Part shown: positions 1-12,412 of the stretch, one piece after another
How the letters are laid out: each line of letters opens with the position of its first letter
Numbering within the stretch: the stretch's first letter is position 1
Assembly: GCA_902797565.1 (NCBI GenBank)
Contig: CADBTO010000055.1
Coordinates: 1-12,412, forward strand
DNA from: an uncultured Lachnospiraceae bacterium
GTDB lineage: Bacteria > Bacillota > Clostridia > Lachnospirales > Lachnospiraceae
DNA: 12,412 nt
Reading direction: 5' to 3'
Program-made: the position numbers and the translations under genes
The notes under the pieces: generated by a model
The model's database searches: none
Told to the model about the DNA's origin: nothing
What the model saw: only the letters and a program-made list of their open reading frames with translations

Positions 1-234
1 GCGATGCAGATGGATCTGGAGCTGGACTCCCCATACATTATGGAACTGGGACACAAGAGCGGGCCGGACTTCATTCCTGCTGCCCGCCGGATGCTGACAG
101 AGACCAGCCGCAAAGCCCTTCTGGAATTAGCGGAAGAGCCTTTGAAGCTGCATGCGCAGTACAACCTGCCAAAGGAACGGACTGATTTCCTGGAAAAACA
201 GGTGCACCACCAGATCCAGCAGATTCTGGCCTAA
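1..234 (+). CDS. 3' end of an unrecognised protein (partial)
   Basis: The frame is open from the left edge to a TAA at 232-234, giving 77 residues that are the C-terminus of a gene starting outside the window. The fragment is soluble, with no membrane segment. It looks largely helical and charged (segments such as ARRMLTETSRKALLELAEE and KERTDFLEKQVHHQIQQIL). I do not recognise the family and assign no function. It runs in the same direction as the downstream alpha-glucosidase, 157 bases upstream of that gene's start, so the two could share a transcript, but nothing proves it. The last bases of the gene take part in an imperfect direct repeat that extends past the stop codon. That the frame is coding is supported by its length to the edge and its position; the product is unknown. 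Confidence 0.6.
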   Translation, partial: AMQMDLELDSPYIMELGHKSGPDFIPAARRMLTETSRKALLELAEEPLKLHAQYNLPKERTDFLEKQVHHQIQQILA

Positions 235-279
235 GCAGCTGCATCGCCAGGTCCAGCTGATTCTGGTTTCAGCAGCTGC
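211..279 (+). repeat. Imperfect direct repeat across the stop codon, offset 37 bp
   Basis: Bases 211-242 match bases 248-279 at 27 of 32 positions without gaps (shared core CCAGC-GATTCTGG and AGCAGCTGC). The first copy holds the last codons and stop of the upstream gene; the second lies in the spacer. The offset is 37, not a multiple of three, so the second copy would not extend the protein in the same frame. It looks like an old local duplication of the gene's 3' end. Confidence 0.6.
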
Positions 280-391
280 TGGCAATCGCACCGGCGGTGG
301 CAAAACCGTCCGGCACACACGCAAGCCGCCGGCCGTCTTCGCCGAAAGACTCTTTTCGACGGCTCTGCAATCAAACACGGAGGAAAACCCT
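235..391 (+). other. Spacer between the partial gene and malL
   Basis: These 157 bases hold the second copy of the 3'-end duplication (248-279), a possible hairpin (arms GCCGTC 332-337 and GACGGC 358-363) with no T tract after it, and the malL ribosome binding site. I see no convincing -35/-10 pair and no clear terminator, so read-through from the upstream gene is possible. Confidence 0.45.
379..384 (+). promoter_or_regulatory. Ribosome binding site that fixes the malL start
   Basis: GGAGGA lies 7 bases before the ATG at 392. The same frame is open further upstream, but no comparable site precedes the earlier ATG at 152, which also lies inside the preceding gene. Confidence 0.75.
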
Positions 392-2149
392 ATGAACCAT
401 ACACCGATAGACAACGCACGGATAGACCGCGCACCGATAGACAACGCACCGACAGGCAGCACCACCTCGCCCGAACCCCGCGCCTGGTGGAAGGAAGCCG
501 TCATTTACCAGATCTATCCCCGCAGCTTTGCAGACTCAAATGGAGACGGCATCGGGGACCTGCCGGGGATTACGGCACACCTTCCCTACCTTGCGAAGCT
601 GGGCGTGGATGTACTCTGGCTGTCCCCGGTCTACCAGTCCCCGAATGATGATAATGGCTACGATATTTCGGATTATCGTGCAATTATGAAGGAATTCGGC
701 ACGATGGCAGACTTTGACGAAATGCTGGAAACTGCACACGGGCTGGGCCTGAAGATCGTGATGGACCTAGTAGTGAACCATACTTCTGACGAACACACAT
801 GGTTTCTGGAAAGCCGAAAAAGCAGGGAGAACCCATTCCGCGACTACTATATCTGGAAAGATCCGAAAGATGGCAAGGCACCCAACAACTGGCAGTCAAG
901 CTTCTCCGGTTCTGCATGGGAATTTGACGAAGCCACCGGGATGTATTATCTCCACTGCTTCTCGAAAAAACAACCGGACCTGAACTGGGAGAACCCAAAG
1001 GTCCGGAACGAAGTATTCGACATGATGACGTGGTGGTGCGAGAAGGGGATCGACGGATTCCGGATGGACGTCATCAGCATGATCAGCAAGGATCCTGCCT
1101 TCCCGGACGGGGAAGTCACGGATGGCCTCTATGGCGACATGAGCCCGTATGTCTGTAATGGGCCACATGTACACGAATACCTCCAGGAAATGCGCAGCCG
1201 CGTCCTGTCCCGATACGACCTGCTCACCGTTGGCGAAGCAGCAGGCGTCACGATTGATGAAGCAAAGAAATACGCCAATCTGGACGGGACAGAGCTGAAT
1301 ATGGTCTTCCATTTCGAGCATGTAAACGCGGGAGAAACAGCTGATACCGTATTAGGGAAATGGGGCTATGAGAAACCTAGTATGCCAAGGCTGCGTTCCA
1401 TATTGAACAAATGGCAGCTGGAACTGGAAGGACAGGCCTGGGGCAGCCTCTACTGGGACAACCATGACCAGCCCCGCGCCGTGTCCCGCTTCGGGGATGA
1501 TTCCCCGCAGTGGCGCGTGCGATCCGCAAAGATGCTCGCCACCTGCCTGCATTTGATGAAGGGAACACCCTACATATACCAGGGTGAAGAACTCGGTATG
1601 ACCAACCTGCATTTCACCTCGCCGCAGCAGTTCCGCGATATTGAGGAAATCAATGCATGGAAGCAGTACGTTGTGGACAACCAGATCATCGATCCGGACA
1701 CGATGCTGAAGTGTTTCTCTGCCGTAGCGCGGGACAACTCCAGGACACCCATGCAGTGGGACGCAAGTACCTGCGCCGGCTTTACCACCGGCACGCCATG
1801 GATCCCGGTCAATGAAAATTATACAGAAATCAACGCTGAGGCGGCACTGGCGGATCCAGACTCCATTTTCTATTACTATCAGAAGCTGATCCGGCTGCGC
1901 CATGAAAACCCGATCATTGTCTACGGGCGTTTTGTCCCATTACTTGAGGACAGCAATACAATCTATGCCTATGAACGCCGGCTGGAGGACAGCCGCCTGC
2001 TTGTCGCCTGCAACTGGACCCCGCAGACCCGGGAATGCCGCATCTTTGACAGCATCCCGGAAACAGGGACAGAACTGATTTCGAATGTGGCATCACACGA
2101 GAAAGGTGTCTTGCAGCCCTATGAAGCAAGGGCTGTACTCCTTCCGTAA
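392..2149 (+). CDS. malL: Oligo-1,6-glucosidase (GH13, isomaltase type)
   Basis: 585 residues; a cytoplasmic glucosidase expected to release glucose from the non-reducing end of isomalto-oligosaccharides. The catalytic domain begins near residue 31 (WWKEAVIYQIYPRSF). The metal-binding loop DSNGDGIGD is at 48-56. GH13 region I is DLVVNH (125-130), region II GFRMDV with nucleophile Asp226, region III TVGEA with acid Glu282, and region IV DNHDQPR with Asp359. Val227 directly follows the nucleophile; in this subfamily (GH13_31) Val there marks alpha-1,6 specificity, while Ala or Thr marks alpha-1,4. There is no signal peptide. The first 30 residues are an extra, low-complexity stretch (PIDNA/RIDRA/PIDNA) encoded by a 15-bp repeat; typical members start almost at the WWKEAV motif. 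The start at 392 is chosen for its ribosome binding site. mutS2 follows after 21 bases. An alternative name is alpha-glucosidase or dextran glucosidase; exact substrates cannot be read from sequence. Confidence 0.93.
   Translation: MNHTPIDNARIDRAPIDNAPTGSTTSPEPRAWWKEAVIYQIYPRSFADSNGDGIGDLPGITAHLPYLAKLGVDVLWLSPVYQSPNDDNGYDISDYRAIMKEFGTMADFDEMLETAHGLGLKIVMDLVVNHTSDEHTWFLESRKSRENPFRDYYIWKDPKDGKAPNNWQSSFSGSAWEFDEATGMYYLHCFSKKQPDLNWENPKVRNEVFDMMTWWCEKGIDGFRMDVISMISKDPAFPDGEVTDGLYGDMSPYVCNGPHVHEYLQEMRSRVLSRYDLLTVGEAAGVTIDEAKKYANLDGTELNMVFHFEHVNAGETADTVLGKWGYEKPSMPRLRSILNKWQLELEGQAWGSLYWDNHDQPRAVSRFGDDSPQWRVRSAKMLATCLHLMKGTPYIYQGEELGMTNLHFTSPQQFRDIEEINAWKQYVVDNQIIDPDTMLKCFSAVARDNSRTPMQWDASTCAGFTTGTPWIPVNENYTEINAEAALADPDSIFYYYQKLIRLRHENPIIVYGRFVPLLEDSNTIYAYERRLEDSRLLVACNWTPQTRECRIFDSIPETGTELISNVASHEKGVLQPYEARAVLLP
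404..463 (+). repeat. 15-bp tandem repeat in the malL 5' end
   Basis: Units at 404-418, 419-433 and 434-448 (consensus about CCGATAGACAACGCA) are followed by a decayed fourth unit at 449-463. The first and third units are identical; an 18-base identity spans 402-419 and 432-449. The units encode PIDNA, RIDRA, PIDNA and PTGST, and being a multiple of three they keep the frame. Confidence 0.8.
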
Positions 2150-2170
2150 CAGGAAGTTGGAAAATCTGAT

Positions 2171-4582
2171 ATGAACAAAAAAGTATTCAAAACACTGGAA
2201 TTTGAAAAAATATTAACAAAGCTTGCCTCTCTGGCTGGAACAGAGAAAGGACGGCAGTATTGCGAGCGGCTGCGGCCGATCTCTGATGTGGAGAAAATCC
2301 AGAGCCGCCAAAAGGAAACCGGAGATGCCCTGGCGCGGATCCTGCGAAGCGGATCCATCAGTTTTTCGGGCGTGAAAGATCCTGGTGTCTTCGCCCGGCA
2401 TCTGTCCATCGGAGGCTCCCTGAATACCAGCGAGCTGCTCTCCGTTTCCTCGCTTCTGTCCGTGGCAAAACGGGTCAGACAATACGGGGACAGTGGAAAC
2501 GGCGGCGGGGAGGAACGGCGAGACAGCCTCACGGATTATTTCGAGCGCCTTGCCCCCCTGCAGCAGCTATACAATGAAATCAACCGCTGTATCCTCTCCG
2601 AGGAAGAGATCGCAGACGATGCCTCACCCGGACTGAAGCACGCAAGGCAGCAGATCGCGCGGACCGGCGAAAAAATCCGCTCCCAGATGAGCGCGTATCT
2701 GAACAACCCCGACACGGCAGACTGCCTGCAGGACCATGTAATCACCCAGCGTGCCGGTCGGTACTGCCTGCCGGTCCGCGCAGAATACAAAACGCGCGTC
2801 CCCGGTATGGTGCACGACCAGTCCGGCAGCGGTGCCACGCTCTTCATTGAACCGATGGCGATTGTGAACCTGAATAACGAACTCCGGGAACTGGAACTTG
2901 CCGAGCAGGCAGAAATTGAAAAGATCCTGGCACAGCTTTCAGAGGCCGTGGCAGAACATATTGAGGAACTGATTGAAAATTTCAAAGCTTTGTCCAGCCT
3001 GGACTTCATCTTTGCCAAAGGCATGCTGGCAAAGGAAGAAAACGCGATGGAGCCGGTCCTGAACACGGACGGAATCATCCGGCTGCGCAAGGCACGGCAT
3101 CCCCTGCTTGACCCGAAAAAGACGGTTCCCATTGACATCCGGCTGGGCGAAGACTTCACGACGCTGATCATCACCGGGCCAAATACCGGCGGGAAGACCG
3201 TGTCCCTGAAGACCGTGGGGCTTCTGACCCTGATGGCGCAGGCCGGCCTGCATATCCCGGCGGGCGACCGTAGCCAGGTGGCCGTCTTCCAGGACGTTTA
3301 TGCGGATATCGGGGACGAGCAGAGCATTGAACAATCGCTGTCCACGTTTTCTTCGCACCTGGTGAACATCGTATACATCCTGCGCCAGGTGGAAATGCCC
3401 CAGAAAGAAGGCCGTTCGGCACTCGTCCTGTTTGACGAACTCTGTGCCGGAACAGACCCCGCAGAAGGCGCGGCACTCGCCACCTCGATTCTGGAACGCC
3501 TGCATAAAAAGACCGTCCGCACGCTTGCCACCACGCATTACGCGGAACTGAAAGCCTATGCGCTGGCAGAGCCGGGCGTGGAAAACGCCAGCTGCGAATT
3601 TTCCGTGGAGACGCTCAGCCCGACTTACCGGATCCTGATTGGGATCCCCGGAAAAAGCAATGCCTTCGCAATCTCACAAAAACTGGGGCTTTCCAAAGAG
3701 ATCATCGAAGACGCGAAAACGCGGATGAGCGAGGAAAACCAGAGCTTCGAAGACATCCTGATCGACCTGGAGACAAAACGCCTGCAGATCGAGCGGGACC
3801 AGGACCAGATCCGGCGCGACCGCCAGAAGGCGGAAAGCCTGCGCAAACAGGCAGAAAGCCGTGAGGAAAACCTTGCGCAAAAACGGGAAGCAATTCTCGC
3901 AAAGGCACATGAAGAAGCGTCTGAGATCCTCCAGAAGGCAAAAGACACCGCAGATTCCGTGATCCGCGATTTCCATAAATACAAGGCAAACGCGCCGGAA
4001 ATGGCAGAGATGGAAAAACGCCGGCAGAGCGTCGGCGCAGACCTCAAACAATCCCGCGAGAAATCGGCTGCGTCCAGGAAGTCCGCGAGCACCAAGGCTC
4101 CTGTTTCACAGAACGCGGCAAAAAAACTCCGGATCGGCGATGAAGTATTCGTTCTTTCGATGAACCTGCGGGGCACCATCGTCAGCCTGCCGGACAAATC
4201 CGGGAACCTGGAAGTACAGATGGGCATCTTGCGCTCCAAGGTAAAGCTTTCAGACATCGCCCAGATCGGCAGCGACGAACCTGCCAAAAAGAAAGACAAG
4301 CGAACCATCCACACCGGCGGCTTCTCGAAGAGCCGTTCGATCTCTCCGGAACTGATGCTCCTGGGGATGACCGTGGATGAAGCGATCCAGGCACTGGACA
4401 AATATCTGGATGATGCCTGCATCTCCCATCTGGAACAGGTCCGCATCGTCCACGGAAAAGGAACCGGCGCCCTCCGTGCCGCCGTCCAGCAGCACCTGCG
4501 CCGCGTGAAACGCGTGAAGGAATTCCATCTGGGGGAATACGGCGAAGGCGACAGCGGTGTGACGATCGCAACCCTGAGCTGA
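2171..4582 (+). CDS. mutS2: MutS2 family ATPase with Smr domain (RqcU-like)
   Basis: 803 residues, close to the usual size. In Firmicutes, MutS2 acts on collided ribosomes and has also been linked to recombination control; it is distinct from mismatch-repair MutS. Domains: N-terminal core/lever region (1-300), ABC-type ATPase with Walker A GPNTGGKT (336-343), STFSSHL signature (391-397), Walker B ALVLFDE with Asp422-Glu423, and switch His456 in TTH. A charged, Arg/Glu/Gln/Lys-rich coiled coil covers about 510-620. A KOW-like beta segment follows (about 654-698), then a C-terminal Smr domain (about 727-803) with HGKGTGALR at 761-769. The usual LDLR/LDxH motif at the start of Smr is replaced by LMLLGM (728-733), so nuclease activity by that motif is doubtful. 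The gene lies 21 bases after malL. The nearest purine-rich site (AGGA, 2151-2154) is 16 bases before the ATG, which is unusually far; the conserved N-terminus still supports this start. Confidence 0.95.
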   Translation: MNKKVFKTLEFEKILTKLASLAGTEKGRQYCERLRPISDVEKIQSRQKETGDALARILRSGSISFSGVKDPGVFARHLSIGGSLNTSELLSVSSLLSVAKRVRQYGDSGNGGGEERRDSLTDYFERLAPLQQLYNEINRCILSEEEIADDASPGLKHARQQIARTGEKIRSQMSAYLNNPDTADCLQDHVITQRAGRYCLPVRAEYKTRVPGMVHDQSGSGATLFIEPMAIVNLNNELRELELAEQAEIEKILAQLSEAVAEHIEELIENFKALSSLDFIFAKGMLAKEENAMEPVLNTDGIIRLRKARHPLLDPKKTVPIDIRLGEDFTTLIITGPNTGGKTVSLKTVGLLTLMAQAGLHIPAGDRSQVAVFQDVYADIGDEQSIEQSLSTFSSHLVNIVYILRQVEMPQKEGRSALVLFDELCAGTDPAEGAALATSILERLHKKTVRTLATTHYAELKAYALAEPGVENASCEFSVETLSPTYRILIGIPGKSNAFAISQKLGLSKEIIEDAKTRMSEENQSFEDILIDLETKRLQIERDQDQIRRDRQKAESLRKQAESREENLAQKREAILAKAHEEASEILQKAKDTADSVIRDFHKYKANAPEMAEMEKRRQSVGADLKQSREKSAASRKSASTKAPVSQNAAKKLRIGDEVFVLSMNLRGTIVSLPDKSGNLEVQMGILRSKVKLSDIAQIGSDEPAKKKDKRTIHTGGFSKSRSISPELMLLGMTVDEAIQALDKYLDDACISHLEQVRIVHGKGTGALRAAVQQHLRRVKRVKEFHLGEYGEGDSGVTIATLS

Positions 4583-4586
4583 AAAC

Positions 4587-4619
4587 AGGAGGGGAAGATC
4601 CAAAAAATCTTCCCCTCCT
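4587..4619. terminator. Bidirectional intrinsic terminator between convergent blocks
   Basis: AGGAGGGGAAGAT (4587-4599) and ATCTTCCCCTCCT (4607-4619) form a perfect 13-bp stem with a 7-base loop (CCAAAAA). The plus strand continues TCTTTAAT and the minus strand GTTTTC, so short T-rich tails exist on both sides. The stem begins 4 bases after the mutS2 stop and ends 3 bases before the stop codon of the convergent GGDEF/EAL gene. Tails are short, so strength is uncertain, but position and perfect stem make a shared terminator likely. Confidence 0.85.
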
Positions 4620-4622
4620 TCT

Positions 4623-7600
4623 TTAATACCGCTCCTGCGGTCTGAAATCCAGCAGGAACACATAATACAAATCCCCATCATTCTGGGAATGGTACAATCT
4701 GCCATAGTATTCTATGACTTTGATGTGCCCGCCGGCCGTCACTGCACGGAAACGCACATATTCATAATCTTCAAACGCATCCTGCTGCCTTCGTATACTG
4801 GTATAGATCCGTTTCCAGTCCTCATCCATGACCAGGCCCCGGAAACTGTTCCCGGAGAACTTCCGGAACATCTCCATATTATCACACTCATACAACTCCA
4901 GCACATATCCGTTTGCATAGACCAGATCTCGCGTATCATTCGCACGATACACCAAAAAGCCGCCCGGCATCCCGTCTGAAAGCGATGCCGTATTGAACCC
5001 AAGATGCTCCCTGTTTGATTTTGCCAGCCCCGGCTCATAGAAGCGATATCCATTCCGCCCTGCCATCTTAATATTGTACAGCGCCATATCCGCACGCTGG
5101 TACAGGTCGTTATAGGCGTCCCCGTGCTCCGGAAAGAACGCGCAGCCAATCGACATGGTATACGTGATCGGCTTGCCCTGGTAATCCAGCGTTTTCTTTG
5201 TATGTGTGAAACGGGACAGGATCTCGTCAATCTTTTCTTTCGACTGGTTCCGCATCACCGCAAGAAACTCATCCCCGCCAATCCGTGCCACAAGGCCATA
5301 GGATTCCATCTCGCACCGCATTCTTTTTGAAGCATCTTTTAAGATTCGGTCTCCGCAGTCATGTCCAAAGCGGTCGTTGATCTGTTTGAAATAATCCAGA
5401 TCGAGGATGACGAGTGCTGCTGTACTGGTTTCCTCATTATGCAGCATATCCCAGATCTTGCTGCCAACCGTACTCCGGTTGTACAGCCCTGTCAGGGTAT
5501 CCCGCTCCGCAAGGCGGTGGATCGTTTCATTCGTGCGTTTGAAATCATCCACGTCAAAATTCAGTACGAAAATCCGAAGCCCTCCGTCTTCGCCGGAAGC
5601 GCGGACCTGGTAACAGGAATACTGGTATCTTGGTGCCTCATCCCGCCCGGTCTGGCGCAGATGGTGAATATTTTCTGAAACAATGCCCCGGCTGTACGCT
5701 TCCATAATCCGGCTGCGGTCATAGAACGTCACCATCTTCTCACGGTCTTCGGGCGTCACCGTGGAAAAGACCATGCTCCGGATCATATCATCATACGGCA
5801 GCTCGATATAGCCCGTTTCCCCGAAATCGCTGATCAGTCCGGATTGCCCCAGATGCATATAAATCGTCTTGTTATCGGAAAGCGAAGCCTCCAGATAAAA
5901 GGAATGCGTCAAAAACTGCTCAAAGGATCCATAGCCAAGCGTGTGGGTCAGTGCCCCGGTCGCAAGCAGCAGGAAGGTCGGATTGCCTGGCATGTCATAG
6001 TACACTGATCCACTCTGGCTGATTTCCGGCAATACCCGCAGCCGCTCCACATCCACATTCCGGGCACACAGCAGATACACCCGCTTCCCTTCCAGGATGG
6101 CCGGGATGATCATGTACATAATCCACTCAAAGGCACCCTCGATGTTGCGCGTCCGGAAGTATTCCGTCAAATGCCCGCCCACCTCACGGAGCCGCGTTTC
6201 GATTGTTTCAAAATTGAAAAACTCCAGGAAACGATCCCGGTCATCCCCGTGAACTACAGTCTGTGCCGTTGTTCGGTGCATTTCGCTCCAGCTGGTGACC
6301 ACAAAATTGTATTGGAACCGGCTTTCGTTGACATACACAACGTCATACCGGTCCTCAGACGGATCTACCACTACAACGCTATGGTACAGCGTATAAAGGA
6401 AGCGCAGCATGCGGTCCATCTGCTCTCCGCGTGACACCGGATTGTCGCGCCCCAGCCGCTCCGCCACGGCCACGATTGCACCGGTTTCCGTTTCCGCATG
6501 ATACGCGATGCAGCGCATCCGGATTCGATAGAATCCCGCACTCGTGACAAACGGGCACTCCCGTTCCCTGCCCTGCTCAACGCATTCCTTTGCCAGGCGG
6601 GCCGCCTGCCTCGAAAACGTCAGGTCTTCATTCCCGAATACATCTTCCAGACGATGCTCCTCATCCAGCCCCATCGGCACAAAAATCTCGTCAAACGGCT
6701 TGCTGGACATCAGGAACTTAAAGCCCTGCTCCCCATATTCCATGATCGCAAGGGGCAGCACATTCAGCAGTGCCGCCTCATTCCCCAGATACGACCACCC
6801 GGTCTTGAGCGGCGAGGCGGACAGCACGTTGACTTTGCCGATCGCGTCATAATAATCCCGCTCGTTCTGCTTCTCGCCCTTGCGGGAATTGACCTCGGAC
6901 TCCCAGATCCTGTCGATCGACATCGGCTGGCTGAGCAGATGCCCCTGGGTCTTCTCACAGCCAATCTGCCGCAAAAACTCCAGCACCCCTTCCGATTCCA
7001 CCTGGCTGACCTGGGTCTGGATCCCCAGCTCCTTTGCCATATTGATGAGGTTTTTCATGATGATCTTTGCCCGCAGCCCGTCTTCGCAGTCCGCCAGGAA
7101 GCTGCTCTCAATCTTCACGCTGTCAAAGGAAAACTCCTTCAAAAACTGCAGCGGAGAAAGCTTGCTGGCAAAATCATCCAGATGGATCTGGCACCCAAGC
7201 GCCTTCAAACGGGACAACTCTTCCAGCAAAGATTCCCGTTCGACAGCCAGATCATCCTCCTGGATCTCGAAACTCAGGCTTGAAAGCGGAACATCAAATT
7301 CTGATGCAATTTTCTTCACTTCCTCAGCCATATCGCAGAGCACAAAATCCATACGGGAAATATTGATGGATACCGGCAGGGAATCAAGAGAGCCTGATTC
7401 GATAAAATGCCGACTGTCCCTGCAGACCCGGCGGATCACAAAGAGATCCAGAAGATGGATCTGCCTTGCTTCGATCAGCACATCCACATATTCCTCCGGC
7501 ACAAGCATCCCAAATTCCGGATCCTTCCACCGGGACAATGCCTCCACGCCGCATGGACGGCCATTCAGCACATGATAGATCGGCTGGTAATACACTTCAA

Positions 7601-8168
7601 TATGATTTTCTTCCAGCGCCTCAGAGAAATGCTGCGTAATATGCTGCCTTAGTCGTATAGTGCGCTCCATACGCTCGTCATACATGGAGACCCCGGTCCT
7701 GGCCGCTTCATTGACTTTGCAGGCAATCTGCGCATGGCTGCAGATCTGCGCCACATCCGTTTCTCCCTCCAGCGGTTCATAAATTCCCGCTGTCAGCTGC
7801 AGCCCGGTATGCCGCCACTGCTCCTGCATGGCGGAAGAAAGGCGCTGGATCTTCTCCAGCAGCCCCTCGCGCCCCGCAAATAAAATGAAGTGGTCATTAT
7901 CAGACCGGCAGATATCCGAATCAGGAAAAGCCTCCCGCAATTTTTCAGACAGATCAATCAGGCACCTGCAGCCCAGATCAAACCCATTCCGGGTATGGAA
8001 GAGCTTGAACGCCTTAATATCAAAGTACACGCAGGACAGTTCCGACAACGCCAGACCACCGCTCCATACCTGCTGGTTGATCCGCCCGATCATCGCCTCA
8101 CGGGTCCACAGACCTGTCAGCCTGTCCCTCTCCTGCCAATCCGGCTGATTCTGATTCTCTTCAAACAT
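4623..8168 (-). CDS. Multi-domain c-di-GMP protein: GGDEF(deg)-EAL(deg)-PAS-like-GGDEF-PAS
   Basis: 1181 residues with no membrane segment or signal peptide, so cytoplasmic. Residues about 12-165 are a degenerate GGDEF domain: it starts with RDRLTGLWTR, but RSDNDHF (88-94) stands at the active-site position. Residues about 175-425 are an EAL domain keeping Glu209 (EAL), Asn269, Glu301/Glu304, Asp331-Asp332 and Lys352. The glutamate of the AEGVE motif is Ser388 (VSQVE), and loop 6 reads DDFASKLSPL instead of DDFGTGYSSL, so phosphodiesterase activity is doubtful. Residues about 455-875 are sensory-type sequence, probably two or three PAS-like domains. Residues about 885-1045 are a GGDEF domain with DLDYFKQIND and intact GGDEF (964-968), expected to make c-di-GMP; the upstream RxxD inhibitory site is absent. 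Residues about 1060-1178 look like a further PAS domain. The ATG overlaps the end of hypC by 8 bases and is preceded by AGAGGA 8 bases upstream, implying translational coupling to the hydrogenase operon. The signal sensed is unknown. Confidence 0.9.
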   Translation of the reverse strand: MFEENQNQPDWQERDRLTGLWTREAMIGRINQQVWSGGLALSELSCVYFDIKAFKLFHTRNGFDLGCRCLIDLSEKLREAFPDSDICRSDNDHFILFAGREGLLEKIQRLSSAMQEQWRHTGLQLTAGIYEPLEGETDVAQICSHAQIACKVNEAARTGVSMYDERMERTIRLRQHITQHFSEALEENHIEVYYQPIYHVLNGRPCGVEALSRWKDPEFGMLVPEEYVDVLIEARQIHLLDLFVIRRVCRDSRHFIESGSLDSLPVSINISRMDFVLCDMAEEVKKIASEFDVPLSSLSFEIQEDDLAVERESLLEELSRLKALGCQIHLDDFASKLSPLQFLKEFSFDSVKIESSFLADCEDGLRAKIIMKNLINMAKELGIQTQVSQVESEGVLEFLRQIGCEKTQGHLLSQPMSIDRIWESEVNSRKGEKQNERDYYDAIGKVNVLSASPLKTGWSYLGNEAALLNVLPLAIMEYGEQGFKFLMSSKPFDEIFVPMGLDEEHRLEDVFGNEDLTFSRQAARLAKECVEQGRERECPFVTSAGFYRIRMRCIAYHAETETGAIVAVAERLGRDNPVSRGEQMDRMLRFLYTLYHSVVVVDPSEDRYDVVYVNESRFQYNFVVTSWSEMHRTTAQTVVHGDDRDRFLEFFNFETIETRLREVGGHLTEYFRTRNIEGAFEWIMYMIIPAILEGKRVYLLCARNVDVERLRVLPEISQSGSVYYDMPGNPTFLLLATGALTHTLGYGSFEQFLTHSFYLEASLSDNKTIYMHLGQSGLISDFGETGYIELPYDDMIRSMVFSTVTPEDREKMVTFYDRSRIMEAYSRGIVSENIHHLRQTGRDEAPRYQYSCYQVRASGEDGGLRIFVLNFDVDDFKRTNETIHRLAERDTLTGLYNRSTVGSKIWDMLHNEETSTAALVILDLDYFKQINDRFGHDCGDRILKDASKRMRCEMESYGLVARIGGDEFLAVMRNQSKEKIDEILSRFTHTKKTLDYQGKPITYTMSIGCAFFPEHGDAYNDLYQRADMALYNIKMAGRNGYRFYEPGLAKSNREHLGFNTASLSDGMPGGFLVYRANDTRDLVYANGYVLELYECDNMEMFRKFSGNSFRGLVMDEDWKRIYTSIRRQQDAFEDYEYVRFRAVTAGGHIKVIEYYGRLYHSQNDGDLYYVFLLDFRPQERY

Positions 8169-8388
8169 ATCGCATTTCCTCTATGAGCGTGCGCATTTCT
8201 TCTGCTTCGCTCTGGGAGATTTTTTGAATGATGCAGCCTGCATGCACAAGCACATCATCTCCCGGACTGATCTCAAACAAACCGGAGAGGGCATTGACCC
8301 TGCTGCCCGCAAAATCCACGACTGCCCTGGCGCCTCCGGTTTCTGTCCGCCACACTTCCACGACCTTTCCAGGTGCCGCAACACACAT
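8161..8388 (-). CDS. hypC: Hydrogenase maturation chaperone HypC/HupF
   Basis: 75 residues beginning MCVAAPGKVVEV, the hallmark HypC N-terminus in which Cys2 is essential. HypC carries the Fe(CN)2CO unit with HypD and delivers it to the precursor of the [NiFe] large subunit, here presumably EchE. The body (AVVDFAGSRVNALSGLF, then GDDVLVHAGCIIQKI) matches the small beta-barrel of the family; length is typical. The frame extends upstream to 8424, but the start at 8388 is chosen because family members begin Met-Cys. It starts one base after the echF stop (TGA-G-ATG), with AGGGGG a few bases upstream, and its last 8 bases overlap the start of the c-di-GMP gene. No other hyp gene is in the window. 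Confidence 0.93.
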   Translation of the reverse strand: MCVAAPGKVVEVWRTETGGARAVVDFAGSRVNALSGLFEISPGDDVLVHAGCIIQKISQSEAEEMRTLIEEMRYV

Positions 8389-8389
8389 C

Positions 8390-8950
8390 TCAGACGCCCC
8401 CTGCGGGAGCAGCCTTCCCGGCATCCGGCGCCCCGGCCGCTGCTGCCCCGGCTCCTCCGGCTGCCTGTGCTGCTGCCCCGGCTCCTCCGGCTGCCTGCGC
8501 TGCCGCTTCTTCTGCCGCCTTCTTTTTCGCTGCTTCTTCCCTTGCCTTTTTCGCCGCCGCAGCCTTTGCCGCAGCTTCCTGCCGCTTCTGTTCCTCTGCC
8601 GCGAGCACCTCCGGGGACTTGGTATACGTCACGCTCCCCTTCTCGCCGCCCGGCGTCTGGTAGCCTTTCGCCATATGCAGGCATTTCTTCGGACACTTTT
8701 CCACGCAGAACCCGCAGGCAATGCAGTCAAACCGGTCGATCGACCATGTCCCTTTGATCCGGTCCACAGACAGCGTGCCGCAGGGACAGCAGCGCACGCA
8801 CATCCCGCAGCCGATGCAGTCGTCAATGTCAATCTCAATATGCCCTCTGCTGCCTTCCGGATATTCGAATGGCACCGCCGGATAACTGGTGGTCACAGGG
8901 GGCAAAAACAAATTTTTCAGCGCCTGCGGCGCATATTTCAGGATACCCAT
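8390..8950 (-). CDS. echF: Ech hydrogenase ferredoxin-like subunit EchF, with Ala-rich tail
   Basis: 186 residues. The first ~110 are the polyferredoxin subunit (NuoI-like) that passes electrons between soluble ferredoxin and EchC. Cluster 1 is Cys45, Cys48, Cys51, Cys55-Pro; cluster 2 is Cys76, Cys79, Cys82, Cys86-Pro. Extra cysteines lie at 54, 57 and 90. From about residue 114 a tail of some 70 residues follows that has no place in the family fold: first Ala/Lys/Glu/Gln-rich and probably helical (to ~150), then Gly/Ala-rich with a 10-residue repeat, ending PAGGV. The start at 8950 (MGILKYAP) is preceded by AGAGGT 10 bases upstream, and the gene begins 8 bases after the echE stop. A TTG at 8974 in the same frame is a less likely start. 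The gene stops one base before hypC. The subunit call is firm; the role of the tail is unknown. Confidence 0.93.
   Translation of the reverse strand: MGILKYAPQALKNLFLPPVTTSYPAVPFEYPEGSRGHIEIDIDDCIGCGMCVRCCPCGTLSVDRIKGTWSIDRFDCIACGFCVEKCPKKCLHMAKGYQTPGGEKGSVTYTKSPEVLAAEEQKRQEAAAKAAAAKKAREEAAKKKAAEEAAAQAAGGAGAAAQAAGGAGAAAAGAPDAGKAAPAGGV
8441..8500 (-). repeat. 30-bp tandem repeat within the echF tail
   Basis: Two adjacent 30-base units, 8441-8470 and 8471-8500, differ at a single position (8468 versus 8498). They encode AQAAGGAGAA twice (EchF residues 151-160 and 161-170). The unit is a multiple of three, so copy-number change would alter tail length without breaking the frame. Confidence 0.9.
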
Positions 8951-8958
8951 GATCCACC

Positions 8959-10041
8959 CTACCTCTCTGTGCAACTAATACAAGGATCTATGGTCACAAC
9001 CAGAAGCCCTACATCCGAAAGCTCCGTATTTTTCAACATTTCGCAAAGCCCCGGCAGATTCGCAAACGTAGGGGTGCGGATCCGGAGACGGTCGATAAAC
9101 GGCTTGCCTGAACCCTTGACATAATAATATGCCTCGCCCCGGGGCTGTTCCAGGCGCATGAAATATTCCCCATTCGGGTTGCCCTTGACCGGAACTGCCA
9201 GTTCCTGCTCCTTCGGCATCTTCGTAATTGCCTGGCGGATCAGGTCAACCGACTGATAGACTTCATACAGCCTGCACTTGCACCGTGCAAAACAATCCCC
9301 TTCCGTTGCCACCACCGGCTCCAGATCCAGCATACTATACGCTGCATAACCCAGCCGCCGCATATCACAGGAGATTCCGCTCGCCCTTGCCACCGGCCCG
9401 CAGCAGCCCAGGTCATGCGCCTGCTCTTTTGTCAGAATGCCGATGCCAACCAGCCGGCTTTTGACCGTGGAATCCTCCAGGAATACCTGCTCCAGATCCC
9501 GAAGCTCTGCTTCCACCTCCGTGACCGTGCCGTCGATAATCCGCAGCTGGTCCGCCGTGATGTCCTTGATGACCCCGCCCACTTTATTCACGGAAAAGAT
9601 CAGGCGCGCACCCGTGGTCATTTCAATCATATCCAGTACTTTTTCGCGGATTCGCCACGCCTGATAAAACAGGTTTTCATATCCAAAAGCATCCGCCAGG
9701 AGTCCCAGCCAGAGCAGGTGGCTGTGCATCCGCCCCAGTTCCGCCCAGATTGTCCGCAAAAACTTTGCCCGGATCGGGATATCCACATCAAAGATATGCT
9801 CCACAGCCTCACAATAGCCCATTCCATGCTGGAACGAGCAGATTCCGCAGGTACGCTCCGCGACATAGGTCATCTGGTTAAAGTCCCGCTTGTCCACGAG
9901 GCTTTCCAGCCCCCGGTGCACGAACCCAACAGAAGGGATTGCTTCAATCACCCGCTCATCCTCGATTACAAGATCCAGATGGATTGGCTCCGGCAAAACC
10001 GGATGCTGGGGGCCAAAGGGAATCACACTTCGCTTGCCCAT
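8959..10041 (-). CDS. echE: Ech hydrogenase large subunit EchE ([NiFe] site)
   Basis: 360 residues; the catalytic subunit that reduces protons to H2 or oxidises H2. The N-terminal ligand motif is RTCGICSFQH with Cys65 and Cys68 (His72 in the motif). The C-terminal motif is DPCISC with Cys354 and Cys357. All four nickel ligands are therefore present, which separates it from NuoD/complex I 49-kDa subunits, where they are lost. The protein ends three residues after Cys357 (TER, stop), so there is no C-terminal extension for a maturation endopeptidase to remove, as described for EchE and CooH. The start is well supported: GGAGGT (10051-10056) lies 9 bases upstream, and the ATG overlaps the echD stop by one base (TAATG). 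echF follows. Confidence 0.97.
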   Translation of the reverse strand: MGKRSVIPFGPQHPVLPEPIHLDLVIEDERVIEAIPSVGFVHRGLESLVDKRDFNQMTYVAERTCGICSFQHGMGYCEAVEHIFDVDIPIRAKFLRTIWAELGRMHSHLLWLGLLADAFGYENLFYQAWRIREKVLDMIEMTTGARLIFSVNKVGGVIKDITADQLRIIDGTVTEVEAELRDLEQVFLEDSTVKSRLVGIGILTKEQAHDLGCCGPVARASGISCDMRRLGYAAYSMLDLEPVVATEGDCFARCKCRLYEVYQSVDLIRQAITKMPKEQELAVPVKGNPNGEYFMRLEQPRGEAYYYVKGSGKPFIDRLRIRTPTFANLPGLCEMLKNTELSDVGLLVVTIDPCISCTER

Positions 10042-10421
10042 TACGCCTTCACCTCCGTTTCCTGTTTCGGCCCAAGCGGTGCCGTCTGTTTGATTCGATA
10101 AAGCTTGTTTTCATAATCCAGGCTGATCATTTCGATTTTCACCCCAAAGATCTCCTTCATTTCATTCTCATAAAAGACCGCCTGGGGAATCAGTTCTGTA
10201 ATACTAGGAACCTGGGTCTGTGGATCAATGACCACCCGCAGGTTGATCAGTTCATATGCCGCATCATCAGAAAACGAATAGCTGAGCTCGAACTTTTCGT
10301 TGATATACGCCGCACAGGCCTGGGACAGCCGCATCCCCTGCTTCTTCAGCACCAGCACTTCATTCAGGAGGTTTTCTACAGGGATCTCCCGGATCTCATT
10401 TTTTAATCCAAGATTTGTCAT
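10041..10421 (-). CDS. echD: Ech hydrogenase subunit EchD (NuoC-like)
   Basis: 126 residues; the small soluble subunit related to the 30-kDa/NuoC subunit of complex I. It carries no cofactor and helps hold the large and small subunits together. The conserved family segment is visible as PQAVFYENEMKEIFGV near residues 80-95. The N-terminal half is weakly conserved, as is usual. It starts 3 bases after the echC stop, with AAGGG 11 bases upstream, and its TAA overlaps the echE ATG. Identification rests on the motif and on its place between echC and echE. Confidence 0.92.
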   Translation of the reverse strand: MTNLGLKNEIREIPVENLLNEVLVLKKQGMRLSQACAAYINEKFELSYSFSDDAAYELINLRVVIDPQTQVPSITELIPQAVFYENEMKEIFGVKIEMISLDYENKLYRIKQTAPLGPKQETEVKA

Positions 10422-10424
10422 TTT

Positions 10425-10886
10425 TTATTTTTCCCTTCCTTCCTTATTCTGCTTGACCAGCGCATCGTGCTCATCCGAACGCTGCTGGAACAGTTCCACT
10501 GCCTGCACCACGCCGTCGATAATTGCCTGGGGGCGTGCTGCGCATCCCGGCACATAAATATCCACCGGAATCGTTGTATCCGCCCCGCCCAAAATATTAT
10601 AACAGTCCTTAAAAATTCCACCCGTACACGCACAGACGCCAACGGCAACAACTACCTTTGGCCTGGGCATCTGGTCATACAGCTGTTTTACCGTTGCCTG
10701 GTTCTGGGCATTGATGCCGCCCGTAATCAGGAAAATGTCTGCCTGCATTGGGTCGCCCGTATTCATCACCCCGAAGCGTTCCGCGTCATAGACCGGTGTC
10801 AGGGCAGCCAGCACCTCGATATCACAGCCATTGCAGCTGGATCCGTCATAATGCAGAAGCCAGGGCGAACGTTTTATATTTGCCAT
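10425..10886 (-). CDS. echC: Ech hydrogenase small subunit EchC (NuoB-like)
   Basis: 153 residues; the electron-transfer subunit next to the [NiFe] centre. It holds a single proximal [4Fe-4S] cluster, with likely ligands Cys18 and Cys21 (SSCNGCDIE), Cys85 (GVCACTGG) and Cys115 (PGCAARP). It lacks the extra cluster domains and the twin-arginine signal of uptake-hydrogenase small subunits, as expected for group 4 enzymes facing the cytoplasm. A GAGAGG site lies 5 bases before the ATG. The gene begins 13 bases after the echB stop. Confidence 0.96.
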   Translation of the reverse strand: MANIKRSPWLLHYDGSSCNGCDIEVLAALTPVYDAERFGVMNTGDPMQADIFLITGGINAQNQATVKQLYDQMPRPKVVVAVGVCACTGGIFKDCYNILGGADTTIPVDIYVPGCAARPQAIIDGVVQAVELFQQRSDEHDALVKQNKEGREK

Positions 10887-10899
10887 GATTGCCTCTCTC

Positions 10900-11769
10900 C
10901 TATCTAACCAGCATCAATACCAAAAGGTTCACCCCCGCACAGAGGATGGTCACGCCCCAGCTGGTCTTGATCATCATGTCCGTCTTCACACGCGCGCTGG
11001 AATTGTCGATCAGGATTTCCAGGAAGTAAACCACCAGGATTACCAGAATCGCTGCCACCGTGCTGATCGGGCTGGAATTTTTGATGAACAGCCCAATGAC
11101 TCCCATCAAAAAAACATTTTCATACCACTCTGTGACCTGGAACAAGGCCAGGTTTTTTGACCCCATCTCCGTTGTCAGGCCCTTGACGATCTCCTGGTGC
11201 ATATGGTGAGAAGTACTCGTATCAAATGGAGACTTCCGCATCTTGATCGTCAGGATATAGACGAACGCAACGAAGAACCCCGGCAGGTACATAATCGCGC
11301 TGTACCTGGAACTTGCAATTTCCGATACGCTGAAGGTCCCTTCCACAAGATAGAAACCAACGCAGGCAAGCAGTACTGCCGGCTCATACGATACCATCTG
11401 CAGCAGTTCCCGGTTCGCCCCAACTGTGGCATACGGGGAACTTGTGACAATCGCGGCGAAATACAGGAAAGTTGCCCCGGTACTCATCACGAAGAAGCAC
11501 ATCAGGATATCACTGCCGCCATAATACATGGCACCGGTCAGGATGATCATCACCAGATAGGTCATCAACAGGAAACTCTGCGCCGTAGAGACGGCGATCG
11601 TCTGTTTTTTGAATAATTTAATCACGTCATAAAAAGGCTGCAAAAGCGGCGGTCCAACCCTCCGCTGCATCCGGGCGGATAATTTCCGGTCAATCCCTTC
11701 CAGCAATCCCCCAACCAGCGGTGCCAGAAGGATATATGCCAGGACCCTGGCAAAAACCTGTACTGTCAT
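10900..11769 (-). CDS. echB: Ech hydrogenase membrane subunit EchB (NuoH-like)
   Basis: 289 residues with about eight hydrophobic segments; an integral membrane protein that anchors the soluble arm and takes part in ion translocation. Family marks are the cytoplasmic loop after the first helix (EGIDRKLSARMQRRVGPP, about residues 24-41) and the SPFDTSTSHHMHQEIVKG segment, which is the form seen in group 4 hydrogenases rather than in respiratory NuoH. The start is supported by GGAGGT at 11778-11783, 8 bases upstream. Its ATG overlaps the echA stop in ATGA, indicating coupled translation. Confidence 0.96.
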   Translation of the reverse strand: MTVQVFARVLAYILLAPLVGGLLEGIDRKLSARMQRRVGPPLLQPFYDVIKLFKKQTIAVSTAQSFLLMTYLVMIILTGAMYYGGSDILMCFFVMSTGATFLYFAAIVTSSPYATVGANRELLQMVSYEPAVLLACVGFYLVEGTFSVSEIASSRYSAIMYLPGFFVAFVYILTIKMRKSPFDTSTSHHMHQEIVKGLTTEMGSKNLALFQVTEWYENVFLMGVIGLFIKNSSPISTVAAILVILVVYFLEILIDNSSARVKTDMMIKTSWGVTILCAGVNLLVLMLVR

Positions 11770-12412
11770 ACGATTCCACCTCCTATGATCATGATCAGCA
11801 TCACCACAAGCGTTGCCGTGGCAAAAATCTGGCTGGGAATCATCAGCTTCCGCTGCCCAAAGCGCTCATGGAAATAATAATTCGAAATCCAAAGCCGCTT
11901 CGGATCCCCGAAGGAGTCCGTGAACCGCTTGTTGTCCCCTTCGTTGACGCCGTTCATATAAGACAGCTTGACATTCGTCCGGATATTCCGGCTTCCGAGA
12001 TACGAAAGGAATGGAACCGCAAAGACCACCAGGATGATCACAACCAGCATGATCATGATATTCATCGGCAGCACGTCTGAGTATGAACCAAACATCTCGT
12101 CCACCAGGGGATTGACATACACCTTGGAGAGCAGCGGGAAAAGCGCACAAAGCAGGATCATCAGCACCGCATGGATCGTCAGTGAAACCACTTCGTTATT
12201 CTTCGTGATGTCCCGGAACTTCTTCTCGCCCAAATGGCTCATGCTGATGATCTTGCCCATCCACTTCGTCCAGTATAATGATGTCGTAGCACTGCCGAAC
12301 GCGATGAAGAACACCATCAGGACATTCCCCTCATCCACTGATGCCTTGAACGCGGACCACTTACTGATCAGCATCCCGAACGGTGCCAGGAACATCCCGG
12401 CAATCCCGATGA
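11766..12412 (-). CDS. echA: Ech hydrogenase membrane subunit EchA (NuoL/M-like), C-terminal part
   Basis: About 215 residues of the C-terminal part; the frame stays open to the right edge, so the gene starts outside the window. Several long hydrophobic segments, including one with APFGMLISKW, match the late helices of the NuoL/NuoM/Mrp antiporter-like family, the ion-pumping subunit. The hydrophilic stretch with SYMNGVNEGDNKRFTDSFGD near the end, followed by a last hydrophobic helix, fits EchA-type proteins. The stop overlaps the echB start in ATGA. Membership of Ech rather than another group 4 enzyme is inferred mainly from the A-F gene order that follows. Confidence 0.92.
   Translation of the reverse strand, partial: IGIAGMFLAPFGMLISKWSAFKASVDEGNVLMVFFIAFGSATTSLYWTKWMGKIISMSHLGEKKFRDITKNNEVVSLTIHAVLMILLCALFPLLSKVYVNPLVDEMFGSYSDVLPMNIMIMLVVIILVVFAVPFLSYLGSRNIRTNVKLSYMNGVNEGDNKRFTDSFGDPKRLWISNYYFHERFGQRKLMIPSQIFATATLVVMLIMIIGGGIV

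Follow-up and report, generated by a model that had tools for sequence, protein, structure and literature searches.

Within a window of 12,412 nucleotides, the whole stretch analysed here, open reading frames and profile matches place the genes of an Ech hydrogenase (echA in part, then echB to echF), hypC and a gene for a 1181-residue GGDEF/EAL protein in one direction on the minus strand (Table 1). The enzyme is identified as Ech by the intact echB to echF, by an echA cut by the contig end, and by both CxxC nickel-ligand motifs of the large subunit (CGIC and the C-terminal DPCISC), which are invariant among eight aligned relatives to which EchE is 63–76% identical. The best matches of this subunit were to NuoD/complex-I-type models and Ech relatives, while the echA part returned no curated family above its cut-off in a Pfam/NCBIfam-type profile search. 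HypC, which clears its Pfam cut-off, falls under that of NCBIfam (41.1 vs 48), and shares 46% identity with the ech-linked HypC from a genus relative (G003) and 38% with a HypC on contig C28 of its own assembly. The mutS2 and GH13 genes of the window lie on the strand opposite to the GGDEF/EAL gene, with GH13 two genes away from it, and an Rfam search of the window gave 0 matches.

Table 1 Features of the ech-hypC-GGDEF/EAL locus, with positions in the window.
Feature	Position	Strand	Evidence or remark
echA, 3' part	11766..12395	-	ORF leaves contig end; named from its place ahead of echB, as in relatives
echB, NADHdh/NuoH-like membrane subunit	10900..11769	-	PF00146, 158.8 bits
echC, small subunit, NuoB-like	10425..10886	-	PF01058, 104.9 bits
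echD, NuoC-like	10041..10421	-	PF00329, 37.3 bits
echE, [NiFe] large subunit	8959..10041	-	PF00346, 199.9 bits; PF00374, 47 bits
echF, two 4Fe-4S motifs and Ala/Gly-rich tail	8390..8974	-	Fer4_7, 37.9 bits; start codon uncertain
hypC, 75 aa	8161..8388	-	PF01455 (HupF_HypC), 63.6 bits; Pfam cut-off 28.5
AGAGGA, ribosome-binding-like, within hypC	8177..8182	-	Ends 8 nt ahead of ATG
8 nt shared by the end of hypC and the start of GGDEF/EAL	8161..8168	-	ATGTTTGA
GGDEF(degenerate)-EAL(without catalytic Glu)-middle-GGDEF(intact)-PAS-like protein, 1181 aa	4623..8168	-	ORF, Pfam, alignment
Terminator-like hairpin between convergent GGDEF/EAL gene and mutS2	4587..4619		

The original prediction made the GGDEF/EAL gene the last cistron of an ech-hypC transcription unit, and the anatomy of the junction supports this. 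The claimed overlap with the end of hypC, the AGAGGA site ahead of it, the spacing of a single nucleotide between echF and hypC, and the terminator-like hairpin beyond the gene (a 15-bp stem, z = −3.8 for a 66-nt stretch) were all recovered. The range given with the original prediction, 4623 to 8388, has as its upper limit the start of hypC and not that of the GGDEF/EAL gene. The overlap is independent of start choice, since a stop codon lies five codons upstream of the ATG in the same frame and the only other start among the first 40 codons, at codon 26, falls inside the first GGDEF domain. The promoter scan found no sigma-70-like site on the minus strand from 12412 to 8168; its three minus-strand sites all lie inside the GGDEF/EAL gene, and the two strands together carry 9 sites, compared with 6.4 on average after shuffling. 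Taken together, the overlap, the lack of another usable start, the spacing, and the hairpin suggest that the gene is co-transcribed with ech-hypC, and the hairpin may serve both convergent genes, GGDEF/EAL and mutS2. Joint expression under selection would also be expected to look like this, with a start that overlaps and has a ribosome site to itself.

Within the protein, the second GGDEF domain (residues 888–1039) retains an intact GGDEF motif, as do 24 of 24 aligned family members, while the first reads SDNDHF in place of GG(D/E)EF. At what we take to be the position of the RxxD inhibitory site in the second domain, a site not common to all diguanylate cyclases, the protein has ESYG, and RxxD occurs in 0 of the 24 aligned members. 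The EAL fold is of full length and keeps E209, N269, E301, D331, D332, K352 and Q408, to which we ascribe the presumed catalytic and metal-binding roles, with Ser388 replacing the Glu of EGVE, leaving the phosphodiesterase residue set incomplete. One catalytic EAL residue is lost in every aligned member (24/24), the EGVE Glu in 13 and, in the other 11, the one at 332, where Asn stands. Because the second GGDEF motif is intact and an EAL catalytic residue is lost, the protein is probably a diguanylate cyclase; its EAL domain, lacking the catalytic glutamate, is predicted to bind c-di-GMP, probably, rather than cleave it. Residues 440–875 (about 435) have no Pfam match. Of the 24 relatives, 19 match PAS_3, which in the two whose coordinates were examined falls in the C-terminal region; the window protein itself does not match it, even with E allowed up to 0.1. 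A diguanylate cyclase, putatively PAS-regulated, is the most likely description of the protein. A family in which one catalytic EAL residue has been lost in two different ways is the more reusable result of this analysis.

In the standard Ech operon of relatives, hypC is followed by hypD, a place that the GGDEF/EAL gene occupies here, which the original prediction did not note. A survey of 80 named Ech loci identified hypC in 63 and did not recognise it in the other 17, and the next recognised gene after it was hypD in 57, hypE in one, hypA in one, none in four, and a c-di-GMP gene in none; this survey sees only genes matching reference proteins and skips unmatched ORFs, and its loci are not independent (L121, L137, L157, and L177 resemble G008, G007, G022, and G012, and L145 and L146 are alike). 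Among genus and family relatives, hypD follows hypC in all 10 informative loci: nine of the ten that were fetched, the remaining one (G022) stopping short of hypC, and a further locus (G009) that reads hypC-hypD-hypE. In one of them (G016) a single 132-aa ORF sits between hypC and hypD. The GGDEF/EAL gene accordingly stands where relatives carry hypD and mostly also hypE, and the original statement that such a gene is foreign to standard Ech operons agrees with its occurrence in 0/63 named loci with hypC recognised and 0/9 informative fetched relatives, and with its absence from G009. The proposed link of c-di-GMP to H2 or ferredoxin was to fall if no close relative shared the arrangement, and it was absent in every relative that could be read. 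Searches of relatives with EchE, HypD, and the GGDEF/EAL protein did not find it either; two of the protein searches scored all first-look candidates, three scored at most 2, 14, and 9 per genome and can miss members, and one covered the genomes of 50 of the 80 named loci. The window's own assembly has one match each for HypD and HypE, both on contig C28, which also encodes HypF, and two for HypC. As this genome is an 81%-complete draft in 428 contigs, the missing hypD and hypE at the locus may reflect a gap.

The protein itself belongs to a family whose members lie beside other genes wherever both sides can be read. Among the matches listed for 12 other genomes of the genus there was no close homologue, the best-scoring match reaching 30% over residues 47–704 and short single-domain matches up to 43%. 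Family relatives numbered at least 63, with 40–50% identity over 68–100% of the length, among the 120 of 363 matches listed from a search that scored the 8000 candidates sharing most words. In Butyrivibrio (12 loci), members have a common kinase-like gene downstream in 12/12 and a common aldolase-like gene upstream in 11/12, one contig being cut. The member in G338 has different neighbours on both sides and overlaps an unrelated 66-aa ORF by 4 nt, the start codon being uncertain; tight packing is therefore not a peculiarity of the hypC junction. Members in G339 and G204 lie at contig starts with only the downstream side readable; the decisive upstream side is thus unreadable in two of the protein's three closest relatives. 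Among 20 c-di-GMP stretches in the window's own genome, a GGDEF gene (L229) lies 2 nt after a same-strand gene that we take to be MurA-like, and an EAL gene (L246) 2 nt ahead of a same-strand gene; since gene picking took antisense ORFs elsewhere, the window included, no rate is given. No literature on c-di-GMP gene order in Butyrivibrio was found.

Around the 80 named clusters, c-di-GMP genes within 5 kb numbered four upstream (in 286,557 bases), five downstream (in 234,919 bases), and one inside a cluster, with no clear enrichment after Ech. In the genus, G003 has an unrelated c-di-GMP gene, convergent, about 60 nt after hypE, and G007 and G009 have an unrelated one on the same strand one gene after hypE; none lies near the hyp end in the stretches read from G002, G010, and G012. 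This frequency is above that of the family-wide survey, a comparison made post hoc, and the genes differ in family, strand, and position.

The original prediction went on to tie c-di-GMP to H2 or ferredoxin status, in a circuit where the enzyme would be made with Ech and the messenger would follow hydrogenase expression or be tuned by PAS-sensed redox or energy state. We consider such a circuit unlikely. The overlap with its ribosome site, the intact second GGDEF, the PAS_3 matches of the relatives, the proximity of c-di-GMP and hyp genes in G003, G007, and G009, and a putative diguanylate cyclase-linked [NiFe] group in the HydDB table (PMC5037454) are all consistent with it; against it, none of the 63 named loci with hypC shares the arrangement, the protein's relatives adjoin other genes wherever context is readable, close homologues are absent from the genus genomes among the matches listed, and c-di-GMP genes show no clear downstream-over-upstream excess. 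The proposed membership in the ech-hypC unit is supported by the anatomy of the junction, while the proposed c-di-GMP/H2 circuit does not gain support, and there is no sign of a conserved function joining the gene to the hydrogenase, although coupling may be real yet unconserved. Also distinctly unlikely is a cyclase captured into the Ech operon under translational coupling, its EAL domain binding c-di-GMP with catalysis lost, whose product would rise with ferredoxin-dependent H2 and whose repeated captures in the genus (G000, G003, and G007/G009) would reflect selection.

Assembly error, joining unrelated DNA at hypC, fits a draft of 428 contigs that lacks the expected hypD-hypE at this locus, an arrangement found once, and a protein cluster (P0001) of one sequence on one contig. 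Yet both frames run intact through the 8 nt that they share and the ribosome site fits, a combination that would be rare for a random join, GC is even over the contig (0.505–0.586 in 1-kb windows), and GC3 is 0.654 for both the GGDEF/EAL gene and echE in a run spanning 0.539 (hypC) to 0.724 (echA part), so that a chimera seems very unlikely. Least probable of the explanations weighed here is a role in carbon metabolism, in which the GH13 side would hold the relevant neighbours and ech would be incidental. Butyrivibrio members sit between genes we take for aldolase-like and ROK-kinase-like, a presumed MalQ-like gene follows the G339 member, and the window has a GH13 gene at a distance of two genes; this gene and mutS2 run on the opposite strand, however, and no sugar gene directly adjoins the G338 member.

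Because no relative examined shares the arrangement, a rearrangement in one lineage is more likely than a hydrogen-sensing circuit. We favour, with fair confidence, a lineage-specific gene-order change that put the c-di-GMP gene behind hypC as a passenger and last cistron of the ech-hypC unit, its link to the hydrogenase being positional. Under this lineage-specific change, the gene would have been set directly 3' of hypC, at the place of hypD (mostly hypD-hypE), and would probably be read through from an ech promoter lying outside the contig, with its translation partly coupled to that of hypC and the transcript ended by the hairpin; Ech maturation would then use HypD, HypE, and HypF from contig C28. 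Were it functional, the coupling would make surface or motility decisions in an Ech-bearing anaerobe depend on H2 or ferredoxin status, the nearest published idea we met being the putative group in HydDB. Two tightly overlapping genes in a single draft genome should nonetheless not be taken as evidence of a conserved circuit.

Among known systems, the protein resembles bifunctional GGDEF/EAL proteins such as MucR, what we take to be MorA, and DosP with its presumed PAS domains, in joining GGDEF and EAL in one chain, with an intact second GGDEF motif and a full-length EAL fold. It differs from them in its two GGDEF domains flanking EAL and a middle of about 435 residues, and in the catalytic EAL residue lost throughout its family. 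The hydrogenase matches the Ech-type ferredoxin-coupled [NiFe] enzymes of HydDB group 4e in subunit order and large-subunit motifs, an assignment from genes and motifs, and the Ech loci of genus relatives in having hypC adjoin echF; it differs in carrying a c-di-GMP gene in the stead of hypD and hypE. No literature on a sensory hydrogenase with GGDEF was found, and the excerpts at hand on hydrogenase/GGDEF operons in Lachnospiraceae held nothing on an ech-hypC-GGDEF/EAL linkage. A HydDB table lists [NiFe] group 2c as diguanylate cyclase-linked (putative) and suggests H2 sensing through c-di-GMP (PMC5037454), a likeness in that a hydrogenase is linked to a diguanylate cyclase. Group 2c is, however, a group 2 uptake or sensory enzyme, to which the large subunit of the window does not correspond by profile matches or alignment with Ech relatives, whereas the window enzyme is of the membrane Ech type; and in group 2c the linkage names a group, while that of the window has been seen once.

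Along the minus strand, read from the right edge of the window, the 3' part of echA is followed by echB, echC, echD, echE, echF, hypC, and the 1181-residue GGDEF/EAL gene, with adjacent genes spaced by −16 to +13 nt (the −16 value hinges on the start of echF, which is uncertain); a GH13 gene and mutS2 lie on the plus strand. The end of hypC and the start of the GGDEF/EAL gene share the sequence ATGTTTGA, an AGAGGA motif lies 8 nt ahead of the ATG, and the start codon is fixed, since the frame has a stop 5 codons upstream and no other possible start before codon 26. Ahead of this gene, the minus strand showed no sigma-70-like site in a promoter scan. Downstream, a 66-nt stretch contains a hairpin (fold −30 kcal/mol, z −3.8) that may serve both the GGDEF/EAL gene and mutS2, which ends on its other side. 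These observations confirm the layout described in the original prediction, with the GGDEF/EAL gene overlapping hypC behind the ech genes. The EchF tail of the two closest genus relatives is Ala/Lys, unlike that encoded in the window.

Coordinates of the GGDEF/EAL gene, echF, and related loci in compared genomes
Feature	Genome or contig	Location	Strand
GGDEF/EAL gene	window	4623-8168	minus
Long Ala/Gly-rich C-terminal tail of echF, internal repeat AQAAGGAGAA x2	window	8390-8560	minus
c-di-GMP gene close behind ech-hyp cluster	G003	L023:1-732	
c-di-GMP gene close behind ech-hyp cluster	G007	L028:4522-8337	
c-di-GMP gene close behind ech-hyp cluster	G009	L095:3971-7789	
hypF-hypC-hypD-hypE set adjoining nitrogenase-like genes	own genome, contig C28	L097:595-7204	
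Same type of set	compared genomes	L100, L101, L099, L093, L094, L096	

Gene order after hypC was different in related genomes of the genus and family, where the ech cluster is followed by hypC and hypD, mostly also hypE, with hypF sometimes ahead of hypC. An EchE search of 61 genomes matched 14, comprising 11 close (at least 63%, including the window's own genome and one fragmentary match) and 3 distant (24–30%) genomes. In 10 loci from the 10 other close genomes, hypD follows hypC in 9, once with a 132-aa ORF between them, and one locus stops short of hypC; a further genus member (G009) reads echF-hypC-hypD-hypE at a contig end. Across the best 80 named Ech loci, hypC was recognised in 63 and unrecognised in 17, and the first gene recognised behind it on the same strand was hypD in 57, hypE in 1, hypA in 1, and none in 4. 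A c-di-GMP gene came next in 0 of these 63, which bears out the earlier statement that no standard Ech operon includes such a gene, and also means that the linkage is absent from the related operons compared. Judged by these gene orders, the GGDEF/EAL gene occupies the place of hypD. Within the window's own draft genome (2.43 Mb, 428 contigs, 81% complete; the window is one entire contig), the one HypD match and one HypE match both fall on another contig, C28, within a hypF-hypC-hypD-hypE set, and the two HypC matches are on C28 and in the window. An ech-type hypD-hypE pair is absent from this assembly, and is either lost or in a gap.

Relatives of the GGDEF/EAL protein lie in other settings wherever their surroundings are readable. 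Searching 5.8 billion proteins, with scoring of 8000 candidates, yielded 363 relatives. Among the best 120 of these, P0002 to P0064 share 40–50% identity with the window protein over 68–100% of its length, beyond which the score falls from 706 to 378 bits; where the source gives an organism, these are Butyrivibrio, Lachnospiraceae, and Selenomonadaceae. The 12 other genus genomes gave a best-scoring match of 30% (residues 47–704) and short single-domain matches of at most 43% among the matches listed, and a search of 298 other family genomes (E up to 1e-100, scoring limited to 2 candidates per genome) matched two, G204 (48%) and G303 (30%). A relative at 48–51% is present in 3 of the 6 genomes of G204's genus, with differing neighbouring genes; because the G339 and G204 copies lie at a contig start, the upstream side is readable in G338 alone of the three, and is not ech or hyp. 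The close relative in G339 (L195/L198) has an in-frame stop. One of 50 Ech genomes encodes a relative, at 29% (scoring limited to 14 candidates per genome). Of 79 genomes belonging to the Butyrivibrio sp. MC2013 genus, 13 encode one (scoring limited to 9 candidates per genome), 12 at 42–45% and one at 32%. Those 12 (L214–L224, L208) all lie ahead of what we take to be a ROK-kinase-like gene, and 11 lie behind a presumably aldolase-like gene, the upstream side of the twelfth being cut by the contig end; this fixed place represents a conserved tie to sugar genes in Butyrivibrio. At 16 relatives' loci, the four flanking genes on each side, within contig reach, included none recognised as ech or hyp.

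The window protein begins with a degenerate GGDEF domain (SDNDHF), followed by an EAL domain, a middle region of ~435 residues with no Pfam match, an intact GGDEF domain, and a C-terminal region. PAS_3 was matched in 19 of 24 family members, in the C-terminal region in the two with coordinates examined, and had no match in the window protein. All 24 aligned members have one altered EAL catalytic residue, either the EGVE glutamate (located from an alignment), replaced by Ser, Gly, or Asp in 13, or the second aspartate of DDFG, replaced by Asn in the remaining 11; we take both to be catalytic in EAL domains. Losses at EAL residues 332 and 388 are mutually exclusive, each member lacking exactly one. 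The EAL domain is predicted not to cleave c-di-GMP, and the second GGDEF domain is predicted to make it.

Within 5 kb of the best 80 named ech-hyp clusters, we counted 4 c-di-GMP genes upstream (in 286,557 bases read) and 5 downstream (in 234,919 bases); one more lies within a cluster. These counts show no clear excess given the 28 GGDEF matches in the 2.43-Mb own genome. Counter-evidence, which we treat as a lead, comes from the window's genus, where a c-di-GMP gene lies convergent ~60 nt after hypE in G003 and one gene after hypE in G007 and G009; these proteins differ from the window's, as do the orientations, and G002, G010, and G012 have no c-di-GMP gene near the hyp end within the stretches read.

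Most likely, the GGDEF/EAL gene is transcribed together with ech, and its link to Ech arose by a recent rearrangement that is not conserved. Translation would depend partly on coupling to hypC, and protein level would then follow Ech expression. The original prediction went further, proposing that c-di-GMP may be linked to H2 or ferredoxin status; the interpretation is only partly supported, in that the placement in the ech-hypC run favours membership of that transcription unit, whereas the survey of named loci and the neighbourhood counts speak against a conserved or enriched link, and a functional circuit tying the gene to Ech seems unlikely. Less probable still is a chimeric assembly at the hypC-GGDEF/EAL junction, against which stand the even GC across the contig and the two frames, both intact through the overlap.

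The second hyp set, on C28, adjoins nitrogenase-like genes, as do sets in other genomes. PF00148 was confirmed beside the hyp set in C28, G001, and G009, and PF00142 (NifH-like) was matched in G001; look-alike genes in G005, G006, G007, and G011 were identified by eye only. HypD is present in 13/13 genus genomes and the [NiFe] large subunit (PF00374) in 6/13; G001, G004, G005, G006, and G011 (four of the five at least 91% complete) matched HypD and neither EchE nor PF00374. The occurrence of Hyp proteins beside a nitrogenase-like enzyme, in genomes where no [NiFe] hydrogenase was found, suggests that Hyp chemistry has another use there. The association of hyp with nitrogenase-like genes is already published for Coprococcus catus and other Firmicutes (PMC3464626). 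In G007, G009, and G011 (L093, L094, L096), the hypE gene of the nitrogenase-like hyp cluster has mutS2 at most ~2 kb downstream; the window mutS2, by contrast, converges on the ech-hypC-GGDEF unit.

Among the papers listed by a literature search, none concerned a c-di-GMP gene in an Ech operon, an absence that is not proof. HydDB (PMC5037454) includes a [NiFe] group 2c, putatively linked to diguanylate cyclase, whose members may be H2 sensors with c-di-GMP as their output; Ech is its group 4e. Because its large subunit is Ech-type, unlike group 2c, the window case is not placed in that group; it is at most similar in idea.
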